A stretch of DNA of 64,000 nt from Devosia sp. Root436 (GTDB taxonomy: Bacteria; Pseudomonadota; Alphaproteobacteria; Rhizobiales; Devosiaceae). The position numbers and the translations under genes are program-made. The notes beneath the pieces were generated by a model that saw only the letters and a program-made list of their open reading frames with translations, ran no database searches and was not told the DNA's origin. Every line of letters starts with the position of its first letter. The stretch's first letter is position 1. The DNA lies in assembly GCF_001426345.1 (NCBI RefSeq), contig NZ_LMEM01000002.1:1-64000 (forward strand), given 5' to 3'. Positions 1-64,000 of this stretch are shown piece by piece.

Positions 1-122
1 AATCGATCCGACACCGCAGCCGCGATCTGGGTCGCCATCCAGATCGCGGCATCCAAAAGGATGGCACGAGCTAACCACAAAGCGCTAATACAAGGGCTAC
101 TTATAGCTCGGCGTTCCAGTAG

Positions 123-167
123 CCTCATGGTGAGGTGCGAGCTCTTCGCGAGCCTCGAACCACGAGG
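123..167 (+). repeat. 45-base intergenic repeat, copy 1
   Basis: This stretch is identical over 45 bases to 22246-22290 and similar, in inverted orientation, to 22173-22219. It holds short internal inverted repeats (CCTCATGGTGAGG and CCTCG...CGAGG). It lies just downstream of the ccm operon, in the otherwise featureless first 181 bases. No protein coding is apparent. It behaves like a dispersed non-coding repeat. Confidence 0.7.
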
Positions 168-181
168 GCGTGGCAGAATGC

Positions 182-622
182 CTACTCCAACTCTTCCAGC
201 GCCGCCTGTTCTTCCGCGCTCAACCCAGCCTCTACCGCCCGGCGTCTGCGGCCGACCACCAACAGCGTGCCCAACCCAATCAGCAACAGTCCAGGCGCCG
301 CAATCCACAGCAGGATGGTGTGGCTGTTCACCCGCGGATTGAGCAGCACATATTCGCCGTAGCGATCCACCAGATATTGCCGCACCGCCTCGTCGCTGTC
401 CCCCGCCAACAGCCGCTCGCGCACCAGCACGCGCAGGTCTTTCGCCAGGTCCGCATCGCTGTCGTCGATGGACTGGTTCTGGCACACGAGGCATCTGAGG
501 CCCGCCGAAATATCGCGGGCCCGTTGCTCCAATACCGGGTCATCAAGCACTTCGTCCGGGCTCAGCGCCATGACTGGCGTCACGAGGCAAAGGGCCAGCA
601 GGAGCGCGCGGAGCCAGATCAT
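182..622 (-). CDS. ccmH: Cytochrome c maturation protein CcmH (CycL)
   Basis: This 146-residue membrane-anchored thiol oxidoreductase reduces apocytochrome c heme-binding cysteines during c-type cytochrome assembly on the periplasmic face. A signal peptide or anchor occupies residues 1-20. The redox motif LRCLVCQNQ (Cys44, Cys47) follows, and a transmembrane helix lies near residues 102-124. It is the last gene of ccmI-E-F-H; its ATG overlaps the ccmF stop as ATGA, so translation is probably coupled. The short form, without a TPR domain, is usual in alphaproteobacteria, where CcmI carries the TPR part. Nothing appears odd. Confidence 0.95.
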
Positions 623-2589
623 TCGGCGGCCTGCGGCGCGGATTTGGCGCGGCGCGGCGCGCCAACCCGCAGTTTGCGATCGGTGAGCGACAAAAGCCCA
701 GCGCAGGCCATGAGGATGGCGCCCAGCCAGATCAGGGTGATGTAGGGCTTGTGCCAGATGCGGACGACATGGGTCTCGTCCAGCGGCTCGCCGAGCTGGA
801 GATAGAGCTGGGAGAAGCCATAGGTCTCGATGGCCGCTTCGGTGGTCGGCATGCCTGATGCCACATAGGTCCGGCGGTCGGCCAGCATCTGGCGCGTGCT
901 GCCATCGGGCGCGGTGACAGTGAAACGGCCCTCGTCGGAGAGGTAGTTCGGCCCCTGCACGGCCTCGAAGCTGTCGAAGGCGATGTTATAGCCGGACAGT
1001 TCGGTGCTTTCGCCCGGATTGAGCGTGGTGACCCGTTCGGTCTCCCAGGCCGAGGTGGCGACGATGCCGAGCACGGTGATGCCGATGCCGAAATGGGCGA
1101 TGGCGGTGGACCAGGCCGAGCGCGGCAAGCCGATCAGCCTGCGGCCGCTTTCGGCCAGCGGGATGCGGCCGAGCTTGCTGCGGTCGACCAGTTCGGCGAT
1201 GGCGCCGAACGCCACCCAGAAGCCGAGCAGCAGGCCGAGCGGGGCAAGCGAAATGGTGATGCCGCTAAGCGCGGAAATCAGAATAGTGGCAAACAGCGCC
1301 AGGGCGGCTGCGCCGATCAGCCTTTGCGCCGCACCGACGATATCGGCGCGCTTCCAGGCCAGCAGTGGTCCGAAAGGGAGCACCAGCAGCAGCGGCGCCA
1401 TCAGCGTGCCGAAGGTGAGATTGAAGAAGGGCGCGCCGACCGAAATGGTGGTGCCGGCCAGTGCGTCGAGCAGCAGCGGATAAAGCGTGCCGACCAGCAC
1501 CGCGCCGACCGATGTGGCCAGGAACAGGTTGTTGAGGATCAGCGCGCCCTCGCGACTGACCGGCGCAAACAGCCCGCCTTGCCGCAATGTCGAGGCGCGG
1601 AAGGCAAAGAGCGCGAAGGCGCCGCCGATGACCAGCGCCAAAAGCGTCAGGATGACCAGCCCGCGCGTCGGATCGCTGGCAAAGGTATGGACCGAGGTCA
1701 GGATGCCCGACCGCACCAGGAAGGTGCCGAGCAGTGACAGGGAAAAGGTGATGATTGAGAGGAAGATCGTCCAGATTTTCAGCGCATTGCGCTTTTCCAT
1801 CACCAGCGCCGAATGGAGCAAAGCCGTGCCGGCCAACCACGGCATGAAGCTGGCATTTTCCACCGGGTCCCAGAACCACCAGCCGCCCCAGCCGAGCTCG
1901 TAATAGGCCCAGTAGGAGCCCATGGCGATGCCCAGCGTGAGGAAGGTCCAGCTCAGCATGGTCCAGGGCCGCACCCAACGCGCCCAGGCCTGGTCGATAC
2001 GCCCCGAGACCAAAGCAGCGATGGCAAAGGAGAAACAGATCGAGAAGCCGACATAGCCCGCGTAAAGCAGCGGCGGATGGATGGCGAGGCCGATATCCTG
2101 CAGCACCGGATTGAGATCGTTGCCTTCAAGCGGCGCCGGAATGAGCCGGGCAAAGGGGTTCGAGGTGAAGATGGTGAAGCCGGCAAAGGCCGCCGTCAGC
2201 AGGCTCTGCGTCGCCAGCACCAGCGCCAGCAGGTCATTGGGCAGCCGGCGGCCGAAGGTGGCGACCATGGCCCCGAAGGCCACGAGGATGAAAATCCAGA
2301 GGACCATCGAGCCCTCGTGATTGCCCCAGACGCCCGAAATCTTGAAGATCAGGGGCTTGAGCGAATGCGAATTGTTGGCCGCCAGCAGCAGGCTGAAATC
2401 GGAGCTGACGAAGGCCTGGATCAGCGCCGCAAAGGCAACCGCGACGAGGATGAACTGCAGCACCGCACCCTGGCTCAGCACCAGCGCGATGCGCTGCCCC
2501 GACCGCCAGAAGGCAAAGCCGCCCACCGCCGAAACCGCGGCAATGGCAAAGGCGAGGATAAGGGCGAAATGGCCGAGTTCGATGCTCAT
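619..2589 (-). CDS. ccmF: Heme lyase subunit CcmF (CycK)
   Basis: This 656-residue polytopic membrane protein takes heme from holo-CcmE and, with CcmH and CcmI, ligates it to apocytochrome c. It shows many hydrophobic helices and the tryptophan-rich WWD heme-handling motif ([15 protein letters not shown]). The length is normal for the family. The ATG at 2589 is chosen because it overlaps the ccmE stop (ATGA); a start four codons earlier is possible. The 3' end overlaps ccmH in the same way, so this is a tightly coupled operon. Confidence 0.95.
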
Positions 2590-3050
2590 TCCGGCCGCCA
2601 TTCGCCGCTGGCTTTCAGCGCGTCCACGACCTCTTTGGGGATATAATTCTCGTCATGCTTGGCCAGGACATTGGTGGCCATGAACGTGCCGTCCGGCCCC
2701 AGGCTTCCCTCGGCCACCACCCCCTGCCCTTCGCGGAACAGGTCGGGCAGGATGCCGGTATAGCGCGCGGCGATATCCCTGGCCCCATCGGTGACGGTAA
2801 AGCTGTTGTCCTGCCCCTGGCGGACCCACGAGCCATCCTTGACCAGCCCGCCCAGGCGGATCGGCGTGCCCACGGCAACCTCGCGGGCGGCGATGTCTGA
2901 TGGCGAATAGAAGAAGACGATCTGGTCGCGCAAAGCCACCAGCACCAAGGTCGTCGCCAGCGCGACCACCACGGCGAGGCCGGCAATGACGGCGAGCCGC
3001 TTCTGCTTGCGCGACCAGCCCTGCTTGCGGATGGCTGATGGCATGGTCAT
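2586..3050 (-). CDS. ccmE: Periplasmic heme chaperone CcmE (CycJ)
   Basis: This 154-residue chaperone binds heme covalently in the periplasm and hands it to CcmF. An N-terminal anchor helix spans about residues 19-41, followed by an OB-fold domain and the heme-attachment motif KHDENY with His132 and Tyr136. The ATG overlaps the ccmI stop (ATGA at 3050), which decides the start; a second ATG two codons later is possible. Length and motif are canonical. Confidence 0.95.
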   Translation of the reverse strand: MTMPSAIRKQGWSRKQKRLAVIAGLAVVVALATTLVLVALRDQIVFFYSPSDIAAREVAVGTPIRLGGLVKDGSWVRQGQDNSFTVTDGARDIAARYTGILPDLFREGQGVVAEGSLGPDGTFMATNVLAKHDENYIPKEVVDALKASGEWRPE

Positions 3051-4132
3051 GGCTGCGCTCCGTTGAGGGTGAGGCCGGCGCCCAGCGCCAGCGTGTCGAG
3101 ATCGCCCCGGTCGAAAGCCTGCGGATAGGCCGCCACGGCATCGTCATAGGCCGCCTGCGCGCTGCCGGTATCGTCCAGCACCAGATAGGCGCGCACGAGC
3201 TGCGTCCATTCCTCGATGCTGCCGCCCTGGGTGTCGAGCCGCTCGGCCAGGCCGCCGACCATCTGGCCGATCATCTCGGATTCCTGCGCATTGGCCGGCG
3301 CAACGCCGCCATTCTGGGCCACGGCAAGTCCCTGCTGCGCCGCCGGCAGCCAGGGCTCGTCGCCCTTGGACAGAGCCAGCGCCGCCTGCCAGGCCTCCGC
3401 GGCGGCAGGATAATCCCCGGCGCGGGTGAGTTCGGCGGCGATATAGAGCCGCGACAGCACATGATTGGGGTCCGATGCCGCCGCGGCCCGCAACAGGTCC
3501 ATGGCTTCTGCCGAACCGGCCCCATCAGCGCCCAGCATCAGCGCTTCGGCGAGGCTGGTCTGCAGGTCCGCCGTCGGCTCGCCCAGTTCCATCATCCGGC
3601 GATAGGCGCGCGCCGCATCGGCATAGCGGCCCATTTCGAGATAGGCCGGGGCGATGACGGTCCAGCCGCGCAAATCGTCGGGATTGGCGGTGAGCTGTGC
3701 CTCGATGCGGGCAATGGCGGTTTCGAGGTCGATCTGCTGGGCCGCGGCGTCGCTGCGGCCGGCCAGCGGCTGGCTCGGCAGGTCCGGGCTGCCCAGCACT
3801 GCATAAAGCCCCAGCGCCAGCACGGCAACGCCGGCCAGGCCTGCCAGCAGCGGCGCTTGGCCAAGACCATGCGGGGTGGCGGTGGCTCGGCCGGCCTCGG
3901 CCTTGAGACGCAGGATTTCGCGCGCCAGCTCGCCCCGCGCCGCTATCGCCTCGGGCTCGCCCAGCTTGCCGGCAGCGACGTCGGCGTCGATCCCTGCCAG
4001 CACGAGGCGAAAATGGCTGTTGGCATCGTCCAATTCGGGGACTGCCGCGTTGACCGCATGCTGGCCCGCTGCGTAAAAAAGTGCAGCGCATGCAATGGCG
4101 GTAACAGCGATGGCGATGAACCAGAAAAGCAT
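3047..4132 (-). CDS. ccmI: Cytochrome c biogenesis factor CcmI (CycH)
   Basis: This protein of about 361 residues is a membrane-anchored TPR protein that binds apocytochrome c and presents it to CcmF/CcmH. It starts with a transmembrane helix (MLFWFIAIAVTAIA), has a second helix about 100 residues later, then TPR-like helical repeats (AYLEMGRYADAARAYRR). It is the first gene of ccmIEFH. The start at 4132 matches the usual CcmI start; an ATG at 4147 is equally open and the frame stays open to 4249. It is transcribed divergently from the flavoprotein gene at 4256, so the roughly 120 bases between them must hold both promoters. I see no clear consensus there. Confidence 0.9.
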   Translation of the reverse strand: MLFWFIAIAVTAIACAALFYAAGQHAVNAAVPELDDANSHFRLVLAGIDADVAAGKLGEPEAIAARGELAREILRLKAEAGRATATPHGLGQAPLLAGLAGVAVLALGLYAVLGSPDLPSQPLAGRSDAAAQQIDLETAIARIEAQLTANPDDLRGWTVIAPAYLEMGRYADAARAYRRMMELGEPTADLQTSLAEALMLGADGAGSAEAMDLLRAAAASDPNHVLSRLYIAAELTRAGDYPAAAEAWQAALALSKGDEPWLPAAQQGLAVAQNGGVAPANAQESEMIGQMVGGLAERLDTQGGSIEEWTQLVRAYLVLDDTGSAQAAYDDAVAAYPQAFDRGDLDTLALGAGLTLNGAQP

Positions 4133-4255
4133 GGGGCCTGGACGCATAACGCCGGTACGCGGCAAGATGAGGCCATCTATAAGCCCAATGTGGCGAAAAA
4201 CCACCAAAACACGAGATCGTGGGGCGGACGCATTGCCACAGGCGCGCATTGCCGC

Positions 4256-5320
4256 ATGAGTGAGACCCGTGTCGATTTTGTCATTATCGGATCGACGCCC
4301 CTTGCGCGGCTGGTCGCAGGATTGCTGGCGTCAGCGCATGGCAAAAGCGTGGTGTTTTCCGGCGAGAGCCAGTCGGGCTACCGCCTGCCGCGCGCCATCG
4401 ACCTGTCGGTCGCCCCAATCACCCGCCCAGAAAGCTGGGCCCTGCTCAAGGCCGGCCTGCCCGAAGCGCTGAAGCTGCTGTCGCGCATCGGCGGACGCGG
4501 CGCCTGGTCGCGCGTCGATCCGATCTTCTTTTCCGAAACTCCTGCTGGCAAGGAGGCCCTGGCCCATATTCGCCACATGGCGCTGGCCTTCGGCCATGCG
4601 GCCGAACTGGTGCCGGCCAGCGCCATCGGTCCCGGTCGCAGTGGTCTGCTACTGCGCGATGCGGTGCTGCTGCATCGGCCGACGCTGGAAGCCGGCCTCG
4701 ATCGATGGCTGGACCTGCAAGGGGTGCGCCGCTGCCGCGAGGACGAGACGCTGACGGTGCGCAGCGATGGCAGCGCGGAACTGGCAAGCGGCGAGGACCG
4801 CATCGAGATCGGCCAGGCCGTGCTGGCCGACGATGCCGCTGTCATCGACCATGTCCCTGCTTCGCTATGGCCCGCTCTGCTCACCCGCCGCGTGACGAGC
4901 ACGATCTTTACCGAACCGACACGCCCCATCGCCGCATCGGTAATGCACCGGCTCGATACCGGCCTGACGCTGGTGCAGCAGGCCGGGCGCGGCATCGCCG
5001 CCATCGGACCGGGCGCCATCGACCCCTTCGCCGCGGCGCTTGGAACCTTGCTGGGCAGGGAGCGCGAATTCCGGCAGGCGGGCCAATCAAGCTACGAGGC
5101 GCTGGCTACCTCGGATGCCGCGCCGGCCGTGGGCCGGCTACGCGGCAGCGGACCCGACATATTGGCGGGCCTCGGCCCCAGCGGTGCCTTTCTGGCGCCG
5201 GCCATCGCGCGCTGGCTTTGCGGCATGGCCGATCCCGCCGAAAGCGCCTGGCTCGGCGCGCGGCTGGTGGACCGCAAGGCGGCAGCATCGCCCGTCGCCG
5301 AATATGGATGGGCCGCATGA
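4256..5320 (+). CDS. FAD-dependent oxidoreductase, DAO/SoxB-like, divergent
   Basis: This 354-residue protein looks like a member of the D-amino-acid/sarcosine oxidase flavoprotein superfamily. It has an N-terminal beta-alpha-beta start (VDFVIIGSTPLARLVAG) and a C-terminal segment ending in GLGPSGAFLAPAIARWL, typical of DAO enzymes. The dinucleotide-binding glycine pattern is degenerate (G-S-T-P-L-A instead of GxGxxG), so FAD binding is uncertain. It overlaps the next gene, a SoxA-like protein, as ATGA, which suggests a two-subunit complex like heteromeric sarcosine oxidase or hydrogen cyanide synthase. The substrate is unknown. It is oriented away from the ccm operon. Confidence 0.7.
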   Translation: MSETRVDFVIIGSTPLARLVAGLLASAHGKSVVFSGESQSGYRLPRAIDLSVAPITRPESWALLKAGLPEALKLLSRIGGRGAWSRVDPIFFSETPAGKEALAHIRHMALAFGHAAELVPASAIGPGRSGLLLRDAVLLHRPTLEAGLDRWLDLQGVRRCREDETLTVRSDGSAELASGEDRIEIGQAVLADDAAVIDHVPASLWPALLTRRVTSTIFTEPTRPIAASVMHRLDTGLTLVQQAGRGIAAIGPGAIDPFAAALGTLLGREREFRQAGQSSYEALATSDAAPAVGRLRGSGPDILAGLGPSGAFLAPAIARWLCGMADPAESAWLGARLVDRKAAASPVAEYGWAA

Positions 5321-7308
5321 CAAGCCAGCCCGGCCGCCTCGGCATCGCGCATCAGCACCATCTGCAGGGCAGCGCCATAGATCGGAACCGCCCGCTGCAA
5401 TTCCGGCTGGATGGCCGGATCGTTTCCGGCTTTGCCGGCGATACCGTGCTCAGCGCCGCGCTGGCCTCGGGCATCGATGCCGCGGGACGGCGCGACGGGG
5501 CGGCGCTGGCGCTCTCGGCGCGGCATGCCCCGGCCATTACCTTCGCGGCATTGGCGGGCGATCATCAGCGCGCCCTGCCGATGGAACGGACGCTCGCCAC
5601 TGACGGCGCCGACTATCTCACCACCGCACAAAAGCTCGGGGGCAATATCCTTGCGCGCCTGCTGCGGCGCGGCGGCCGCTCGCTCGATATCGACCTCGAC
5701 CGCCCCGATGCGCTGGCGCGGCCCTGGCTGGGCATGCCGGCGGCGCCGGGCCCCGAGGCCGATCTGGTCGTGATCGGGGGCGGCGTTGCCGGCCTTTCAG
5801 CTGCCCTGGCCGGTGCCAGGCGCGGCCTGCGCGTGGTTCTGGCCGAGGCCGCGCCGCTGCTGGGCGGCAAGGCCCGCCTGTTCGGCACGCAGGAAGGCGA
5901 GGAAACGCCCGACGCGGCCATTGCGCGCCTCGTTGCCGCCATCGCCAAGTCAGACGCCATCACCGTGCTGACCGCGGCCGAAGCCTTCGCCCTGCGTCCG
6001 GGCGCGGTGCGGCTGCATCATGTCGAAATGCCCGGCGGCACGCCAACCGGGCGGGTCATCGACATACATGCGCCCCATATCGTGCTGGCCACCGGGGCGC
6101 TGGAGCGCCTGCCGCTGTTTCCGGGCAACCGCCTGCCCGGCGTCATCGGCGCGCTCGATGCGTTCGAACTCGCGCAGCTTTACGGGCTGTGGCCGGGCTG
6201 GTCGGCCCTCGTCGCCACCAGCAGCAGCCCGGCTTACCGGCTGGCCATGCTGGTCACCGATGCCGGCATCACCGTGCCGCGCATCTTGGACTCACGGCCG
6301 CATCCGCAGTCGCGTTTCATCGAATTCTCCAAGGCCTATGGCATCACCCTGGCAGCAGGGACCATCGTCGCGTCGGCCGCGCCGGCGATCCGGGGCAATG
6401 GCATCGTGGCCATGCCGAAATTGTCGATGGATGGCTTTTCGCGCGCCGAGCCGCCATTGACGGTCGACCGGCTGGTGGTCTGCGGCGGCTGGCAGCCGGA
6501 CCTGACATTGTGGCACATGGCCGGCGGGGAAAGCGCGTGGAATGCGGGCGGGACGCGCCTCGAAGGGCGCGGCGGCCCGGCGGGAACGGTCCTGGCCGGC
6601 AGTGCCGCCGGTTGGGTGAGCCGCAGCGCCTGCCTCGCCAGCGGCAGCGATGCCGTCGATGTATTGCTCGGCCGCCAGCGGCGGCTGGTCGAGGACCGGC
6701 TGATCGATCCGATCTACGAGACGCCCGATGCCCCCGCTTGGGTGGGCGACGAGCCCGACGAGGCGTCCCAGCCCGTCTTTCTCGATGGTGGCTGGCGCCA
6801 CATCCAGCGCCCGCGCCGCGTCGCGTCGCGCTGGCCAGCCTGGTTGCCCTTCGCACCGAGGCCGCCCGGATGGTCCCTCGCCGATACGCCGCAGCCGCTT
6901 GATATCGCCGATATCGCCGCCGGTGTGCAACTGGGCGCCATCCCTGCGGCCAGCGCCGGCATCGTGGCGCAGGAGCGCGTCGCCATGGTGGCAATCGAGA
7001 GCGACCAGGACGATGAAAGCCGGCGCTTAGCCAGCCCCCTGCCCTTGCCGCCATCCTATCTGGCCGCACGCTATGCCGGCGCGGCGCTCTGGCTGGTCGT
7101 GCCCGACGACGCGCGAATGCTCGATGTCGGCGCGCTGATCCATGCCAATGCCGATACGACCGATCCGCTCAAGGCCATCGGCGTCGTGGTCCGGATCGTC
7201 AATGGCAAGGCGGTCGCCCTCGTGGCGGGCAGCGCCGGCCAGACCGCCAGCGTGCACGAACCAGGCCGGGCCGTCGGCATCAGGCTGGTGGAACCTTACC
7301 GGGCCTAG
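5317..7308 (+). CDS. Sarcosine oxidase alpha-like flavoprotein, shortened
   Basis: This 663-residue protein has an N-terminal ferredoxin-like domain as in SoxA (RPLQFRLDGRIVSGFAG, about residues 25-110) without iron-sulfur cysteines. An FAD-binding Rossmann domain follows (VVIGGGVAGLSAALAGARRG, about 151-175), then a degenerate second nucleotide-binding region (ATSSSPAYRLAMLV). Classical SoxA is about 1000 residues with a complete C-terminal folate-binding GcvT domain. Here only the last ~90 residues resemble the GcvT C-terminal part, so folate-coupled formaldehyde capture is unlikely. It is coupled to the DAO-like gene upstream by an ATGA overlap. Its TAG stop overlaps the stop of the convergent gene. 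Confidence 0.75.
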   Translation: MTSQPGRLGIAHQHHLQGSAIDRNRPLQFRLDGRIVSGFAGDTVLSAALASGIDAAGRRDGAALALSARHAPAITFAALAGDHQRALPMERTLATDGADYLTTAQKLGGNILARLLRRGGRSLDIDLDRPDALARPWLGMPAAPGPEADLVVIGGGVAGLSAALAGARRGLRVVLAEAAPLLGGKARLFGTQEGEETPDAAIARLVAAIAKSDAITVLTAAEAFALRPGAVRLHHVEMPGGTPTGRVIDIHAPHIVLATGALERLPLFPGNRLPGVIGALDAFELAQLYGLWPGWSALVATSSSPAYRLAMLVTDAGITVPRILDSRPHPQSRFIEFSKAYGITLAAGTIVASAAPAIRGNGIVAMPKLSMDGFSRAEPPLTVDRLVVCGGWQPDLTLWHMAGGESAWNAGGTRLEGRGGPAGTVLAGSAAGWVSRSACLASGSDAVDVLLGRQRRLVEDRLIDPIYETPDAPAWVGDEPDEASQPVFLDGGWRHIQRPRRVASRWPAWLPFAPRPPGWSLADTPQPLDIADIAAGVQLGAIPAASAGIVAQERVAMVAIESDQDDESRRLASPLPLPPSYLAARYAGAALWLVVPDDARMLDVGALIHANADTTDPLKAIGVVVRIVNGKAVALVAGSAGQTASVHEPGRAVGIRLVEPYRA

Positions 7309-8513
7309 CTGCGGCGCTCGGCAGCGGCGCGGGCGCGCTTCAGCGTTTCGGCATATTCGGGATTGAAGCGGACTTCGGCCATCTTGATGCCGGCATCGAG
7401 CCGGGCACCGATCACCGGATCGGCCGGATGCTGCCGGATCAAATCGAGATTACGCTGCAGATGGACTTCCAGCGCCTGGCCCGTCTGGCTCCAGGCCTGC
7501 TCGAACAAAGCGTTCAGCGCCAGCGAGTCGCGGCATTCGCGGATGGTCGCCAGCAGGTAGACGCCATTGATGGCGGCGAGGATCCGGTCATTGTCGAGCC
7601 GGTCGCTGCCTTCGCGGCCGCGGCGCATGGCCTGATTGATGTCGGCGACCACGTCGCGCAAGCGCGGCTCGATACGGTCCGATACCTGCTTGGTGATGGC
7701 CGACAACACCATGGCCCAGCGGCTGCCGCGGGCAAATTCAATATAGCCGCCCAGCGACCGCACCAGCCGGTGGAAGCGCTCGAGGCTGCGGCAGACGAGG
7801 TCGATATCGGCAAAGGCGCCCATCGGCTGCAAAATATGAATCTGGTTCTGCGCATGCGCCAGGATGGCGTCGATCACCGGGCTGAAGCCCATGCGAATCA
7901 CGGCAACCTCTGTGGCATTGCCCGAAAGCTTGATGATGGTGGTGATAAGCCGCGTCGGATTGGCGATTTGCCCAAGGGCGGCATGAAACAGCAGCGAAGC
8001 CAGCGCCGGGTCCTGCAGAGGCATGGATTGCAGCGCCACGCCGAGCGCGCCGTCTTCGCCTATGGCGTTGACGGCCTTGCCGAAAGCCTGCGCCTTGGCC
8101 AGCAAGGCCCGGCTGCGCAAGGCCATCATGATGGCCGGCAGGGCATCGCGGGCCTCGGTACTGCCGAGGGCGGCGCGCAGCCGCCGGTCCTTTTCCTGAT
8201 CCTTAGCGGCCGCGGCCAGCGCGTCCTTCATGCGGGTCAGCACGTCAGGCAGTACGACTTCGAGGTCTTTGGCCAGGAAATTGCCGTTGGCGATGCCATC
8301 GGCCGAGATCAGGTCGGGGCAGAGATCGCGGTAGACCCAGGTCCAGCCAGCCTCGGCATGCGCGCGCGAAACCGAGCCGGCAAAGGAAAACGGCACCGGA
8401 TCCTGCACCAGGATCACATCGATGACGCCGGCAAACGGACGGCCAGCGGCCCGGCCCGCCCGGCGGGGCGCGGCAGAGGCCGGCAATTCACTGTGGTTGG
8501 CGGCTTGAGACAT
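7305..8513 (-). CDS. Conserved hypothetical protein, function unknown
   Basis: This is a 402-residue soluble, mostly helical protein without signal peptide or membrane segments. I do not recognise a family. Its N-terminal region (FAGVIDVILVQDPVPFSFAG) precedes a long helical body. It stands alone: upstream is a ~120-base gap before the lipoprotein gene, and downstream it converges on the SoxA-like gene. The two TAG stop codons share bases 7306-7307. Base composition and codon use look like the neighbours. No function is offered. Confidence 0.7.
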   Translation of the reverse strand: MSQAANHSELPASAAPRRAGRAAGRPFAGVIDVILVQDPVPFSFAGSVSRAHAEAGWTWVYRDLCPDLISADGIANGNFLAKDLEVVLPDVLTRMKDALAAAAKDQEKDRRLRAALGSTEARDALPAIMMALRSRALLAKAQAFGKAVNAIGEDGALGVALQSMPLQDPALASLLFHAALGQIANPTRLITTIIKLSGNATEVAVIRMGFSPVIDAILAHAQNQIHILQPMGAFADIDLVCRSLERFHRLVRSLGGYIEFARGSRWAMVLSAITKQVSDRIEPRLRDVVADINQAMRRGREGSDRLDNDRILAAINGVYLLATIRECRDSLALNALFEQAWSQTGQALEVHLQRNLDLIRQHPADPVIGARLDAGIKMAEVRFNPEYAETLKRARAAAERRS

Positions 8514-8631
8514 CGACGCAGAGGGTTTGGAAAACGAGTTCGTCCCAAACCCTATAGCGCGTTGGTAAACAATCCTTATCCGGAAAGGTCGCGACCTTTA
8601 TCCTGGGCCGGCTGGAATCCGGGAACCTTTC

Positions 8632-9105
8632 TTAGGCGGCGCCCTGCACCACGGCCCAGTTGCCGTTCTGCTCGCGGCAGGCGGTGCCCTTTTTCACATA
8701 GTCCTGGCCATTGGCTTTGACGGTGTGGGTGAAGTCGCGGCAATCGAGATTGTTGACGCGGACATAGGGCCCCACTGCCACCGTACCGGTCGTGCCCTTG
8801 TCGCCGGCCCACTGGCGCGGCGCACCGGGGCGGCCGAACTGCAAGGCATAGAACTGGGCGCTGTTGGCCTCGGCCGAATCCTTGGCCGTCATGATCGCCA
8901 GCGCGGCCGGATCGACGAAGCCATTGGCGACGCTGGTGGTCAGCAAGGCCTGCTGGGTCGTCTGTGCCGGCGTCGCCACCAGCGGCTGCGGCGTTACGGG
9001 CGCCATCACCACCGGGGCCTGCGCCACCTGGGTCGGACCGGTACTGGCACAGCCGGCCAGGGTCAAAGCAAGCAGCGGCGCGGCGAATAGGGCGATGCGG
9101 TTCAT
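8632..9105 (-). CDS. Small outer-membrane lipoprotein, surface-antigen-like C-terminus
   Basis: This 157-residue protein begins with a lipoprotein signal peptide and lipobox (ALTLAGC, lipid-attached Cys about residue 18). A Pro/Ala/Gln-rich linker follows, then a compact C-terminal domain (VNNLDCRDFTHTVKANGQDY ... GTACREQNGNWAVV) of the kind found in 17-kDa rickettsial surface antigen relatives. The ATG at 9105 is chosen because it places the signal peptide at the N-terminus. It lies 58 bases downstream of the FeuQ-like kinase gene on the same strand and may be co-transcribed with it. The likely role is structural at the outer membrane. Confidence 0.75.
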   Translation of the reverse strand: MNRIALFAAPLLALTLAGCASTGPTQVAQAPVVMAPVTPQPLVATPAQTTQQALLTTSVANGFVDPAALAIMTAKDSAEANSAQFYALQFGRPGAPRQWAGDKGTTGTVAVGPYVRVNNLDCRDFTHTVKANGQDYVKKGTACREQNGNWAVVQGAA

Positions 9106-9163
9106 GTGCAATATCTCGTGGTCGTTGTAATGGCTCTTGTTGTCGTAATGCGGCGAAAGTGCG

Positions 9164-10540
9164 TCAGGTTGCGTTTGGTCTGGCCATGGCGCCAAGGCGT
9201 GCCGTCGGTAGCCGCAGTTCCACCAGCAGCCCGCCCAGCGCCGAACGCTTGAGCGCCAGGCTCCCACCATAGACATCCACCAGTTCCTTTACGATATCGA
9301 GCCCCAGCCCGCTGCCCGGCGTTTTCTCGTCCAGCCTGACACCGCGGCGCAACACTTTCTGGGCGTCTTCCTCGGAAAGGCCGGGGCCGTTGTCGTCGAT
9401 GCGGATCAGCAGCATGGTGCCGGTGTCGCTGCGTTCGGCATCGAGCCGCACCCCCACCTGCCCCTTGGACCATTTGCAGGCATTGTCGAGCAGGTTGCCC
9501 GCCATTTCCTCAAGATCGGCCTCGTCGCCGCGGAACCACGGCAACGAAGCGTCGGGACGCTGGAAAGCGATGGTGCAGTCGGGGTTGATCTTGCGCATCA
9601 CCCGCGTCAGCCGCAGCATGATCATGGTGGGGTCGGCCTTCTTGCCAACCACCGAGGTCCGGGCCGCCAACCGGGCGCGCTCCAGATAGGTCGCGACCAT
9701 GGTGCTCATTTTCTCGCTCTCGGCGACCACCACATCGGCCAGCGCGCCCTTGCGGGCCGCGGCCTCGTTGCGCAGCACGGCGATAGGAGTCTTGAGCCCA
9801 TGGGCGAGGTTGCCCACCTGGTTGCGCGCCCGCTCGATGATCTGGGCGTTGGAGCGCAGCAATTCGTTGACCTCCTCGGCCAGCGGCGCGATTTCGCGAG
9901 GATAGGTGCCGGTCACGGCGACGCTCTCGCCCTCGCGCACGCTTTCGATGGCGGCGCTCAGCCGGTCGATGGGTCGCATGGCGAAGCGCGCCACGATGGC
10001 GCTCATGATCGCCAGCATCACCCCCACCGCGCCGAGCACGATGAAAGCCTGCCCGCGGAAATCGCCCACCAGTTCGAGAATTTCGCTGAGATTGCCGGTG
10101 ACCACGATCTGATAGGTGGTCGGCGCCAGCGTCACCGCACGTTCCACCACGCGCATGCGTGTGCCGAACACGTCGTCCATGACGGCCGTGCGGCGGCCCC
10201 GTGCATCGGCCGCGCCGGACATGTCGGGCAGGTCGATGCCCACCACCGAAGTCGAGAGATTGTAGAGCGTGCCGTCGGCATCGCGGATGGCCCAGTACCA
10301 GCCCGAGCGCGGCCGGTCGAAGCGCGGATCGCTGAGCGCAATATCGGCGCTCGAGGGATCCCCCGCCTCCAGCAGCGCCCCGGCCAGGCTCTCGACATGG
10401 AACTCGAGCGTTTCCGACAGCGAGGTATCGAGCGCCCGCGAATAGAGATCGGTCAGCAGAAAGCCGGTGGCCACCAGCGCCAAGATGAGCCACCCCGCTG
10501 ACAACCAGAACAACGAAGCTGCGATAGAGCCCTTTCTCAC
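9164..10540 (-). CDS. feuQ: FeuQ-like sensor histidine kinase
   Basis: This 458-residue inner-membrane kinase is of the PhoQ/FeuQ type. The first helix spans about residues 13-33, then a periplasmic sensor domain, a second helix near 165-185 and a HAMP region. The phosphoacceptor motif is NLAHGLKTPIAVLRNEAA, and the ATP-binding motifs are NLLDNACKWSKG, DNGPGLSEEDA and GSGLGLDIV. It pairs with the OmpR-type regulator upstream at 10717. In rhizobia FeuPQ controls export of cyclic glucans and envelope functions, but the signal here is unknown. A palindromic repeat separates it from its regulator gene. Confidence 0.85.
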   Translation of the reverse strand: MRKGSIAASLFWLSAGWLILALVATGFLLTDLYSRALDTSLSETLEFHVESLAGALLEAGDPSSADIALSDPRFDRPRSGWYWAIRDADGTLYNLSTSVVGIDLPDMSGAADARGRRTAVMDDVFGTRMRVVERAVTLAPTTYQIVVTGNLSEILELVGDFRGQAFIVLGAVGVMLAIMSAIVARFAMRPIDRLSAAIESVREGESVAVTGTYPREIAPLAEEVNELLRSNAQIIERARNQVGNLAHGLKTPIAVLRNEAAARKGALADVVVAESEKMSTMVATYLERARLAARTSVVGKKADPTMIMLRLTRVMRKINPDCTIAFQRPDASLPWFRGDEADLEEMAGNLLDNACKWSKGQVGVRLDAERSDTGTMLLIRIDDNGPGLSEEDAQKVLRRGVRLDEKTPGSGLGLDIVKELVDVYGGSLALKRSALGGLLVELRLPTARLGAMARPNAT

Positions 10541-10544
10541 TCTT

Positions 10545-10672
10545 CACCTCTCCCTTTGGGGGAGAGGTCGGCCGAAGGCCGGGTGAGAGGGCCTTTGCTA
10601 GGTGAGGTGCGTTGGGAAGGCCCCCTCACCCGACCCGAAGACGGGTCGACCTCTCCCCCGAAGGGAGAGGTG
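10545..10672. repeat. Palindromic intergenic repeat, family A
   Basis: This element of about 128 bases begins with CACCTCTCCCTTTGGGGGAG and ends with the complementary arm CTCCCCCGAAGGGAGAGGTG. Inside is a second stem (GGGTGAGAGGGCC ... GGCCCCCTCACCC). Each end is itself a hairpin, so the RNA would fold into a branched structure. Related copies lie at 16842, 18909, 20127, 20698, 29836, 58091, 59944 and 62516. This one lies between the FeuP-like and FeuQ-like genes and could attenuate or stabilise the transcript. Confidence 0.85.
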
Positions 10673-10716
10673 GCGAAGCGGCGCCTTCCGTGCCAGTGCA
10701 CTTGCCCCATGAAGGC

Positions 10717-11376
10717 CTAGTCCTCAGCGATCTGGTAGCCCAGCCCGCGCACCGTCTGGATGCAATCCTCCGGCAGCTTCTTGCGCAGGCGGCCGACAAA
10801 CACTTCGATCGTATTGCTGTCGCGGTCGAAATCCTGGTCGTAGAGGTGCTCGGTCAGCTCGGTCCGCGAGATGACCTTGCCCTTGTGATGCATGAGATAG
10901 CTCAAAAGCCGCAATTCGTGGCTGGTTAGCTTCACCGACTGGCCATCGACCGTCACCTTGCCCGAGCGGGCATCGAGCCGCACCGCGCCGGCCACGATCT
11001 CGTTGGAGGCCAGCCCGGCCGCGCGCCGCACCAGCGCCCGAATGCGCGCCAGCACTTCTTCCATATGAAACGGCTTGGCGACATAGTCGTCGGCACCGGC
11101 GTCGATCCCCTGCACCTTGTCGCTCCAGCGGTCGCGCGCCGTCAGCAGCAGCACCGGCGTCGTCTTGCCGGCGCGGCGCCATTCTTCGAGCACCGAGAGC
11201 CCGTCCATCTGCGGCAGGCCGATATCGAGCACGATGGCGTCATAGGGTTCGGTATCGCCGAGGAAGTGTCCTTCCTCGCCATCGAAGGCCACGTCGACCG
11301 CATAGCCGGCCTCGGTCAGCGCTTCCTTGAGCTGCCGGTTGAGATTGATATCGTCTTCGACAACAAGAATACGCAT
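10717..11376 (-). CDS. feuP: FeuP-like OmpR-family response regulator
   Basis: This 219-residue regulator has an N-terminal receiver domain (MRILVVEDD, phospho-acceptor Asp in DAIVLDIGLPQMDG, conserved Lys in DDYVAKPF) and a C-terminal winged-helix DNA-binding domain (LTSHELRLLSYLMHHKG ... DSNTIEVFVGRLRKK). The sequence is very like rhizobial FeuP. It lies upstream of the cognate kinase at 9164 and 26 bases downstream of a small secreted protein gene, probably in one operon. Full length, no oddity. Confidence 0.9.
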   Translation of the reverse strand: MRILVVEDDINLNRQLKEALTEAGYAVDVAFDGEEGHFLGDTEPYDAIVLDIGLPQMDGLSVLEEWRRAGKTTPVLLLTARDRWSDKVQGIDAGADDYVAKPFHMEEVLARIRALVRRAAGLASNEIVAGAVRLDARSGKVTVDGQSVKLTSHELRLLSYLMHHKGKVISRTELTEHLYDQDFDRDSNTIEVFVGRLRKKLPEDCIQTVRGLGYQIAED

Positions 11377-11402
11377 TGCAGGCCCCCGGATGCGTCTATG
11401 CG

Positions 11403-11696
11403 TTACTGCGCGCCCAGAACCAGGTTCTGCGCTTCCCCCTCGGGAGTCAGTACGCCGATAATATAGACGAGCCTGCCGCCTTCGTCACATACCTGAACGG
11501 AAAGGATTTCTGCGCTGCCATCGACACCGGCCGAAGCCAGCACGTCATAAACCGACATGATCTGGCCGGACGACACCGCTTCCTGGATTTGCAACTTGTC
11601 GAGGCAAGCCTGCGCCTGCGCCGGACTGGCCGCAGCCAGCCCGACCATCAACGCGACGGCGATCGAAGCAAGCAATTTGGGGGTCAAGGTTTTCAT
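11403..11696 (-). CDS. Small secreted PepSY-like protein
   Basis: This 97-residue protein has a clear Sec signal peptide (MKTLTPKLLASIAVALMVGL ... ASPAQAQA, cleavage near residue 29). The mature domain of about 68 residues resembles half a PepSY domain (YDVLASAGVDGSAEILSVQV, LVYIIGVLTPEGEAQNLVL). Small PepSY proteins often sit beside PhoPQ/FeuPQ-type systems and may modulate the sensor in the periplasm. It is the first gene before the FeuP-like regulator, 26 bases away. Family assignment is by pattern only. Confidence 0.75.
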   Translation of the reverse strand: MKTLTPKLLASIAVALMVGLAAASPAQAQACLDKLQIQEAVSSGQIMSVYDVLASAGVDGSAEILSVQVCDEGGRLVYIIGVLTPEGEAQNLVLGAQ

Positions 11697-11773
11697 GCCG
11701 GCAACTTAGGACGCTGTTGCTGAATGGGACATGAATGAGGCAGGAATGCCGAATCTTCGCCTTTTCGTAGCAT

Positions 11774-11971
11774 TCAGAAGTGAATGTCTACTCCCGCCTG
11801 CTTCATCACAGCATTAGCGGTATGGCGGGACAGCGTGCCCTTGTCCACCGTGAATGTACGGCTTGTGATTGGGCTATACCATATCTCATGGTCGCCCTTG
11901 CCTTGGCGGCGATACTCGCAACCGGCGGCTTTCAGGGCCTCTACGATCTGCCGGTAGAAGCCCTGACCCAT
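11774..11971 (-). CDS. hicA: HicA-type mRNA interferase toxin
   Basis: This 65-residue protein matches the HicA/YcfA fold: a helix with EALKAAGCEYRRQGKGDHEIW carrying the catalytic His28, then strands and a C-terminal helix (RHTANAVMKQAGVD). HicA toxins bind double-stranded RNA-like structures and cleave mRNA. The ATG at 11971 overlaps the last base of the hicB stop (TAATG), which fixes the start and the order antitoxin then toxin, reversed from the commoner order. Local G+C is lower than in the flanking genes (about 48% in the line at 11761), which suggests acquisition. Confidence 0.85.
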   Translation of the reverse strand: MGQGFYRQIVEALKAAGCEYRRQGKGDHEIWYSPITSRTFTVDKGTLSRHTANAVMKQAGVDIHF

Positions 11972-12219
11972 TAATGCGCACGAGCCCCATCGAGACGGAA
12001 CTGGGACTGGATACACACGTCAATGAGTTCGCCGGGATGGCCGGCATCCGCAATGAGGTGGGCATTGTCCTCCAGCAGTTCTGGCGCGACGGCCAGAACG
12101 CGTTCCAGCAGTTCATCAAGGGTCGCAGCCTCGGTGACAAGGCCCGGAATGTCGTCGCTTGTGGCGACCCAGACAGACGCCTCGTCGTCCCACTCGGCAT
12201 TGACCAGAAGCTTTTTCAT
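11971..12219 (-). CDS. hicB: HicB-like antitoxin (DUF1902)
   Basis: This 82-residue protein starts MKKLLVNAEWDDEASVWVAT, the partially degraded RNase-H-like fold of HicB antitoxins (DUF1902 subgroup, from memory). SDDIPGLVTEAATLDELLER follows. It has no obvious C-terminal DNA-binding extension, so autoregulation may need another factor. It is translationally coupled to hicA. The pair sits next to the lysis end of the GTA cluster, on the same strand but past its last gene. Confidence 0.85.
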   Translation of the reverse strand: MKKLLVNAEWDDEASVWVATSDDIPGLVTEAATLDELLERVLAVAPELLEDNAHLIADAGHPGELIDVCIQSQFRLDGARAH

Positions 12220-12321
12220 GCTGGCTCCTAACTGCGGCGAGTTCAAGCACGAATATATCGGTAGGACAAGACATCTGAACAAGGCATGAAACTGAGCGGG
12301 CCTCCCACGCGCGGTACGCCC

Positions 12322-13089
12322 TCACACCTTCCCCAAATCCCCCTTCAGCCCCTTGCGCAGGAACAGCACAGCCAGCGCTTCCATGATGAGGTGCCCCGCC
12401 GAGCTGCCATCCAGTGCAGGCAGGTCGAGGCCGAGCATTTGCGCCAAGCCCGCCACCAGCATGAAAATGGCGACGATATAGGTCCGGTAGCCGATGAGGA
12501 TGTCCATGAGAATTCTCCAGGTTTGAAGGTTTGTCGAAGGCGCCGCCGACGTTCCGGCAGCGTCGAGCGCAGCCGCCCGCACCGCTGCCACGCGGGCGGT
12601 CCAGCCCTTGCCGAAAGTGGCAAAGGTCGGCAGGCGATTGAGGAAGGCCAGGCGCCGGTCGCAGAGCGCGCCGATCAATGCGCCGAGCCCCTTGCGGTTG
12701 GCATAGGTTTCCACCGCCCCGAGCGTCAGCGGCCCCACCTGCCCGTCGGCCGCCACGTCGAGTTCGGCCTGCAAGGTGCGTATGGCGCGGTCGGGACCGG
12801 AATTGACCGCGTAGTCGAACAGCGCCAGGTCGAGCCCGGCAGGCAATTGCCCGGCATGGCTGCGATCCCAGTAGCTTGCCCGATAGATCTTCGCCGCCTC
12901 GGGCCTTTGCAGGTCCATCACCGCGCTCTTGGGCAGCTTCCACCACGGCGAGACCATGCGCCAGCGCGCCAGCGTCTTGTGGGTGATGCCCATATTGGTG
13001 GCCCCGCCGGGGTCGGCCGGATGGTCGGCATAGCCGCCCTCCTGTCGCAACACTTCGTCGAGGCAGATATCGAAACGGCTTCTAGCCAT
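12322..13089 (-). CDS. GH108 peptidoglycan hydrolase (endolysin) with holin-like C-terminal region
   Basis: This 255-residue protein has an N-terminal GH108 (zliS-type) muramidase domain with catalytic Glu17 in RQEGGYADHPADPGGATN and MGITHKTLARW. A PG-binding-3-like region follows (ADGQVGPLTLGAVETYANRK). After a linker near residue 190, the last ~60 residues form two hydrophobic helices (MDILIGYRTYIVAIFMLVAG ... IMEALAVLFLRKGLKG), which in phages are usually a separate small holin-like gene. The start overlaps the gp15 stop by 8 bases, so it appears to be the last gene of the GTA operon. In Rhodobacter the GTA lysis genes lie elsewhere. Confidence 0.85.
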   Translation of the reverse strand: MARSRFDICLDEVLRQEGGYADHPADPGGATNMGITHKTLARWRMVSPWWKLPKSAVMDLQRPEAAKIYRASYWDRSHAGQLPAGLDLALFDYAVNSGPDRAIRTLQAELDVAADGQVGPLTLGAVETYANRKGLGALIGALCDRRLAFLNRLPTFATFGKGWTARVAAVRAAALDAAGTSAAPSTNLQTWRILMDILIGYRTYIVAIFMLVAGLAQMLGLDLPALDGSSAGHLIMEALAVLFLRKGLKGDLGKV

Positions 13090-16000
13090 GAAATTCCCCC
13101 TCTGCGGCATGGCCTTCGCCCAGCACCGCGCTCAGTTGCGCCACCGTGAAATCGAATGAATCCGGCGGCGCGCCGAAATCGGCCAGCTGCTCGGCGCTCG
13201 AATAGCTCGCCGAGGGCAGGCTGGTTTCCACCACGCGCAAAGCCGTCGCGCCATCGAGAATCGTCAGCCGATAACGCTCGGGCACATGCTCCAGCGGACT
13301 GTCGACCACGCCCCAGCCATCGCCATCGGCCCGGCTGCGCCGCACCCAGCGCAAGCCGATATCGCCGCTGCCGTCGCGCACCGCCCGCAGATGCACCGGC
13401 GCCAGCGGCAGGGCCGGCGCTGGATCGGTCTCCACCACCAGGCTCGTGCCCGCGATATCGGCAGCTCCGGCATAGACGCGAAGATCCCGCGCCTCGCCCA
13501 GCAGCCCCGGCTCGACCGGCAGCGTCACCGTCCGCGTATCGAGCACCAGCACCCGCCTGCCGACACTGGCCGTGCCGGCCTCCGTCCCCTCGAGCCCGCG
13601 CAAAAGCCGGCTCAGGCGATAGCGCCCCGCCGATACCAGTTCGGCCTCGGCAAAACCGATCGCCTCCCAGCTGCCGTCATCACTCTCCACCGCCAGCCGG
13701 TTGCTGCCCGACAAGGCGGCCAGTGGCTCGGCCGAGGCCAGATGTCCGGCCAGCAGCGTCACTTCCACCACATTGCTTTCGTCCCAGACCGCCACTGGCC
13801 CCGGCAACAATGGCGTCGCCACCGTCCCCAGCACCCCGCGCCGCGGCAGGGTCGCGACCACCGCGCCGGTCGTGTCATCCACCAGTTGCACATTGCCCGG
13901 CCAGGGCTGCGCATAGGCAGCCACCACCAGCCGCGAGCGTGTCACATCGCCCGGGAGCGGCGGCAGCTGCGCCACCGTCACCACGGGCAGCGAGCGCGTC
14001 TGCGCCCCGCCAGCCGAGGCCAGCGGCCGATCGATATCCGTCGCGATGGCCCTGCCCGCAGGCAAGGTCCTCGCCGTCACTTTCCGCATCAATCCATCGC
14101 GGATTTCGCCGATCTCGAACGGCCCCTCGGCCAGCCCGCCGATCTCGATCACGTCGCCCGGTTCCAGCGCCAGCGCCGCAGGCGGCAGGCTGAAATCGAG
14201 CACCTCGCGCTGCATGCTGTGGCCATCGAGCATCCGCTCCGCCGCCAGCCGTGCCCCCGAGCCGTCGAGCGTCATCGCGCTCGTCTCGCCCATAAGCGGT
14301 CCTGTGCCGCCATTCAGCGCCGTTACCGTACCGGTCAGATAATCGCGCTCACGGTCGAGATAGGTCAGCGCCAGCCGTCCCGGCGTCTCGGCCGGATCGC
14401 CGCGCCGGCGCGCCAGAACCGCACCCTCCCCCACCGCCAGTTCATCGGCATCAAGCGCCACCGCCTCGGCGCGGCGGCCCATGCCCAGATGCAGCCCATC
14501 CACGCCGTTGCGCAGGCTCAGCCCTGTCGACGCCAGCAGCGGCTCCAGCGCCTCGCGCGCCGTGGTTGCCGTGCCCAGCACCAGTCCGCCCACCAGGGGC
14601 GCCGCCGGTTCGGCGCTCAGTTCCACGCCATGATCTGCCGCTATGGCCTCGGCCAGCTCGTCGCTGGCCATGCCGCCCAGCCGCCCGGTCAGCCAGTGTC
14701 CGTTGCGATGGTTGGGGCCGTCGGCCCACACCTCGGTCAGCGCGGGAAAGGCCGGATAGGGCCGCGCATCCCAGGTCCACAGATACATCCGGTCCATATC
14801 GACCATGCCGGCCGGATTGTTGGCCGCATCGCCCCACCATGCCTGATGCGCCCGCAATACCTGCCGCTGGATCAGCGGATCGGGGGTGCCCGCCGAAAAA
14901 TACGGCCGCCCGCTTTCGGCGCTCTTGGGATCGCCGAAAATATTGGGCTGGTTCGCGCCCTTGTCGACCGCGCCACAGCCCAGCTCGGTAAAGACCACCG
15001 GCTTCGAACCTGGCGCCCAGGCCGTGGGAAACCCGTTGCGCACCCCGCCCGGCCGGTCATGGTGCGCCTGGCTCCACCAGCTGCGGATATCCTTGAACCG
15101 CCACACCCATGGCTCGCCATAGGCCCCATCGGTGATCGGCGTCCTTGCCTGGGCCGCCCGATCGGCATCGCTGGCATAGAACCAGTCATACCCCTCGCCG
15201 CCCGCGACATTGCCCTTGAGATAGTCGAGGTCATAGCCGTCCGCCGACAGCGCGGCATCGGCATGCCCATGCCCGTCCCGCCAATCGGCCAGCGGCGTGT
15301 AATTGTCGATGCCGACAGCGTCGATATTGGGCGAGGCCCAGAGCGGATCGAGGTGAAAGAATTTCTCGCCGCCGCCGGGCTGATAGCCCGAATATTCGCT
15401 CCAATCCGCCGCGTAGGTCAGCGTCGTCCCACTGCCGACCACCGCCCGCACGTCAGCGGCCAGCGTCACCAGCTCCGATACGAAGGGAAAGCTGTTCCCC
15501 GCCCCGCGCACCGTGGTCAGTCCGACCATTTCCGAGCCGATGATCAGCGTATCGACGCCGCCCGCCGCCACGGCCAGCCCGGCATAATGCAGCGCCATCT
15601 GCCGATAGGCCGCAGCAAACGTGGCCACCTGCGCCGCCGCTGCCGCCGTCTGGTCGGGCGAGCCCGGCTGCCCCGGCGCCGGATGGCAGGTGATCCGCCC
15701 GCGCCAGGGGTAAGCTGCCTGCCCGCTCCCCCCATAGGGGTCGGGCAGGCCGTTCCCACCGGCAATGTCCATCATCACCATGGGATAGAGCGTTACGCCC
15801 AGCCCGCGCGCCTTGAGGTCGGCAATCGCCGCCAGCACCGAGCTATCCGATGGCGTGCCGCCATAAGCCGCGCCGCCACCGTGGCTCGATACGACAGGCA
15901 CGTCGCCGCGCCCCAGCCCGGCCACGCTCCACGCGGCGCCCAGCACCGTCCGTTCCGCCGCCTCCACACGCGGCCCGATGGCGCAATGCCCGCAGCGCAG

Positions 16001-16810
16001 GTCATCGCCGAACCAGGCCACGACCAGCGCCACATGCTCGAGATTGGGGCACAGGGCCACCAGCTCGTCGATCGATGCCGTCCAGTCGCTCACCGTGGCC
16101 GACACATGGGTATTCTCACCCAGGGTCTGCCCCGGCCCGGCCATGCGGACCCGCGGCGCCGGGTCATAGCCGAATTCCGTCGCTCCGGGGATGACAGTCA
16201 CCGCGCGAATGCCCGGCTCCAGGTCCCCCACCACCCGGCACAGTTCCACCGACAGGTGCGGAATGCGGTTGCCGAACCGGTTGAGCGGCAATTGCTCGAC
16301 CACCAGATAGCAAAGGCCGCGATATCCGGGCGCCACCCCTTGCGTCGCCTCGATCAGTCCATCGGGCAGTTGGTCCTCGGTGCCGCGATAGAAGCGCAGC
16401 GTCAGGCCCTCGGTATCGAGCAATTGCCCATCCGCCCAGATGCGCCCCAGCCGCTGCACCTCGCCCTCGCAAAAGGCCACGGCAAAGCTGGCGCCGACCA
16501 CGTCCTCGTCCGGCCCCTGCCCAAAACCCTTGGCCCCGGCATTGTGCGCCGCCAGCAGTTCCAGCTCCCGAGCCCAGATGATGTTGCCCGATAGCCGGCT
16601 CCAGCCATAAAGCCGCGGCACCGCCCCGCCTTCGCTCGATCCCTGCAGCCTGATGTCGTTGCCAACGGGCGTGCTCTTGTCGCCAAACAGCAGCCCGTCC
16701 ACCGCGCTGCCCGCCAGCGCTCCCAGCGCCCGCCCCACGGTCGCGCCCAGCGGCCCGCCCACGAAGCCGCCAACAAATTGCCCGGCAAGCGAAAGCGCGA
16801 GAGTGGCCAT
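13082..16810 (-). CDS. GTA gp15: host-specificity / tail hub protein with TIM-barrel domain
   Basis: This 1242-residue protein is the largest GTA gene. The N-terminus (MATLALSLAGQFVGGFVGGP) is glycine-rich and hydrophobic, followed by a tail-protein region. A glycoside-hydrolase-like TIM-barrel runs roughly from residue 430 to 730 (ADWSEYSGYQPGGGEKFFHL, VVFTELGCGAVDKGANQP). A phage-tail-3-like region and beta-rich C-terminal domains complete it. RcGTA gp15 forms the hub and megatron at the baseplate tip that contacts the recipient surface. Length and order are as expected. It is followed directly by the endolysin gene and preceded by a family A repeat. Confidence 0.9.
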   Translation of the reverse strand: MATLALSLAGQFVGGFVGGPLGATVGRALGALAGSAVDGLLFGDKSTPVGNDIRLQGSSEGGAVPRLYGWSRLSGNIIWARELELLAAHNAGAKGFGQGPDEDVVGASFAVAFCEGEVQRLGRIWADGQLLDTEGLTLRFYRGTEDQLPDGLIEATQGVAPGYRGLCYLVVEQLPLNRFGNRIPHLSVELCRVVGDLEPGIRAVTVIPGATEFGYDPAPRVRMAGPGQTLGENTHVSATVSDWTASIDELVALCPNLEHVALVVAWFGDDLRCGHCAIGPRVEAAERTVLGAAWSVAGLGRGDVPVVSSHGGGAAYGGTPSDSSVLAAIADLKARGLGVTLYPMVMMDIAGGNGLPDPYGGSGQAAYPWRGRITCHPAPGQPGSPDQTAAAAAQVATFAAAYRQMALHYAGLAVAAGGVDTLIIGSEMVGLTTVRGAGNSFPFVSELVTLAADVRAVVGSGTTLTYAADWSEYSGYQPGGGEKFFHLDPLWASPNIDAVGIDNYTPLADWRDGHGHADAALSADGYDLDYLKGNVAGGEGYDWFYASDADRAAQARTPITDGAYGEPWVWRFKDIRSWWSQAHHDRPGGVRNGFPTAWAPGSKPVVFTELGCGAVDKGANQPNIFGDPKSAESGRPYFSAGTPDPLIQRQVLRAHQAWWGDAANNPAGMVDMDRMYLWTWDARPYPAFPALTEVWADGPNHRNGHWLTGRLGGMASDELAEAIAADHGVELSAEPAAPLVGGLVLGTATTAREALEPLLASTGLSLRNGVDGLHLGMGRRAEAVALDADELAVGEGAVLARRRGDPAETPGRLALTYLDRERDYLTGTVTALNGGTGPLMGETSAMTLDGSGARLAAERMLDGHSMQREVLDFSLPPAALALEPGDVIEIGGLAEGPFEIGEIRDGLMRKVTARTLPAGRAIATDIDRPLASAGGAQTRSLPVVTVAQLPPLPGDVTRSRLVVAAYAQPWPGNVQLVDDTTGAVVATLPRRGVLGTVATPLLPGPVAVWDESNVVEVTLLAGHLASAEPLAALSGSNRLAVESDDGSWEAIGFAEAELVSAGRYRLSRLLRGLEGTEAGTASVGRRVLVLDTRTVTLPVEPGLLGEARDLRVYAGAADIAGTSLVVETDPAPALPLAPVHLRAVRDGSGDIGLRWVRRSRADGDGWGVVDSPLEHVPERYRLTILDGATALRVVETSLPSASYSSAEQLADFGAPPDSFDFTVAQLSAVLGEGHAAEGEFHG

Positions 16811-16841
16811 GTGAATATATCCTTTGAAGTCGCCACCTCTT

Positions 16842-16967
16842 CACCTCTCCCTTTGGGGGAGAGGTCGACCCCCTTGGGTCGGGTGAGGGGGCCTTTTCTG
16901 GGTATGGAGCGAGGGGAAGGCCCCCTCACCCGCTGCTGCGCAGCGACCTCTCCCCCCAGGGAGAGGT
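16842..16967. repeat. Palindromic intergenic repeat, family A
   Basis: This is a family A element of about 126 bases between gp14 and gp15 (CACCTCTCCCTTTGGGGG ... CCCAGGGAGAGGT), with the inner GGGTGAGGGGGCC / GGCCCCCTCACCC stem. The 3' end of the gp14 gene (from about 16967 to its stop at 16926) reads into the element. Confidence 0.85.
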
Positions 16968-17384
16968 AAGAGGAAACCGGAACCGCGCCGATACCCGCCG
17001 CGCCCAGGCTTCCGTCAAATTCGCCTCGACCACACCCAGCCGCTCCTGCGCATGGATGAACCGCTGAGGCCCCACCAAAATCCCGCAATGCTTGGCCTCG
17101 ACCATGCCGCCGAGCCGGAACAGCACCACCTGGCCCGCCTCCATCGGCCCGGTCTCTGCCACCAGCAGCGTCTCCGCCGCCTGCCGCAGCGCGCCGGCAT
17201 GGGTTGGGTCGCGCATATCCGCGCGATAGGCCGGCATCGCCATGGGCTCGGCACCATGGAGCGCCCGCCACACGCCGCGCAACAGCCCCAGGCAGTCACA
17301 TCCTGCCCCAGCCCGCGATGCCTGGTGCCGATAGGGCGTGCCGAGAAATTCCCGCGCCGCCGCGACCACCTCGCCGCCGCTCAT
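16926..17384 (-). CDS. GTA gp14: NlpC/P60 peptidoglycan peptidase of the tail
   Basis: This 152-residue protein is an NlpC/P60 cysteine peptidase with catalytic Cys31 in GAGCDCLGLLRGVW and His in VEAKHCGILVG. In GTAs it sits in the baseplate and probably opens peptidoglycan for DNA entry. The ATG at 17384 overlaps the gp13 stop as ATGA, fixing the start. The last ~13 residues (TSPWGERSLRSSG) are encoded by the family A repeat that follows, so the natural C-terminus appears to have been replaced by repeat-derived sequence. Confidence 0.9.
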   Translation of the reverse strand: MSGGEVVAAAREFLGTPYRHQASRAGAGCDCLGLLRGVWRALHGAEPMAMPAYRADMRDPTHAGALRQAAETLLVAETGPMEAGQVVLFRLGGMVEAKHCGILVGPQRFIHAQERLGVVEANLTEAWARRVSARFRFPLTSPWGERSLRSSG

Positions 17385-18271
17385 TTCACCACCGCCCGCC
17401 CGTCCAGCGCGTCGCCACTGCGCGGATGGCGCAGCACGAAATCGCTGCCCGGAATATGCGGAAAGCCGCGAAAATTGACCGCATTGGCGAATTTGTCCCT
17501 GCAGCTGGCAAAACGCCGGTCGCATCCCGCCGTCACTTCAAGCGTATCGCCGACCGTCACCCACTGCCCCACCGCCACGCCAAAACCCAGCACATCGCCA
17601 TCGGCCGCGCGCTGATGGCTCACCACCCCATCGCGCAGCCCGCTCCGCTGTCCGTCCGTCCATTCGGCGCTGCCGAAGCCGAACCAGCCCTTCTCGAACC
17701 CACCCAACCCCGCCACCACGACGCGATGGTCGTCATCCACCGCCGTCACCGTGGCAAAGCCGCGATAGGCCACATCCGCCAGGTCCACCCCGCACCGCGC
17801 ATCGCCCACCACGGCGTCGCACAGTCCCTGGTAAATCCGCCCGCGCGTGGCATTCAGCCCCTGTTTCGCCGAACGAAGTTCCGCCCGGAACACATTGTCT
17901 TCACGAATGATTTCGCCGATCGTGTCGCTGCGCAACTTCACCCGCTGGCTCACATCGGCCCAGTTGACCCGCCAGGTCTCCACCAGTGCCCCGTCATAGC
18001 GCCCGAGCAGGATATCGTCCTCGGCGATCGCCTCTGCGGTCAGCACGCCCAGCACCTCCGATGTCTCCACCTGCGCCCCCAGCCGCGCCGGCACTTCGCC
18101 GCCATCCAGCCCATGCGCAGGCACGAAATCCACGCCGCCAAAATTCAGCGTCCGGTCATGGTCGGTAAAACCCAGCACCACGCCATCGCCGCGCACCAGC
18201 TTCCAGCAGGTGGCCAGCGTCGTCTCGCCCTGCGCCACATGCGCTGCGAGGCCGATATCGAGTGTTCTCAC
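17381..18271 (-). CDS. GTA gp13: baseplate hub protein (DUF2163)
   Basis: This 296-residue protein matches the DUF2163 / phage baseplate hub family, with DUF2163 N-terminal features (ETTLATCWKLVRGDGVVLGF, TDHDRTLNFGGVDF) and a C-terminal region rich in Cys (TAGCDRRFASCRDKFANAVN, FRGFPHIPG). In RcGTA this protein belongs to the hub and binds an iron-sulfur cluster. A GTG start at 18271 is chosen because it overlaps the gp12 stop (GTGA). Its own stop overlaps gp14 in the same manner. Confidence 0.9.
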   Translation of the reverse strand: MRTLDIGLAAHVAQGETTLATCWKLVRGDGVVLGFTDHDRTLNFGGVDFVPAHGLDGGEVPARLGAQVETSEVLGVLTAEAIAEDDILLGRYDGALVETWRVNWADVSQRVKLRSDTIGEIIREDNVFRAELRSAKQGLNATRGRIYQGLCDAVVGDARCGVDLADVAYRGFATVTAVDDDHRVVVAGLGGFEKGWFGFGSAEWTDGQRSGLRDGVVSHQRAADGDVLGFGVAVGQWVTVGDTLEVTAGCDRRFASCRDKFANAVNFRGFPHIPGSDFVLRHPRSGDALDGRAVVK

Positions 18272-18888
18272 GGCAAGATCTCCACCAGCGGAATGCTCGG
18301 CGCATCGGCCCCGTCGAAACTGGTCAGTTCCACATCCAGCCGGTCGGTATCGAAGCGCACCGGCACGTCGAACAGAAACCCCGCCGTCACATCGGCCCCA
18401 TCGTCCGGCGCCACGGTGAACGTCACGACGCCCGTCGTCAGTTCCACCGCCCAGCCGCCAGCCAGTTCCACGCCCGCCACCGCCACCTTCACGCTCCCCG
18501 CAACCGGCCGAGTGATCGGCCGCAGATAGGGATCGAACGCCGCGCCATAGCGCTTGCTCAGCTGAAACGCGGTCCTGCTGCCATCGCCGGTGCCGATGAC
18601 CTGGTCCAGCGCCGCCGGCACCGCGCCGCCGCTGGAAAAATCCAGCCCATCCCGCCACAAAAACCCATGCAGCCGGCCGCGCCTCTCCTCGAAAAACGCC
18701 AGCACCGCCGCCATATCCGCCCGCGATTTCACCCCATAGCCGGCATTGTAGCGCCGCCTTGAATGCGCCCATCGCCCATTGCGCTGCTCGCGCCCGGAGG
18801 CCAGCGTCACGACATCGGTCTTACGCTCCGGCCCGCCCCGCGCCCCGAGCGCGACATCGAGCGGAAAGCGGATGGGATGAAAAGCCAT
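18268..18888 (-). CDS. GTA gp12: distal tail protein (DUF2460)
   Basis: This 206-residue protein has the typical DUF2460 start (MAFHPIRFPLDVALGARGGP) and the conserved core (WAHSRRRYNAGYGVKSRADM, FRWRDGLDF-like FLWRDGLDFSS). It forms the distal tail ring of the GTA. The start is taken at the ATG at 18888, directly after a family A repeat and with the expected N-terminus. The stop overlaps the GTG of gp13. Confidence 0.9.
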   Translation of the reverse strand: MAFHPIRFPLDVALGARGGPERKTDVVTLASGREQRNGRWAHSRRRYNAGYGVKSRADMAAVLAFFEERRGRLHGFLWRDGLDFSSGGAVPAALDQVIGTGDGSRTAFQLSKRYGAAFDPYLRPITRPVAGSVKVAVAGVELAGGWAVELTTGVVTFTVAPDDGADVTAGFLFDVPVRFDTDRLDVELTSFDGADAPSIPLVEILP

Positions 18889-18908
18889 GAGAAGTCTCCC
18901 TTCTTTTC

Positions 18909-19032
18909 CTCTCCCCGTCGGGGAGAGGGTGGATCGGCCAAAGGCCGAGACGGGTGAGGGGGAATCCATCAGCGACCACGACCGGCCCCCTCATCCGGCG
19001 CTGCGCGCCACCTTCTCCCCGACGGGGAGAAG
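18909..19032. repeat. Palindromic intergenic repeat, family A (variant)
   Basis: This element of about 124 bases lies between gp11 and gp12. The outer hairpin arms are CCTCTCCCCGTCGGGGAGAG and TTCTCCCCGACGGGGAGAAG. The inner arms are GTGAGGGGG and CCCCCTCAT. It has the same plan as the other family A copies, with diverged loops. Confidence 0.8.
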
Positions 19033-19057
19033 AATAAGCCGGCCTGTCGAAGAAGCC

Positions 19058-19606
19058 TCAGCTCCCCCGCGTCCCGCGCCTCACCGCCCGCAGCAGCATC
19101 GCGCTCAGTTCCGCCTCGCTCGCCGCAAAGCTCCGTGCGTCATTGGCCGTCACGTTGAACGTCACCTGCACGGCCCCGCCGCCACCGGCCACGCCCAGCC
19201 TGCCATCGGGGCCGCGGGCCAGAGGCATGATCGCCTCCGGCCCCGCTTCCCCCGCCAGGCCCTGCCCCGTGCCCAGCGGAAAGTAGCTCGGCGTCGCGAT
19301 CACCCCGCCCTTGGCGAAGGGTGTCACCGTGCCGAGCGCCGGATTGGTTCCGGCAAACAGATTCCCCACCAACCCGCCGACCAGGTCACCCAGCGGCTTG
19401 AAGGCGGCCTTGAGCGCGATATCGGCAAAGCTGCGCGCAATATCGCCCAGCACCGATTTCAGCGACTTCCCCTCCAGCAGCGCCCCACGAAATCCGCTGC
19501 TGATCGAGCGCGCCACGCCATCCGCCAGGTGCTCGATGCGCTCCAGTTCGACGGACACGCTGTCCAGCTCATCGCGAAAACCGTCGGGAAAAAGCTCATC
19601 TGCCAT
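19058..19606 (-). CDS. GTA gp11: short tape measure protein
   Basis: This 182-residue protein has an N-terminal helical region (LDSVSVELERIEHLADGVAR), a hydrophobic glycine-rich middle (KAAFKPLGDLVGGLVGNLFA) and a C-terminal domain with FAKGGVIATPSYFPLGTG and GEAGPEAIMPLARGPDG, the signature ending of lambda-type tape measures. GTA tape measures are unusually short, matching the short GTA tail, so this is not a truncation. It overlaps the gp10.1 gene by 11 bases. Confidence 0.9.
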   Translation of the reverse strand: MADELFPDGFRDELDSVSVELERIEHLADGVARSISSGFRGALLEGKSLKSVLGDIARSFADIALKAAFKPLGDLVGGLVGNLFAGTNPALGTVTPFAKGGVIATPSYFPLGTGQGLAGEAGPEAIMPLARGPDGRLGVAGGGGAVQVTFNVTANDARSFAASEAELSAMLLRAVRRGTRGS

Positions 19607-19784
19607 CGGGAAAACGCTCCATCAATCCATTGAGGTCATCGCGCCCCAGCGGCCCGCGGTCCCCGATCACCGCGCCCCAGGCCGCGGCCAGCTCGCGCGG
19701 CGTCATGCGCCAGAAGTCCCGCGGCGGCAGTTGCAGCACGCCCAGCCCGAAACGCATCGCCGCCTCCCAGGGAAACGGCGTCAT
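19596..19784 (-). CDS. GTA gp10.1: small tail assembly chaperone
   Basis: This 62-residue protein (LGVLQLPPRDFWRMTPRELA ... GRDDLNGLMERFPDG) matches the phage tail-assembly-chaperone-2 family found between gp10 and gp11 in RcGTA-type clusters. The ATG overlaps the gp10 stop (ATGA) and its end overlaps gp11. The tight packing supports a coupled chaperone pair analogous to lambda gpG/gpGT. Confidence 0.85.
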   Translation of the reverse strand: MTPFPWEAAMRFGLGVLQLPPRDFWRMTPRELAAAWGAVIGDRGPLGRDDLNGLMERFPDGR

Positions 19785-20095
19785 GCCGCTTCCCCGAATG
19801 TCGCCCGCAGCAGCCGCGCCGCAATCTCCGCCGCGCCCTTCAGCCCGCCCTCGATGCTGAACCGCGCCAGGTCGTCATCGGTTATCGCATTGCCCCCGCC
19901 GCGCAGCCCGGCCCCCAGGATCGCGGTCAGATCCCGCGCCGAAACCCGGCCGCTGGAAAACCGTTCGGCCAGCCCCACCAGATCCCCCGCCTGCAACCGC
20001 GCCTCCAGCTCGGCCAGCGCCCCCAGCGTCAGGCACAGCGTGCGGGTCTCCCCGCCGATAACAGCGTCGATTTCACCGCGTTGCGGAATGGCCAT
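19781..20095 (-). CDS. GTA gp10: tail tube chaperone-like protein
   Basis: This 104-residue GTA gp10-family protein (IGGETRTLCLTLGALAELEA, FSSGRVSARDLTAILGAGL) lies between the tail tube and tape measure genes, as in RcGTA, and is thought to be a tail assembly chaperone. The start at 20095 is the first ATG after a family A repeat; the frame is open further upstream but only through repeat sequence. Confidence 0.88.
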   Translation of the reverse strand: MAIPQRGEIDAVIGGETRTLCLTLGALAELEARLQAGDLVGLAERFSSGRVSARDLTAILGAGLRGGGNAITDDDLARFSIEGGLKGAAEIAARLLRATFGEAA

Positions 20096-20126
20096 GAGTT
20101 GATTTCCCGATCTTGAAGTCTGCCTG

Positions 20127-20220
20127 CCCTCCCCCTTGAGGGGAGGGGTCGGGGGTGGGGGTCCATCAGTGGACCACAGAACCACCCCCACCCTCATTCC
20201 CTCCCCTCAAGGGGGAGGAA
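20127..20220. repeat. Palindromic intergenic repeat, family A (short)
   Basis: This element of about 94 bases lies between gp9 and gp10, with arms CCCTCCCCCTTGAGGGGAGG and CCCTCCCCTCAAGGGGGAGG and a central stem GGTCCATCAGTGGACC. It is shorter than other copies but has the same branched plan. Confidence 0.8.
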
Positions 20221-20249
20221 GGCGAAGGCACCGCCGCCGGCGCATAACC

Positions 20250-20663
20250 TTAAATTGCCGCAAACGTCACTTCGCCGGCGCTTTCCAGCGCCAGGTCGAA
20301 CGTCACTTCCCCGGCATGATCCGCCGCGAATTCCAGCGCCACGATCTGGAACGGTCCGGCCACCGTGCCGAAATCGGGAATGATCAGCTGCCAGTTGCGG
20401 ATCGTCCCGGCAAAGAACAGGCTGCGCACCTGTGCGTCCGAACTCGTGTCCTTGAACACGCCCGCCCCGCTCACCGAGGCCCGCTTCACTCCGCCGCCGG
20501 CCAGCAATTCCCGCCAGCGCCCGGCGCTGTCCTGGTCGGTGGTGTCCACGGTCGCGGCATTGAACGCCAGCGCCCGCGTCCGCAACCCCGCCACCGTGAG
20601 AAAGCTCCCCGACCCCGTCTGGTCGAGCTTGAGCAGCATATTCTTCCCGCTCTGAGCGGCCAT
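20250..20663 (-). CDS. GTA gp9: major tail tube protein
   Basis: This 137-residue protein starts MAAQSGKNMLLKLDQTGSG and contains RTRALAFNAATVDTTDQDS and a C-terminal LEFAADHAGEVTFDLALESA, the signature of TP901-1-like major tail proteins in GTAs. It polymerises into the tail tube. The ATG at 20663 gives the family's usual N-terminus. It is flanked on both sides by family A repeats. Confidence 0.9.
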   Translation of the reverse strand: MAAQSGKNMLLKLDQTGSGSFLTVAGLRTRALAFNAATVDTTDQDSAGRWRELLAGGGVKRASVSGAGVFKDTSSDAQVRSLFFAGTIRNWQLIIPDFGTVAGPFQIVALEFAADHAGEVTFDLALESAGEVTFAAI

Positions 20664-20697
20664 GTTTGATCTCCGAAGTTTCCACAATCCACCGGAT

Positions 20698-20844
20698 CTC
20701 CCTCTCCCCTTGAGGGAGAGGGATAGAAAATCCTCGTTCAGAGGATTTTCGAGGGTGAGGGGTTCTCTCCACGAGTCCAATACTCGTGGAACCAACCCCT
20801 CATCCGCCCCTTCGGGGCACCTTCTCCCTCAAGGGGAGAAGGGA
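20698..20844. repeat. Palindromic intergenic repeat, family A (long)
   Basis: This element of about 147 bases between gp8 and gp9 has outer arms CTCCCTCTCCCCTTGAGGGA and TTCTCCCTCAAGGGGAGAAG, with extra internal hairpins (AAAATCCTCGTTCAGAGGATTTT and CCACGAGT...ACTCGTGG). Its edge overlaps the last codons and stop of gp8. Confidence 0.85.
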
Positions 20845-21236
20845 AGTTCGCTCATAAACCGCAATCCCACCGCCGCCCGCGCCAGCCCGGTATCCTTGTC
20901 GATCACCGTCTCCGTCCGCACATGCTGGCGATGCGTCACCGTGATCCCTGCCGCGGCAAAATCCATCGCCACCGCTACCACGCGCTCGGCCATGTCCAGC
21001 GCCCGCTTGCGGCTGGGCTGGTCACCCCAGCAATGCAGCAGCAGCCGATGCTCCTGCCCCGGCGCCGCGTCGCCATCGCGCTGGATCATGTCGTGCCGCG
21101 CGATCACCACATAGGGCGCCGGCCGGCCATTGGGCGCGGCGTCGAACACGCCATCCGGCCCGACCAGCGCCACCAGCGCCGCATCATCCTTGAGCGCGCC
21201 CACCAGCGCCCCCTGCAACTGACTGATCGGATGCAC
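20829..21236 (-). CDS. GTA gp8: tail terminator / neck protein (DUF3168)
   Basis: This 135-residue DUF3168 protein begins MHPISQLQGALVGALKDDAA and carries the family core (PAPYVVIARHDMIQRDGDAA, HCWGDQPSRKRALDMAERV). It caps the tail tube at the head-tail junction. It lies 4 bases downstream of gp7. Its C-terminal few residues fall in the repeat that follows. Confidence 0.9.
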   Translation of the reverse strand: MHPISQLQGALVGALKDDAALVALVGPDGVFDAAPNGRPAPYVVIARHDMIQRDGDAAPGQEHRLLLHCWGDQPSRKRALDMAERVVAVAMDFAAAGITVTHRQHVRTETVIDKDTGLARAAVGLRFMSELPFSP

Positions 21237-21240
21237 CGCC

Positions 21241-21582
21241 CTACCCCGTGAAACTGGTTTCGCTGCAGGTGCAGCTCAGGTAAGCCCGCCGCCCGTTGAG
21301 GTCGGCGGCGCTCACCACATCGAGGTTCCGCCCGCGATAGATCATGCGGTCGCCCGGCTTCACATCATTGCGAAACCGCACGACGACCGAGTGAGAAATT
21401 TCCACCGCCCGCCCATCGGCACTCGTGCCCTGCCTTCCGGTCAGGCTGCGCACCCGCGCCCACAGGCTCGTCACCGGCACGAACAAAGCCACATGCCCGC
21501 CCTCGGCCTCGCCGGTCATTTCCCGGCGCTTGAGCTGTATGCGGTCGGTCATTGTGCCGACCGGTGGCACGCGCTCGCTCAC
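21241..21582 (-). CDS. GTA gp7: head-tail adaptor
   Basis: This 113-residue phage head-tail joining family protein (VGTMTDRIQLKRREMTGEAE, ISHSVVVRFRNDVKPGDRMI, YRGRNLDVVSAADLNGRRAY) is started here at a GTG (21582) that overlaps the gp6 stop as GTGA. The conserved region begins before the alternative ATG at 21552, which favours the GTG. It connects the portal/gp6 ring with the tail terminator. Confidence 0.85.
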   Translation of the reverse strand: MSERVPPVGTMTDRIQLKRREMTGEAEGGHVALFVPVTSLWARVRSLTGRQGTSADGRAVEISHSVVVRFRNDVKPGDRMIYRGRNLDVVSAADLNGRRAYLSCTCSETSFTG

Positions 21583-22145
21583 AGCCGCACCCGCTTGTAG
21601 CCGGCCACCAGGCGATCGAAGCCCGATGGCACCACCGCGCCCGATCCGGCCACGATCACCGCGTCGCGATGCTCGAACCAATAGCCGACCAGTGCCAGCA
21701 ATGCCTGGCGCATATCGGCCGGCACATCCTCCGGCTCCGTCCCGAAGCCGGCGACATAGTCGACTTCGATCCCCTGCCGCTCGCGCAAAACCGGCATCCC
21801 CGCCACATCGGCCGGCAGCAGCAACCGGTCGGGATCGCTCAGGAACTGCGCCAGCGGCACCTCATGCGCCGCCCCGTCCGCGTCATAGGCATTGATTTCC
21901 GTCACCGCCATGAATGGCGTCACCGGCAGCTTCACCACGCGGTCCGCCGGCCAGTCGTCGAGCACCACGCGCCAGCTCTGCGCCAGCAGCGCCCGTCCCG
22001 TCACGCCCTCGACATGCAGCCGCGCCGCCCCGATCAGCGTGGCGATCAGCCCGTCCTCGGCCGTGTCGTCGACCTTGAGAAACGCCTTGGCCTCGGCAAG
22101 CGAAACCGGCTCCTCCGCGGGCCCCGCGAGAAGATAGGAAGTCAT
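21579..22145 (-). CDS. GTA gp6: head-tail connector
   Basis: This 188-residue gp6-like (phiE125 gp8-type) connector has PVSLAEAKAFLKVDDTAEDG, the typical first helix pair, followed by RLHVEGVTGRALLAQSWRVV. It forms the ring under the portal. The ATG at 22145 is chosen by family N-terminus; upstream lies a 425-base gap with repeats that separates it from the capsid gene. Confidence 0.9.
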   Translation of the reverse strand: MTSYLLAGPAEEPVSLAEAKAFLKVDDTAEDGLIATLIGAARLHVEGVTGRALLAQSWRVVLDDWPADRVVKLPVTPFMAVTEINAYDADGAAHEVPLAQFLSDPDRLLLPADVAGMPVLRERQGIEVDYVAGFGTEPEDVPADMRQALLALVGYWFEHRDAVIVAGSGAVVPSGFDRLVAGYKRVRL

Positions 22146-22172
22146 GTTTTTGCCTTTTGGTTTTGGTGGCAC

Positions 22173-22219
22173 GCCCTCGTGGTTCGAGGCGCTGAAGAAG
22201 CGCACCTCACCATGAGGGC
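22173..22219 (-). repeat. 45-base intergenic repeat, inverted diverged copy
   Basis: Read on the minus strand this stretch matches the start (CCTCATGGTGAGGTGCG) and end (CCTCGAACCACGAGG) of the repeat at 123-167 and 22246-22290, with changes in the middle. With the direct copy next to it, it forms a large imperfect inverted repeat between gp5 and gp6. Confidence 0.65.
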
Positions 22220-22245
22220 TACTTCCGACTCTGCGTTCCGTGAGA

Positions 22246-22290
22246 CCTCATGGTGAGGTGCGAGCTCTTCGCGAGCCTCGAACCACGAGG
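22246..22290 (+). repeat. 45-base intergenic repeat, copy 2
   Basis: This is identical over 45 bases to 123-167, more than 22 kb away. It lies within the 425-base gap (22146-22570) between the GTA capsid and connector genes. The rest of that gap holds the family B repeat and a stretch with a weak hairpin (AGAGTGGAGCTCC ... GGGGCTTCACTCT), but no gene that I can support. Confidence 0.7.
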
Positions 22291-22320
22291 TCGGGCATAC
22301 CGCGCCCCCACCACCCCCGA

Positions 22321-22440
22321 TGTCATCCCGGCGAAGGCCGGGATCCATCTCGAGATCGCGCCACAGCCGCAAGGTGGCTCGACCTCGCGGCGTGTTGCTC
22401 CACCTCAGGATGGACCCCGGCCTTCGCCGGGGTGACACCG
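22321..22440. repeat. Palindromic intergenic repeat, family B
   Basis: This element of about 120 bases has complementary ends (TGTCATCCCGGCGAAGGCCG and CGGCCTTCGCCGGGGTGACA) and internal TCGAGATCGCGCCACAGCCG. A second copy lies at 57250-57360. Reading through it gives the typical junk peptide pattern SRRRPGS, often mistaken for a gene. Confidence 0.8.
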
Positions 22441-22570
22441 TGGATGTGATAGTTGCAGGTCAGGAGGGCACGACGCGGCCGAAGGAAGGGCCGTCAGCCT
22501 GAGTCAGATAGAGTGGAGCTCCGAGCACCGGAGCGCAGGGGCTTCACTCTAGCTGGCCGGGATCACAGTC

Positions 22571-23791
22571 CTACGAAGCGGCGAATTTCAGCAGCTTGAT
22601 CGCGTCATAATCCGCGATACCCCCGCCGACCCTCTTCGTCGTATAAAACAGCACATAGGGCTTGCTGCTGAACGGGTCGCGCAGCACGCTCACGCCCTGG
22701 CGATCCACGATCAGGTAACCCCGGCGGAAATCGCCGAACGCCACCGACAGCGAATTGGCCGCGATATTGGGCATGTCTTCGGCCTCGACCAGGTCGAAGC
22801 CCATGAACCGTGCCTTGCCGTCCGCCGTCAGCGCCGGCTGCCACAGATAGTTGCCGTCGGCATCCTTGAGCTTGCGCAAGGCGCCCTGCACCTTGCGGTT
22901 CATCACCCAGCTCGCATTCTGGCGATAGCCGGCCTTGAGCGCATAGACCAGGTCGATCAGCACGTCGCTGGCATTGCTGACCGGCAGGGCACCGGCCAGG
23001 CCGGTGGCGACATAGCCCAGCTTGCCCCATTCCCAGCTGCTCTCGGCCACCGTGGTCACCGCCAGGAACCCGGTCGGCTTGTTGGTGCCGTTGCCGGTGA
23101 CGAAAGCCGTGGTTTCCTGCGCCGCGAAGGCCGCGTTGACCTCGTCGGCAATCCACTGGCCCACATCCACCGCCGCATCGTCGAGAAAGGCCGAGGTGGC
23201 TGCCGGCATGGCATAGAGCTCGGTGGTCGGATAGCTGAGCTCGGCCAGCGTCTGCGAATTGGTGGTCGGGCGCGCAGCCGTTTCGCCCACCCAGCCGGTG
23301 GCCGGGCCGCTCACCGAGACCGGTCGTTTGTAGACCGAACCCGACACCTGCCGCACGCCTGATATGGCGCGGATCGGCGATACCGCCGTCATCAGCCGGG
23401 TGATCTCCGTTTCGGTCTCGACAGGCACCACATAGCCGCCATCGGCATTGACGCCCACCGACAGCGCCTTTTCCTCGCCGCGTTTCACATAGGCAGAAAA
23501 GGCGTGCTTGTATTCGCCGTCGTCCTGGGCGGCCTTGCCGTCCAGCAGCGGGCGGGCGCGTTCCACCAGCGCGCGGTCCATCGCCGCCTTCTGGCCGTCG
23601 AGCACGGCATTCAGCCGCTCGATCTTGCCCTCGATCAGCCCATCGGCCGCGCCGCGCTTCTCGATCTCCTTGAGGCGCTGGTCGTTGGTGGCCTTGAATT
23701 CCTCGAAGGCGCGCGAAAATTCCGCAAAGAGCGCGCCAACGTCGCTCCCTGCGCCGGCCTTGGTTTCAAGCCCGTCACTGGTCATGTCCAT
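22571..23791 (-). CDS. GTA gp5: HK97-type major capsid protein
   Basis: This 406-residue protein has an N-terminal coiled-coil delta domain (about residues 20-75, FAEFSRAFEEFKATNDQRLK) that is removed at maturation. The HK97 capsid fold follows (ADGGYVVPVETETEITRLMT, TGNGTNKPTGFLAV, GRFVGFD-like ARFMGFDLVEAEDMP). It builds the GTA head. The start gives the usual N-terminus (MDMTSDGLETK), 12 bases after the protease stop. Length and features are normal. Confidence 0.93.
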   Translation of the reverse strand: MDMTSDGLETKAGAGSDVGALFAEFSRAFEEFKATNDQRLKEIEKRGAADGLIEGKIERLNAVLDGQKAAMDRALVERARPLLDGKAAQDDGEYKHAFSAYVKRGEEKALSVGVNADGGYVVPVETETEITRLMTAVSPIRAISGVRQVSGSVYKRPVSVSGPATGWVGETAARPTTNSQTLAELSYPTTELYAMPAATSAFLDDAAVDVGQWIADEVNAAFAAQETTAFVTGNGTNKPTGFLAVTTVAESSWEWGKLGYVATGLAGALPVSNASDVLIDLVYALKAGYRQNASWVMNRKVQGALRKLKDADGNYLWQPALTADGKARFMGFDLVEAEDMPNIAANSLSVAFGDFRRGYLIVDRQGVSVLRDPFSSKPYVLFYTTKRVGGGIADYDAIKLLKFAAS

Positions 23792-23803
23792 GCGTTTCTG
23801 TCC

Positions 23804-24280
23804 TTATCGGTTGCGGATGGTGTTGGTGGCGGCCACTATGGCGGCGCCGGTCGAATATGCGGAGGGCGCAATCAGCGCGTCCTCCATCATGGGAAAGGTC
23901 ACGATCGAGATTTCGAACAGGTCGATCTGCCACAGCTTGCGGTGCCCGCTTTCGCGGGTGGCCCGCACCGTGCGGAAGCCGATGGACAGGCCATCCAGCG
24001 CCCCGTTCCCGATCAGCCGTTTGAGCGCATCGGCCCGCGGCACGCCGGGCACCAGCCGCCCCGCAACAAAAAGGCCATTGGCATCTTCGCGAATGGCCTC
24101 CCAGGTGCCGACTGGCTCCTTGGGGTCATGCTGGAACAGCAGCCTTATGCGGTACCGCCTTTTGCCGAGGCTCTTGCTGAACGCCCCCGGCATGACGATG
24201 TCGCCGCCGCTGTCGAGCCGGTTGAAAATGCTGGCATAGCCGGAAAACCGTCCCTCGGCGTCGATGGGAATACCCGCCAT
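23804..24280 (-). CDS. GTA gp4: HK97-family prohead protease
   Basis: This 158-residue serine protease cleaves the capsid delta domain during head maturation. The start region IDAEGRFSGYASIFNRLDSG is typical. The candidate catalytic His lies in LLFQHDPKEPVG and the Ser in ALDGLSIGFRTV. Its ATG overlaps the stop of the tiny gene upstream (TGATG). It directly precedes the capsid gene, the standard order. Confidence 0.9.
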   Translation of the reverse strand: MAGIPIDAEGRFSGYASIFNRLDSGGDIVMPGAFSKSLGKRRYRIRLLFQHDPKEPVGTWEAIREDANGLFVAGRLVPGVPRADALKRLIGNGALDGLSIGFRTVRATRESGHRKLWQIDLFEISIVTFPMMEDALIAPSAYSTGAAIVAATNTIRNR

Positions 24281-24420
24281 CAGCGCTTCCCCGATGGCCG
24301 AACCGCCGGCCTCTGCCCGCCCTTGGCGCTGGCCAGCGTACCCGCCAGGTTCCAGGCAAATTGGCGGAAGGTCTGCTGCGCATTCTCCCGATTCTGCTTG
24401 TTCGCCATGGGCTTAGTCAT
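24280..24420 (-). CDS. Tiny conserved-position protein ahead of prohead protease
   Basis: This 46-codon frame starts MTKPMANKQNRENAQQTFRQ and ends with a stop that shares a base with the protease ATG (TGATG). Its ATG overlaps the end of the 62-residue gene upstream (ATGACTAA). Both junctions are of the coupled type seen throughout this operon, which is the main evidence for coding. It is hydrophilic and Gln/Asn/Arg-rich. No family is recognised. A shorter start (MANKQN...) is possible. Confidence 0.6.
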   Translation of the reverse strand: MTKPMANKQNRENAQQTFRQFAWNLAGTLASAKGGQRPAVRPSGKR

Positions 24421-24601
24421 CCTTCCTGAAAAGCCGATTCAAACTTGCGATCTCCTGCACGAAGTCGTTGAAGTGCTGATTCACCTTGGCCATCTCGCGC
24501 AAAGCCCACACGAGAAGCGCACTGGCGCCACTCGCCCACAGGAACAGCGCAAGGTGTGCGAGATCACCCCGCTCGATGACGGTTCTGGTCAGCTCGTCCA
24601 T
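24413..24601 (-). CDS. Small membrane protein at the GTA gp3.5 position
   Basis: This 62-residue protein has one transmembrane helix (LALFLWASGASALLVWAL, about residues 17-34) and a charged C-terminal helix (EMAKVNQHFNDFVQEIASLN). RcGTA-type clusters have a small gene (g3.5) between portal and protease; this is the best positional match. It is coupled to the 46-residue frame downstream. Its role is not known; a holin-like or assembly role would be speculation. Confidence 0.7.
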   Translation of the reverse strand: MDELTRTVIERGDLAHLALFLWASGASALLVWALREMAKVNQHFNDFVQEIASLNRLFRKDD

Positions 24602-24719
24602 GGTGAAATCTCCTCAAACTGGATCGTCACCCTCGGGCTTGACCCGAGGGCGTTTCACTTGCTGAGTGTTGGGTCGCTGTAAGTCCCGGGTCTGCCCCGG
24701 AGGGCGTGCGGTGCGCTTG

Positions 24720-25070
24720 CTAAACGTTTTTTGCTGGCGCTATCGAAAATATTTCAAACCTCTCGCTGGCCAGGTCGATGAGATACTGCTCATCCGCGCT
24801 CCAGTCGAACTTCGGCATGAAATAGAACTGAGGTGCCCCGGCCGGCTGCGCCAGCACATACGAACTGGCCAATCCCTCAGGCGCGAGGGAATGAACTGTA
24901 TATCCCGGCCTGAATCCATTCACAGTCGTCCCGTCGGCTTCGGTGAAGCTCGACATGTATGCCAGTGCGAACACATCGCCCGGTTCCTGGGGTCGAAACA
25001 TTACCCTCAACCTGTCCAGCACTTCAGCGGCACGATCCGATATGGAGATGTTGGTGATGCGCAACAACAT
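24720..25070 (-). CDS. Cassette gene C: hypothetical protein within GTA cluster
   Basis: This is a 116-residue soluble protein of unknown family (MLLRITNISISDRAAEVLDR ... FYFMPKFDWSADEQYLIDLA). It starts 6 bases after the stop of the 216-residue gene and is the third gene of a cassette between portal and protease. G+C is well below the GTA genes: the line at 24721 counts 45%, against 68% for a capsid line at 22801. That suggests recent acquisition. Size and position would fit an immunity or accessory protein, but this is inference only. Confidence 0.65.
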   Translation of the reverse strand: MLLRITNISISDRAAEVLDRLRVMFRPQEPGDVFALAYMSSFTEADGTTVNGFRPGYTVHSLAPEGLASSYVLAQPAGAPQFYFMPKFDWSADEQYLIDLASERFEIFSIAPAKNV

Positions 25071-25076
25071 CCTTTG

Positions 25077-25727
25077 TCAGGTCCAGGTTTCACGAAGCCG
25101 CAACAAGCTGGCGGCGGCGGCATCGGTTCGCTCGATCACATTGGCCGACCTTAGATGCTGGGACGCAAGGTCGGTCAGAAATCGCGCCACATCGTTCTGC
25201 GAAGGTGCCCTCCCCAGTAGGTCCACCAATGCCGGTATGCTATCGTGGTATTGGTTCGGAAAGGGTGGGTTATCCCGCGCATGGGCGGGGTCCCAGTTCA
25301 CCATCAGGATTTTCTCGACCCCGCGCAGCTTCTGAGCTCTGCGCACAAGACCCTCCATTCCTGGCAGCAAGCGCGCCTCGAAAAACTCGTCGTGGGTCAA
25401 TACCAGGCGGATTTCGTCTTCTGTGACTCTGGAGTCGGGATATTCAGGTTTGGATCCCATCCGTCGGTCCAAACCAATCGCAACCTCGTGCAGATCGGGG
25501 GGCAACTTGGCGGTGGAGACGATCGTGCAACCCCGACCGTCTTCAATCCTACGTCCTTCGCCGTCGCGCCCAAACCTGAACGTCGTTTGGTTGGGCACGT
25601 TCCGGGCCAGAAACCCGGTGATGTCGGCGCTGTAAACCAGCAATAAGTCGGGCCGGCCATCCTCCCGAATGCCATAAATCAAGTCCCCAACAGCGATAGC
25701 TGAAAGTGCCTGTTGCCTAGACATCAT
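25077..25727 (-). CDS. Cassette gene B: two-part hypothetical protein within GTA cluster
   Basis: This is a 216-residue soluble protein. The first half (VGDLIYGIREDGRPDLLLVY ... LHEVAIGLDRRMG) looks like a compact alpha/beta domain. The C-terminal part (NPPFPNQYHDSIPALVDLLG, SQNDVARFLTDLASQHL) resembles the acidic helical pattern of small proteins often found as immunity partners, though I cannot name a family. The ATG overlaps the stop of the gene before it (ATGA). Low G+C sets it apart from the GTA genes. Confidence 0.65.
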   Translation of the reverse strand: MMSRQQALSAIAVGDLIYGIREDGRPDLLLVYSADITGFLARNVPNQTTFRFGRDGEGRRIEDGRGCTIVSTAKLPPDLHEVAIGLDRRMGSKPEYPDSRVTEDEIRLVLTHDEFFEARLLPGMEGLVRRAQKLRGVEKILMVNWDPAHARDNPPFPNQYHDSIPALVDLLGRAPSQNDVARFLTDLASQHLRSANVIERTDAAAASLLRLRETWT

Positions 25728-26134
25728 TTCTGTCCCATCGAGTCGAAGCGGCCCAGAGTCTCTTGCTGCTCAATGTGGGGCAGGTTCTCAATCCCCAGTA
25801 TCTTAAGAGCGCAACTCCGACACAGCGTCTTGCCAAAAATACGGTACATTCCGGTTGTACCAAAACTGCCGCCAAGCTGACAGCCACTGGAAAACCCGTC
25901 GCACTTTGGTCCGGCCGCCACCCGAATGTGTTCTGTCGCCGTCAGTGCCTGCTGGCTGGCGCTGAACAGGTCGTCGATCCACTGCCCGCCCTCCGGCGTG
26001 CCTTTCGGCGCTCTCGGCTGGTCGGGTCGATAGCGCCGCTCCAATGCTCGAAGCAGCAGATCGAATTTGATCTCCAGGGTCGCAAACCGAACGGCAGCAA
26101 TCGCCCGCAGTATTGAACGTATGGGCCGCGTCAT
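25724..26134 (-). CDS. Cassette gene A: protein with QPRxPxGxPxGGQW motif, Cys-containing C-terminus
   Basis: This 136-residue protein begins 3 bases after the portal stop. After a basic helical start it has RYRPDQPRAPKGTPEGGQWI (about residues 34-53), a motif I recall from many alphaproteobacterial phage-head-associated and toxin-like proteins. The C-terminal part holds Cys residues (GPKCDGFSSGC, TLCRSCALKILGIENL), possibly a metal site. It is coupled to gene B. By analogy with MuF-type toxins encoded beside phage portals it could be a particle-borne effector, but no catalytic motif is evident. Confidence 0.65.
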   Translation of the reverse strand: MTRPIRSILRAIAAVRFATLEIKFDLLLRALERRYRPDQPRAPKGTPEGGQWIDDLFSASQQALTATEHIRVAAGPKCDGFSSGCQLGGSFGTTGMYRIFGKTLCRSCALKILGIENLPHIEQQETLGRFDSMGQK

Positions 26135-26137
26135 TGG

Positions 26138-27301
26138 TCAGCGCTCCCCGATCCCCAGCATCGCCCGCTTCTCCGCGTCGGTGAGGAAATCCGCGCCGCC
26201 CACCCGGCTCCACAGGGCTGCCCGGTCCTCGGCCAGCGCTTCCACGCCGTCGAAATCGGGGCTCACCACCGCCCCGCCGAAGCCCGGCGACAGCCAGTTG
26301 CTCAGTTCATCCGCCACCCGCACCACCAGCGGGATCAGCGTCTGCCGCCACAAAGCCCGGTTGGCTTCGGCCAGGTTGGCATAGGTATTGTCGCCCGGAA
26401 TGCCCAGCAGCATGGGCGGCACGCCGAAGGCCAGCGCGATATCGCGCGCCGCGGCATGCTTGGCCTCGATGAAATCCATGTCGCGCGGCGAGAGCGCAAT
26501 GGTCTTCCAGTCCAGCCCGCCCTCCAGCAGCATCGGCCGCCCGGCATTGGCGGCGCCGGAAAAATTGGCTTCCAGCTCCTCCTTCAGCCGCTCGAACTGG
26601 TCGGCCCGCAGGCTCTGCCCGCCCGCCGAATAGACCAGCGCGCCCGAGGGCCGCGCCGCATTGTCGAGCAAGGCCTTGTTCCAGGTGCCGGCGGCATTGT
26701 GAATATCGAGGCTGGTCTGCGCCGCCTCCAGCGGCGCCATGCCATAATGGTCGTCCAGCGGATGAAACAGCGCCATATGCAGCACCGCCGGCACCGGCCC
26801 GGCATCCTGCCGCAGCCGCATGGTCCGCCCGCCGGCCGTATAGTCATAGGCTTGTGGCCAGCCATCCGCCCCGGCCACCACCTTCATGCGGTCCGGCCTG
26901 AGGCAGAACAGCCCCTTGACCTCGCCATCGACCACCCCCGCCTGCAGATAGGCATTGCCCGCCGTCTGCAGATAGGCATAGACCGCCTCGAGCATTTCCC
27001 CGCCCGATTGCCGCCCATTGGGCCGCGCCAGCAGCGCCGCCAGCGGATGCTCATCCACCCTTTGGCCACCCTCGCTCACCACCAGCGGCACCCGATTGGC
27101 CGCCTCGGCAATCAGCCGCACGCAGCGATAAACCACCGGATTGCGCGCAAAGCCCTGGTTTACCAGGCTCGCAAAACCCCGATTGCTCCAATTCGCCGCC
27201 CCCAATTGATTGAGGCTCAGCACGCTATGCCCGCCAAACGACTTCCGTTCCGCAGGCGTGTTCATCTGCCCGCCCAGAAGGCGGCTGATCCAGTTCGGCA
27301 T
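26138..27301 (-). CDS. GTA gp3: portal protein
   Basis: This 387-residue HK97-family portal begins MPNWISRLLGG. It has the conserved NPVVYRCVRLIAEAANRVPL near the N-terminus, then HMALFHPLDDHYGMAPLEAA and FGVPPMLLGIPGDNTYANLA, all diagnostic. It forms the dodecameric gate for DNA packaging. The ATG at 27301 is selected by family N-terminus; upstream frame is open but not portal-like. The gene ends 3 bases before the cassette. Confidence 0.92.
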   Translation of the reverse strand: MPNWISRLLGGQMNTPAERKSFGGHSVLSLNQLGAANWSNRGFASLVNQGFARNPVVYRCVRLIAEAANRVPLVVSEGGQRVDEHPLAALLARPNGRQSGGEMLEAVYAYLQTAGNAYLQAGVVDGEVKGLFCLRPDRMKVVAGADGWPQAYDYTAGGRTMRLRQDAGPVPAVLHMALFHPLDDHYGMAPLEAAQTSLDIHNAAGTWNKALLDNAARPSGALVYSAGGQSLRADQFERLKEELEANFSGAANAGRPMLLEGGLDWKTIALSPRDMDFIEAKHAAARDIALAFGVPPMLLGIPGDNTYANLAEANRALWRQTLIPLVVRVADELSNWLSPGFGGAVVSPDFDGVEALAEDRAALWSRVGGADFLTDAEKRAMLGIGER

Positions 27302-27375
27302 GTTGTCAAAATCCTGTTTCGCGCTGACGTCGACCACCCTCCTCCTTGTGGGGAGGGAGACGACTGACCCCGGAC

Positions 27376-28665
27376 TTAAAGCCCCCTTATCTGCGGCCTT
27401 GACTCGTTCAGCAGCAATTCCGTCACCGCCCAGACCAGCGCATCCACGTGGTCGGGCGAATGGCCGTCGCTCAATCCGTCCACCCTGAACGTGCACATTT
27501 CGTCTTCCAGGGCCGTCAGCCCTTCGGCATGGCGCACCAGCCCGCGGGCATAGAGCGCCGCCACCGGCTCGGCCCGGCTCCATTTGCCCCGGCTGGCCCG
27601 CACCATGCGCACCGGCACATCGGCATCGATCTGTGCGATGACAGCCGGCACCATGTCGCCGCCCTGGTTCACTTCCACCACGAGGCAATCGGCATCATGG
27701 CCGTGGTAAGCCGCCACCGCCCGCCGCGCCCAGTCGAGCGGCCGCGCCTGGCTCAGCGTACAATCCTGCAGCACCGCCACGCCCTCGCCGATCCGTCCCG
27801 CCACCACGATGCCGCAGGCATCCGACCCCGCATTGCCCGTCACCGGCGGATCGACCGCCACGACGATGCGCCCGATATCGCCGCCCTCGAAGCGCCGGAA
27901 CATGCCGCGCTGCCACAGCGCACCGGGCAGGTCCTCGATCAGTTCCCCATCCAGCTCCTGCCGCCCCAGCACCGTGCTGCGATAGCGCGCCACGACCGCC
28001 TCGAGAAACTGCGGCGCCAGTTGCGCCTTGTTCTCCACGGTCGCCATCTGCGTCACGACCGTATGCGGGTCCGCCAGCAGGCGCTTCAGCAGCCGGGTCG
28101 GCCTCGGCGTCGTCGTCGCCATCTGCCGCGGCCGCTCGCCCAGGCGCAGGCCGAATTGCAGCTGGTCCCAGGCGTCTTCGCCATGCGGCCATTTCGCGAC
28201 CTCATCGCACCAGGCCGCCGCGAATTGCGGCCCGCGGAACCGGTCGGGGTCCGATGCCGACATCACGGCGGCCTCGACCCCATTGGGCCAGATCAGCCGC
28301 TGCCCCCGCAGCATGGGCCGCTCCTTTTCGGAGCAGACATTCAATATGCCGCTCTCCCCGCGCACCATGATCGAAATGGCTTCCGTCATCGTCTCACCCA
28401 CCAGGGCGATCGGCCCGATTTCCTGCGCCGCCAGGCTCCGCACCCATTCGGCCCCGGCCCGCGTCTTGCCCGAGCCGCGACCGCCCAGCAGCAGCCAGGT
28501 GGTCCAGTCGCCCTCCGGCGGCCGCTGCTTGTCGAGCGCCCATGAATTCCAGTCGAAATACACGGCCTCCGCATCGTTTACGCGGTCGGCAACCTCTTGC
28601 GGGGTCAGCTTCAGCTGATCGACGAACAGGGGGCCTTCCGGTTCAGCGATTGCGATATTGCTCAA
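27376..28665 (-). CDS. GTA gp2: terminase large subunit
   Basis: This 429-residue packaging motor has an ATPase domain with Walker A GGRGSGKTR (residues 61-69) and acidic Walker B region (FAAAWCDEVAKWP). A nuclease domain follows, with Asp residues in VAVDPPVTGNAGSDACGIVV and a late VDALVWAVTELL. It packages headfuls of host DNA. Its ATG lies within the end of gp1 (23-base overlap). A 74-base gap with a partial repeat hairpin separates it from the portal gene. Confidence 0.93.
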   Translation of the reverse strand: MSNIAIAEPEGPLFVDQLKLTPQEVADRVNDAEAVYFDWNSWALDKQRPPEGDWTTWLLLGGRGSGKTRAGAEWVRSLAAQEIGPIALVGETMTEAISIMVRGESGILNVCSEKERPMLRGQRLIWPNGVEAAVMSASDPDRFRGPQFAAAWCDEVAKWPHGEDAWDQLQFGLRLGERPRQMATTTPRPTRLLKRLLADPHTVVTQMATVENKAQLAPQFLEAVVARYRSTVLGRQELDGELIEDLPGALWQRGMFRRFEGGDIGRIVVAVDPPVTGNAGSDACGIVVAGRIGEGVAVLQDCTLSQARPLDWARRAVAAYHGHDADCLVVEVNQGGDMVPAVIAQIDADVPVRMVRASRGKWSRAEPVAALYARGLVRHAEGLTALEDEMCTFRVDGLSDGHSPDHVDALVWAVTELLLNESRPQIRGL

Positions 28666-29071
28666 TGCGCTTGGCCAGCTTGTTGCGCAGGTCGGTCATG
28701 TCCTTCCCGGTCGGCGGCTCCACATTGGGTTGCGCCGCCCCCATCTCGATCAGCTTGTCGAGTGTCTTGGCCTGTATGCTCAGCACATTGGCCTGCTTGT
28801 CGATCGGTTCGTCCACCGCCGCCTCCAGTCGTCTTATCTGTTTGTCGAGAACCTTGAGCATCCGCGCCACCAGGTCTTCCCGGCGCACCACACGGGCCTT
28901 CATGCTCAGCCACCCCTCGACTTCCCGCCGATAGCGCAATTGCGCCGACGTGATGCCGTGGCGCTCGCAGATGACGGCGGGCAGGAAGTGGCGCCCCTCA
29001 TATTCCGCCCGGATGATTTCCCAGCGGATCGGAGCCCTCGGCTCCGCTTCGTGACCCAATTTCGTGACCAT
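28643..29071 (-). CDS. GTA gp1: small terminase-like protein
   Basis: This 142-residue protein starts MVTKLGHEAEPRAPIRWEII. It shows a helix-turn-helix-like region (YEGRHFLPAVICERHGITSA), then a long coiled-coil stretch (LKVLDKQIRRLEAAVDEPID, QAKTLDKLIEMG). Position at the head of the cluster and overlap with the large terminase match RcGTA gp1, which works as the small terminase. The ATG at 29071 is preferred because upstream codons run through low-complexity and repeat sequence. The main GTA promoter should lie in 29072-29196; no convincing consensus is visible. Confidence 0.8.
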   Translation of the reverse strand: MVTKLGHEAEPRAPIRWEIIRAEYEGRHFLPAVICERHGITSAQLRYRREVEGWLSMKARVVRREDLVARMLKVLDKQIRRLEAAVDEPIDKQANVLSIQAKTLDKLIEMGAAQPNVEPPTGKDMTDLRNKLAKRIEQYRNR

Positions 29072-29196
29072 GCCTGAACTATACAGGATCACCGTCACGC
29101 GGGGATAAGATGGATAAGTTCCTTTCCCACCCCGGCCACCGGAGCCACCCTCCACGCAAGGAGAGGGAGACGACTGCGACCTCACGGGCAAGCAAC

Positions 29197-29228
29197 AAAG
29201 GCCCCGCTGCAGCGCAACGGGGCCTTCA
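29197..29228 (-). terminator. Stem-loop terminator after the DUF2147 gene
   Basis: AAGGCCCCG and CGGGGCCTT form a 9-base-pair stem around an 11-base loop. On the minus strand it is followed by TTTGTTG. It sits between the DUF2147 gene and the GTA gp1 gene, so it would insulate the GTA operon from upstream transcription. Confidence 0.65.
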
Positions 29229-29250
29229 ACGCCGGCTATCGCCAAAAAAA

Positions 29251-29637
29251 TCAAATCCGCACGAAATCCACTTTCTGGCAGGCGATCAGCTGGCAGCCGC
29301 GCAGGCTCAGCTTGCCTGCATCGACCAGCGTCACCGAGCCGGAAACCGTGTGGCCATCATATTTGACGGTGCCGCGCCATTTGTTTTCGGCGGTCGCCTG
29401 CGCGCCCTGCACCACATACTGGTTCAGCAGCGCCAGGTTTTCCGGGGTCTTGGCGTCCTGTCGCAGCCAGGTCAGCTTGGCGCAAAGTTCGGTGCCGTCG
29501 CCGCAATAGCTCACGGCATAACGCGACTCGCCCGTCGTGGTCTGCCAGGTGCCGACCGGGGTCAGATCCTGGGCGAAAGCGGGCGCCGCAGCACAGAGCA
29601 CGAGCGCGGCGGCAGCGATGGTTTTTGCAATGGTCAT
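29251..29637 (-). CDS. Secreted DUF2147 protein
   Basis: This 128-residue protein has a signal peptide (MTIAKTIAAAALVLCAAAPA, cleavage after AFAQ) and a mature lipocalin-like DUF2147 domain (VGTWQTTTGESRYAVSYCGD, ENKWRGTVKYDG ... LRGCQLIACQKVDFVRI). Such proteins are periplasmic and poorly understood. The ATG at 29637 is chosen to place the signal peptide at the start. It is monocistronic by appearance, with the terminator at 29197 downstream. Confidence 0.85.
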   Translation of the reverse strand: MTIAKTIAAAALVLCAAAPAFAQDLTPVGTWQTTTGESRYAVSYCGDGTELCAKLTWLRQDAKTPENLALLNQYVVQGAQATAENKWRGTVKYDGHTVSGSVTLVDAGKLSLRGCQLIACQKVDFVRI

Positions 29638-29835
29638 GGTCGTTTCCTCGACGGTATCGCCAAGGCCAGCCCGTCGGGGCGCCACGGCGTGATGGATTGG
29701 ATTGGTTGCCCGAGGATTTGCCACCGCCCCACTGAACCCGGTGCGAACCGGGTGTTCAGATTGGGTTCATGCAGGTGGGGAGGGCTATCGCATATGGACG
29801 AAAGAGCCTTCCCGCATTTTCACCGAGCGTAGGCT

Positions 29836-29922
29836 CCCTCTCCCCTCAGGGGAGAGGGTGGGGTGAGGGGTTCAGCGCCGGTGAAGAGCACGAGGCCCAC
29901 CACAACGCTGAACCCCTCACCC
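29836..29922. repeat. Palindromic intergenic repeat, family A
   Basis: Its arms are CCCTCTCCCCTCAGGGGAGA on one side and the inner pair GGGTGAGGGGTTCAGCG / CGCTGAACCCCTCACCC. The right outer hairpin is missing. The Hsp70-like gene ends inside it at 29917. Confidence 0.75.
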
Positions 29923-31173
29923 GAACTTCCGTGCCGCGTCCATCGCCAGCCCCAGCCCCACGCTGCCCAGCACGTCCGTTCGCACCAGCTCTGCCGCCGG
30001 AAACAGCGCCCGCAGCCGGTTGGCAATGGCCGGCACCTGCGTCGAGCCCCCTGTCAGGATCAGGCTGTCGATGGCCCCTGCCCCCACCCCGGCCCGCCGC
30101 AACGCCTCGGCAATGGTGTCCTCGATGCGGCGAACCGATGCCTGCAGCGCCCTGGTCAGGTCGTCGATAGCAATGGTGGTCTCGATCCGCCTGTCGCGCA
30201 CCGGAAAGGCGAAATCCGCCGCTTCGGCATCCGATAGCGCGATCTTGGCCGCCTCCACCGCCCCCACCAGCCGGTGCCCCAGCCGATCCTCGATCAGTTC
30301 CACCATCATCGCCACCCGCTCGGGCGCCTGCGCCTCGCGCTGCGTGCCGCGCAGGTCGCGCAGGGTCTTGGCCGTATAGAGCCGGTTGATGCGGTGCCAG
30401 GTGGAAAGGTCGTAATAGGGCGCCACCGGCAAATGCCGCTTGCCGTCCAGCGTCATGGTGCCCAGCCCCAGTTCGGGCATCACCTTGCCCATGGACAGCA
30501 GCCGGTCGAAATCGGTGCCGCCGACATGCACGCCCGCCGTCGCCAGGATATCGCCGGCCCGGTCCACCGCGCGCGCCCGCTCGGGCGACACCCGCACCAC
30601 CGAGAAGTCCGAAGTGCCGCCGCCCAGGTCGACGATCAGCGCAAGCCGCTCGCGCGTCACCTGCCGCTCATAATCCAGCGCCGCCGCGATCGGCTCGAAC
30701 TGGAAGTCGACATGCCTGAATCCCTGCGCCCGCAAAGCGCCTTCCAGTTGCCCCTGCGCTGCCGCGTCCGCCACCGGGTCGTCATCGACGAAATGCACCG
30801 GACGGCCGCAGACCACCGTGTCCACCGCGCCGCCCAGTTCCGCCTCGGCCCGCCGCTTCAGCTCGGCGATGAAAATACCCAGAATGTCGATAAAGCCATA
30901 GCTGCGCGCCTTGACCCGCGTCGTGTCGCCGATCAGGCTGGTGCCCAGCACGCTCTTGAGCGAACGCATCAGCCTTCCGTCGGCGCCGGTCACATATTCG
31001 GCCACCGCCTGCCGGCCGAAATGCACGCTGTCATCCTCGAAGCCGAAAAAGATCACGCTGGGAATGGTCTCGCGCCCGTCCTCCAGCTTGAGCAATTGCG
31101 GCACGCCACCGCTGTCGCGCCGCGCAATGGTGGAATTGGACGTGCCGAAGTCGAGGCCGCAAACAAGGGTCAT
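29917..31173 (-). CDS. Hsp70/DnaK-like chaperone, YegD type
   Basis: This 418-residue actin/Hsp70-fold ATPase lacks most of the substrate-binding domain, as in E. coli YegD. Phosphate-1 motif MTLVCGLDFGTSNSTIARR, phosphate-2 region LALIVDLGGGTSDFSVVRVS and adenosine motif SLILTGGSTQVPAIANRLRA are intact. The ATG at 31173 gives the standard N-terminus. It stands alone, with 193 bases upstream that hold a degenerate repeat half but no clear promoter. The client is unknown. Confidence 0.9.
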   Translation of the reverse strand: MTLVCGLDFGTSNSTIARRDSGGVPQLLKLEDGRETIPSVIFFGFEDDSVHFGRQAVAEYVTGADGRLMRSLKSVLGTSLIGDTTRVKARSYGFIDILGIFIAELKRRAEAELGGAVDTVVCGRPVHFVDDDPVADAAAQGQLEGALRAQGFRHVDFQFEPIAAALDYERQVTRERLALIVDLGGGTSDFSVVRVSPERARAVDRAGDILATAGVHVGGTDFDRLLSMGKVMPELGLGTMTLDGKRHLPVAPYYDLSTWHRINRLYTAKTLRDLRGTQREAQAPERVAMMVELIEDRLGHRLVGAVEAAKIALSDAEAADFAFPVRDRRIETTIAIDDLTRALQASVRRIEDTIAEALRRAGVGAGAIDSLILTGGSTQVPAIANRLRALFPAAELVRTDVLGSVGLGLAMDAARKFG

Positions 31174-31366
31174 GGCATGCCATCCATTTTGGGACAGCGC
31201 TGGGCGGCGCAAAGGGACGGCTCTCTTAAGGGCTCAGTTCCTCGTTGGCAACCCGGCCGGCGCCCGCAACAAGAGTGGAGCCACCCCGCCCCCCTTGCGC
31301 GAGAGGGCGGTAATTTCCTCGTCCGGAAGAAAATACGGGTGAGGCGTTCTCTCCGCTAGTCGACCC

Positions 31367-32020
31367 TCAGGCCGCCCGGCGCTTGCGCTCCAGCGCCGGC
31401 CGCAGATCCACGCCCTGCATATGGCCCATGCCCCTGCGCTGGGCCTTCTTCAGCGCCTCGGCGGCTGCCTCGAAGAATTTCCGTTCATAGCCGCCGCGCG
31501 GATTGGTCACTGCCAGGCCCATGCTCAGCGTCACCATGCCAGCATGGCTTTCCTTGTGCGGCATGGCCAGCCGGCGCATGGCGTCGGCAATCTTGCCGGC
31601 GGTGGCGCGCGCCATCAGCGCCGGCATGTCGGGCAGCACGATGACGAAGCTGGCGGCGCCCAGCCGCAGGCAGCTGTCGCCCTCGCGCGGCAGCGCCCCG
31701 GTGATCGCCTGCATCACCGCAAGCAGGCACTGATCGGCCTCGGCTTTGCCATAGGCGGTAAAATAGTCGGCAAAGCGGTCGATCTCGATGACCAGCAGGC
31801 TCAGCGACACATGCCGCGCCGCCGCATGGCTCCAGCCCTGCGCCAGCTCATCCTCGATCCGTATGCCCAGCTTGGGCTTCATGCCGATGGAGCGCGCGAT
31901 GGCGGCCTGGCCATAGGCCGGCACCCGCTCCTGCCGCGCCGGTCGCAACGCGCCCAAAGCCGCCCGGACACGGGTCCAGAACGGCTCGCTCTGGTCTTTG
32001 GCAATCGCGGTGTCGGTCAT
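31367..32020 (-). CDS. Degenerate GGDEF-domain protein
   Basis: This 217-residue protein has a GGDEF-like fold (SLLVIEIDRFADYFTAYGKA for the first strand and helix, later MVTLSMGLAVTNPRG). The active-site signature reads GAASF where GGDEF is expected, so it cannot make cyclic-di-GMP in the normal way. It may bind a nucleotide or partner. There is no membrane segment. A CtrA-like box lies about 50 bases upstream (32068-32086), suggesting cell-cycle control. Confidence 0.8.
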   Translation of the reverse strand: MTDTAIAKDQSEPFWTRVRAALGALRPARQERVPAYGQAAIARSIGMKPKLGIRIEDELAQGWSHAAARHVSLSLLVIEIDRFADYFTAYGKAEADQCLLAVMQAITGALPREGDSCLRLGAASFVIVLPDMPALMARATAGKIADAMRRLAMPHKESHAGMVTLSMGLAVTNPRGGYERKFFEAAAEALKKAQRRGMGHMQGVDLRPALERKRRAA

Positions 32021-32067
32021 GGTTATCGCCCATCCTAGGCTCGCGCTGTGCGGGATCAGGCCACAAC

Positions 32068-32086
32068 ATGGTTAACGAGGTGTAAA
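32068..32086 (-). promoter_or_regulatory. CtrA-like box upstream of degenerate GGDEF gene
   Basis: The top strand reads TTAA-N7-TAAA at 32072-32086, close to the full CtrA site TTAA-N7-TTAA. The bottom strand also contains TTAACCAT, the half-type CtrA motif, at 32068-32075. It is positioned about 50 bases before the start at 32020. Confidence 0.4.
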
Positions 32087-32115
32087 TACGTAGGGGATCA
32101 AGCAGGGACACGCAG

Positions 32116-32571
32116 CTAAAGCGCCTCCGGCGGCTCCCATTCGGGCCAGTCCACCGCGTGCTCTTCCCACTCATCGGGCGCAATGTCCTGTTCGGCGAAG
32201 GTCCGGCCGCGGGCCGAAACGCCGACATCGACCACCGTCTGCGGATCGCCCGAGACCAGCGGGTGCCACCAGGCCAGCCCCTTGCCCTCGGCAATGCGGC
32301 GATAGGCGCAGGTGGTGGGGATCCACTTGATCTCGGTGACGTTCTGCGGCGTCAGCTTGATGCAGTCGGGCACCTTGGCCTGCCGGCCGGGATAATCGGT
32401 GCAGGCGCAGCTATCGCCATCGAGCAGCTGGCAGCGCACGTCCGAGGTGATCAGCAGCCCGCTATCCTCGTCCTCGAGCTTGATCAGGCAGCAGCGGCCG
32501 CAGCCGTCGCAGAGGGCTTCCCACTCCGCATCCGTCATCTCGTCCAGCGTTTTTTCGTCCCAGAAGGCCAT
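32116..32571 (-). CDS. ycgN: YcgN family cysteine-cluster protein
   Basis: This 151-residue protein starts MAFWDEKTLDEMTDAEWEAL. Conserved cysteines in CDGCGRCC, RCQLLDGDSCACTDYPGR and VPDCIKL probably bind zinc or an iron-sulfur cluster. The family (UPF0260) is widespread in proteobacteria and of unknown function. It is transcribed divergently from the penicillin-binding protein gene, with 134 bases between them. Confidence 0.9.
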   Translation of the reverse strand: MAFWDEKTLDEMTDAEWEALCDGCGRCCLIKLEDEDSGLLITSDVRCQLLDGDSCACTDYPGRQAKVPDCIKLTPQNVTEIKWIPTTCAYRRIAEGKGLAWWHPLVSGDPQTVVDVGVSARGRTFAEQDIAPDEWEEHAVDWPEWEPPEAL

Positions 32572-32705
32572 CTTAACCCAGCTCTGCTAAGCCTGTTGCC
32601 GGTTTGCTCTTGTCGGCGACGGAGCGCAATCATATTCCAGCGATAATGTTGCGTTGATCGCGGGTTGCGGACAACAGTCCGTGAAACCGAACTCCGGGGA
32701 TTTTG

Positions 32706-34859
32706 GTGCAGGATCCGTTCTATACCAAGGAAAAGCGCAAGAAATCGGGCGGCATGCTTGCCGCCGATGCGTGGCTGGATTCCTCGCTCTACGAGTTCTG
32801 GCAGGCCATGGGCCGCGGCTATACCCGCTTCCAGGATTTCATGAGCATCTTCCATGTCGCCGGCTTCAAGCGGCTGTTCGTGGAACTGGTCAGCGACGGC
32901 CTGTCCTTCTTCGCCATAGGCTGCGTGCTGATGACCGCCCTGGCCCTTCCCGCCTTCGACAGCACTGCCTCGGGTGAGTTCAACAAGGCCGAGGATTATT
33001 CGGTCGTCTTCCTCGACCGTTTCGGCACCGAGATCGGCCGTCGCGGCATCCGTTCCGACGATTCCGTCGCCCTCGACGACATGCCCGACTACCTGCTCAA
33101 GGCCACCCTCGCCACCGAGGATCGCCGCTTCTACGACCATTTCGGCATCGACGTGGTCGGCACCCTGCGGGCGCTGATGAGCAATGCGGCCGGCGACAAT
33201 TCCACCCAGGGCGGCTCCTCGATCACCCAGCAGCTCGCCAAGAACCTGTTCCTCTCCTCCGAGCGCACGCTCGAACGCAAGATCATCGAGGCCTTCCTCG
33301 CCGTCTGGCTCGAATGGCACTATTCCAAGGACCAGATTCTCAAGCTCTATTTCGACCGCGCCTATATGGGCGGGGGCAATTTCGGCGTGGTGGCCGCCGC
33401 CGACTACTATTTCGGCAAGAAGGTGCAGGACATCAACCTGGCCGAAGCCGCCATGCTGTCGGGCCTGTTCAAGGCCCCCACCCGCTATGCGCCCCATGTC
33501 GACCTGGCCGCGGCGCGCGGCCGCGCCAATCTGGTCCTCTCCAACATGGTGGCCGCCGGCTTCCTCACGGAAGGCCAGGTCACCGCGGCCCGGCGCCATC
33601 CGGCCACCCCGATCAGCCGCGCCGAAGATGCCAACTCGCCCAACTACTTCCTCGACTGGGCCTTCGAGCAGTCCAAGACCCTGATCGAGACACATAACCA
33701 CGCTTCCAACAATTTCGTCGTCCGCACCACGATCGACACCACGCTGCAGAAATATGCCGAAGAGGCGGTGGTCTCGACCCTTCTCGAACAGGGCGAGCAA
33801 TACGACGTCAGCCAGGCCGCCATGGTGGTCACCGATACCCAGGGGGCCATCCGCGCCATGGTGGGGGGCACCGACTATGCCAAAAGCCAGTTCAACCGCG
33901 CCATCGTCTCCACCCGCCAGCCGGGCTCGGCCTACAAGATTTTCGTCTATTCGGAAGCCTTCGAGCAGCTCGGCCTGACCCCGGCCGATCTCATCACCGA
34001 CCGCCCGGTCTGCATCGGCGATTGGTGCCCGGTCAATTACGGCCGCAACTACAAGGGCACGGTAACCCTGGCCAGCGCCTTCGCCCAATCGCTCAACACC
34101 GTGCCTGTCACCCTGTCCATCAAGACGGGCCGCGAGCCCATTGCCGCGCTCAGCCATCGCATGGGCCTGCAGGCCGATTACCCGGTCACGCGCTCGCTGG
34201 CGCTCGGCGTTGCCTCGGTTTCGGTCCTGGACATGACCTCGTCCTATGCCGTGCTGGCCAATCACGGCTACAAGACGCCTGGCTTCGGCATCACCCGCAT
34301 GACCACGCTCAATGGCGACCTGGTTTACGAAGCCGATCCCGATGCCCCGCGCGAGCGCGTGCTCAGCGACACCACCGTCGCCAACATGAATTCCATGCTG
34401 CGCGGCGTCGTCACCGGGGGCACCGGCACCCGCGCCCGCATCGAGGGCGTGCCCGTGCTCGGCAAGTCGGGCACCACCTCGTCCTATCGCGACGCCTGGT
34501 TCTGCGGCTTCACCGGCAATTATGTGGCAGCGGTGTGGATGGGCAATGACGACTATCACGCCACCAACAATCTCACGGGGGGCAGCCTGCCGGCCATCGC
34601 CTGGCAGAAATTCATGGCCTATGCCCATACCAATATCGAAATCCTGCCGGTCTTCGGCGTCGATTTCGTGCCCGAACCGACGGTGGTCGCCGCGGCCGAT
34701 CCCGCGCTCGAAGAAGAGATCATCCAGCGCCCACCCAACCTGACCCCCGCCGCCGCCCGCAAGCTGGCCGACCTGGCTGGACGTTTCGCGGCAGCCCTGG
34801 AAACAGCGACACCAGCAGGCCATCAGGCCAGCGTGTCGGCAGGCACGCAGGGGCTGTAG
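32706..34859 (+). CDS. Class A penicillin-binding protein (PBP1-type)
   Basis: This 717-residue bifunctional peptidoglycan synthase has an N-terminal membrane helix near residues 67-85. A GT51 transglycosylase domain follows, with catalytic Glu138 in LATEDRRFYDHFGID and QGGSSITQQLAKNLFLS. The transpeptidase domain has the active Ser408 in RQPGSAYKIF, SLNT and KSGTT. A GTG start at 32706 is chosen, with GGGGA just upstream; a TTG one codon earlier is possible. The short C-terminus and cytoplasmic N-terminal extension of about 60 residues are typical of rhizobial PBP1 forms. Confidence 0.92.
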   Translation: MQDPFYTKEKRKKSGGMLAADAWLDSSLYEFWQAMGRGYTRFQDFMSIFHVAGFKRLFVELVSDGLSFFAIGCVLMTALALPAFDSTASGEFNKAEDYSVVFLDRFGTEIGRRGIRSDDSVALDDMPDYLLKATLATEDRRFYDHFGIDVVGTLRALMSNAAGDNSTQGGSSITQQLAKNLFLSSERTLERKIIEAFLAVWLEWHYSKDQILKLYFDRAYMGGGNFGVVAAADYYFGKKVQDINLAEAAMLSGLFKAPTRYAPHVDLAAARGRANLVLSNMVAAGFLTEGQVTAARRHPATPISRAEDANSPNYFLDWAFEQSKTLIETHNHASNNFVVRTTIDTTLQKYAEEAVVSTLLEQGEQYDVSQAAMVVTDTQGAIRAMVGGTDYAKSQFNRAIVSTRQPGSAYKIFVYSEAFEQLGLTPADLITDRPVCIGDWCPVNYGRNYKGTVTLASAFAQSLNTVPVTLSIKTGREPIAALSHRMGLQADYPVTRSLALGVASVSVLDMTSSYAVLANHGYKTPGFGITRMTTLNGDLVYEADPDAPRERVLSDTTVANMNSMLRGVVTGGTGTRARIEGVPVLGKSGTTSSYRDAWFCGFTGNYVAAVWMGNDDYHATNNLTGGSLPAIAWQKFMAYAHTNIEILPVFGVDFVPEPTVVAAADPALEEEIIQRPPNLTPAAARKLADLAGRFAAALETATPAGHQASVSAGTQGL

Positions 34860-34898
34860 TTATTGACTACATCGCGTCTGTGATTGGAGGAGCGCACA

Positions 34899-34946
34899 AT
34901 GACCGAAAGGGTCACGATCACGCGCGAGGTATCATCGGTTGCTTGA
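34899..34946 (+). other. 15-codon frame with strong ribosome binding site
   Basis: GGAGGAG lies 6 bases before an ATG that opens a 15-codon frame (MTERVTITREVSSVA). A TTGACT box lies upstream at 34863 but no good -10 follows. It could be a leader peptide, a decayed gene start or chance. Nothing else is seen between the PBP gene and the small membrane protein genes. Confidence 0.25.
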
Positions 34947-34967
34947 AGCGGCCGCGAGTATCGGCCT

Positions 34968-35072
34968 CTATTCGCCGGGATGCAGGTTGTCACGTCGCGT
35001 CAGGTAGAGGCCCAGTCCGGCAACCGCAACAAGAATGGTCGGAGCCCAAAGCCAGAATATTACGCTGGTCAT
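34968..35072 (-). CDS. 34-residue single-helix membrane protein
   Basis: This frame encodes MTSVIFWLWAPTILVAVAGL and a basic tail (TRRDNLHPGE), i.e. a periplasm-to-cytoplasm single helix. It begins one base after the stop of the 76-residue membrane protein, so the two are probably translated together. Its size puts it below usual gene-calling limits. The composition (about 48% G+C locally) differs from the neighbours. Its role is unknown; small subunits of membrane complexes look like this. Confidence 0.6.
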   Translation of the reverse strand: MTSVIFWLWAPTILVAVAGLGLYLTRRDNLHPGE

Positions 35073-35073
35073 T

Positions 35074-35304
35074 TCAGTCCTCCAGTCGCTGCAAAGCGCG
35101 CCTTGCGATCAAGTGTAACACAACCCCAAGGGCAAAACCAAAACCTGATAATCCGGTGAGGTTTAGAAGATCGGTCGTCGTCGTTAGCGTGCCCATGCCG
35201 ATTCCGACATAAGGCGCCACCATGGCGGCCAAGATTGTCCCGGACGACAATGAGTTCAACAAGGCCGCCGTCAATTTAACCTGTTCGGTCTTTGCTGCAG
35301 ACAT
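35074..35304 (-). CDS. 76-residue two-helix membrane protein
   Basis: This protein starts MSAAKTEQVKLTAALLNSLS, has a hydrophobic segment (GTILAAMVAPYVGIGMGTL) and a second one (GLSGFGFALGVVLHLIARRA). No family is recognised. The ATG at 35304 is chosen because a purine-rich stretch (GGAGGGGG) precedes it. It forms a pair with the 34-residue gene directly downstream. Low G+C relative to flanking genes suggests separate origin. Confidence 0.65.
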   Translation of the reverse strand: MSAAKTEQVKLTAALLNSLSSGTILAAMVAPYVGIGMGTLTTTTDLLNLTGLSGFGFALGVVLHLIARRALQRLED

Positions 35305-35466
35305 AATCCCCCTCCGCCAATATTGATACATTTCACAGCCAGCCTGATGTCTGCAAGCCACGCCGCCCCTTCCGCCGCCCTGCCCCCCTTGCTACAACCA
35401 CTCCAGCCACTCCGCGCGCAGGTCTCGCCGCCCATGCCGTCCAATGCCTTTCCGAGCCGCTGAACC

Positions 35467-36039
35467 GTGCGCTTCGTCTTCTATCTCCTGGTGATGATCG
35501 CCGTAGCGCTGGGCGTCGGGTTCGGCCTCAGTTACTACGCGCTCACCGATGGGCGCCTGTTCGGCGTGGCGCAGGTGGGGCCATGGGCCGCCTGGCCCGA
35601 TGTCGGCGCCAATGCGCCCAATCCCTATACGCGCGGCCATCTCGCCCGCACCGCCGCTTTCGAGCTCGGCCAGTCCGAAGGCCTGCAATTCACCGCCACC
35701 ACCGACAGCGACGGTGCGCCGCTGACGCGCGACTGCGCCTATCGCATCGACGGCAATACCCCGCTCGCCACCTTCTGGACGCTCGCCGCCCAGGATGAGA
35801 CCGGCATCAATGTCGCCGCGCCCGATGTGGCCCCGGTCATGCGCAGCAGCGATATTGCCCGCGCCGAAGACGGCTCCATCATCGTCAATGTCGGCACGCG
35901 CCTCTTGCCGCTCAACTGGCTGGAACTGGCCGGTGACGGCCCCTTCAAGCTGGTGCTCACCCTTTACGACACCGCCGCCTTTTCCGGCTTTTCCAGCGAT
36001 GCTTCCATGCCGTCGATCATCAGGGGGGATTGCGCATGA
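35467..36039 (+). CDS. Membrane-anchored DUF1214 protein
   Basis: This 190-residue protein has an N-terminal helix (FVFYLLVMIAVALGVGFGLS) and a periplasmic DUF1214 domain (GQSEGLQFTATTDSDGAPLT, YRIDGNTPLATFWTLAAQDE, LPLNWLELAGDGPFKLVLTL). In larger fused proteins DUF1254 and DUF1214 are adjacent; here they are separate genes overlapping by ATGA. Function is unknown, presumably in the envelope. The start is a GTG at 35467. Confidence 0.85.
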   Translation: MRFVFYLLVMIAVALGVGFGLSYYALTDGRLFGVAQVGPWAAWPDVGANAPNPYTRGHLARTAAFELGQSEGLQFTATTDSDGAPLTRDCAYRIDGNTPLATFWTLAAQDETGINVAAPDVAPVMRSSDIARAEDGSIIVNVGTRLLPLNWLELAGDGPFKLVLTLYDTAAFSGFSSDASMPSIIRGDCA

Positions 36040-36581
36040 TCCGCTTCCTGCTCTGGTTGCTGGGCGGCGTGGTGCTGGGCGGCATCATTCACATCGTGGT
36101 CATCCTCACCCTGCCGGCTTTGGCCGAGCAGTCGGTATGGAGCCGCGTCGCGGCACTCGATGCCGACAACCGCATGGTCATCCTGCCGCCGATCGCGGCC
36201 GGCGATCCCAACCCGCTCGGTCTCGATCCGGCCCTGGCCTATGGCCTCTGCCGGGTCGACCTGAGCAAGGGACCGGCCTATGTCAGCGGCGTGCTGCCGG
36301 AAGCCTTCTGGTCGGTCGCCCTGTTCAATCCCTCCGGCATCGTCACCTATTCGACCACCAATCGCGACGGCATCGGCCAGACGCTAGAGTTGGGCATTTT
36401 CAACGCCGCCCAGACGCGCCTGCTGGCCCAGCAGCAGCTCGATATCGCCGAGGGCCTGCTCGTGGTCGAATCCACCAGCGACCAGCTCCTCATCCTCGTC
36501 CGCCTCGCCCCGCCCCACCAGGCCATGCGGCAGCGCTTCGAGCAGGAATTGTCCGAAGTCGAGTGCGGCACGCGGGGCTGA
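36036..36581 (+). CDS. Membrane-anchored DUF1254 protein
   Basis: This 181-residue protein has an N-terminal helix (FLLWLLGGVVLGGIIHIVVI) and a compact DUF1254-like domain (PNPLGLDPALAYGLCRVDLS, VLPEAFWSVALFNPSGIVTY). The ATG at 36036 overlaps the DUF1214 stop. The two proteins probably interact in the periplasm. The gene ends 5 bases before the convergent chrA stop. Confidence 0.85.
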   Translation: MIRFLLWLLGGVVLGGIIHIVVILTLPALAEQSVWSRVAALDADNRMVILPPIAAGDPNPLGLDPALAYGLCRVDLSKGPAYVSGVLPEAFWSVALFNPSGIVTYSTTNRDGIGQTLELGIFNAAQTRLLAQQQLDIAEGLLVVESTSDQLLILVRLAPPHQAMRQRFEQELSEVECGTRG

Positions 36582-36586
36582 GTCTC

Positions 36587-37804
36587 TCAGCCGGCAAACA
36601 TGCTCAGCGCCCCACCCGCCACAGCCAGCGCCAGCACCACCATCCAGGGCGGTGCTTTCCATGACACCAGCGCGACGAACCCCGCCAGCGCCAGCGCGAA
36701 ATCCACCGGCCCCAGCACGGCGCTGGTCCAGACCGGATCGTAGAGCGCCGCGCCCAGAATCCCCACCACCGCGGCATTGGCGCCACGCATTCCGGCCTGC
36801 GCCAGCGGCAGCCGCCGCAGGCTATCCCAGAAGGGCAGCGCCCCGACCAGCAGCAGCAAGCCGGGCAGGAAGATCGCCACCAAGGCGATGGCGGCGCCGG
36901 CTATGCCGCTGCTGATGGCGCCGAGATAGGCCGCGAAAGTAAACAGTGGGCCGGGCACCGCCTGCGCCGCACCATAACCGGCCAGAAACGCATCTTTGCT
37001 CACCCAGCCGCTGGCCGTGGTTTCGGCATCGAGCAGCGGCAGCACCACATGGCCGCCACCAAACACCAGCGATCCGGCGCGATAGAAGGCGTCGAACAGG
37101 TCGAGCCCATGCGCGTCTGTCGCCGCCGCGATAATCGGCAGGCCGACAAGCAATGCCGCAAAGAGCCCCAGGCAGGCCACGCCCGCCGCCTGGCGCACCG
37201 GAAAGCGCGTTGCTGCCGGCGCCGCCATTGCGCCATTGCGGCAGAATACCAGCCCGGCCAGCCCACCCAGCACGATCGCCGCCACCTGCCCCACCGCCCC
37301 GGCCAGCACGATGGTCGCCGCTACGGCGCCGACGGCAATGGCTGCCCGCTGCCGGTCCGGGGTCAGGCTTTGCGCCATGCCCCGCACGGCCTGCGCCACC
37401 ACGGCGACGGCCACCAGTTTCAAGCCATGCAGCACGCCCTGCGCCAGGGGTCCGTCCAGCGCCGCCGCCCCCAGCGCGAAAGCCACCAACAGGGCGGCCG
37501 ACGGCAGGGTGAAGGCCGCCCAGGCGGCCAGCGCTCCCAGCGGCCCGGCGCGATAGAGCCCGAGCGCGAAGCCGACCTGGCTCGATGCCGGTCCCGGCAG
37601 GAACTGGCACAGGGCCACCAGGTCCGCATATTCGGCCTCGCCCAGCCAGCGCCGCCGCACCACGATCTCGTCGCGAAAATAGCCGAGATGGGCGATAGGT
37701 CCCCCGAACGAGGTCAGCCCAAGCTTGAGAAAGGCAAGAAACACCTCGCCGGCCGAGCCGCCGGCCTGGCGTGAATCGCCTGCAGTGGCTGATCCGTTCG
37801 TCAT
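36587..37804 (-). CDS. chrA: Chromate transporter ChrA
   Basis: This 405-residue inner-membrane protein is a long-chain CHR family member with two homologous halves. The first starts FLAFLKLGLTSFGGPIAHLG with CQFLPGPASSQVGFALG. The second has FDAFYRAGSLVFGGGHVVLP and GYGAAQAVPGPLFTFAAYLG. ChrA exports chromate; homologues without chromate roles exist. No chrB regulator is adjacent. The start at 37804 is the first good ATG. Confidence 0.92.
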   Translation of the reverse strand: MTNGSATAGDSRQAGGSAGEVFLAFLKLGLTSFGGPIAHLGYFRDEIVVRRRWLGEAEYADLVALCQFLPGPASSQVGFALGLYRAGPLGALAAWAAFTLPSAALLVAFALGAAALDGPLAQGVLHGLKLVAVAVVAQAVRGMAQSLTPDRQRAAIAVGAVAATIVLAGAVGQVAAIVLGGLAGLVFCRNGAMAAPAATRFPVRQAAGVACLGLFAALLVGLPIIAAATDAHGLDLFDAFYRAGSLVFGGGHVVLPLLDAETTASGWVSKDAFLAGYGAAQAVPGPLFTFAAYLGAISSGIAGAAIALVAIFLPGLLLLVGALPFWDSLRRLPLAQAGMRGANAAVVGILGAALYDPVWTSAVLGPVDFALALAGFVALVSWKAPPWMVVLALAVAGGALSMFAG

Positions 37805-37859
37805 CGCGTCCCGTTCATTGCCACCAATACGGCGTCATCCATCTCGTCGGTCGTCCGCT

Positions 37860-38675
37860 CTATTTCGGCAGCACGATCTCGGTGTCGCCGATATTCTGGA
37901 AGCGTGACGGTATGACGACACCGCCGCCCCCACCCGGATGCCCACCCGGCGACGCACAGAAATCGCGGCGATTGGCGCGGTTCACGAAGACCGCCATGCG
38001 CCGCAGGGCCTCGTCCACCGCCAGCGACTGCTCATGCGGCGTTTCGACCAAGAGGTTATCGAGCGCATAGTCATAGCTCGAATAGCGATAGTTCAGCGCC
38101 CGCACGAACCAGTCGATGAAGGCGTCATTCTCATATTTCCGCGCTGCGACTTCCTGGGCGAGGCGAGGCGGCAGATCATGGCCGAGCCCGTCATAGGCAG
38201 CAGCCCGCTGCCGGTCGATCTCGATCACCTTGCAGATGGCGGCGAATGTCGTCGGCAGCGTGTCGGTATCGGCGCTCACATGGCTGCCCACCGTCGCATA
38301 GCGCGTGCGCGAGGATTGGTAGTCGGTGCGCTTCAGCCAGTTGTAATAGCGCTCGATGGTGAAGCTCTCGTCCCGCGGCCGCACGATGCGGGTGCGCTGC
38401 AGCTCCACGGCGCTGTCGAATTGCCAGTCCTTGGCATGAGGTGCGACGAGGAAGCGCCAGACGCGGTCATGCATCTCCTCTTCCTGGTCGGTCTTGTTGA
38501 AGCTGGAAACCGGCTCGTTGCGATTGGCGGCGATGAAATCACCAGCCGCTGGCATGGCCGTATCGTGGGTCCAGCTTGGCGCGGCGCGGCCGAAATCGCC
38601 GACGGGTCGCGCCACGCAGCCGGCCAGCAGCGCGGCCAGGGCCAGTGCGCCGGCCAGGCGAAAGAATTTATCCAC
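37860..38675 (-). CDS. Hypothetical lipoprotein
   Basis: This 271-residue protein starts with a lipoprotein signal (FFRLAGALALAALLAGCVAR, lipid Cys near residue 20). The mature part is rich in charged and aromatic residues (YYNWLKRTDYQSSRTRYATV, WFVRALNYRYSSYDYALDNL). I do not recognise the family, though the pattern recurs in rhizobial genomes as I recall. A GTG start at 38675 places the signal correctly and lies 8 bases inside the preceding small gene. A glycine-rich stretch (GGHPGGGGG) near the C-terminus is unusual. Confidence 0.75.
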   Translation of the reverse strand: MDKFFRLAGALALAALLAGCVARPVGDFGRAAPSWTHDTAMPAAGDFIAANRNEPVSSFNKTDQEEEMHDRVWRFLVAPHAKDWQFDSAVELQRTRIVRPRDESFTIERYYNWLKRTDYQSSRTRYATVGSHVSADTDTLPTTFAAICKVIEIDRQRAAAYDGLGHDLPPRLAQEVAARKYENDAFIDWFVRALNYRYSSYDYALDNLLVETPHEQSLAVDEALRRMAVFVNRANRRDFCASPGGHPGGGGGVVIPSRFQNIGDTEIVLPK

Positions 38676-38838
38676 GCTTGCGCTTCGGCCGCGTAGGATC
38701 GAGCCTCTTGTTCGGCGGCTGCGACGTCCCGCGCTCATAACGCACCCCGGTAAAAATCAGGATCTGGGCGTTGCCGGGCTTGCTTGCCGCGCCTTTGTCG
38801 GCTTTCGGCCGTTGATCGAATTTGACGAGCTTTCCCAA
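38668..38838 (-). CDS. 56-residue basic protein with TTG start
   Basis: This frame begins at a TTG five bases after GGAGG and encodes MGKLVKFDQRPKADKGAASK, then AQILIFTGVRYERGT and a very basic end (RLDPTRPKRKRG). It overlaps the GTG of the lipoprotein gene by 8 bases. A short hydrophobic strand between basic ends suggests a nucleic-acid or membrane-surface binding peptide. It is missed by length cut-offs; the ribosome site and overlap are the main evidence. Confidence 0.6.
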   Translation of the reverse strand: MGKLVKFDQRPKADKGAASKPGNAQILIFTGVRYERGTSQPPNKRLDPTRPKRKRG

Positions 38839-38957
38839 GCTGTCCTCCGGTTGATCGCTCCCCCATTCCCATTGGAGGCCACGGTTTCGCGTTGCAAATC
38901 AGTCGCGCGACGCCCCTCGCACTGACCGCTCATGTCCGCATTAAGAGATCGTCAAGG

Positions 38958-38973
38958 TTAACAGTCTGCTAAC
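38958..38973. promoter_or_regulatory. CtrA-like box upstream of DUF2336 gene
   Basis: TTAACAGTCTGCTAAC matches the CtrA consensus TTAA-N7-TTAA with one change (CTAA). A weaker TTAA-N7-TCAA lies just before it at 38941. The position, about 36 bases before the DUF2336 start, is compatible with activation. Confidence 0.5.
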
Positions 38974-39008
38974 GAATTGGCGGCAAGAGTGAATGCGCAT
39001 CGAATGTG

Positions 39009-40187
39009 ATGCGATTCCGGATAGACGGTCCCTCAGATATGCTTGGTTTTCAGCCCTACGAGACGTTTCAACTGCTCATCGAGACAGGCGGCGTCGACCG
39101 TACGAACACCCTGCTGATCGCCGCCTGCGACGCCTATGCGCGGCGCGGCAAGCCAACCCCTCCCGAAATGGAACAGTTCGAAGCCCTGGCCGGGCGCCTG
39201 TTCCCCATTGCCGGCCCGCAGGCCCGCGCCAAGGGCGCCGCCATCCTGGGCCGCGCCGAAATGCTGTCCCCTGCCCTCGAACAGCTGGTCGTCGACAATA
39301 TCGGGGAAGACCTCAACCAGTTCCTCGCCGGCGCCACGGACCTTTCCGAGCCGACCATGCTCGACATCGTCGCCCGCTATGACGTGCCGGGCGCCGCCAC
39401 CATCGCGGCCCGCGCCGACCTCACCAATGTCGTCTTGGCCAAGCTGTTCCAGATGAATTCGCGCAAGGTTTACCGGGCCTTGGCCTCCAACACATCAATC
39501 GTGCCGCGCGGCGCCTATCTCAGCGCCCTGGCCCGTTCGGCGCAGATGGACCACATGGTCGCCGAGTCGCTGGCCAAGCGCGACGATTTCGACGCGGCGC
39601 TTCTCGCCCCGGCTTTCTTCGATCTCTCCGATGTCGATCGCGTCAAGGTCATCCAGGCTTTCGCCCATCGCGAAACGCCCAAGGCGCCGATCAGCAAGAC
39701 CATCGAGCAGCTCACCGTCGCCAATCAGGAACTGACCAAGGCGCTGATGAAGCTGTTCTCCGAGAACCGCCGCCCCGAGGTCACCCGCCTGCTGTCGCAG
39801 ATCACCGGCCTCGACGAAGTGCGCTGCGGCCAGATCGCCCATGACGTGACCGGCGCCTCGCTCTTCGTCATCCTGCGCGCCTTTGGCTGCTCGGCCTATG
39901 ACGGGCTCAAGGTTCTCATCCACGCCACCAGCCACGACAGCGAGCGCTCCCGCGCGCTGGCCGACTTCGCCACCCTCTTCGGCAATGTTACACCGGAATC
40001 AATGGCTTACCTGATGGGTGCCTGGCGCGGCGAGGTGAACCTGCTCGAACTCAACAAGCCCGAATACAAGCCCTTCGTGGCAACCGCACGCCGGGCCCCG
40101 TCCAACACGCTGGCTCCGGCGCACAATCCGGTGGTCGACCAGGCCATCGAGGCCCTGGCCCGCATCGGCGCCCGCCGCGCGGGGTAA
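39009..40187 (+). CDS. DUF2336 protein
   Basis: This 392-residue soluble, helical protein matches DUF2336 (FQPYETFQLLIETGGVDRTN, TDLSEPTMLDIVARYDVPGA, HDVTGASLFVILRAFGCSAY). It is an alphaproteobacterial family with HEAT-like repeats and unknown role. The ATG at 39009 is the outermost; a start at 39039 (MLGFQPYETF) is also plausible. A CtrA-like box sits upstream, so cell-cycle linked expression is likely. It is followed by a single repeat hairpin at 40199. Confidence 0.8.
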   Translation: MRFRIDGPSDMLGFQPYETFQLLIETGGVDRTNTLLIAACDAYARRGKPTPPEMEQFEALAGRLFPIAGPQARAKGAAILGRAEMLSPALEQLVVDNIGEDLNQFLAGATDLSEPTMLDIVARYDVPGAATIAARADLTNVVLAKLFQMNSRKVYRALASNTSIVPRGAYLSALARSAQMDHMVAESLAKRDDFDAALLAPAFFDLSDVDRVKVIQAFAHRETPKAPISKTIEQLTVANQELTKALMKLFSENRRPEVTRLLSQITGLDEVRCGQIAHDVTGASLFVILRAFGCSAYDGLKVLIHATSHDSERSRALADFATLFGNVTPESMAYLMGAWRGEVNLLELNKPEYKPFVATARRAPSNTLAPAHNPVVDQAIEALARIGARRAG

Positions 40188-40198
40188 AGGCTCCCTTA

Positions 40199-40220
40199 CC
40201 TCTCCCCCGAAGGGAGAGGT
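40199..40220. repeat. Single-hairpin remnant of family A repeat
   Basis: CCTCTCCCCCGAAGGGAGAGG matches one end hairpin of the family A elements. It lies between convergent genes (DUF2336 and DUF1491) and could serve as a bidirectional terminator, although no T-run follows. Confidence 0.55.
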
Positions 40221-40229
40221 AAAGAGCGC

Positions 40230-40565
40230 CTACCCAACCACCTCGATCCCCAGCTCATCCCCGCGCAGATCCAGGCTCAGCACCCATAGATCGGGGTCAA
40301 AGTCGACCTCCTGAGCGATGCGCTCCGTCACCTTGGGCGGTTCGACATGGTTGAAACGGCGCTGGAACACCAGGCTTGCATCGTCCTGGCGGCTGACCAT
40401 GGGAGCGGGCGTGAACAGCGAGCGCGTACCATCGAGATGATCCACCTCGATGAACACTTGTCCGGCAATCGGGTCGCCCCGGCGGGACACCACGCACATA
40501 TTACCCAAGTCATTATGGCGCCTGACAAAAACTCCGCACCATAGATCGCTGCGCAGCGCCCTCAT
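40230..40565 (-). CDS. DUF1491 protein
   Basis: This 111-residue protein (LRSDLWCGVFVRRHNDLGNM, SRRGDPIAGQVFIEVDHLDG, TPAP ... DPDLWVLSLDLRGDE) matches DUF1491, an alphaproteobacterial family of unknown function. It is soluble and full length. It follows the peptidoglycan-binding protein gene by about 38 bases on the same strand and may be co-transcribed with it. Confidence 0.85.
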   Translation of the reverse strand: MRALRSDLWCGVFVRRHNDLGNMCVVSRRGDPIAGQVFIEVDHLDGTRSLFTPAPMVSRQDDASLVFQRRFNHVEPPKVTERIAQEVDFDPDLWVLSLDLRGDELGIEVVG

Positions 40566-40603
40566 GTCGGAATCGGGAAGATCGAGCTGGTCATGGCGAC
40601 AGC

Positions 40604-41737
40604 TTAGATCGCCGCGCCGGCCTGCCGCAACAGCCCCACCAGGTCGGGATTGACCTGTCCGGTCACCCGGTAGCTGTGGAAGTTTTCAAACTCCCGGATA
40701 GCCCTGGCCGTCGCATCGCCCGGATGGCCATCGATCGAGCCGTGATAAAAGCCCAGGCTCGCCAGTCCCGACTGGATCTGGCTGACCAGTTGCACATTGT
40801 TGGCCGGGGCCAGGGTCGGCGTTGCGGCCAGCGTCTGGTCGGGGACAGGCTCGGACTGCACCGCCGTTACCGGCCGCGGCGGCGCCATCGGCTCGAGCGA
40901 AGCCACCTGCACCGGGGCCGGCATCTGCTGCACCAGCGGCAAGGCCGGAATGGGTTTGACCGCAGGCGCGGCCGGCATGGTGCGGCCGCCATCGACGGCG
41001 GCGACGATGGAATCGATGGTCTGGGCCGCCGCATTGCCGATCGTGTCGACCGCCTGGTCGACCGGCGACAGCTCCGGCAGGCGTGCCACGACGCGATCGG
41101 GCTGCGGCGCCGGCTGGACAACGGCCTGCGGCCGGACGACCGGCTGCACCACAACGGCTGCCGGCCGGGCCACCGGTACCATGCCCGCGGCATCGGCGCG
41201 CAGAATGGCGTCGATCATATCAGGCGTCAGGGCGCCGGTCGGCTCGAGGCCGTTGCGCTGCTCGAAGGCGCGAATCGCATTGGCGGTCATCGGCCCGTAA
41301 AAGCCATCGACCGTGCCGTTGAACAGGCCCAGTTCGGTCAGCTTCTTCTGCACCGCGAAAGCATCGGTATTGCCGACAGGCGCCGCGGGAACCGCCGGCG
41401 GCACGACCGCGACACTACCCGTCGTTTCCTGCGTAACGGGAGCGGGGACCACGGCCGTCTCGCGCACCGGCGCCGGCATCGGCTCGGGCGCCACCTGCGG
41501 CTGCGCCACCGGCACATCCACGGCCGGGGCGAAGAAGGGCGCGGGGTGCCGGGCGGTCTGGAAATACAGGGCATTGCTGGCCGCCAGCGCGGTCAGCGTC
41601 ACCAGCGCCAGCATGCCGGTGGAAGCCAGCGGCGCGCGCATGTAGCGGGACATCGTCCAGAGGCCGGCACGACCCAGCGAGGTCGCAACGGCGCTGCCCG
41701 CCAGCAGAGGCAGGCGGGTGAAAGTGGTTGCCGTCAT
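40604..41737 (-). CDS. Membrane-anchored double peptidoglycan-binding protein
   Basis: This 377-residue protein has an N-terminal helix (LASTGMLALVTLTALAASNA) and a long Pro/Val/Ala-rich periplasmic linker. It has two PG_binding_1 domains: FAVQKKLTELGLFNGTVDGF with TANAIRAFEQRNGL, and VSQIQSGLASLGFYHGSIDG with ATARAIREFENFH. The ATG at 41737 overlaps the kinase stop (ATGA), which suggests coupled production; an upstream ATG at 41764 is possible. It may link the wall to the membrane at a site set by the kinase. Confidence 0.82.
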   Translation of the reverse strand: MTATTFTRLPLLAGSAVATSLGRAGLWTMSRYMRAPLASTGMLALVTLTALAASNALYFQTARHPAPFFAPAVDVPVAQPQVAPEPMPAPVRETAVVPAPVTQETTGSVAVVPPAVPAAPVGNTDAFAVQKKLTELGLFNGTVDGFYGPMTANAIRAFEQRNGLEPTGALTPDMIDAILRADAAGMVPVARPAAVVVQPVVRPQAVVQPAPQPDRVVARLPELSPVDQAVDTIGNAAAQTIDSIVAAVDGGRTMPAAPAVKPIPALPLVQQMPAPVQVASLEPMAPPRPVTAVQSEPVPDQTLAATPTLAPANNVQLVSQIQSGLASLGFYHGSIDGHPGDATARAIREFENFHSYRVTGQVNPDLVGLLRQAGAAI

Positions 41738-43551
41738 TGCGCTTTTCTTTTTTCGTCTTGCCATGAATGAACAGGAGCGGCGGCTGGCTCTTTGCGGAGT
41801 GGTGTGACCGATGCAGTTTCTTCGGTCTTTATTGCTGGACCGTTTATAGGCAGCAAAACAGTCACCACTGTCCCTGCCCCAATTTCGGACATGGCCCGCA
41901 AAGTGCCCTGGTGCAGATCGACCAGGCCCTTGACGATGGAGAGGCCCAGGCCCGTCCCCTCATAGCGGCGTGCCAGCCCGTCCTGTACCTGGAAGAACGG
42001 TTCGCCGATTCGGCTCAGCGCTGCGGGTGCCATGCCGACGCCGTGGTCGGTGACCGACAGATTGAGGCTCTGGCCCTGCCGCTTGAGGCTCACCGTTACC
42101 CGGCCGCCGGGATGGCTGAACTTGATGGCGTTGGACAACAGGTTGAGCAGGATTTGCCGGCAGGCGCGTTCATCGGCCACCAGCAGGGGCAGCGGACCGG
42201 CGATATCGGTGACCAGCGTCACCTGCTGCTTGCTCGCCATGGCCTCGACCATGCTGAAGCAGGGCTCCACCATGTCCTCGACCATGAAGGGCTCGGTCTG
42301 CAGTTCGAACTTGCCCGCTTCGATCTTGGACATGTCGAGCAACATGCGCACCACTTCGAGCAGATGCTTGCCGCTCTGGTGGATCAGGCCCGCATATTCG
42401 CGATGGGTGGTCGAAAGCTCGCCGCCAATGCCCGACGTCATCATTTCGGAGAATCCGACCACGGCATTGAGCGGCGTGCGCAATTCGTGCCCGATGGTGG
42501 CGAGGAAACGCGACTTGGCGTCCGAGGCCTCCTCGGCGATGCGGCGGGCCTCGGCCATGGCGATTTCATTGTCCTTGCGGCCGGTAATGTCGCGGAACAG
42601 CGCCACCACTTCGTACCGCAACCCGGTATTGTCGGCGTCCTGTACCGGGGAAAGGCTGATTTCGACCCAGATGAAACGCGGCACGCTGGTCATGGCGCGC
42701 GGATCGTCCTGGCGCATCCTGACTTCGATGATGCGCGACTTGCCGCCCTGGTTGGCGTCGGCAAAAGCGGTGAGATAGGCCGGCCGGTCCAGCACATGCA
42801 GCCGCTCCCCCAGCCCGCCGCCGGACAATTCATAGCGGCGGCAGCCGAAAAGCTGCTCGGACGAGCGCGAGGCCAGGAGGATTTCGCCATCGCTGGAAAA
42901 GCGGACGACCCCGTCCTGCACATGCTCGATCAGGTGGCGATAGGCGGTAATCTGGGCCTTGTCATAGACCTCATAGGCGGCGTTGATCCGGTTGGAGGTG
43001 TGAACGACGATGCCGGCGATGATGACGAATGTCGCCATGGCCGTTGCCATGAGCGTCCCCGGCGCAACCGGAATGGCCGGTATGCCGAAGGCCGCGGCTG
43101 TGCCGGCAAGCGCGATCACCCCGGCCAGCAGGGCCCAGCTCTGTTGCCGCAAACGCTTGCGGCCCACCAGCGAGGCCAACACTGGGGCCATGACGGCAAT
43201 GGCAAGGCCCGCATCGCCCAGTTGGCCATCGGCCAAGGTGAGCAGGCAGCCCAGGATCAGCATTGTGCACACCTGCCCGGCAGCGGCTTCCTCGAACAGC
43301 CGGCGCTGATGCAACGAGAGCGTGATCATGCCGCCGGCCAGGCCCAGCGCGGCCACGGCGAAGGGAAAGGCCGAGCCGGTCACCAGGCCATAGACGGCAA
43401 GGGGCATGGCCAGGGCGCTGAACAGGATCAGCAGGCGCGAATTGTTGGCAAGCGTCTTGCGGCGCAGCATTTCCGGGCGATGGCCGGAGCCGGCAACGGC
43501 CAGGGACATCTCTTTGCTTGCGCCGAAAGAGAACAGGCTACGCATACGCAT
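41734..43551 (-). CDS. PAS sensor histidine kinase, DivJ/PdhS-like
   Basis: This 605-residue kinase has about six N-terminal membrane helices (residues 35-190) and a PAS domain (HLIEHVQDGVVRFSSDGEIL). The HisKA motif SRFLATIGHELRTPLNAVVG is typical of the DivJ/PleC/PdhS group. ATPase motifs are LLNLLSNAIKFSHPGG, DHGVGMAPAAL and GTGLGLSIVKGL. It likely phosphorylates a DivK/PleD-type regulator and acts in cell-cycle or polarity control. It is coupled to the peptidoglycan-binding gene downstream. Confidence 0.85.
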   Translation of the reverse strand: MRMRSLFSFGASKEMSLAVAGSGHRPEMLRRKTLANNSRLLILFSALAMPLAVYGLVTGSAFPFAVAALGLAGGMITLSLHQRRLFEEAAAGQVCTMLILGCLLTLADGQLGDAGLAIAVMAPVLASLVGRKRLRQQSWALLAGVIALAGTAAAFGIPAIPVAPGTLMATAMATFVIIAGIVVHTSNRINAAYEVYDKAQITAYRHLIEHVQDGVVRFSSDGEILLASRSSEQLFGCRRYELSGGGLGERLHVLDRPAYLTAFADANQGGKSRIIEVRMRQDDPRAMTSVPRFIWVEISLSPVQDADNTGLRYEVVALFRDITGRKDNEIAMAEARRIAEEASDAKSRFLATIGHELRTPLNAVVGFSEMMTSGIGGELSTTHREYAGLIHQSGKHLLEVVRMLLDMSKIEAGKFELQTEPFMVEDMVEPCFSMVEAMASKQQVTLVTDIAGPLPLLVADERACRQILLNLLSNAIKFSHPGGRVTVSLKRQGQSLNLSVTDHGVGMAPAALSRIGEPFFQVQDGLARRYEGTGLGLSIVKGLVDLHQGTLRAMSEIGAGTVVTVLLPINGPAIKTEETASVTPLRKEPAAAPVHSWQDEKRKAQ

Positions 43552-43865
43552 TACTCACTATCACGACGCCAGCAGTCATGGATGCCTGGAGCACCAATTG
43601 GGCCTGAGCGGGGTCAGGTCTTGTTGCTGCCACCCTGCCCGCCAAGAGCTAAAGGCGAACTTAAATCTCATGGCCGGCAAAGGCTTGCATGCGGTCGGGC
43701 GCGATCCTTTCTCGGGTTAGCGTAAACAAGGCGTTGCGCCGCATCGAAACGGTCGGACGCATTTGTCTAAAATTTTAGGGAAATGTCCCAGCGGCGCTTA
43801 ACAGGGCTGCCCTAGTGTCGGCGATGCAGGCCAATCGCGGCCTGCCGAGAGTCTGGAAGAAGCCA
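43552..43865. promoter_or_regulatory. Divergent intergenic region between kinase and small protein gene
   Basis: These 314 bases hold no supported gene. They contain a perfect 12-base palindrome CTAAAATTTTAG at 43767-43778 and an A+T-rich patch that stands out from the surroundings. TTAA occurs at 43799. Promoters for both flanking genes must lie here. Confidence 0.4.
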
Positions 43866-44159
43866 ATGTTCCTGGTCGTTCGCTCCGTTTTCTGGCTGAC
43901 TGTCGCCTATATGGTGATCAAGCCCGGCGTCGATTTCGTCGACGCCCAGGCCATGTCGGCGCAGGCGATGGCGGCCGGCCAGCAGGTCATTGCCGAACAG
44001 ATCCAGGCTATCGAATGCGACAGTTTCCAATGCGTCGGCGGCAAGGCGGTCATCGCCGCGGCGCTCCAGTCTTCCCCGCCCGTCGGTACACCCATGCATG
44101 AGTCGCCGACCCATGGTCCGGCCCCCATACCCCGGCCCCGGCCGGATTGGGCGGGATAG
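43866..44159 (+). CDS. Small membrane-anchored protein, DUF5330-like
   Basis: This 97-residue protein has an N-terminal helix (MFLVVRSVFWLTVAYMVIKP) followed by a small domain with two Cys (IECDSFQCVGGKAVIAAALQ) and a Pro-rich tail. Rhizobial DUF5330 proteins have this layout, though the family name is from memory. The ATG at 43866 is preferred over an open GTG at 43815. It is followed by a strong terminator at 44245. Confidence 0.65.
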   Translation: MFLVVRSVFWLTVAYMVIKPGVDFVDAQAMSAQAMAAGQQVIAEQIQAIECDSFQCVGGKAVIAAALQSSPPVGTPMHESPTHGPAPIPRPRPDWAG

Positions 44160-44244
44160 CGGGAGCCCTGCCCCGGGCCCCGGTATAGACCCCAGGGATC
44201 GCGTCACTTCCCCAAGCGACGCACTCCAGCGATCCCTGGCCTCA

Positions 44245-44280
44245 GCCGCAAGCACGCTGCCCCGTGCTTGCGGCTTTTTC
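44245..44280 (+). terminator. Rho-independent terminator
   Basis: GCCGCAAGCAC and GTGCTTGCGGC form an 11-base-pair stem with an 8-base loop, followed by TTTTTC. It ends the transcript of the small membrane protein gene and isolates cspA. Confidence 0.9.
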
Positions 44281-44299
44281 CTGCGCAGAGGCCACGGCC

Positions 44300-44328
44300 T
44301 TGCTATCGACACGTTGCGCGTCTATATA
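44300..44328 (+). promoter_or_regulatory. Candidate cspA promoter and long leader
   Basis: TTGCTA at 44300 and TATATA at 44323 are spaced by 17 bases. Transcription from here would give a leader of roughly 150 bases before cspA, as is usual for cold-shock mRNAs whose leader folds in response to temperature. Confidence 0.4.
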
Positions 44329-44483
44329 TGCTGCATACGTTTGAGCTACATGGCTATCTGATCGCGGCTCGCCCGGTCTTCGTACCCCCTGTTTTTGAGA
44401 GCGTTTAGACCTGTCCGGCATGTGTCGGGCGGCAATGATGCTTTCCGGCCAACTGGCTGGGGCACGATACGAAAGATATTGCC

Positions 44484-44693
44484 ATGATTAACGGCACCGT
44501 AAAATTCTTCAATTCCACCAAAGGTTTCGGCTTCATCTCGCCCGAAGACGGCAGCAAGGACGCTTTCGTCCATGTCTCCGCCGTCGAACGCTCCGGCCTC
44601 GCCGGGCTCTATGAAGGTGACAAGGTCACCTATGAGCTCGAGACCGGTCGTGACGGCAAGGCTTCGGCCGCGAACCTGACGCTTCTCAAGTAA
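44484..44693 (+). CDS. cspA: Cold-shock protein CspA family
   Basis: This 69-residue single cold-shock domain has both RNA-binding motifs (KGFGFIS and DAFVHVS). It acts as an RNA chaperone. Full length, canonical start (MINGTVKFFNSTKGFGFISP). A hairpin (GCCCGCC/GGCGGGC) follows at 44706 without a clear T-run. The next gene, of unknown function, probably shares the transcript. Confidence 0.95.
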   Translation: MINGTVKFFNSTKGFGFISPEDGSKDAFVHVSAVERSGLAGLYEGDKVTYELETGRDGKASAANLTLLK

Positions 44694-44792
44694 GACTGCG
44701 CCGGGCCCGCCACTGGCGGGCTCGGCCGCCGCAGGCCATCGGCCGCGGCATAGACAAGGCCCTGCGGCAGAGCCCGGGCCAAAGAGACACCA

Positions 44793-45131
44793 ATGACATT
44801 TCAAGACTACCACGCTCGCGCCGAGCTTTATCTCGGCAGCGATCGCCACACTGCCATGGCGCAGGGTGGCCGCTTCTTTGCCACCGCCGCCCAGGCCATC
44901 CGCTTCGCCTTTGAAGAGGCCGCGCCGGTGAGCCTGCACGGCGCCATGCTCCGGATCGGCGACGCGACCTTTGCCGGCGACAGCCTCGCCGCGCTCTATC
45001 GCAGCGCCGAATTCCCGCTGCCGCGCAAGACCGACATCAAGCGCTCGCGGGTGCGCCGTGCCCGGCAGTACCAGGGCATGGTCCACCAGTTCGCCCGTTC
45101 CGTCACCCAACGCCACGCCGCCCTGGCGTGA
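44793..45131 (+). CDS. Conserved hypothetical protein downstream of cspA
   Basis: This 112-residue soluble protein (MTFQDYHARAELYLGSDRHT, RFFATAAQAIRFAFEEAAP, KRSRVRRARQYQGMVHQFAR) has a basic C-terminal half that could bind nucleic acid. I recall similar genes next to cold-shock genes in rhizobia but cannot name a family. It begins 99 bases after cspA on the same strand. Confidence 0.75.
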   Translation: MTFQDYHARAELYLGSDRHTAMAQGGRFFATAAQAIRFAFEEAAPVSLHGAMLRIGDATFAGDSLAALYRSAEFPLPRKTDIKRSRVRRARQYQGMVHQFARSVTQRHAALA

Positions 45132-45202
45132 ACCCGACCGCACCGGAGCCGCCGCCAAGGCGGCTCTGGTAATGGCGGCCGGCTTTGACTAGATAATCGG
45201 CC

Positions 45203-45628
45203 ATGAGCGAAAATCAGGCCTTCCAGGATATTGCCGAAAACCTATCCTTCCTCGACGACTGGGAAGATCGGCTGAACTACGTCATCGAGCTCGGACAGGC
45301 TTTGCCCGACATGCCGGAGACCGACAAGACCGCCGAAAACAAGGTCAAGGGCTGCGTGTCCAATGTCTGGCTGGTATCGAGTGTCGACCGTTCCGCCGGG
45401 GCGCCCGTCATGCACTTCCGCGGCCAGTCCGATGCCATCATCACCAAGGGCCTGGTGGCGGTGCTCATAGCGCTCTATTCGGGTCGCCCGGCCACCGAGA
45501 TCGCCGAAACCGATGCCATCGACTGGTTCAGGAAGGTGGGCCTCAGCGAGCATCTGGGCATGCAGCGCTCCAATGGCCTGGTGGCCATGGTCAATCGCAT
45601 CCGCGCCGAAGGCCGGGCGCTGAGCTGA
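45203..45628 (+). CDS. sufE: Sulfur acceptor protein SufE
   Basis: This 141-residue protein accepts persulfide sulfur from the cysteine desulfurase SufS for iron-sulfur cluster assembly. The acceptor Cys51 lies in NKVKGCVSNVW. The family core (DDWEDRLNYVIELGQALPDM) is intact. It stands apart from other suf genes here. It ends 1 base before the convergent acyltransferase stop. Confidence 0.93.
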   Translation: MSENQAFQDIAENLSFLDDWEDRLNYVIELGQALPDMPETDKTAENKVKGCVSNVWLVSSVDRSAGAPVMHFRGQSDAIITKGLVAVLIALYSGRPATEIAETDAIDWFRKVGLSEHLGMQRSNGLVAMVNRIRAEGRALS

Positions 45629-45629
45629 G

Positions 45630-46694
45630 CTATTCGGCCGGTGCCGGCGCCACTTCGGTTCGCCGGCCCAGGGCGGCATTGCAGAACCGCAGCAGCGGCT
45701 GCTCGACGAAGCGATAGAGCAACAGGCCGGCCACCGTGCCGCCGATGATCGACACCGCCGCCACGAGATAGTCGGCCCACAGATTGGTCGGATCCAGCAG
45801 CTTGAACACCAGCCCGGACAACACGGCCACCTCGTAGATATGGACGAGGTAGATCGAATAGGACGCATCCCCGATATGTTCGAGCAAGGCCACGCGCGGC
45901 AGCCGGCGCTCGAAGCGCACGGCGAGCAGCACCAGTGAAGAGGCAAATGCGACGAGGCCGATAAAGGCAAAGGCGTCCTCGACCAGGCCCTCGCCGAAGA
46001 CAAAGCCCTCCACCAGCCCGGCAAGCCCCAGGATCAGCGCCACGCAGACCGCGCCGGCCGACAGGCCGCTCAGGCGGCCCTGCAAGGTCGCCAGCCCCAG
46101 CCAGGCGCCGGCACAGAAAGCCAGCGGCATGAAGCTCGTATAGAACTGGGCAATGGCCGGTTCGGGTTGCAGCAGCGCCCCCAGCACGGCAAGCGCCGTG
46201 AAAGCCGCCGTCAGCCAGAAGACGCGCGATTGCGCGCCGAGAAAGGCCAGCAGCGCAAAGCAGAAATAGAAGAAGACTTCATAATTCAGCGTCCAGCCGA
46301 GCTTATAGAGCGGATGGATGCCGTGGCTGACCGGATTGTAGAACGGCACGAACAGCAGCGACAGCAGCAACTGGCCGGTATCGTAGACCGTGGTCTTGAA
46401 CATTTGCGGCGCCACTAGCGCCAGGGCGGCCGCAAGGAGCGTAGCGCCCCAATACATCGGCACGATGCGGATGAAGCGGCGGCGCAGGAAGGCCGGCGCG
46501 GAAAACCGCCCCTCCCCGGTCACCGCAACCATGATGAAGCCCGATATCACGAAGAACAGGATGACCCCGAGCCAGCCCAGCCGGCCGAAGCTGAGATTGT
46601 CTTCCACCAATGGATAAAGCAGTGCATGCGAAGCCAGCACCAGCATGGCCGCAAACCCGCGCAGGTACTGGATGGTGATGAACTTCTGGCGCAT
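45630..46694 (-). CDS. Acyltransferase 3 family membrane protein (ExoZ/OafA-like)
   Basis: This 354-residue polytopic protein starts MRQKFITIQYLRGFAAMLVL with LASHALLYP, the catalytic His region of acyltransferase-3 enzymes. ILFFVISGFIMV and SYSIYLVHIYEVAVL follow. It probably O-acetylates an exopolysaccharide or LPS sugar. No polysaccharide genes are adjacent. The ATG at 46694 is chosen over one five codons upstream by the family pattern. Confidence 0.9.
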   Translation of the reverse strand: MRQKFITIQYLRGFAAMLVLASHALLYPLVEDNLSFGRLGWLGVILFFVISGFIMVAVTGEGRFSAPAFLRRRFIRIVPMYWGATLLAAALALVAPQMFKTTVYDTGQLLLSLLFVPFYNPVSHGIHPLYKLGWTLNYEVFFYFCFALLAFLGAQSRVFWLTAAFTALAVLGALLQPEPAIAQFYTSFMPLAFCAGAWLGLATLQGRLSGLSAGAVCVALILGLAGLVEGFVFGEGLVEDAFAFIGLVAFASSLVLLAVRFERRLPRVALLEHIGDASYSIYLVHIYEVAVLSGLVFKLLDPTNLWADYLVAAVSIIGGTVAGLLLYRFVEQPLLRFCNAALGRRTEVAPAPAE

Positions 46695-46747
46695 GGCCTG
46701 TTCTACCATGCGCCATCGGGGGCCGATTATTATCGTTCAGTATGTAG

Positions 46748-47251
46748 TTAAAACTCCGCCTCCGCGATCAGCGGCAGGCGCGCCTCCAGCCAGCCGCGCG
46801 TCTTGCCCTGTTCGGCGCCTATCGCCTGCTCGCGAAGCCCGAACTGGCTTGCCAGTTGGTCGAGGCCGATGCGCAGTACCAGCTTGGCGCTGCGCCGGGG
46901 CCAGCGCCGCTCGGTTTCCACCACTTGCAGGCCCTTGCCCAGGCCGCAGACATCGAACAATACGCCCCAGCAATCGGCGGGCAGCAGCGCGGCCAGGCGG
47001 CTGAGCCGGAGCCGGGCGTCGGCCGCGCCCTGCGAGGCAGTTTCCACGCCATTGGCCGACCGGCCCCCGCCCCCGACGGCGGCCGGATTATATGACATGG
47101 TCACCCGGGGCGCGAGTTGGGCCCGCCGGATCAGCTGCTCGAGCCGCTCGGCCGCCAGCAGGTGGTGGGGGCCAAGAAAGGCCGGCGCCTTTGCATCCCG
47201 GCTGGCGCCGAGCCGGCTGAGAACGTCGTCTTCGCCTGTGCTAGGCGGCAT
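46748..47251 (-). CDS. DUF6456 protein
   Basis: This 167-residue protein ends in a conserved domain (RLRLSRLAALLPADCWGVLF, DVCGLGKGLQVVETERRWPR, SAKLVLRIGLDQLASQFGL) resembling DUF6456, an alphaproteobacterial domain of about 100 residues found near helix-turn-helix genes. Its start overlaps the end of the DnaA-domain-like gene by 11 bases, so the two are probably made together. Function unknown, DNA-related by context. Confidence 0.78.
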   Translation of the reverse strand: MPPSTGEDDVLSRLGASRDAKAPAFLGPHHLLAAERLEQLIRRAQLAPRVTMSYNPAAVGGGGRSANGVETASQGAADARLRLSRLAALLPADCWGVLFDVCGLGKGLQVVETERRWPRRSAKLVLRIGLDQLASQFGLREQAIGAEQGKTRGWLEARLPLIAEAEF

Positions 47252-47621
47252 GGCTCATGGCCTCCATCCCGGTCATGGCCGCCTCGATCTGGCGCTCGAA
47301 TTGCATCACTTCATCGTCGAAGACGGGATCGTCGCGCATATCTTCGATCAGCGCGCAGGCATATGAGACAGTTGTCCTATCCCTGCCGAAGGCCTCGCCG
47401 ATTTCCATCAGGCTGCGGCCGAGCATGACGTGAGACAGGTACATGGCCAATTGCCGCGCCCGAGCCACCGGCAACCGGCTGCGGCTTCTGTGAGTAAGCA
47501 TGCGGATCGGCACGTTTTTTTGACGTGCGACCAGAGCGATCACATCGTCACAGACGCATCGCGCCGTACCCCGCCGGGGGGCGGGTACCGCGGGCTGGAT
47601 GGATGAAAGTGAGTCATACAT
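47241..47621 (-). CDS. Stand-alone DnaA domain-IV-like DNA-binding protein
   Basis: This 126-residue protein is related to the C-terminal DnaA-box-binding domain (ARARQLAMYLSHVMLGRSLM, IGEAFGRDRTTVSYACALIE). The DnaA signature GRDHTTV reads GRDRTTV. It lacks the AAA+ domain, so it cannot initiate replication itself; it could compete at DnaA boxes or regulate transcription. A 40-base nested palindrome directly upstream may be its operator. Confidence 0.85.
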   Translation of the reverse strand: MYDSLSSIQPAVPAPRRGTARCVCDDVIALVARQKNVPIRMLTHRSRSRLPVARARQLAMYLSHVMLGRSLMEIGEAFGRDRTTVSYACALIEDMRDDPVFDDEVMQFERQIEAAMTGMEAMSHAA

Positions 47622-47630
47622 GGGTGGGCC

Positions 47631-47670
47631 TCATCGCAAGCAAGGAATTAATTCCTAGATATTGCGATGA
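47631..47670. promoter_or_regulatory. Nested palindrome, putative operator
   Basis: TCATCGCAA (47631-47639) and TTGCGATGA (47662-47670) are perfect inverted 9-mers. They flank AGGAATTAATTCCT (47643-47656), a perfect 14-base palindrome almost concentric with them. The element begins 10 bases upstream of the start codon of the DnaA-like gene, where RNA polymerase or ribosomes would bind. Confidence 0.6.
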
Positions 47671-47701
47671 GTAAAGCCCGTGGGGATAAGTGCGCCCACA
47701 A

Positions 47702-47736
47702 ATTCAAACGGCCGCCCGTCGGGCGACCGTTTGAAG
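47702..47736. terminator. Stem-loop after mucR
   Basis: TCAAACGG (47704-47711) pairs with CCGTTTGA (47727-47734), with further GC pairing inside (CGCCCG/CGGGCG). It is a strong hairpin downstream of mucR. The T-run is weak (GAATTTG on the minus strand). Confidence 0.55.
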
Positions 47737-47795
47737 CTTCGTTCTCGCCGGGGTCCAAGGGTTCGGACGCGACGTTTCTTAGCGGAGTGTTTGCG

Positions 47796-48218
47796 TCAGG
47801 CGGCCTTGCGACCCAGGCCATTATCCTTGGCCAGCTTGGAGCGCGTTGCCGAATAGTTCGGCGCAACCATCGGGTAGTCGGCCGGCAGGCCCCACTTCTC
47901 GCGGTATTCTTCGGGCGAGAGATTGTAGTGGGTACGCAGGTGGCGCTTCAGCGACTTGAACTTCTTGCCGTCTTCGAGGCAGATGATGTAGTCGGCAGCA
48001 ACGGACTTGCGGACCGGCACGGCAGGCTTGAGTTCCTCGACAGGAACCTGGACTTCGTTGGTCTGAAGAGCCCGCAAGGCCCCATGGACGTCAGCAATCA
48101 GCTTGGGCAGATCGGTCACGCTCACGGAGTTGTGGCTCACATAGGCTGAGACGATTTCGGTACTGAGCTCGATCAAGTCGTGCTCGTAACCGGTCGCCGA
48201 GCCGGCGGTGTCACTCAT
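47796..48218 (-). CDS. mucR: MucR/Ros family zinc-finger transcriptional regulator
   Basis: This 140-residue protein has an N-terminal oligomerisation region (LIELSTEIVSAYVSHNSVSV) and the Ros/MucR zinc-finger (DYIICLEDGKKFKSLKRHLR, THYNLSPEEYREKWGLPADY). The first Cys pair position reads CLED rather than CxxC, as in several MucR proteins. It regulates exopolysaccharide, motility and cell-cycle genes in rhizobia, often binding A+T-rich sites. The 129-base region upstream (48219-48347) is A+T-rich, so autoregulation is likely. Confidence 0.93.
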   Translation of the reverse strand: MSDTAGSATGYEHDLIELSTEIVSAYVSHNSVSVTDLPKLIADVHGALRALQTNEVQVPVEELKPAVPVRKSVAADYIICLEDGKKFKSLKRHLRTHYNLSPEEYREKWGLPADYPMVAPNYSATRSKLAKDNGLGRKAA

Positions 48219-48347
48219 ATTTCAACCTTCCATTATTCTTATTGGACCGCGACAGAGGGGCAGTCACAGCCATGATTCATTCCTATGACTGTTTATTGCC
48301 ATCCGCAACCCAATATGACGCAATTAACATGTTACCAATACCGGCAA

Positions 48348-48701
48348 TCATGCGCGATGATTTTGGCCGGTTTTAGACTTAAGTTCATCAACGACCATGT
48401 TCAGGTGCAATTGATCACTGGTGCGATAACTTGCTTTTGCAAGGAGATGGGCTGAGACAGGTGTTGTGAGCAAAAGGAATACAACACCAACTATTGCTCG
48501 CATGGCCACACCAACGTCGAAACACAGCAAAGCAACTGCCAGAAGCACCAGCCCGCCACCCACGGCACCCGCCTTGGACGCGGCGTGCATGCGGGTGAAA
48601 AGGTCCGGCAGACGGACGACGCCGATGGCGGCGACCAGGCTGAACAGCGCGCCCAGCAGCAGCAGCAGGCAACCGGCATAGGTGACAATATCGACGATCA
48701 T
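48348..48701 (-). CDS. mrpG: Na+/H+ antiporter subunit MrpG
   Basis: This 117-residue membrane protein has three helices ([60 protein letters not shown]) and the family motif [11 protein letters not shown]. It is the last subunit of the Mrp complex, coupled to mrpF by an ATGA overlap. Confidence 0.93.
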
Positions 48702-48997
48702 GGCGCGTCATCCGGCGGGGTTGCGGCGCGGGACAGGATGTAGCGCGCCAAAGCGACGGTCGCCAGGAACCCCAGCAGCGCCAGCGCTATGGCGATATCG
48801 AGATAGAGCATCAGCCCGGTACGAACGGCTATGGTGCCGACCAGGCCCATGGCGATGACCGTCATCAGATCCAGTGCCAGTACCCGGTCGCCCAGCGTCG
48901 GCCCGATGATGATGCGGATCACCGAGATCAGCAGCGCCAGCCCCAGGATGATCAGGGCGATCAGCGTCGACCAGGAGAGGATGTCGGCGGCGCTCAT
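48698..48997 (-). CDS. mrpF: Na+/H+ antiporter subunit MrpF
   Basis: This 99-residue three-helix protein ([40 protein letters not shown]) is typical MrpF. It overlaps mrpE and mrpG by ATGA at each side, so stoichiometric translation is likely. Confidence 0.93.
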
Positions 48998-49473
48998 GAA
49001 TAGACCTCCCGCACCTTGGCTTCGAAGCCCCCCGCAATGTCGGCGATCAGCCCCTCGCGCGTGCCGAAGGCCAGGGCGTGGACATAGAGCAGGCTGCGAT
49101 CCTCGCTCACATCCACGCTCAGCGTGCCCGGCGTCAGCGTGATGAGATTGGCCAATAGCGTGATCTCGGCGTCGGATTTGACGGTCAGCGGAAAGGCGAT
49201 GATGGCCGGCTGCAGCGCCGATTTGAGATCCGGCGTCAGCACCACGATGGCCACACGCACGGCGCTGGCGCCAAGCTCGTAGAGAAACAGCACGGCCAGC
49301 GAAGCTATATTACGCAGCTGGCGGAAGCGGCGCGGCGGGCCGAGATTATGCCGCAGCAGCAGCACTGCCAGGATACCGATGGCGCCGCCGAGCAGCAGGT
49401 TGAGGCCGCTGAAGGTGCCGGTGATGGCGGCCCAGATCAGGGCCAGCACGACGACGGTCATTGCCGGGTTCAT
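48994..49473 (-). CDS. mrpE: Na+/H+ antiporter subunit MrpE
   Basis: This 159-residue protein starts [20 protein letters not shown], with a cytoplasmic tail containing [20 protein letters not shown] and LLYVHALAF, the MrpE core. The ATG at 49473 overlaps the mrpD stop. It supports assembly or stability of the complex. Confidence 0.93.
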
Positions 49474-51029
49474 GGCGCCCCTCCTGCCAGGCCGATGGCG
49501 GCGACATAGCGGGACGGATCGAGCAGGTCCGGGGCGCCGAAACGCAGTGCCTCGAACAGGCCATTGGGCCACAGCCCGGCCGCAACAACGATGGCCACCA
49601 GCGCGCCGGTGGCCCCCAGGCGCAGCCAGGCGCCGCGATGCGACGGCGCAGGCGCAGGCGCCACCACGCCTTCCGGTGCCGCCCGCCAGAAGATATGCGC
49701 CCAGAGCCGCGACCCGGCGATCAGCGTCAGCACCGCATTGACCACCAGCGCCACGGCCACAAGGCTGCCCACCCAGCTTCCTTCGCCCAGGCCCGCCTGC
49801 AGCAGCAGCAGCTTGGGCCAGAAACCGAGGAAGGGCGGCACGCCGGCCGTGGCCAGTACCAATACGAAAAACAGCACCGACAGCGGCGTGCTCGCCGCAT
49901 AGAGGCCGCCCATATGCCGGGAGTCGGTCTGCCCGGTCCGGCTCTCGATGAGGCCGGCGACCAGGTAGAGCGCGGTCATGGTCAGGATAGCGTGGAAGAT
50001 GTAGAGCCCCGCCCCGCTCACCCCGGCCAGCGACGGCACGGCGATACCCACCAGCACCGAACCGACGCCACCGATGACGAGGAAGCCGATGGCGCGGCGC
50101 AGATTGGTTTCGGCAATGGCCCCCAGCGGCGCGACCAGCAGCGTCGCCAATGCGACGGCCACCAGCACCGGCTCGAGCAGGTCGCGGCTAGCCGGCAACA
50201 GCACCACCAGCGCGCGCATCATGGCGTAGATGCCCACCTTGGTCAGCAATCCGGCAAACAGCGCCGAAACCACGGCCGGGGGCGTATGATAGGCGGCAGG
50301 CAGCCAGGCATTCACCGGAAAAGCGGCGGCTTTCATGCCGAAAGCCAGCAGCAGCAAGGCCGCCACGCCTGCCATCGCCGCCGGGTTCGCCGATGGCGCC
50401 ACCCGCATTATGTCGGCCATGTTGAGCGTGCCGAGCAGGCCGTAGAGCAGGCCGAGCGCCAGCAGGAAGAAGGTCGTGGCGAGGAAATTGAGGAACCCGT
50501 ATTTCACCGCGCCATCGAGCTGCGCCGGACGACCGCCCAGCACGATGAGCCCGAAGGACGCGATCAGCATCACCTCGAACCACACATAGAGATTGAACAG
50601 GTCCCCGGTGAGGAAGGAGCCGGTGACGCCGGCCAGCAACAGCAGCACCATGGAGTGGAAGCCGTCGCGCCCATCCTCGGCGCCGCGCTCGCCCTGGGCA
50701 TAGACCAGCACCGCCAGCGTCACCACCGCCGCCGTCAGCGCAAAGCCGGCCCCGAAGATGTCGGCGGCAAAGCTGATGCCGAAGGGCGGCAGCCACTTGC
50801 CCATGGTCATGCTCAACGGCCCGCTGTCGAGCACGCGCAGCAGCAAGGTCACCTCGCAGGCGATAACGGCACAGACGATCAGCACGGCGAAGATGAAGGT
50901 CAACCCGCCCGATTTGCGCAGCATCAGCGTGGCGGCAGCACCCATCAGGCACAGCACCAGCGGCAGTACCACCACCCAGTCGGATGCTGATGTCAGGGTC
51001 TCGATCATTGCTGGGGGCAATTCTACCAT
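49470..51029 (-). CDS. mrpD: Na+/H+ antiporter subunit MrpD
   Basis: This 519-residue antiporter-like subunit is homologous to NuoN/NuoM. It has many helices and the ion-path features (WFEVMLIASFGLIVLGGRPA with the key Glu, KVGIYAMMRALVVLLPA with the key Lys). The start is taken at the ATG at 51029, right after mrpC; a later ATG at 51008 is possible. Confidence 0.94.
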   Translation of the reverse strand: MVELPPAMIETLTSASDWVVVLPLVLCLMGAAATLMLRKSGGLTFIFAVLIVCAVIACEVTLLLRVLDSGPLSMTMGKWLPPFGISFAADIFGAGFALTAAVVTLAVLVYAQGERGAEDGRDGFHSMVLLLLAGVTGSFLTGDLFNLYVWFEVMLIASFGLIVLGGRPAQLDGAVKYGFLNFLATTFFLLALGLLYGLLGTLNMADIMRVAPSANPAAMAGVAALLLLAFGMKAAAFPVNAWLPAAYHTPPAVVSALFAGLLTKVGIYAMMRALVVLLPASRDLLEPVLVAVALATLLVAPLGAIAETNLRRAIGFLVIGGVGSVLVGIAVPSLAGVSGAGLYIFHAILTMTALYLVAGLIESRTGQTDSRHMGGLYAASTPLSVLFFVLVLATAGVPPFLGFWPKLLLLQAGLGEGSWVGSLVAVALVVNAVLTLIAGSRLWAHIFWRAAPEGVVAPAPAPSHRGAWLRLGATGALVAIVVAAGLWPNGLFEALRFGAPDLLDPSRYVAAIGLAGGAP

Positions 51030-51030
51030 G

Positions 51031-51408
51031 TCAGTAGCTCAGCGGCGGGTTGGGCTCGTTGACCGGTTCGGCCACGCGCATGGTGTCGGTATTGTCGGCA
51101 TCGAGGCTCTGATAGGCGCGGAAGGCCAGCACCAGGAGGAAGCTGAACATGGCAAAGCCGATGACGATGGCCGTGAGGATCAGCGCCTGCGGCAGCGGAT
51201 TGGCGATGGGCCCGTCCGGTTGTTCGAGCCCGGCCGGAACGATGGGCGCGATTTCCCGCGTCAGCCGCCCGGCAGTGAAAATCAGCAGGTTCACCCCATT
51301 GCCCAGGATGGTCATGCCGATCAGCATGCGGATGACCGAGCGCGACAGCAGCAGGTAGACGCCCAGCGCCACGAAACACCCGACAAGCCCGGCCAGCACA
51401 TAGTCCAT
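51031..51408 (-). CDS. mrpC: Na+/H+ antiporter subunit MrpC
   Basis: This 125-residue NuoK-like subunit (VGCFVALGVYLLLSRSVIRM, TILGNGVNLLIFTAGR, LPQALILTAIVIGFAMFSFL) has three helices. The ATG shares a base with the mrpB stop (TGATG), which fixes the start although the frame is open upstream. Confidence 0.94.
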   Translation of the reverse strand: MDYVLAGLVGCFVALGVYLLLSRSVIRMLIGMTILGNGVNLLIFTAGRLTREIAPIVPAGLEQPDGPIANPLPQALILTAIVIGFAMFSFLLVLAFRAYQSLDADNTDTMRVAEPVNEPNPPLSY

Positions 51409-51830
51409 CAGGGCTCCTCCTCGCCGCCTTCGAGCGCCAGCGCCACGGCCGAAATCGTGCCGAAAACCACGCAATATACCCCGATATCGAAGACCATCGG
51501 CGTCGACAGGGGAACGCTGGTCTGCCCCAGTTCGAGATAGAGCCAGATGCTGGTCATGAAGGGCGAGCCGGTGAACAGCGACAGCAGCCCCGAGAAGCCG
51601 GCGATGAACACGCCGAACCCGGCAATGGCCAGAGGATCGATGCGCAAGGCGCGCCGTGCCTCTGCGGCGCCGCTCGACATGCCCAGTATGGCCATGGCCG
51701 AGGCCGCGATCAGCCCGCCGATGAAGCCGCCGCCCGGTTCGTTGTGGCCACGCAGGCAGACATAGACCGAAAAGACGAGCATGACCGCGACGATCAGCGG
51801 CGCAATGGTGCGGAAGATCAATGAGTTCAT
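51408..51830 (-). CDS. mrpB: Na+/H+ antiporter subunit MrpB
   Basis: This 140-residue four-helix protein (VYVCLRGHNEPGGGFIGGLI is the family signature) is MrpB. It is encoded separately from MrpA, whereas in some rhizobia the two are fused. The ATG overlaps the mrpA stop (ATGA). Confidence 0.94.
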   Translation of the reverse strand: MNSLIFRTIAPLIVAVMLVFSVYVCLRGHNEPGGGFIGGLIAASAMAILGMSSGAAEARRALRIDPLAIAGFGVFIAGFSGLLSLFTGSPFMTSIWLYLELGQTSVPLSTPMVFDIGVYCVVFGTISAVALALEGGEEEP

Positions 51831-54211
51831 GGTGCCGCCTTCCGCCGGCGCCGTGGCGCGGGGGCCGCCGGCACCGCCGGCTTGGCCCGCCGCCGCAGCA
51901 GCGCCATGATGGCGATGCCGGCCGCCATGACCACCGAGATTTCACCCAGCGTATCAAAGCCGCGATAGTCGACCAGGATCACGTTGACGATATTGTGCCC
52001 ATGGGCAATCGGAACGCTGGTGGCGGTGAACAGGTCCGACAGCCGCGTATCGAGCGTCCCTGACAGCACCACCATCAGCAGCAGGCTGACCCCAACGCCG
52101 CAGACCAGCGCCAATGTGCCGTCGCGCGCCAGGTCTTCCAGCGGCCGCTGGTCGAGCTCGTCGAGCCGCAGCCGCGTCATTACCAGCGCCAGGATCACCA
52201 CCGAGAGCACTTCCACCATGAACTGGGTGAAGGCCAGGTCGGGCGCCCCGAACATCAGGAAGATCAGCGCCACGGCCGTCCCCTGGATGCCCAGTGCCAA
52301 AATGGCCACCAGCCGGTTGGTCGCCAGCAGCACGGCGCCCAGGCCGATCAGCGCCAGCGCGATCACGCCCCATTCATAGGGCTGCAATTGCGGCCAGCTC
52401 AGCTTGGCCGACCAGTTGCCCAAATCGGCATTGGGCAACAGCGCACCATAGCCGTTGAAGACCCCGAGTGGCACGATGAGTGCCAGCGCCAGCCCGACAA
52501 ATACCGTCGCCAGGTAGATTTCCAGCCGGCCGTGATGCAGCAGCCGGGTCACCGCACCGGAGAAGCGGATCAGGCCGAACATGACCGCATCGAACACAGT
52601 GTCCGCCGTCCAGCCGAGGCCGGCCCCGAAGCGCCGCAGCAGCGTGCGCATGGCCGCGGCCTGCCGGTAGACCAGATAGCCCAGCGCCCAGGTGGCGATC
52701 GACAGCCACAGCAGCGGGCTCGCCGGATTGATGGCCAGCGTCAGGTGACTGCTGACCGCCTCGCCAAGAATGGCCGCCGCCCCAGGCTCGACCAGGGTAT
52801 GGCCCAGCCAGTCGGTCATCACCGAGGCAACGATACTCGCGGCGCCCAGCACGACAGGCCCCGCCAGCATGGCGATGGGCGCCTCATGCGCCAGTTTCGG
52901 CGTCGGCAGCACGGGGCCGAGGAACGGCCTGACCAGGACCAGCATGGCCACGCCGGCCAGCATGGCATTGCCCGCCAGCAGCACCAGCAGCACGGCCATA
53001 TCGGACCACTGCCAGTGCATCAGGCCCAGATACATCTCTTCCTTGGCAAAATATCCCAGGGTCAGCGGCAGCCCGATCATGGCGAGGCTCGCCATGGCGG
53101 CGCCGATGAAGGTCACCGGCATCCGGTCGGCCAGCCCGCCCAGGATGGTGATGTCGCGCGTGCCCGCCTCGTGGTCGATGGCGCCGACCACCATGAACAG
53201 GCCCGCCTTGTAGAAGGCATGGGCCACGAAATAGAGCAGCATGGCCGCAATGGCCGCCTCGGTTCCCAACCCGATCAGCAGCACCGAAAGCCCCAGCGAG
53301 GCCAAGGTGGTCTGCGCCAGCATCTGCTTGAGATCGTTCTGCCGGAGCGCGCCGAGGCCGCCCCAGAGCAGGGTCGCGCCGCCGAAGCAGACCAGTATCC
53401 ATGTCCAGGCCTCGGTGCCGCCCAGCCAGGGCGTGGTGCGGGCCAGCAGGTACACCCCGCCCTGCACCATGGTTGCCGAATGCAGGAACGCCGAAACCGG
53501 CGTCGGCGCCTCCATGGCATTGGGCAGCCAGAAATGCAGCGGCACCTGCGCCGATTTGGTGAAGGCCGCCACGAGGAACAGGCCCAGCACCAGCCCGTAA
53601 AGTCCACTGCCGCGCACTTCACCGCCCAGCGCGCTCAGCTCCCAGCTCCCCGTGAGGTGATGGACGACAATGGCGCCGACCAGCAGGGCCATGCCGCCGA
53701 TATTGGTGATGACCAGCGCCTGGATGGCGCCCCGGCGCGCCGCCTGCCGCGTATGATCGAAGCCGATCAGCAGGAAGGACGTGACCGAGGTCAGCTCCCA
53801 GAACATGAACAGAGCCAGCATGTTGTCGGCCAGCACCAGCCCCAGCATCGCCCCCATGAAGGCCAGCAGGAAGCCGAGGAACCGCCCGAGATGCGGATGG
53901 GTTTTGAGATAAGCGCCGGAATAGAGCACGATCAGCGTGCCGATGCCCGAAATGGTCAGCGCGAAGGTCAGGCTCAGCCCGTCGACCAGGAAGGACAGTT
54001 CGAGCCCATAGGCCGGCACCCAGCCAATGCTGGCCGATACGGTGCCGCCAGCGACGACGGGCTCGATCAGCGTCAGCAGAAACAGGAATATTCCACCCGG
54101 CACCAGTGCCAGCACCCAGCCGGCATAGGGCCGGGCAAGGCGATGAATGAAGGGCGCCAGCAAAGCGGCAACAAATGGCGCAATCGCCACCAGCGCTATG
54201 CTCGCGTCCAT
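51827..54211 (-). CDS. mrpA: Na+/H+ antiporter subunit MrpA
   Basis: This 794-residue protein is the NuoL-like principal subunit. It has the proton-channel core (LFMFWELTSVTSFLLIGFDH, TKSAQVPLHFWLPNAMEAPT, SATMVQGGVYLLAR) and a C-terminal extension with a NuoJ/MrpB-like part (MFGAPDLAFTQFMVEVLSVV). It starts the complete mrpABCDEFG operon for Na+ (or K+) export and pH homeostasis. The ATG at 54211 follows GGGG by 7 bases; a TTG at 54229 is an alternative. Confidence 0.94.
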   Translation of the reverse strand: MDASIALVAIAPFVAALLAPFIHRLARPYAGWVLALVPGGIFLFLLTLIEPVVAGGTVSASIGWVPAYGLELSFLVDGLSLTFALTISGIGTLIVLYSGAYLKTHPHLGRFLGFLLAFMGAMLGLVLADNMLALFMFWELTSVTSFLLIGFDHTRQAARRGAIQALVITNIGGMALLVGAIVVHHLTGSWELSALGGEVRGSGLYGLVLGLFLVAAFTKSAQVPLHFWLPNAMEAPTPVSAFLHSATMVQGGVYLLARTTPWLGGTEAWTWILVCFGGATLLWGGLGALRQNDLKQMLAQTTLASLGLSVLLIGLGTEAAIAAMLLYFVAHAFYKAGLFMVVGAIDHEAGTRDITILGGLADRMPVTFIGAAMASLAMIGLPLTLGYFAKEEMYLGLMHWQWSDMAVLLVLLAGNAMLAGVAMLVLVRPFLGPVLPTPKLAHEAPIAMLAGPVVLGAASIVASVMTDWLGHTLVEPGAAAILGEAVSSHLTLAINPASPLLWLSIATWALGYLVYRQAAAMRTLLRRFGAGLGWTADTVFDAVMFGLIRFSGAVTRLLHHGRLEIYLATVFVGLALALIVPLGVFNGYGALLPNADLGNWSAKLSWPQLQPYEWGVIALALIGLGAVLLATNRLVAILALGIQGTAVALIFLMFGAPDLAFTQFMVEVLSVVILALVMTRLRLDELDQRPLEDLARDGTLALVCGVGVSLLLMVVLSGTLDTRLSDLFTATSVPIAHGHNIVNVILVDYRGFDTLGEISVVMAAGIAIMALLRRRAKPAVPAAPAPRRRRKAAP

Positions 54212-54367
54212 TCCGAACCCCACAGGCAATACTCCCCCGATCCGACTCTTGTGGCCGGTTCGCGCAAGACCTTAGCGAATGATCCCCCCGCGACAAGTCA
54301 AAACAGGGCTTTATCCCAGCTCTCCGGCTCCTCCTCCCCACTTATGGGGATGGAAGCCCTCTTCACC

Positions 54368-54392
54368 TCTCCCTTCGGGGGAGAGGTGCCCC
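54368..54392. repeat. Single-hairpin remnant of family A repeat
   Basis: CCTCTCCCTTCGGGGGAGAGG is one end hairpin of the family A elements. It lies in the divergent gap between mrpA and the oligopeptidase gene, which has no other supported content. Confidence 0.55.
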
Positions 54393-54448
54393 TTCCCATC
54401 CCTCCCGCACCGTCCTATGTGAAAGAGCCTGCCTTACGGAACTCCGCC

Positions 54449-56545
54449 ATGACCAAGCCCACCGCCCCCGTTGCCGCCAGGAAGTCGCATGTCGTGACCT
54501 TCCACACTATCCAGCGCGACGACCCGTACGATTGGCTGCGGGCGGACAACTGGCAGGAGGTGATGCAGAAACCCGAGACGCTGGCCGCCGAAATCCGCGC
54601 CTATCTCGACGCCGAGAACAGCTTCTACGAGGCCGAATTCGGCACGCGCACCGAAAAGCTGCGCGAGACGATCTACAAGGAAATCCGCGGCCGCATCAAA
54701 GAGGACGACAGCGGCATTGCCTCGCCCGACGGGCCCTTCGCCTATAATTCGCGCATGTTGGAGGGCAAGCAGTATCCCCTCATCGTCCGCACCGCGCGCG
54801 ACGGCGGCCCCGAAACCGTGCTGCTCGACTGCAATGAAGAAGCCGGGGACGGCTATTTCGGCTTTGCCGGCGCCGAGCATGACCGCGGCCACCGCTACCT
54901 TGCCTGGGCCGCCGACCGCGCCGGCTCGGAATATTACGACATCGTCATCCGCGACCTCGATACCGGCAAGGACAGCGCCGAAGTCATCCGCGAAACCGCC
55001 GGCTCCTATGTCTGGAGCAACGATTCCAGCGCGATCTACTACACCGAATATGACGACAACCACCGCCCCTACCGCATCCGCCTCCACACCATGGGCACTG
55101 ACCAGGCCAATGACCCCATCATTTTCGAAGAAAAAGACCCCGGCTTCTTCGTCGGCGTCGGCCGCACGCTTTCGGACAAGTTCATCGTCATCGATGCCCA
55201 CGACCACCAGACGTCCGAATGCTGGCTGATCGATGCCGAAGCCGGCGGCGAGCCCCGCCTCGTCGCCCCGCGCCTTACCGATCGTGAATATGACATCGAT
55301 GAGCGCGAGGGCCTGCTCTATATCCGCACCAATGCCGATGGCGCCGAGGACTTCAAGGTCATGGTCGCCCCGGTGGACAATCCGGGCGCGGAAAACTGGA
55401 CCGATCTCGTCCCCCACCAGCAGGGCGTGCTGATCCTCGACACCATCGTCATCCGCAACCACCTGCTGCGCCTCGAACGCTTCGAGGGCCTGCCGCGCAT
55501 AGTCGTTCGCGACCTGCGCACCGGCAAGGAAGAGACCGTCAAGTTCGACGAAGAGGCCTATTCCCTCGGCATGTCGGTGGGCTATGAATTCGACACCTCG
55601 GTCTTCCGCCTCACCTATTCCTCGCCGACCACCCCGTCGCGCACCTATGACATGGATCTGCAAACCGGCGCCCGTACCCTGCTCAAGGAGCAGGAGGTGC
55701 CCTCTGGCCACAATCCCGCCGATTACGAAACCCGCCGCCTTTTCGCCACCGCCCTTGATGGCGAACAGGTCCCGGTGACCGTGCTCTATCGCAAGGGCAC
55801 CAAGCTCGATGGCTCGGCCCCGGCCCTGCTCTACGGCTATGGCGCCTATGGCATGTCCATGCCCTCGTCCTTCTCTATCTCGGCTTTGTCGCTGGTCGAT
55901 CGCGGCTTCGTCCACGCCACCGCCCATATCCGTGGCGGCATGGAAAAGGGCTATCGCTGGTACGTGCAGGGCCGCCGCGAGCACAAGACCAACACCTTCA
56001 CCGATTTCATCGCCGCGGCCGAAATGCTGGTCGACAAGGGCTACACCTCAAAGTCCCGCATCGTGGCGCAGGGCGGCTCGGCCGGCGGCATGCTGATGGG
56101 CGCCATCGCCAATCTGCGCCCCGATCTCTGGGGCGGCATCATCGCCCAGGTGCCGTTCGTGGACGTGCTCAATACCATGCTCGACGAAACCCTGCCGCTC
56201 ACCCCGCCCGAATGGCCCGAATGGGGCAATCCCCTGGCCTCGGCCGAAGACTATGCCCGCATCGCCGCCTATGCCCCCTATGAACAGGTCGCGGCAAAGG
56301 ACTATCCACCCATCTTCGCCCTGGCCGGGCTCACCGATCCGCGCGTCACCTATTGGGAGCCGGCCAAGTGGGTGGCCAAGCTCCGCGCAACCAAGACCGG
56401 CAATGCGCCATTATACCTCAAGACCAATATGGGGGCCGGCCATGGCGGCGCCTCGGGGCGCTTCGACCGCCTCAAGGAAACCGCCGAGTGTTATGCGTTT
56501 GCGCTCAATGCGGTCGGATTGGAAGGAACGTTCGGTTCCAACTGA
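54449..56545 (+). CDS. ptrB: Oligopeptidase B (S9 serine peptidase)
   Basis: This 698-residue peptidase cleaves small peptides after basic residues. It has an N-terminal beta-propeller (about residues 70-410) and a C-terminal alpha/beta-hydrolase domain. The nucleophile Ser544 lies in GGSAGGMLMG, the Asp in LAGLTDPRVTYWEP and His665 in GAGHGGASGR. DPYDWLRADNW near the N-terminus is the family start. The ATG at 54449 is chosen; upstream frame passes through repeat sequence. Confidence 0.93.
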   Translation: MTKPTAPVAARKSHVVTFHTIQRDDPYDWLRADNWQEVMQKPETLAAEIRAYLDAENSFYEAEFGTRTEKLRETIYKEIRGRIKEDDSGIASPDGPFAYNSRMLEGKQYPLIVRTARDGGPETVLLDCNEEAGDGYFGFAGAEHDRGHRYLAWAADRAGSEYYDIVIRDLDTGKDSAEVIRETAGSYVWSNDSSAIYYTEYDDNHRPYRIRLHTMGTDQANDPIIFEEKDPGFFVGVGRTLSDKFIVIDAHDHQTSECWLIDAEAGGEPRLVAPRLTDREYDIDEREGLLYIRTNADGAEDFKVMVAPVDNPGAENWTDLVPHQQGVLILDTIVIRNHLLRLERFEGLPRIVVRDLRTGKEETVKFDEEAYSLGMSVGYEFDTSVFRLTYSSPTTPSRTYDMDLQTGARTLLKEQEVPSGHNPADYETRRLFATALDGEQVPVTVLYRKGTKLDGSAPALLYGYGAYGMSMPSSFSISALSLVDRGFVHATAHIRGGMEKGYRWYVQGRREHKTNTFTDFIAAAEMLVDKGYTSKSRIVAQGGSAGGMLMGAIANLRPDLWGGIIAQVPFVDVLNTMLDETLPLTPPEWPEWGNPLASAEDYARIAAYAPYEQVAAKDYPPIFALAGLTDPRVTYWEPAKWVAKLRATKTGNAPLYLKTNMGAGHGGASGRFDRLKETAECYAFALNAVGLEGTFGSN

Positions 56546-56617
56546 TTGTTGTGTCGTCACAATCGGCCTATACCAGTGCCGAATTCCTCAGCGTCTATCC
56601 CAAAATCGGAGGCCATA

Positions 56618-57226
56618 ATGTCCACGAAGTTCACCCTGCCGCCCCTGCCCTACGCCTATGATGCGCTTGGCCCCTACATGTCCAAGGAAACGCTCGAATT
56701 CCATCACGACAAGCACCACCAGGCTTACGTGACCAATGGCGAAAAGCTGCTGGAAGGCTCGGGGCTGGAAATCCTGCCGCTCGAGGACATCGTCAAGGAG
56801 AGCTACGGCAAGAATGCCGGCCTCTTCAACAATGCCGGCCAGCACTACAACCACGTCCATTTCTGGAACTGGATGAAGCCCAATGGCGGCGGCAACAAGC
56901 TGCCGGGCAAGCTGCAGGCAGCCATCGATTCCGACCTCGGGGGCTTTGACAAGTTCCGCGCCGATTTCATCGCCGCCGGCACCACCCAGTTCGGTTCCGG
57001 CTGGGCGTGGCTCGCCGTCAAGAATGGCAAGCTGGAAGTCACCAAGACTCCGAACGGCGAGTCGCCGCTGGTGCATGGCGGCCACCCGATCCTGGGCGTC
57101 GATGTGTGGGAACACTCCTATTACATCGACTATCGCAACGCCCGCCCGAAATACCTCGAAGCCTGGTTCGACAACCTGGTGAACTGGGACCACGTGGAAC
57201 TGATGTTCGACGAAGCCACGGCTTAG
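56618..57226 (+). CDS. sodB: Superoxide dismutase [Fe/Mn]
   Basis: This 202-residue enzyme dismutates superoxide in the cytoplasm. Metal ligands are visible in EFHHDKHHQAYV, NNAGQHYNHVHFWNWMKP, and DVWEHSYYIDYRN (Asp and His). GGFDKFRADFIAAGTTQFGS suggests the iron form. GGAGG precedes the ATG at 56618 by about 5 bases. It ends just before a family B repeat and a terminator. Confidence 0.96.
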   Translation: MSTKFTLPPLPYAYDALGPYMSKETLEFHHDKHHQAYVTNGEKLLEGSGLEILPLEDIVKESYGKNAGLFNNAGQHYNHVHFWNWMKPNGGGNKLPGKLQAAIDSDLGGFDKFRADFIAAGTTQFGSGWAWLAVKNGKLEVTKTPNGESPLVHGGHPILGVDVWEHSYYIDYRNARPKYLEAWFDNLVNWDHVELMFDEATA

Positions 57227-57249
57227 GGGCACCATTCCGCCCCACCCAC

Positions 57250-57360
57250 GGTGTCACCCCGGCCTTGAGCCGGGGCCCATCCCGAGATCGCGCCACAGCC
57301 GCAAGCTGGTTCGATCATGCATCTCAGGATGGATCCCGGCTCAAGGCCGGGATGACACCG
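57250..57360. repeat. Palindromic intergenic repeat, family B
   Basis: The ends GTGTCACCCCGGCCTTGAGC and GGCTCAAGGCCGGGATGACA are complementary. The inner part shares GAGATCGCGCCACAGCCGCA with 22321-22440. It lies between sodB and its terminator. Confidence 0.8.
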
Positions 57361-57378
57361 AGTTTGTGAAACCGTCCA

Positions 57379-57404
57379 AGCCCGCCCCTCCGGCGGGCTT
57401 TTCT
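57379..57404 (+). terminator. Rho-independent terminator after sodB
   Basis: AGCCCGCC and GGCGGGCT form an 8-base-pair stem with loop CCTCC, followed by TTTCTC. It ends the sodB transcript. Confidence 0.85.
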
Positions 57405-57510
57405 CATTCTCCCATCCCCTTTTCCCCCAGCCATTAGCCATTTCCGGAACCCGCCCCTTCTTCCGAACATTTCCCCATGGTAACGGTCTGTTTACTATTG
57501 GGGAAAACCA

Positions 57511-58056
57511 GTGTCCGAGCCGACCAAGGTCGTTGCCATCATCGCGGCCAATACTGCGCTGTCATCGCTGCTGGCGATGGTGGTGGCTGGCGACTCACAT
57601 CTGCGGGTGCGCCAGTTCGAGAGCGATATCGAACTCATCGCCTATATGCGCATCGCCCCGCTCGACATGCTGGTCTGCGATTTCGACCGCGAGGGCCGCC
57701 CGGCCTATGAAATGGTCGAAGCCATTCGTCTCAACAACGACCTGATCAGCCAGGATGTGCCAGTCATCGCCTTGACGCGCACTGTCACGCCGCCGATGCG
57801 CCACCAGGCTATCAGCGCCGGCATCGACGAAGTCATCATCAAGCCGATGTCGCCGCGCCACCTGCTGCAGCGCATCCAGGCCCGCCTGCGCAGCCGCAGC
57901 GTCATCGGCGTGCTCGGCGGCTATCGCGGTCCCGACCGCCGCAACCGCGCGCTCCTGCCGACACCGCATCCGGTTCCGACCCGCCGCATCACCGACAACG
58001 TCATCCCGTTGTTTCCCGACCGCCGCAAGCCGCGGCATCCGGGGCTTGAGGGGTAA
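57511..58056 (+). CDS. Response-regulator-like receiver protein
   Basis: This 181-residue protein has a receiver-like fold: VVAIIAANTALSSLLAMVVA, then LDMLVCDFDREGRPAYEMVE with the likely phospho-Asp, PVIALTRTVTPPMRHQAISA and GIDEVIIKPMSP with the conserved Lys. The usual acidic pair at the N-terminus is missing (IAAN), so phosphorylation is doubtful. The basic C-terminal tail (RYRGPDRRNR-like GYRGPDRRNRALLP) may bind nucleic acid. The start is a GTG. Upstream (57475-57495) a weak CtrA-like pattern is visible. Confidence 0.75.
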   Translation: MSEPTKVVAIIAANTALSSLLAMVVAGDSHLRVRQFESDIELIAYMRIAPLDMLVCDFDREGRPAYEMVEAIRLNNDLISQDVPVIALTRTVTPPMRHQAISAGIDEVIIKPMSPRHLLQRIQARLRSRSVIGVLGGYRGPDRRNRALLPTPHPVPTRRITDNVIPLFPDRRKPRHPGLEG

Positions 58057-58090
58057 GGCTAACTCTTCACATCGCCATCGAACGCAGGCT

Positions 58091-58212
58091 CCCTCTCCCC
58101 TGAGGGGAGAGGGAGGGTGAGGGGTTCAGTGCCGGTGAAGGGCACGGTGCCAACCGCAACATTGAACCCCTCACCCGACCCTTCGGGTCGACCTCTCCCC
58201 TCAGGGGAGAGG
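58091..58212. repeat. Palindromic intergenic repeat, family A
   Basis: This is a complete element: CCCTCTCCCCTGAGGGGAGA at one end, CCTCTCCCCTCAGGGGAGAG at the other, with the inner GTGAGGGGTTCA / TGAACCCCTCAC stem. It lies between the receiver gene and the urocanase-like gene, which converge. Confidence 0.88.
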
Positions 58213-58261
58213 TGACTCGGCTCCACGCCATGGACGGGGGTAAGCCACACGCGCGGAACCC

Positions 58262-59923
58262 CTACCCCACCGCGATATGCCCAATCCCCTTGGCCGCGAT
58301 CTCCTCGAAACTCTCGTCATACCCCGCATCGGCATAACGCATCACGCCCAGCGCGGTATCATTGGTCAGCGCATGCGCCAGCCGCTCATCGCCCTCAGGC
58401 GTGCCATCGGCCACCACAGTCACCCCCGCCGACGTCATGTAGCCCGCATAGCCACCGCCACCCGAATGCACCACCACCAGGTCGGCCATGGACGAACACA
58501 GCAACATGGCATCGAGGATCGGCCAGTCGGCAATGGCGTCCGAGCCATCCTTCATCCGCTCGGTCATGATATTGGGATGGGCCATGGCCCCGGCATCGAG
58601 ATGGTCGCGGCTGAAGGCCACCGGCCCGGCCAAAGTCCCATCGGCCACCATGGCATTGACCGCCCGCGCCAAGGCCGTCCGCTCGCCATGCCCCAGCCAG
58701 GCAATGCGTGCCGGCAAGCCCTCGAAGGGCACATGCTGCCGCGCCAGCCTGATCCAGTTGGTGACGATCCGGTTGTCCGGGAACATTTCCAGCAGCTTGT
58801 CGTCGATCTTGCTGATGTCCTCGGGGTCGCCCGATAGCGCCATCCAGCGGAACGGCCCGATAGCCCGCGCGAACAGCGGCCTGAGATAGGCCTCGGTGAA
58901 AATCTTGATATCGAAGGCGTTCTCCACCCCGCCCGCTTTGGCCTGGGTACGGATCAGGTTGCCGTTGTCGAACACTTCCGCGCCCGCCTGCTGAAACGCC
59001 AGCATGGCCCGCACATGGTCGGCAATGGAAGCCCGGCTTGCCGCCATCAACTGCCCCGGTCCCTCGACCCGCAGGCGCCTGACCTCGTCCAGGCTCATCC
59101 CCTTGGGCACGTAGCCATAGACCAGGTCATGCGCCGAGGTCTGGTCGGTCACGATATCGGGCACGATGCCGCGCCTGTTGATCTCGGGATAAATCTCGGC
59201 CGCATTGCCAACCAGCCCGATCGACGTCGCCCGCTTCTCCGCCACCGCCTTGTCGATCATCGCCAGAGCCATATCGAGGTTCGGTGCGATCTCCTCCAGA
59301 TAGCCGATCTCCTGCCGCTTCCTGGCCCGCTCCGCGTCGATATCGACGCACAGGATCGCCGCCCCCGCCATGCGCCCAGCTAGCGGCTGCGCCCCGCCCA
59401 TGCCGCCCAGCCCGGCGGTGAGAATGAACCTTCCGGCCAGCGAGCCGTCGAAGCGGTTCTCCGCGATGCGCATGAAAATCTCATAGGTTCCCTGGATCAC
59501 GCCCTGCGAGCCGATATACTGCCACGCCCCGGCCGTCAGCCCGCCCCAGCAGATCAGCCCCTTCTTCTCCAGTTCATAGAACACCTCGGCCTTGGCCCAT
59601 TGCCCCACGATGTTGCAATTGGCCATGATCACCAGCGGCGCCTTGGCATGCGTCTTGAGCAGCCCGATCGGCTTGCCCGACTGGATCACCAGCGTCTGGT
59701 CTTCATCCATGCGCAACAGTGCTGCAACGATCCCCTTATGCGCCGCCCAGTTCCGCGCCGCCTTGCCGAGTGCGGCATAGACCACCAGCTCATCCGGGTT
59801 CTCGCCCACAGCCAGCACATTCTCCAGCAGCCGCAGCAGGGCCTCCTGCCGCCACCCCTTGGCGCGCAGTTCCGGTCCGCCGGGGATCGGGAAATTGGGA
59901 TGGCGGGGATTGGGTGTGGGCAT
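58262..59923 (-). CDS. Urocanase homologue, probable thiourocanate-type hydratase
   Basis: This 553-residue protein aligns along its whole length with urocanate hydratase (HutU): GKAARNWAAHKGIVAALLRM, QSGKPIGLLKTHAKAPLVIM, GSQGVIQGTYE, GLGGMGGAQPLAGRMAGA and TDQTSAHDLVYGY. However, the HutU Cys in PARICWVGLG is Ala408 here (PARIAWLGHG), and the nearby SPNRETEAM reads HPNIMTERM. HHGGGVGMG reads HSGGGGYAG. It keeps the NAD+-binding framework. The operon contains hydantoin enzymes and no other hut genes, so it more likely hydrates a modified urocanate such as thiourocanate. Confidence 0.8.
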   Translation of the reverse strand: MPTPNPRHPNFPIPGGPELRAKGWRQEALLRLLENVLAVGENPDELVVYAALGKAARNWAAHKGIVAALLRMDEDQTLVIQSGKPIGLLKTHAKAPLVIMANCNIVGQWAKAEVFYELEKKGLICWGGLTAGAWQYIGSQGVIQGTYEIFMRIAENRFDGSLAGRFILTAGLGGMGGAQPLAGRMAGAAILCVDIDAERARKRQEIGYLEEIAPNLDMALAMIDKAVAEKRATSIGLVGNAAEIYPEINRRGIVPDIVTDQTSAHDLVYGYVPKGMSLDEVRRLRVEGPGQLMAASRASIADHVRAMLAFQQAGAEVFDNGNLIRTQAKAGGVENAFDIKIFTEAYLRPLFARAIGPFRWMALSGDPEDISKIDDKLLEMFPDNRIVTNWIRLARQHVPFEGLPARIAWLGHGERTALARAVNAMVADGTLAGPVAFSRDHLDAGAMAHPNIMTERMKDGSDAIADWPILDAMLLCSSMADLVVVHSGGGGYAGYMTSAGVTVVADGTPEGDERLAHALTNDTALGVMRYADAGYDESFEEIAAKGIGHIAVG

Positions 59924-59943
59924 GGTCTACCTCGTTCTTTCTT

Positions 59944-60073
59944 CACCTCTCCCTTTGGGGGAGAGGTCGGCGCGCAGCGCCGGGTGAGGGGGCCTTTTCT
60001 GGATTCGGTGCGAGGGGAAGGCCCCCTCACCCGCCTTGCTTCGCAAGTCGACCTCTCCCCCAAGGGAGAGGTG
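59944..60073. repeat. Palindromic intergenic repeat, family A
   Basis: CACCTCTCCCTTTGGGGGAG and CTCTCCCCCAAGGGAGAGGT form the outer arms, with the inner GGGTGAGGGGGCC / GGCCCCCTCACCC. It is nearly the same as the element at 16842. It separates the DUF917 and urocanase-like genes within one operon. Confidence 0.88.
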
Positions 60074-60081
60074 TTCCGTGG

Positions 60082-61176
60082 CTAAGCGCCCTCCAGCGCA
60101 TATTTCGCCAGCGCGATCCCCATCCGCTCTTCCACAAACGGATAAACCGCCGGGTCCAGCACGCTCGAACTCAGCGGAATAATCGTCTTGGGCACATGCA
60201 GCACGAACACATACATGCCGCGCCCCAATTGCCCCACCGACAGCGCCTGCCCCGCCGCATCCAGCGTCGTCAGCACATCGGGGAACGTCGCCAGCCGCGC
60301 GCCGCCGGCATCCTCCACCGCCATATATTCGTTCATCACGTGGAGCGTGGTCGCCTTGTCGCCCTCGCCGATGGTCACCGTGCCGATATCGAAGGCTTCC
60401 TTGGTATAGGTCACGTCGATGTCGGTAATGTACCCCTTGGTGAGGATGGTCCCGCCCGTGGTCTCCACGATGGCGTCGATCATCTTGTCTGGCCCCTTGC
60501 CTTCGGCTGCGATCATCGCCTCGCCCAGCTTCAACGCCAGCGAAATGCCGCCCAAAGCCGCATGCTGCTTCACATAGCTGGCCCGCAGCGGATTGCGGCA
60601 TGAGGCGATGAAGCCGCCCGACATATCCGCCGCCGTGCGCAAAATCGGCGACACCTTGGCCGTCGCCCCGCGCGTCACCAGCTCGATATAACGGTTCTCC
60701 TCCCGGTTGCCGCCCACCGCCGTCTGGATCATCTGCTCGGGCGAACCGGCCATGCCGATGCTGCCCATGTCCCCGGTCGGATGGGCGCGGATATCGCCCA
60801 CCGCATCCACCACCTTCAGCCCGAGCGCCGCCGAAGGCAGCCAGCCATTGAGCGTGGACGACTTGCCATTCTGCCCCACCATCAGCCCGCTCAGCTTCTC
60901 GCCCAGCGCGTCCTGCAGCAATTGCACGGCCTTGATATAGTCGACCCCGCGCATTTCCCAGGGCGTGGTCGAGGCCGGCGCGCCGATGGCGGCAGCCGTC
61001 GCCACCCAGTCGTCCTCGTCCAGTTCCTCGATGCTCACCAGTTCCGGCTGGCCGATGCGCACCGCCGCCGTGCCCAGCATGCGGCCATGGTCGGCCCAGC
61101 CGCCGCCGCCCGCCGCATAGACCGAGCCGCCGCGCACCGCCGCTTCCACGTCCTTTTCGGTCAGAATGCGCCCCAT
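60082..61176 (-). CDS. DUF917 / S-methyl thiohydantoin desulfurase-type protein
   Basis: This 364-residue protein belongs to the former DUF917 family (PF06032), recently associated, as I recall, with removal of sulfur from thiohydantoins. Visible family features are VRGGSVYAAGGGGWADHGRM, MRGVDYIKAVQLLQDALGEK and a C-terminal LSVGQLGRGMYVFVLHVPKT. Its ATG shares a base with the carbamoylase stop (TGATG). Between a hydratase and hydantoin-opening enzymes, a (thio)hydantoin desulfurising step fits well. Older annotation would be hypothetical protein. Confidence 0.75.
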   Translation of the reverse strand: MGRILTEKDVEAAVRGGSVYAAGGGGWADHGRMLGTAAVRIGQPELVSIEELDEDDWVATAAAIGAPASTTPWEMRGVDYIKAVQLLQDALGEKLSGLMVGQNGKSSTLNGWLPSAALGLKVVDAVGDIRAHPTGDMGSIGMAGSPEQMIQTAVGGNREENRYIELVTRGATAKVSPILRTAADMSGGFIASCRNPLRASYVKQHAALGGISLALKLGEAMIAAEGKGPDKMIDAIVETTGGTILTKGYITDIDVTYTKEAFDIGTVTIGEGDKATTLHVMNEYMAVEDAGGARLATFPDVLTTLDAAGQALSVGQLGRGMYVFVLHVPKTIIPLSSSVLDPAVYPFVEERMGIALAKYALEGA

Positions 61177-62429
61177 CAGTCCATCTCCTGCAATGTCACG
61201 TCCAGCGCCTTCACGGCGTCCAGCAGGACCGCCGCGCCCAGCGCGATATCTTCACTCGTGGCGAATTCGTCCGCCGAATGGCTGCGTCCATCCTTGCAGG
61301 GCACGAAGATCATCGCCGCCCTGGTGATCCGCGCCATCCACGCCGTGTCATGCCCCGCGCCAGAAGCCATGCGCCGGTGCCGCGCCCCCGCCGTTTCGCA
61401 GGCAGCATCGAGCACATCGAGCAGCCCGGCGTCGCACGGCGCCGGCTGGTTGTCCGAAACCAGGCGCGGCACCGAGACCTTAACGCCCGTCTTCTCGGCA
61501 ATCGCGGCGACACCCCTGCCGAGCTCATCGACAAACCGCTCCATGTCCTCGCGCAATTCGGCCCGCGCGTCGATCAGCATGCGCACTCGCGCCGGCACCA
61601 CATTGGCGGCATTGGGCGTCATCTCGAATTCGCCCACTGTGGCCGCGAAATGCGCCGCACCACTGGCCAAAGCCTTGCCCAGTTCCTCGACGCCCAGCGC
61701 GATCCACGCCGCCGTGGTCAGCGCATCCTGGCGCGACCCCATCGGCGTCGTCCCGGCATGGTCGGCCCGGCCCTCCACGATAATCTCGATCCGCGTGATC
61801 CCGGCAATCGCCGTCACCACGCCAACGTCCAGCTTCTCGTTCTGCAATACGGGCCCCTGCTCGATATGCAGTTCGAGGAACGCCTTGATATCGTCGCGCT
61901 GCGCCGGCAGGCGCGCATCGCCGCCGACCTGCAAAAGACCCTGCTCCAGCGTCAGCCCGTCACTTTCCCGCGCCAGCCACTCCGCCGGCCGCGTGCCGCT
62001 CATGCCGCGGCTGCCGATGCAGGACACGCCGAAGATCGACACTTCCTCGGCCAGGAAATCCACCACTTCCAGCGTATGCTCCAGTACCACCCCTTGGTCC
62101 CGCAAGGCCCGCGCCACTTCCAGCGCCACCACCACCCCGGCGATGCCATCGAACCGCCCGCCATCGGGCACCGTGTCCGAGTGGCTGCCCAGCATGATGG
62201 AACCCAGCTCCGGGCGCTTGCCCGGGATGGTGCCGATCAGGTTGCCCGCCGCATCCACCCGCGTCACCGCGCCAGCATCCCGCATGGCCTTTTCCAGCCA
62301 TTTGCGGCCCTCGATAAAGAGCGGGGTGAAGGCCCGCCGCGTATAGGGCCGGCCGGGCTCGGTGATGGCGGCCAAAGCGTCGATATCGGCGGCAATGCGG
62401 TCGGTGCTTATGGGGGAGTTTGGGATCAT
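61176..62429 (-). CDS. M20 N-carbamoyl-L-amino acid hydrolase
   Basis: This 417-residue zinc amidase of the HyuC/AmaB/allantoate-amidohydrolase group has metal ligands in LGSHSDTVPDGG (His83), RFDGIAGV (Asp94), DFLAEEVSIFG (Glu128/129), LELHIEQGPVL (His) and the final DGRSHSADEF. It would release an amino acid from its N-carbamoyl derivative, here plausibly N-carbamoyl-glutamate. It is coupled to the DUF917 gene. The 304-base gap upstream holds repeats only. Confidence 0.9.
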   Translation of the reverse strand: MIPNSPISTDRIAADIDALAAITEPGRPYTRRAFTPLFIEGRKWLEKAMRDAGAVTRVDAAGNLIGTIPGKRPELGSIMLGSHSDTVPDGGRFDGIAGVVVALEVARALRDQGVVLEHTLEVVDFLAEEVSIFGVSCIGSRGMSGTRPAEWLARESDGLTLEQGLLQVGGDARLPAQRDDIKAFLELHIEQGPVLQNEKLDVGVVTAIAGITRIEIIVEGRADHAGTTPMGSRQDALTTAAWIALGVEELGKALASGAAHFAATVGEFEMTPNAANVVPARVRMLIDARAELREDMERFVDELGRGVAAIAEKTGVKVSVPRLVSDNQPAPCDAGLLDVLDAACETAGARHRRMASGAGHDTAWMARITRAAMIFVPCKDGRSHSADEFATSEDIALGAAVLLDAVKALDVTLQEMD

Positions 62430-62515
62430 GACAAGATATCCCCGGACATCGTACCTCCCATACCCCCGACCTTGATCCAGCTATTCGGCCATCGGATAGG
62501 GAGTGGAGCAGCAGT

Positions 62516-62640
62516 CACCTCTCCCCTGAGGGGAGAGGTCGGCGCGAAGCGTCGGGTGAGGGGTTCAGCGCCGCGTCGGGCACCGTGCACTTCACCAGCA
62601 CTGAACCCCTCACCCCGCCCTCTCCCCTCAGGGGAGAGGG
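62516..62640. repeat. Palindromic intergenic repeat, family A
   Basis: CACCTCTCCCCTGAGGGGAG and CCTCTCCCCTCAGGGGAGAG are the outer arms, with the inner GTGAGGGGTTCAGCG / ACTGAACCCCTCAC. A separate hairpin half (CCCTTGTGGGGAGGGAATGA) follows near 62697. Together they fill the 304-base gap between the hydantoinase and carbamoylase genes. Confidence 0.88.
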
Positions 62641-62733
62641 AGCCCACGCTCAATGGGACTGATTGAGCCGGTGCCCCATTCCATAGACGATTGCCCTGCC
62701 CTTGTGGGGAGGGAATGAGGGTGGGGGTGCTTC

Positions 62734-64000
62734 TCAATTCCCCACCTCCGGCCGCACAAACCGCCCCACCCCCGGCTCCGCCACCGCCGTTCCATCAAAC
62801 ACCTGCCGCCCGCGCAGATAGGTCAGCCCCACCGTCCACGGCAGTTCGATCCCGTTATAGGGCGACCAACCCACCACATTGTGCCCGCTCGCCGCCGCGT
62901 CGTAGCGCATGGGCCGGGGGAACAGCACCGCGATATCGGCATCCTTCCCTGCCGTCAGCGCCCCCTTTCGCGCCAGCCGGAAGTGCCTGGCGGGGTTCTC
63001 CGCCATCAGCCTGGCCGCCCAGGTCAGCGGAATGCCCCGCTTCAGCGCCCCCATGACGAACAGCGGCACCATGACCTCCAGCCCCGGCACGCCCGACGCA
63101 TTGGCCAGCATGTCCGGATTGGTCTTGCGGTTTTCCGACCAGCTCACATGGTCGGTCGAGACCAGCGTGACATTGCCGGCCCGCACATGCTCCCAGAGCT
63201 TTTCCACCTCCACGCGCGGGCGGATCGGCGGATTGATCTTGGCCTTGCCGCCCAGCCGCGCCACGTCGTTTTCTTCATCCAGCGTGAGATAGTGAATGCA
63301 GGCCTCGATCGTCGCGGCATAGCCCTGGTCGCGGTAACTGCGCGCAATTTCATAGCCCCGCCCCAGCGAGCAATGCACCACATGCGCCGGACACCCGGTC
63401 TGCGCCCCCGTCTCGTAGATTTGCAGGCTCGCCAGCAATTCGGTCAGCGGCGGCCGGCTCATGCCATGCGCCCGCCAGTCGGTAATCCCTGCCGCCTTGA
63501 CCTTGGCCATGGCCGCGCGGACCATTTCGTCGTCCTCGTTATGCACGCCCGCCGTCAGCCCGGTTTTCGCCACCGCCGCAAAGCATTCCTCCAGCAAAGC
63601 CGGCGGAATACGCGGAAACCGCACCGGGTCCGTCCCGAAGGTGGAGAATTTGAACGCCGCGACACCCGCTTCGGCCTGCTCCGCAATCCGGCTCGCCCCC
63701 TCTTCCGGGTTGATCGTGCCATAGAGCGCAAAATCCACTCGCGCCTGCTTCTCGGCATGCGCCACCTTGATCCGCACCGCTTCGGCCGAACAGACCAGGT
63801 TCCCCTCGTCATAGGGCATGTCGACAATAGTGGTGACGCCGCCCGCCGCCGCCGAGCGCGTCGACCAGATGAAATCCTCCTGATCCTTCTGGCTCAGCGA
63901 ATGGGTCTGCGCATCGATGGCGCCGGGCAGGATCAGGGCATTGCCCAGCTCGTGCCGCTCATGCGCATGCGGGGCGACGCCCTCCCCCACATGGACGATC
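62734..64000 (-). CDS. Hydantoinase / dihydropyrimidinase-like amidohydrolase (5' end outside window)
   Basis: At least 422 residues of a cyclic amidohydrolase; the frame is open to the window edge, so the N-terminus is missing. Metal-site features: PGAIDAQTHSLSQ (usual HxH reads QxH), carbamylated-Lys candidate in GVAAFKFSTFG, His in TAGVHNEDDEM and AHVVHCSLGRGYEIA, and Asp in TLVSTDHVSWSENRK. It probably opens a hydantoin ring, giving the N-carbamoyl substrate of the next enzyme. QEDFIWSTRSAAAGGVTTIV is the family core. Confidence 0.88.
   Translation of the reverse strand, partial: IVHVGEGVAPHAHERHELGNALILPGAIDAQTHSLSQKDQEDFIWSTRSAAAGGVTTIVDMPYDEGNLVCSAEAVRIKVAHAEKQARVDFALYGTINPEEGASRIAEQAEAGVAAFKFSTFGTDPVRFPRIPPALLEECFAAVAKTGLTAGVHNEDDEMVRAAMAKVKAAGITDWRAHGMSRPPLTELLASLQIYETGAQTGCPAHVVHCSLGRGYEIARSYRDQGYAATIEACIHYLTLDEENDVARLGGKAKINPPIRPRVEVEKLWEHVRAGNVTLVSTDHVSWSENRKTNPDMLANASGVPGLEVMVPLFVMGALKRGIPLTWAARLMAENPARHFRLARKGALTAGKDADIAVLFPRPMRYDAAASGHNVVGWSPYNGIELPWTVGLTYLRGRQVFDGTAVAEPGVGRFVRPEVGN

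Follow-up and report, generated by a model that had tools for sequence, protein, structure and literature searches.

A gene cluster of Devosia sp. Root436 that probably serves the breakdown of ergothioneine to glutamate

Which compound is broken down by the enzymes encoded at the end of this stretch of Devosia DNA, and is the gene set complete? The stretch, referred to here as the window, comprises the first 64000 bases of a contig (C2) from a genome of 3.9 Mb that is 99.97% complete, and its last 5.7 kb hold four genes, all on the minus strand. The first-pass annotation described these as genes for a urocanase homologue, a DUF917 protein, an M20 enzyme and a hydantoinase, assigned them to a thiourocanate/hydantoin pathway to glutamate and suggested that a lyase might lie beyond the window edge. 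The four genes are confirmed in that place by open reading frames (ORFs), Pfam and NCBIfam, and the proposed pathway is supported, as each of the four scores above the cut-off of an equivalog model that bears the name of the ergothioneine pathway. The contig was retrieved from 55000 to 94999 and its genes were read as far as 74999. The anticipated lyase, lacking the cofactor-forming triad of ammonia lyases and resembling ergothionase, is indeed found past the edge at 68574-70205, and the upstream transporter that had been recommended as a check is a betaine/choline-class ABC importer at 64284-68492, both on the same strand as the four enzymes. We consider it very likely that the cluster is a complete ergothioneine-utilisation set leading from ergothioneine to glutamate, probably organized as one operon. 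This reading of a complete cluster for a known pathway follows from the four enzymes that pass their cut-offs, from the lyase and importer past the edge, and from co-occurrence of the genes in the genus.

The pathway itself is already described: a five-step bacterial catabolism of ergothioneine was reportedly worked out by Beliaeva, Leisinger and Seebeck in 2021. All five of its enzyme types are common to the Devosia cluster, four of them over equivalog cut-offs, and the likeness is one of enzyme types; the Devosia cluster has a four-gene OsmF-type ABC importer between the lyase and the hydantoinase. In the proposed scheme, a quaternary-amine ABC importer would take up ergothioneine, from which a lyase without the MIO cofactor would eliminate trimethylamine to give thiourocanate (step 1). 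The urocanase homologue would then hydrate thiourocanate to 2-thiohydantoin propionate (step 2), and the DUF917 protein would swap its sulfur for oxygen with release of sulfide (step 3). The hydantoinase would open the ring of hydantoin-5-propionate to yield N-carbamoyl-glutamate (step 4), which the M20 enzyme would hydrolyze to L-glutamate, CO2 and ammonia (step 5). Nitrogen would thus exit as trimethylamine, ammonia and glutamate, and sulfur as sulfide. We infer every reaction, the importer substrate and co-transcription, the reactions being read from the enzyme families and from the known pathway. Synthesis of ergothioneine instead of its breakdown was rejected, as no EgtD-family methyltransferase was found in the genome.

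The assignment of the four enzymes is based on NCBIfam equivalog models with curated cut-offs, and because each enzyme passes its own cut-off, a chance match is no concern. The predicted thiourocanate hydratase of step 2, a urocanase-family protein of 553 aa (58262..59923, minus strand), scores 1045 bits against NF058530 (cut-off 930). The predicted thiohydantoin desulfurase of step 3 (60082..61176, minus strand, 364 aa), which is DUF917 or S-Me-THD-like, scores 593 bits against NF058529 (cut-off 440). The M20 protein of 417 aa at 61176..62429 on the minus strand, the predicted N-carbamoyl-L-glutamate amidohydrolase (ErtE) of step 5, reaches 584 bits with NF058540 (cut-off 520) and is outscored there by a generic Zn-hydrolase model, NF009531, at 635 bits (cut-off 486). 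The predicted hydantoin-5-propionate amidohydrolase (ErtD) of step 4, 451 aa long, scores 780 bits against NF058538 (cut-off 600); its full minus-strand ORF lies at 7735-9090 of the retrieved piece L002, whose positions become window coordinates when 54999 is added, and hence at 62734..64089, running past the window end at 64000. Among solved structures, the hydratase is matched best by 7ned (816 bits versus 631 for the next), which the PDB labels urocanate hydratase and which we take to be a thiourocanate hydratase. The stretch HSGGGGYAGYMTSAG is common to 7ned and the Devosia hydratase, whereas 11 hutU controls have HHGGGVGMGFSQHSG-like stretches in its place. A comparison of 92 hydratase ORFs with the 11 hutU ORFs gave 59 columns with differing, nearly fixed residues, where the 92 ORFs do not equal 92 genomes, the sets L035-L056 and L068-L147 sharing some genomes (e.g., Devosia soli).

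The lyase (minus strand, 543 aa, outside the window, Pfam Lyase_aromatic) falls under every NCBIfam cut-off, including that of hutH (201 bits versus 539), and its assignment to step 1 is drawn from how its solved relatives rank and from individual residues. Its best PDB match is ergothionase (6s7j/6s7q, E 1.5e-50) with 175.6 bits, and the next, at 136.7 bits, is labelled a probable histidine ammonia-lyase (HAL). Where ammonia lyases have the MIO-forming Ala-Ser-Gly triad, the Devosia lyase reads SIGCA-DI. When it is aligned with ergothionase, a Lys (IIKL / TIQKT) and a Glu (IEDE / IEDH) fall in the same columns, and the triad is absent from both; this Lys and Glu are presumably the catalytic residues of ergothionase. 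The solved ergothionase is from Treponema denticola, a species named in the accessible text of PMC13405746, which also describes ergothionase as an enzyme without the MIO cofactor. The Treponema and Devosia enzymes agree in HAL-family membership, in the missing triad and in the position of the two residues, but are distant, as their E value and the motifs SIGEGDI and SIGCADI indicate. The Devosia protein is best described as a probable ergothionase. A search of the genome gave no further HAL-family gene, and the earlier statement that the cluster is without hutH held.

The same residues were compared across related loci. All 20 lyase ORFs in hydratase loci (19 full, 1 partial) are without the triad and read SIGCA-DI. 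The ergothionase-type Lys is present in 19/19 full hydratase-linked lyases versus 0/11 HAL-family ORFs of hutU loci; ten of those eleven carry the Ala-Ser-Gly triad, and the eleventh (L059) reads SIGY---L. No HAL-family ORF was found in the control hutU locus L061. Every ORF of either group that extends far enough has the Glu, and since this residue is common to ergothionase and the HAL controls, it does not discriminate between them. A wider tally, partly circular because 80 of the loci were found in named genomes by patterns containing part of the triad-less motif, counts 84 of 85 lyase ORFs as triad-less with both Lys and Glu, the exception being L165. Given these search patterns, the 80 loci are no independent evidence for the motif, although their neighbourhoods are.

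Four importer genes, all on the minus strand and outside the window, stand between the lyase and the hydantoinase. These encode an ABC permease (64284-65036, Pfam BPD_transp_1), an ABC ATPase (65033-65968, Pfam ABC_tran; 280 bits with TIGR01186, below its cut-off of 327), a second ABC permease (66198-67388, Pfam BPD_transp_1) and an OsmF-type binding protein (67581-68492, Pfam OpuAC; 495 bits with the OsmF model NF049931, cut-off 400). In the resulting run of nine genes, two adjacent pairs share 1 and 4 bp, the remaining gaps measure 81 to 304 bp, and a repeat of ~120 bp sits in three of the intergenic gaps. Gene order, strand and spacing suggest that the nine genes probably form one operon. 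A sigma-70-type promoter was not found before the lyase at L002:15000-15600, a result of little weight, and a tRNA scan of L003, the far part of the retrieved contig, found none. The next genes upstream of the lyase are a RhaM-type mutarotase (judged by eye) and sugar-type ABC genes, one of them a permease by Pfam; these look like a separate sugar system, and neighbours belonging to another catabolic route, which would have told against the first-pass reading, were not found.

Conservation of the cluster was followed in 61 genomes, namely the source genome, 36 others of the genus and 24 of the same order. The thiourocanate-hydratase cut-off is passed in 23 of them, 22 being within the genus. 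A lyase profile gives a match at E 1e-100 or better in 33 of 61 genomes of the genus. In the 37 Devosia genomes searched for both (G000-G036), hydratase and lyase always go together, 22 genomes having the two and 15 having neither, a 22-of-22 match that ignores shared ancestry. Neighbourhoods were mapped around the source locus and the other 22 hydratase loci, and around 11 hutU-type hits as controls. All nine genes lie within one stretch of ~20 kb in 16 of the 23 hydratase neighbourhoods. Of the others, L046 and L052 stop at contig edges, L035 and L039 are without the importer, and L042 has no importer and carries its lyase on the opposite side of the hydratase. ErtD and ErtE are absent from L055, and L037 has neither lyase nor importer nearby, the lyase of that genome standing beside a binding protein on another contig.

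The alternative that survives best accepts the ergothioneine enzymes and takes the ABC importer for a general betaine-class importer merely sited in the cluster, a view to which we give not much less than an even chance. The binding protein exceeds the OsmF cut-off, and its best solved matches (469 bits) are labelled as binding proline/glycine betaine. It is also common outside the pathway, occurring in 20/22 pathway-positive versus 10/15 pathway-negative genomes of the genus (Fisher p 0.095), with three of the ten pathway-negative homologues (G007, G020 and G026) at 90-92% identity. Since it is found in so many pathway-negative genomes, the importer need not carry ergothioneine, and its use as proof of the substrate was rejected. 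In 38 of 64 hydratase-bearing loci from named genomes, the Rhizobium loci all among them, no binding-protein match was found in the fetched stretch. Against a general betaine importer, the importer genes keep their place between lyase and hydantoinase in 16/23 mapped neighbourhoods, and the same arrangement recurs in Salinarimonas and Martelella loci (L114, L140). We infer that the importer brings in ergothioneine. EgtU, the ergothioneine importer of Firmicutes (PMC9732360), belongs to the same superfamily of quaternary-amine binding proteins as the Devosia binding protein; compared by match strength, the Devosia protein reaches E 4e-140 with the OsmF class and about 1e-28 with EgtUC, and it was not found to have an EgtUC-like binding domain.

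Action of the cluster on S-methyl-ergothioneine or ergothioneine sulfonate instead of ergothioneine is a further candidate reading, which we judge very improbable. Two S-methyl models do exist in NCBIfam, and PMC13405746 cites a sulfonate pathway of Agrobacterium radiobacter. Both S-methyl models nevertheless stay under cut-off (740 bits versus 880 for the S-methyl-thiourocanate hydratase; 288 versus 450 for the S-methyl desulfurase NF058532), the thio models being above theirs, and the S-methyl route was rejected on this ground. The poorest candidate, a divergent Hut route with a histidine ammonia-lyase as its lyase, a urocanase acting on urocanate, and hydantoinase and carbamoylase in the roles of HutI and HutG, is favoured by a hydratase score above the broad hutU cut-off (686 bits versus 375, well below its 1045 as thiourocanate hydratase) and by this protein being the sole urocanase found in the genome, but was rejected on the missing triad that the MIO cofactor requires, the low hutH score, a desulfurase that has no role in Hut, and separate hut-type sets in relatives. 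In two genomes of the genus (G028, G032) and one of the order (G058), a single fetched stretch combines a hutU-type urocanase with a triad-bearing HAL ORF, and a thiourocanate hydratase as well as a triad-less lyase lie elsewhere. The hut system and the Devosia cluster do have homologous lyases and hydratases and glutamate as the end product; unlike hut, the Devosia cluster lacks the MIO triad, has the extra desulfurase and would use hydantoin ring opening in place of HutI and HutG, neither hutI nor hutG having turned up among its own genes or the neighbours identified.

The ergothioneine reading makes the use of this compound, known as a mushroom antioxidant, a trait that can be tested for in a genus of soil bacteria, one of whose members carries a gene set most likely meant for its breakdown. 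The lyase-hydratase pair is present in 22/37 Devosia genomes, whereas in an even draw across the class (385 genomes including the source genome) the hydratase is over cut-off in 5, and the lyase reaches E 1e-150 or better in 3. Ergothionase is limited to a few genera according to a 2026 paper, which adds that homologues may go unnoticed when they are poorly annotated or divergent (PMC13405746). The trait may have been overlooked in part, possibly owing to the likeness between such lyases and histidine ammonia-lyases, but across the class it remains rare. A search of open-licence literature, outside which most subscription papers lie, found no paper pairing Devosia with ergothioneine and none with the phrase 'thiourocanate hydratase'. 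What is added here is the first enzyme and an importer for this genome, and the finding that lyase and hydratase occur in the same genomes of the genus.

A lyase scan of named genomes gave 221 confirmed stretches, of which 80 were kept; by title these are 29 Devosia, 30 Rhizobium and 21 others, which include Pelagibacterium, Salinarimonas, Shinella, Martelella and Neorhizobium. The nine-gene set is complete in 22 of the 80 kept loci. The fetched stretch contains the hydratase at 64 of the 80 and reaches a contig end first at 8 more. The remaining 8 have no further cluster gene, and two of those genomes are without a hydratase over cut-off; these lone lyases indicate that the link between lyase and ergothioneine route does not hold everywhere. 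Clusters without ErtD might represent an unfinished pathway, an idea rejected for ErtD, as an over-cut-off ErtD was found elsewhere in 6/6 genomes searched, which amount to five distinct genomes, G013 and G072 having given identical results and being apparently one. At L055, L090, L095 and L143, ErtE is missing from the locus as well as ErtD.

Of the four hydratase loci that the class-wide draw gave besides the source locus, three (L166, L167 and L168) have a triad-less lyase near the hydratase and the fourth, L165, has a triad-bearing one; the lyase of L166 is cut by the end of the stretch and is too distant for the E 1e-150 threshold. On a more speculative view, which we think unlikely but worth stating, hydratase and desulfurase would form a movable core that breaks thio-imidazoles behind varied lyases and importers. 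In Devosia its partners would be a trimethylamine lyase and the OsmF-type importer, the latter joining EgtU as the second class of ergothioneine importer in bacteria, and L165 would represent a route for 2-thiohistidine. In L165, from another alphaproteobacterium, the hydratase and desulfurase are preceded by a triad-bearing ammonia lyase and followed by a sulfide:quinone-reductase-like gene, and this one odd related locus deserves separate attention.

Beyond the nine-gene cluster, part of its gene set recurs in one other alphaproteobacterium, where a HAL-family lyase, a thiohydantoin desulfurase, a thiourocanate hydratase and a type III sulfide:quinone reductase-like gene follow one another in this order (L165:6814-13000). 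The desulfurase scored 599 bits against a cut-off of 440 and the hydratase 963 against 930, while the sulfide:quinone reductase-like gene, at 178, fell under its model cut-off of 525; no ErtD or ErtE match lies within 20 kb. The lyase carries the Ala-Ser-Gly triad that forms the MIO cofactor of ammonia lyases. Judged from sequence, this gene set could serve as a route for 2-thiohistidine. Plain histidine may be the substrate instead; the lyase scored 526 with the histidine ammonia-lyase subfamily model, barely above the cut-off of 524, and 491 with the hutH model, under its cut-off of 539. The arrangement carrying the candidate 2-thiohistidine route was found in a single genome, the sole member of its family in the collection searched.

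Two further fetched stretches, the genus neighbourhood L042 and L170, come from one genome (G012) and, as read from their genes, represent a rearranged variant of the cluster. The lyase there shows only about 60% identity and is located downstream of the hydratase. No ABC importer is present at the locus, and the genome holds no binding-protein homologue at E 1e-60.

At eight lyase loci (L099, L101, L102, L105, L111, L129, L136 and L146), the remaining cluster genes are absent from the fetched stretch. A thiourocanate hydratase above the cut-off is encoded elsewhere in six of these genomes, and none was found in those of L105 and L129. In the two most closely scanned loci, L129 and L136, the lyase comes after ubiB and has a coaBC gene on its downstream side. 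Nearby there is an MFS transporter gene in L099 and L129, and a LysR regulator in L136. Separately, one hutU-type control locus contains a HAL-family ORF (L059:15053-16594) lacking both the MIO triad and the ergothionase-type lysine and reading SIGY---L, with a triad-bearing HAL close to it.

An intergenic repeat of about 120 bp, bounded by CTCTCCC...GGGAGAG ends, recurs throughout the window and for 11 kb past its edge, including at 10548-10669, 16845-16965, 58093-58211, 59947-60070, 62519-62638 and, beyond the window, 66026-66145. Three copies separate cluster genes, a fourth directly follows the cluster, and single-ended copies occur at further sites. Also in the window, minus-strand genes at 49470-54229 resemble, by eye, putative Mrp/Mnh-type cation antiporter subunits.
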